Below are positions 1-6,133 of a stretch of DNA of 6,133 bases, piece after piece. The stretch is from Nitrospinota bacterium (GTDB lineage: Bacteria; Tectomicrobia; Entotheonellia; J063): positions 1 to 6,133 of the forward strand of contig RFHZ01000894.1 of the NCBI GenBank assembly GCA_003696125.1. The letters are read 5' to 3'. The notes beneath the pieces are model-generated. The model did no database searches. It was not told the DNA's origin and was given only the letters and a program-made list of their open reading frames with translations. Both the position numbers and the translations under genes were made by a program. Each line of letters begins with the position of its first letter. Position 1 is the stretch's first letter.

Positions 1-552
1 GACCTGGCCATAGATCTCCTGCTCAAACGGGTGATCTTTGCCGACTTTGCCGGGGTAAGCGCCCAGGAGGTGGAAGACTACTACCGCACGCATCGAGAGA
101 AGTTTACCGAACCAGAAGCGGTCCAGGTCAGCATCATCCCAGCCGAAACCGAGGAGATGGCCCAGAAGGCAGTGGCAGCATTACAGACGGGCGAGGATGC
201 CATCACGCTTCCGGGAGAGCGCCAGATGACCCTATCGGCAAGAAGGGGATGGATCAAAAGGGGAGAGGTCGATCCTGCCCTGGAGGAAGTGGCCTTCTCC
301 TTACCAGAGGGCGAGATCGGTACGGTCAAGGTCCCGCTCGGCTACTACGTGGTTCGGGTAGAGGAGAAGAGGGCCAAACGGCAGAAACTGTTCCGGGAAG
401 TCAGAGAAGAGGCACGACGGGCCGCCTTGCAGCAGAAGTACCGGGATGTGTTGAAACAGTGGATCACAAAGCTACGGGAACGATCGTCGGTGCAGGTCGA
501 TGAGGCCATGATCGAACAGGCGATCGCCGCCTATGAGGCATCTATACGCTAG
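1..552 (+). CDS. SurA/PpiC-like peptidyl-prolyl isomerase-type chaperone, C-terminal part (5' end outside window)
   Basis: The frame is open from base 1, so the gene starts upstream; a GTG at 31 is in frame but lies inside a helix and is unlikely to be the start. 183 residues are visible. Visible residues about 20-36 (VSAQEVEDYYRTHREKFTEP) are the helix that precedes parvulin domains in the SurA/PpiC family. A shortened parvulin-like fold follows at about 38-123, with the recognisable segments RRGWIKRGEVDPALEEVAF, LPEGEIGTVKVPLGYY and VVRVEEKRAKR. A charged C-terminal helix pair (about 125-182) follows, as in the SurA-type chaperone domain. The two histidines typical of active parvulins are replaced: the HIL(V) position reads VSII and the GYHII position reads GYYVV. 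It may therefore act as a periplasmic chaperone rather than a catalyst (inference). It ends 33 nt before the 26-heme cytochrome on the same strand, which suggests a role in folding exported cytochromes. Family call good; activity uncertain. Confidence 0.8.
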   Translation, partial: DLAIDLLLKRVIFADFAGVSAQEVEDYYRTHREKFTEPEAVQVSIIPAETEEMAQKAVAALQTGEDAITLPGERQMTLSARRGWIKRGEVDPALEEVAFSLPEGEIGTVKVPLGYYVVRVEEKRAKRQKLFREVREEARRAALQQKYRDVLKQWITKLRERSSVQVDEAMIEQAIAAYEASIR

Positions 553-585
553 AGGATTCTTGCCGGTCAAGAGGGAGAAGAAACC

Positions 586-2559
586 GTGAAGCGTAACCTG
601 TTCTGCATCATTTCGATTCTGTTCGGCATAGCGCTCTTCTCTGTGCTCTCCTCCTGTACCCCTCCTCCCCGGAAACGGCCGGCTCGCTTTACTCCCAAGG
701 CGTGTGTAGAATGCCATGTCCAGGAGCAGAAGGCTTTTGCAGCGGCAAAGGTGGTTCACGCTCCGGTCAAGGCGGGAAAATGCGAGGAGTGCCATCAGCG
801 ACACGGCCTGGTAGGAGCCGTTATCCTGACCGAGAACAGTGCCCGGCTCTGCTACACCTGCCATGAGGAGCAGAAGACGCGTTTTGCCCAGGGAAAACCC
901 CATACCGCCCTTGTCGATGCAGGCGGGCAGGGGGTGAGCTGTACCCGCTGTCACGATCCTCATGCCGCAGAGCAAAAAGGACTGCTCAAAAAGACGGGAA
1001 ATGCCCTCTGTTTCTCCTGTCATGAGCCGGCGCTATTTACCCAGGGAGAGACACATATCCCTTCCACCGAGGACTGCCAGACCTGTCACGATCCCCATGC
1101 CTCCTCTGAACCGGACGTGCTGGTGCGCCCGGTGAGGGAGCTCTGCCGGGAATGTCATGACCTGCAGGACCCGCAGCTCCGCCAATCCCATGGGGGCTAT
1201 CCTGTACAGGAGACGAACTGTACAGGCTGCCATACGCCCCATGCTTCGACCGGGCCCAAGCTGATCCGCAAGCATGCCCATCCCCCCATGACCCAGATGG
1301 GGTGTGACAACTGTCACCTCGATCCGCAATCCTCTACTCCCTTCCAGACGGTGGCCAGGACCCCAGACCTCTGTCTCTCCTGTCACCAGGAACCGGGAGA
1401 GGGAGGGAAAGAGGAGGTCATCCATGCTCCTTTCCAGACCGGGGATTGTCTCCTCTGTCACGACCCGCATGCCACAGATTTCCCCGGCCAGTTGGTTTCC
1501 CAGGAAAAGACGATGTGCCTGTCCTGTCATGCTGATCTGGAGAAAGAGGGGGACGTCCCCCACCCACCGGCAGCAGAGAGATGTACCACCTGTCACAACC
1601 CGCACGCCTCTTCGCAAGGCTCTCTCCTGCGCAGGGCAGAGGGGGAACTCTGCCTCTCCTGCCACAAGGATACCGGCGCAGAGCTTGAATACCGCAACCT
1701 CCATCCCCCCTTTGCCGGCCAGGAGTGTACCGCCTGCCATGACCCGCACGGGGGCAAAGACAAGACCTTCCTGGTCTCCTCCTTCCCGGCACTCTGCTAC
1801 TCCTGTCACCAGGATAAGGAGGAAGAGTTTACCCGGGTCACCATCCATCAACCGGTGGCAGCAGGCGAGTGCAAGCGCTGTCATCTCCCCCATGCCAGCC
1901 AGGCAGAGTCTCTGCTGGTCTCAGAACCAGAAACCCTCTGCTTCACCTGTCATGCTGGCATGCGCAGCCGGAGCCAAGAGGAGACTGCTCACCCGCCCTT
2001 CCAGGAGGGGGAATGCCGTCTCTGCCACCTCCCCCATGCCAGCGATACCCCGCGACTGGTTACCGCCACCGGTACCTCCCTCTGCCTGGATTGCCATGGG
2101 GACCTCCTCCAGGGGGAGAGCATGCAGAGTGTCCATGCGCCGGTAAAGCAAGACTGCACCGCCTGTCATGATCCCCACGAGAGCCCGGTAGGGGCACAGC
2201 TCAAGCAGAGAGAACAGGAACTCTGCCTCTCCTGTCATGCCTCCCTGGCCGGTCGCATGAAGCAGCCGGGTGCGCTGGTGCATGCCCCGGCAGCCCAGGG
2301 CGAGTGTACCGTCTGCCATCAACCCCATGAGTCACCAGAACCTCATCTCCTCCAGGCCTCTCTGAGCGAGCTCTGCGCGATGTGTCACGATGAAACCGAA
2401 CCTCAGGCCGTAAAAGCCCATGGAGGATTTCAGGTGCAGGATACCCTCTGTACCAGTTGCCACACCCCCCATGTCGCCCAGGAGGAAAAAGGAGGCCTCT
2501 TTCATCCGGTTGTCCACAAACCATTTGCAGGAAAGGTATGCGAGGCGTGTCACAAATGA
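586..2559 (+). CDS. 26-heme doubled-CXXCH c-type cytochrome, lipoprotein
   Basis: The 657-residue product has a lipoprotein signal peptide: an MKR start, a hydrophobic core and the lipobox LSSC with the lipidated Cys at residue 24. Threonine at +2 gives no inner-membrane retention signal, so the outer membrane is the likely site. The rest is a chain of 26 CXXCH motifs from residue 40 to the penultimate residue. They mostly come as pairs: an LCxxCH heme, then H-x-P-(F/V)-xxG-x-CxxCH-x-PHAS, as in Paired_CXXCH_1 proteins. I count 29 histidines outside the CXXCH motifs, enough for bis-His ligation of every heme. There is no catalytic domain, so an electron conduit or store is likely (inference). 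The start is GTG with GGGAG at 573-577, 8 nt upstream. No ATG lies between the previous stop and this signal peptide. It is probably cotranscribed with the PPIase-like gene upstream and the 16-heme gene downstream. Pairing order: 3 pairs + triad (hemes 7-9), then 7 pairs + triad (24-26). Confidence 0.93.
   Translation: MKRNLFCIISILFGIALFSVLSSCTPPPRKRPARFTPKACVECHVQEQKAFAAAKVVHAPVKAGKCEECHQRHGLVGAVILTENSARLCYTCHEEQKTRFAQGKPHTALVDAGGQGVSCTRCHDPHAAEQKGLLKKTGNALCFSCHEPALFTQGETHIPSTEDCQTCHDPHASSEPDVLVRPVRELCRECHDLQDPQLRQSHGGYPVQETNCTGCHTPHASTGPKLIRKHAHPPMTQMGCDNCHLDPQSSTPFQTVARTPDLCLSCHQEPGEGGKEEVIHAPFQTGDCLLCHDPHATDFPGQLVSQEKTMCLSCHADLEKEGDVPHPPAAERCTTCHNPHASSQGSLLRRAEGELCLSCHKDTGAELEYRNLHPPFAGQECTACHDPHGGKDKTFLVSSFPALCYSCHQDKEEEFTRVTIHQPVAAGECKRCHLPHASQAESLLVSEPETLCFTCHAGMRSRSQEETAHPPFQEGECRLCHLPHASDTPRLVTATGTSLCLDCHGDLLQGESMQSVHAPVKQDCTACHDPHESPVGAQLKQREQELCLSCHASLAGRMKQPGALVHAPAAQGECTVCHQPHESPEPHLLQASLSELCAMCHDETEPQAVKAHGGFQVQDTLCTSCHTPHVAQEEKGGLFHPVVHKPFAGKVCEACHK
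703..1317 (+). repeat. 9-heme module of the 26-heme protein (hemes 1-9)
   Basis: Residues 40-244 carry three heme pairs and then a three-heme block at 187-244. In the block, CRECH is followed by SHGGYPV, CTGCHTPHAS, a HAHPP segment and CDNCH. The last heme lacks the usual x-P-H after it and is followed by a proline-rich linker without histidine. The same order, length and block end recur in the 16-heme protein (2727-3329), so this is a shared structural module. Confidence 0.7.
2374..2553 (+). repeat. second copy of the three-heme block (hemes 24-26)
   Basis: Residues 597-656 repeat the plan of residues 187-244: CAMCH, then AHGGFQV, CTSCHTPHV, a double-His segment (FHPVVHKPFAG) and CEACH, followed by one lysine and the stop. 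The HGG(F/Y)xVQ(D/E)T signature is found only in these two places in this protein, and a diverged form (AHGRFAVQ) in the 16-heme neighbour. Confidence 0.65.
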
Positions 2560-2609
2560 GAATGCTATCATCGATCCACGGTCTGTACAGGAAAGGGGTA
2601 TTGGTTACC

Positions 2610-3863
2610 ATGAAACGCACCTGCCTTATCCTACTCTGCGGATTACTCTTCTGGGGGACAGGCCTATTTCTGGGACCGGGTACGGGATGGGGAGCGGTTA
2701 AACTCAAGGCGCAGGGAGCAGCCCTCTGCCTCATGTGCCATGCCGATCTCAAGGAGAAGCTCGCCCAACCCCATGTGCACACGCCGGTCAAGCAGGGGAA
2801 CTGCCAGGGTTGTCATAACCCGCATACGGCGAAATTCCCGAAGCTTCTGTCCCGGACAGGGACCGAACTCTGCTATGCGTGCCATCGCCGAGAGGAAAGA
2901 GCCTTTGCCCAACGCAGTGTCCATCGACCGGTCCTGGAGGGGAACTGTACCGCCTGTCACGATCCCCATGCCAGTGGCGAAAAATTCCAACTCGTCCGCG
3001 CAGGGGGAGCGCTCTGCCTGCGCTGTCACCAGGAGCTGAGCCTGAAAGCCAGAAATGTCCTCCATCCCCCTTTTGCCCGGGGGGACTGCCTGCGCTGTCA
3101 CAACCCGCATGCTTCCCCAGAACGTGCGCTGCTGGTGAAGCCGGCCCGGAGCCTCTGCCTGCGCTGCCATAATCCCGCACAGCCCAGGATAAAAAAGGCG
3201 CATGGACGTTTTGCCGTGCAGCAGGCCGCCTGTGAGCAGTGTCATGACCCGCACGGCTCAGACCAGCGGATCCTGGTAAAGGCCGTGGTTCATGCCCCTT
3301 TTGCCCAGGGGAGCTGTGCCGTCTGCCACCAGGTCTCTGGCCCAGACCCCAGGAGGACAATCCTGCAAGGGAAGGAACTCTGTCTCACCTGCCACACCCG
3401 CATGGCCCGGCAGATGGAAAAGAGCCATCTCCATCCCCCGGTGGCTGAAGGACGATGCACCACCTGTCACAATCCCCACGCTTCAGACGTCCAGGGGCTC
3501 CTGGTCGAGAAGGAGTGGAACCTCTGCCTCTCCTGTCATAGCGAGGTGGCGGAACGGCTGAAGGACTCCCCCTTTCACCATCCCCAAAAGGCGGGAAACG
3601 GCCGCTGTACCATCTGCCATAACCCTCATGGCTCTGAACAATCTTTTCTCTTTGCCGATGCCCCCCTCCAGGTCTGTGGAACCTGTCACAAAAGGCATGT
3701 CACCCTTTCCCATCCCATGGGCGAGGGGATCAACGATCCCCGCACCGGTGAGACCCTGACCTGTCTCTCCTGTCACGATCCCAAGGGGACAGACATCCCC
3801 TACTTCCTCCGCTTTCCCAAAGAGCGGGAACTCTGTATCCAGTGCCACAAGCAGTTGCGGTAG
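2610..3863 (+). CDS. 16-heme doubled-CXXCH c-type cytochrome, exported
   Basis: The 417-residue product has a Sec signal peptide: MKR start, hydrophobic core LILLCGLLFWGTGLFLG and likely cleavage after the Ala of GWGA at residue 29. It then has 16 CXXCH motifs between residues 40 and 413. Cys10 sits too early in the hydrophobic core for a convincing lipobox, so a soluble periplasmic or secreted protein is preferred. The frame is open back to an ATG at 2457, but that stretch overlaps the upstream gene out of frame and has no cytochrome features. The ATG at 2610 sits directly before the signal peptide, with AGGAAAGGGG about 11 nt upstream. Hemes 1-9 follow the same plan as in the 26-heme neighbour. 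Hemes 10-13 are ordinary pairs. Hemes 14-16 use a longer linker (CGTCH, LSHPMGEG, CLSCHDPKG, CIQCH), and heme 15 lacks the usual PH. I count 18 non-CXXCH histidines for 16 hemes. Likely a paralogue of the upstream cytochrome. Confidence 0.92.
   Translation: MKRTCLILLCGLLFWGTGLFLGPGTGWGAVKLKAQGAALCLMCHADLKEKLAQPHVHTPVKQGNCQGCHNPHTAKFPKLLSRTGTELCYACHRREERAFAQRSVHRPVLEGNCTACHDPHASGEKFQLVRAGGALCLRCHQELSLKARNVLHPPFARGDCLRCHNPHASPERALLVKPARSLCLRCHNPAQPRIKKAHGRFAVQQAACEQCHDPHGSDQRILVKAVVHAPFAQGSCAVCHQVSGPDPRRTILQGKELCLTCHTRMARQMEKSHLHPPVAEGRCTTCHNPHASDVQGLLVEKEWNLCLSCHSEVAERLKDSPFHHPQKAGNGRCTICHNPHGSEQSFLFADAPLQVCGTCHKRHVTLSHPMGEGINDPRTGETLTCLSCHDPKGTDIPYFLRFPKERELCIQCHKQLR
2727..3329 (+). repeat. 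9-heme module of the 16-heme protein (hemes 1-9)
   Basis: Residues 40-240 hold three heme pairs and a triad at 183-240: CLRCH, AHGRFAVQ, CEQCHDPHG, VVHAPFAQG and CAVCH, then a linker without histidine (SGPDPRRT). The module starts at the same residue number (40) and has nearly the same length (201 against 205) as its counterpart in the 26-heme protein. Confidence 0.7.
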
Positions 3864-3895
3864 GCCGTGATCTCACCTCAGATCCCTGGAGGCCA

Positions 3896-3923
3896 GCTTC
3901 TCCCCTCTCTCCGAAGCGGGGAG
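3896..3923 (+). other. overlapping, mutually exclusive short hairpins
   Basis: GCTTC (3896-3900) can pair with GAAGC (3913-3917), or CTCCCC (3900-3905) with GGGGAG (3918-3923). They share base 3900 and overlap in position, so only one is likely to form at a time. No run of T follows, so it is not an intrinsic terminator. A factor-dependent stop or 3' end structure for the 16-heme transcript is possible but unproven. Confidence 0.25.
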
Positions 3924-4003
3924 CCCCTCTCAGAATGCAAAACAAAAAAACATATCAAAAATACTAAAGAGAATGAGGGTAATTGCCGATAAAAAAAGCA
4001 AAA

Positions 4004-4015
4004 GGTACCGGTACC
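4004..4015. promoter_or_regulatory. perfect 12-bp palindrome, possible operator
   Basis: GGTACCGGTACC is its own reverse complement and also a direct duplication of GGTACC. It lies in A-rich intergenic DNA, just upstream of the -10-like boxes at 4020-4037, where a dimeric regulator could bind. No known operator is recognised. Confidence 0.3.
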
Positions 4016-4019
4016 AAGT

Positions 4020-4037
4020 TATTATATAGACTAAAAT
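4020..4037 (+). promoter_or_regulatory. candidate -10 boxes
   Basis: TATTAT (4020-4025) and TAAAAT (4032-4037) each match the sigma-70 -10 consensus TATAAT at five of six positions. At the right spacing upstream neither has a good TTGACA-like -35 box, so a promoter here would be activator-dependent or use another sigma factor. No -24/-12 sigma-54 element is visible. Confidence 0.3.
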
Positions 4038-4054
4038 TAAGGAGTATCAGGAAA

Positions 4055-4065
4055 AAAGGAGGTGA
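4055..4065 (+). promoter_or_regulatory. perfect Shine-Dalgarno deciding the TTG start
   Basis: AAAGGAGGTGA is fully complementary to the 3' end of 16S rRNA. The GGAGG core ends 7 nt before the TTG at 4070. The nearby ATG at 4066 is in another frame and too close. This site therefore places the NHL gene start at 4070 rather than at the upstream in-frame TTG (3983). Confidence 0.85.
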
Positions 4066-4069
4066 ATGT

Positions 4070-5119
4070 TTGTCCCCCAGGCTCCGGTGTTGCGTGCTGT
4101 TCTTTGTCCTGGCTGCTCTGGGAGTATCCTTTCCTCCACGGCCGATGGTGGCCGAGGGGGCAGAACGAGGTGGAGAGGTGCTCTATCTTGAGCCGATACG
4201 CCTCGTCTACCGCCAGGTGGAAGGGATCTATCTGAAGAATCCCTGCGGAGTCTTTGTCGATCCGGGGCGGGAAGAGGTCTATGTGGCTGACACCATGAAC
4301 GATCTGGTGGCAGTCTACGACCGGGACGGGGTTCCGCTCTTCGCCTTTGGGTATAACGGAGAGTTTAAGGAGCCGGTAAAGGCGGTTGCCGATCCGCAAG
4401 GTCGTATCTATGTCCTGACCAAAACCGGCAGGGCCATCAAGGTCTTTAACTACCGGGGAGAGTACCAGCAGGACTTCCCCTTCCCAGGCGTAGAGACCGC
4501 AGTGCTCCCCACGGCACTGACCGTGGACCGGAGAGGATACCTCTACATTGCTGATGCGAACAGTGGCCAGATACTGGTCTACGATCCGGAATACCGCTTG
4601 CAGTTGCGCTTCGGCAAGAAAGGGAATGGCCGCGGTCGTTTCATGAGGGTGCAGGCCATAGCCGTAGACCGGGAAGGGGAGATCTACGTTGTGGACGCCA
4701 GGGGGGTTCCTGTGCAGGTCTTCAGTCCCCAGGGAGAATTCCTGCGGGCATGGGGAGAGCATGCGGCGGGCCCCCAGAACTTCTCCTTCCCCAGTGGAAT
4801 AACCATAGATCAGGAGGGCCGGGTCATCATCGCCGACACCCTGCGGCAAACGATCCAGGTCTTCAGCAAAGAGGGGCAATTCCTCGGCCGGTACGGCGGT
4901 CTGGGTTCTCAGCCGGGAGCGGTCGCCTTTCCCATGGATGTGGCCGCGGATGGAGATGGGAGGATCTACGTGGTAGAACGGGTAGGAAGCAGGCTCCAGA
5001 TCATGCAGCAGCGCCTGGTGAACGGGAAAAGGGCGATGAAGAATGCCATCGATCCCGAACGCATCAGGCGAGAACTCCGGCGTTCCATCTCTGCCCTCGT
5101 GTGGAACATCCCGAGGTGA
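4070..5119 (+). CDS. exported NHL-repeat six-bladed beta-propeller protein
   Basis: 349 residues from a TTG start set by the Shine-Dalgarno at 4055-4065. The N-terminus is a signal peptide: RLR, then hydrophobic VLFFVLAALGVSF, with probable cleavage near VAEGA (residues 27-31). Six NHL repeats follow, each with the family pattern of P-x-x(V/I)-x-V-D-x-x-G-x-(I/L)-Y-V-A-D and V-x-V-F/Y-x-x-x-G. They lie at about residues 56-94, 99-138, 146-183, 191-230, 238-276 and 286-316. Together they can close a six-bladed propeller. The basic tail (317-349, with ERIRRELRRS) is helical in character. There are no CXXCH motifs and no catalytic motif is recognised. NHL proteins act as protein-binding platforms. 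As I recall, an NHL gene also neighbours omcS in Geobacter, so a role in placing or assembling the next gene's cytochrome is plausible (inference). The gap to that gene is 58 nt, consistent with an operon. Confidence 0.88.
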   Translation: MSPRLRCCVLFFVLAALGVSFPPRPMVAEGAERGGEVLYLEPIRLVYRQVEGIYLKNPCGVFVDPGREEVYVADTMNDLVAVYDRDGVPLFAFGYNGEFKEPVKAVADPQGRIYVLTKTGRAIKVFNYRGEYQQDFPFPGVETAVLPTALTVDRRGYLYIADANSGQILVYDPEYRLQLRFGKKGNGRGRFMRVQAIAVDREGEIYVVDARGVPVQVFSPQGEFLRAWGEHAAGPQNFSFPSGITIDQEGRVIIADTLRQTIQVFSKEGQFLGRYGGLGSQPGAVAFPMDVAADGDGRIYVVERVGSRLQIMQQRLVNGKRAMKNAIDPERIRRELRRSISALVWNIPR

Positions 5120-5161
5120 TAGAGGGAACGAGCAGACGAGAAGTGTTAAGCCGGATAATAG

Positions 5162-5170
5162 AAAGGAGGG
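5162..5170 (+). promoter_or_regulatory. Shine-Dalgarno of the OmcS-like cytochrome
   Basis: AAAGGAGGG with the GGAGG core (5165-5169) 8 nt before the ATG at 5178. It fixes the start of the edge-truncated gene and predicts strong translation. Confidence 0.8.
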
Positions 5171-5177
5171 AACCAAA

Positions 5178-6133
5178 ATGCAAAGGGTTGTGTTCATTCT
5201 TGCCGTGTCCATGGTGTTGATCTTCTTCTGGACCGGCTTGGGAATGGCCGGGGATTATCATGTCGGGTCGCAATTAATCTGTTCGGATTGTCATACCATG
5301 CATGCCAGTGCCCAGCACAAATATGACGGTTCCGCAGGGAGTCCCTGGACCCTGGGGGGGAGTGCTCCCTATAACTACCTGCTCATCGATACCGGCAACA
5401 ATGTCTGCCTGAGCTGCCATGATGGAGGTAGTGAGTCGGGAGACACTGCCCCGGACGTGCGGGGAGCCCATAGTGGTAGCCATGTCCGACAGGCAGGGAT
5501 GTTGACCACCGGCTCCTCTCCTTATGAGGACTACAAGGGGCATACGCTGGGATCGACCGCTACGGCTCCTGGTGGCACCTGGTCTGATGCCAACGGATTG
5601 AGCTGTGCCGACTGTCACGAGCCACACGGGATTGCGTCCCAGTATCGCAACCTGAAGCTCCGACCCGGCAATGCCAGCAGCGATCTTACCATCACTTACG
5701 CCAACGGCGCGTTTGATAACACCAAGGATGTGACCCAGACGGCGACCACACCCACGGCGACGCAGTACTCTTACAACAACATCACCTTTGGGGAACCGGA
5801 TACCACCGCTTCCGCGTATGCCAACTGGTGTAAGGGATGCCACACCAACTTCCACGGTACCACCGGCGGTGCAGAGGTTGGTGGTCAGAGCGGTGGGGAC
5901 AACGGGACTCCCTGGAAGCGGCACCCGCAGGCGGACGTCAATATCGGGGCCAACAGCGACAACCACAGCGACTACACGAGCTGGTGGGGTTCCACCACAG
6001 AGAACTTCATCAAGAATGGTCGCCTCCAGGTGTTAAGCGCCTCGGGAACCATCCCGGCCGCGGATAACACCCCATCCTGTATGTCCTGTCACCGGGCTCA
6101 CGGCTCGGTAAACCCCTTCGGGCTGATCTATAC
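5178..6133 (+). CDS. OmcS-like multiheme cytochrome, probable extracellular nanowire subunit (3' end outside window)
   Basis: The frame stays open from the ATG to the window edge: 318 residues and an incomplete codon. A signal peptide (MQRVVF, hydrophobic core to residue 22, cleavage after GMA at 24) gives a mature protein starting GDYHVG. Five CXXCH motifs are visible: residues 35-39, 77-81, 143-147, 218-222 and 301-305. Landmarks in order are CSDCHTMHAS, CLSCHDGG, KGHTLG, APGGTW, CADCHEPHG, WCKGCHTNFH, a KRHP motif, and CMSCHRAHGS before PFGLIY. From memory, Geobacter OmcS has the same series (CHTMH, CLNCH, GH, APGGT, CxxCHDPHG, EWCANCHTDIH, RHP, CLSCHRAHAS, LAY), then a sixth heme close to its C-terminus. 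A sixth CXXCH just past the edge is therefore predicted. The spacers are rich in S, T, G and N, unlike the repetitive cytochromes upstream. OmcE-like four-heme relatives fit less well, since five hemes are already present. Confidence 0.88.
   Translation, partial: MQRVVFILAVSMVLIFFWTGLGMAGDYHVGSQLICSDCHTMHASAQHKYDGSAGSPWTLGGSAPYNYLLIDTGNNVCLSCHDGGSESGDTAPDVRGAHSGSHVRQAGMLTTGSSPYEDYKGHTLGSTATAPGGTWSDANGLSCADCHEPHGIASQYRNLKLRPGNASSDLTITYANGAFDNTKDVTQTATTPTATQYSYNNITFGEPDTTASAYANWCKGCHTNFHGTTGGAEVGGQSGGDNGTPWKRHPQADVNIGANSDNHSDYTSWWGSTTENFIKNGRLQVLSASGTIPAADNTPSCMSCHRAHGSVNPFGLIY

Follow-up and report, generated by a model that had tools for sequence, protein, structure and literature searches.

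The cytochrome gene that runs off the 3' end of the window (the whole 6,133-nucleotide stretch analyzed here) encodes a protein, OmcS1, which its sequence assigns to the OmcS/OscC family of hexaheme cytochromes. We consider it probable, at about 0.7, that this protein is exported, secreted by osc-type machinery, and polymerized head to tail outside the cell as a heme wire; filament formation itself is judged likely. OmcS1 appears to be a new and credible member of an already known nanowire-cytochrome system, and with it a distant, poorly sampled lineage joins the carriers of an apparently complete OmcS-type nanowire cluster.

The OmcS1 Gene and Its Completion

The window spans contig C300 from end to end; this contig belongs to an assembly of 4.18 Mb (990 contigs, 94.8% complete, 8.0% contaminated). 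As an earlier note on this DNA had described, the OmcS1 frame stays open to the window edge and holds five CXXCH motifs (residues 35, 77, 143, 218, and 301 of the window translation) with no stop codon, and the accessory histidines which that note had named are all present (GH122, PH150, NFH226, RHP249, and RAH308, plus H42 in CHTMH). The N-terminus carries a signal peptide, and the start codon is preceded by the Shine-Dalgarno sequence AAGGAGGG (Table 1).

The prediction that a sixth CXXCH and an early stop would follow was borne out by contig C836, whose reverse complement dovetails with the window end over 92 bases (88/92 identical). One of the four mismatches alters an amino acid, by inspection. 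C836 adds ...TFNDPTNGGQLKIENGDTGTGTATIKATCNKCHKKGI* to OmcS1, in which the sixth CXXCH (CNKCHKKGI) is followed by the stop, and the completed protein has 355 residues, about 330 of them in the mature form. The composite protein has the six CXXCH motifs of the broad OmcS/OscC family, five in the window and the sixth on C836; the many extra hemes or unrelated downstream domain that would have spoken against an OmcS-type protein did not appear.

At the other end of the window, contig C816 overlaps by 140 bases with two mismatches. The joints among C816, C300, and C836 probably reflect strain variation at a single locus, and full-length OmcS1 is accordingly a composite of two contigs, with four mismatches at its joint. 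The C836 end might instead have held a separate fourth paralog, but the dovetail overlaps at both window ends disfavor this reading. The G+C content of the three contigs (0.588–0.593) matches the rest of the assembly, and their tetranucleotide distances (0.183–0.197) compare with 0.138–0.197 for 14 other contigs; since both measures agree with the assembly, binning contamination is unlikely for these contigs. A comparison with plasmids gave no match at E 1e-5, a search for MtrB/PioB gave no match in an assay whose controls gave none either, and a search of the assembly for a 16S gene came back empty.

Table 1. Coordinates of OmcS1 and neighboring features (window positions unless a locus is given).
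Feature	Position	Strand	Basis and remarks
PpiC/SurA-type peptidyl-prolyl isomerase lipoprotein, C-terminal part	1..552	+	Rotamase_2 5e-18 (Pfam); 5' part on contig C816 (L067); oscH counterpart by position
26-heme paired-CXXCH cytochrome with lipobox (MHC_A)	586..2559	+	Pfam 5e-140, heme count, conserved order; oscI (GSU2495) counterpart by position
16-heme paired-CXXCH cytochrome (MHC_B)	2610..3863	+	Pfam 9e-90, heme count, conserved order; oscJ (GSU2494) counterpart by position
NHL-repeat six-bladed beta-propeller, exported	4070..5119	+	Pfam NHL 2.6e-21; synteny
Shine-Dalgarno of OmcS1	5163..5170	+	sequence; strong
OmcS-like hexaheme cytochrome (OmcS1)	5178..6133	+	ATG at 5178; 3' end cut by contig
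OmcS1 hemes 1–5	5280–5294, 5406–5420, 5604–5618, 5829–5843, 6078–6092	+	CXXCH
Codon of H42 (CHTMH) in OmcS1	5301..5303	+	aligned with OmcS His16, the putative inter-subunit ligand
OmcS1 heme 6 and stop	L005:5441–5644 (contig C836)	minus	continuation of frame

Homology to OmcS and Candidate Heme Ligands

With OmcS1 alone as the query, phmmer returned a sole match in the PDB, which was OmcS (E 9e-7). A profile of 28 family members matched OmcS (6ef8) along its length (residues 1–405, E 1.2e-37), and the next best structures were cytochrome c nitrite reductases (1e-8) and OmcE (1.5e-7). In a joint alignment, the heme-attached histidines of OmcS (13, 51, 144, 243, 332, and 404) all align with histidines of OmcS1 as completed with C836, and OmcS His 16, 110, 147, 247, 257, and 335 fall on OmcS1 His 42, 122, 150, 226, 249, and 308. 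OmcS1 has exactly twelve such candidate ligands for six hemes, in the order of OmcS and with the His16 equivalent among them. A failure of H42 and of the RHP and RAH histidines to match OmcS, which the earlier note had held would count against it, was not found, and all three do match. We take His16 to be the ligand that an OmcS subunit supplies to its neighbor, and His 110, 147, 247, 257, and 335 are presumably the remaining distal ligands. In OmcS, 11 of the 12 axial histidines come from the subunit itself and one, that of heme 5, from the neighboring subunit (PMC6584659).

OmcS of Geobacter sulfurreducens (6EF8, 6NEF; GSU2504) and OmcS1 have in common the motifs CHTMH, GHN/GHT, CHxPHG, RHP, and CHRAH, while their identity is about 28% over aligned positions (79/281). 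They differ in mature length (407 residues in OmcS and about 330 in OmcS1) and belong to separate clades; moreover, OmcS forms electrical filaments in Geobacter, and a filament of OmcS1 is a prediction. OmcS1 would be a shorter natural subunit for six hemes, its conservation limited to the ligand histidines and a small core, and this makes it useful for asking what a heme wire minimally needs.

The AlphaFold model of window-truncated OmcS1 had a pLDDT of 45.6 and was set aside. That of a full-length Armatimonadetes relative (54% identical; 81 sequences) reached a pLDDT of 60.9 and a pTM of 0.63. When this model of low-to-middling confidence was compared with four chains by VIA-align, OmcS ranked first (Z 8.1, 240 residues); Foldseek found no significant match for the same model in the PDB. 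Taken together, the structural comparisons lend limited support to an OmcS-like fold. OmcE of G. sulfurreducens (7TFS) resembles OmcS in using a histidine of the neighboring subunit (PMC9473688), but it has four hemes, its match to the family profile is weak, and its Z was only 2.9.

Weight of the CHTMH Motif

Polymerization had been suggested from H42. To weigh this residue, family members were chosen with a profile that omits heme 1, and heme 1 was then inspected. All 81 members tested have a histidine at position +3 of the heme 1 CXXCH, among them all 27 (27/27) that lack the search motif CSDCHTMH, and this conservation indicates that the residue is constrained. Of the 1175 CXXCH sites in the large multiheme cytochromes encoded at these loci, 514 (44%) also have a +3 histidine, and in the 26-heme and 16-heme neighbors of OmcS1 it occurs at roughly every second heme. 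Because it is so common, CHTMH by itself says little on polymerization, and we rejected the motif alone as a filament marker. What stands of the suggestion is that H42 is present and aligned with His16; the step from the motif to a polymer does not hold, given the background and the presence of the motif throughout a family most of whose members were never shown to polymerize. The complete histidine set together with the gene context is stronger evidence than CHTMH.

The Surrounding Gene Cluster

When the three contigs are joined, the gene order is beta-barrel, CsgG-like lipoprotein, second CsgG-like protein, PpiC/SurA lipoprotein, 26-heme cytochrome, 16-heme cytochrome, NHL propeller, OmcS1, OmcS2 (seven hemes), OmcS3 (six hemes), YncE propeller (a lipoprotein), and 9-heme cytochrome. 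The locus holds OmcS-like, CsgG-like, PpiC, 26-heme, and 16-heme genes together, and by this content it is a cluster of the osc (OmcS companion) kind; it looks like a complete copy of a nanowire-assembly cluster.

According to PMC13194489, the osc operon of G. sulfurreducens is proposed to serve the folding (OscH), secretion (OscE-G), and morphology (OscD) of OmcS; the same paper names GSU2495 as oscI and GSU2494 as oscJ, and we assigned the single osc letters at the window locus by position and from that source. PMC12977616 connects the genes GSU2500-2493 with the maturation and secretion of nanowires. As described in PMC13194489 and PMC12977616, the osc operon (Shen et al., 2025) shares with the window cluster the tandem OmcS-like genes, the lipoproteins, the 26-heme and 16-heme cytochromes, and PpiC. 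It differs in that its assembly block lies downstream of the OmcS-like genes, whereas ours lies upstream; in the window cluster, one paralog has seven hemes, and the joined contigs showed no spermidine-synthase-like gene.

The run from barrel, CsgG, CsgG, and PpiC through the 26-heme, 16-heme, and (in some cases) NHL genes to the OmcS-like genes is kept, in large part or entirely, in loci of Nitrospirota, Deferribacterota, Desulfobacterota, and Myxococcota. The tandem subunits thus keep the same company across phyla, namely CsgG-like proteins, the isomerase, and the 26-heme and 16-heme cytochromes. The link between this gene set and OmcS was tested directly in genome G046, where nearly the same genes surround a pair of proteins with 56% and 54% identity to OmcS along its whole length: they are flanked by genes for NHL, YncE, barrel, CsgG1, CsgG2, PpiC, 26-heme, and 15-heme proteins, and the NHL gene is directly upstream of the OmcS-like genes, as it is here. 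The closest relatives of OmcS1 are the tandem hexaheme genes of Armatimonadetes (L006, L008, L009/L010; 44–52% identity), which form pairs in the same clade. Several of these loci resemble the window cluster in an adjoining propeller and 8–9-heme cytochrome, while the flanks examined are without most of the CsgG/PpiC/26-heme block, the exceptions being a CsgG-like gene (L006/L007) and multiheme and NHL genes (L008).

The CsgG-like genes lie at L067:1113–1670 and 1636–2778, and others are found in L012, L014, L022, L026, and L029–L031, across phyla. Their recurrence in the cluster makes an exit route for cytochromes like that of curli conceivable, CsgG being the curli secretion-channel family. 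The lipobox of the 26-heme cytochrome reads LSSC, which suggests an outer-membrane-anchored electron feeder. The loci examined contain 22 open reading frames with exactly 26 hemes.

Place of OmcS1 in the Family

Two trees were built, of 83 and 61 rows. In both, OmcS1 groups with Armatimonadota sequences and with OmcS3 of its own genome (100/97 in the second tree). In the second tree, OmcS and its 54–60% relatives form a clade of their own (100/100), and Desulfobacterota/Nitrospirota sequences form a further separate clade. The split of the larger group of OmcS1 from the others had a support of 94/92 in the second tree, just under the strict mark. By this placement OmcS1 is a family member and not an ortholog of OmcS (GSU2504). 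The OmcS-type identity first proposed accordingly holds for the hexaheme family, the ligand order, and the osc-type cluster, and fails for strict orthology. We know of no filament from the clade of OmcS1.

Carriers of the family made up 11 of 193 genomes (about 6%) in a broad sample, and the host's class was represented by four further genomes, in which the family was not found. A gain by transfer and a loss elsewhere would both be compatible with this patchy presence. No function is assigned to the G. sulfurreducens paralogs OmcT, OmcJ, and GSU2501 (PMC12977616).

A Putative Heme Wire and Competing Readings

We propose that OmcS1 is exported over the inner membrane by a presumed route and loaded with six hemes, and that the adjoining PpiC/SurA isomerase would help it fold. 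The osc-type secretion genes (beta-barrel and CsgG-like) would pass it over the outer membrane, and outside the cell its subunits may join head to tail to build a heme wire. Each heme of this wire would have two histidine ligands, eleven histidines serving their own subunit and H42 reaching heme 5 of the neighbor, as is assumed for His16 of OmcS. The 26-heme and 16-heme cytochromes of the cluster might feed electrons to the wire, in which they would flow along the stacked hemes. Against the wire stand the position of OmcS1 outside the clade of OmcS proper and in a clade from which we know of no filament, the lack of an assigned function for the G. sulfurreducens paralogs, the commonness of +3 histidines, the low-to-middling confidence of the AlphaFold models with no significant Foldseek match, and the composite nature of the full-length protein. 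Cytochrome filaments as a physiological conduit are themselves disputed (PMC11077965, PMC11021709).

It is unlikely that OmcS1 instead corresponds to OscC (GSU2501) or to some other member that forms no filament, being a secreted or periplasmic hexaheme protein which serves the osc machinery, or which caps or initiates filaments, and leaves the wire to a downstream paralog. Three OmcS-like genes in tandem would fit such a division of labor, as would the position of OmcS1 outside the OmcS clade, but OmcS1 lies outside the other large clade too and keeps every candidate ligand histidine of OmcS, His16 included. The tandem pairs of Armatimonadetes also argue against it, both members being in the clade of OmcS1; if those loci make a wire at all, a member of this clade would have to form it. 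Less probable still is that OmcS1 stays a monomer outside the cell, acting as a hexaheme reductase or electron carrier whose H42 binds a heme in cis, without any polymer being formed. Many paired-CXXCH proteins are non-filament, and the 44% background of +3 histidines would suit a ligand in cis, yet the family profile singles out OmcS (1e-37, where the nitrite reductases reach 1e-8), there are exactly twelve conserved histidines for the six hemes, just as OmcS has, and the gene lies within an osc-type assembly cluster.

Within the head-to-tail wire that we prefer, we suggest more tentatively that OmcS1 is the subunit of a third, shorter nanowire clade outside the OmcS of Geobacter, and that one osc machine serves three tandem subunits, one of them with seven hemes, so as to make several wire types or a mixed wire. 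This extension is possible but somewhat doubtful.

Possible Ligand Variants in Related Loci

A clade of seven-heme OmcS-like proteins (L005:4281–5321 on the minus strand, L015, L017, and L037) has one more CXXCH, located between hemes 2 and 3. In this clade CHH stands in place of the histidine that follows heme 4, and 14 histidines are fully conserved, by inspection; these would provide two ligands for each of seven hemes, provided that the N-terminal YH and CHH histidines are ligands. In the clade represented by L026, L038, L043, and other loci of Desulfobacterota, Nitrospirota, and Myxococcota, heme 3 often occurs without CHxPH and with a distal HH pair, which suggests a different ligand arrangement for this heme.
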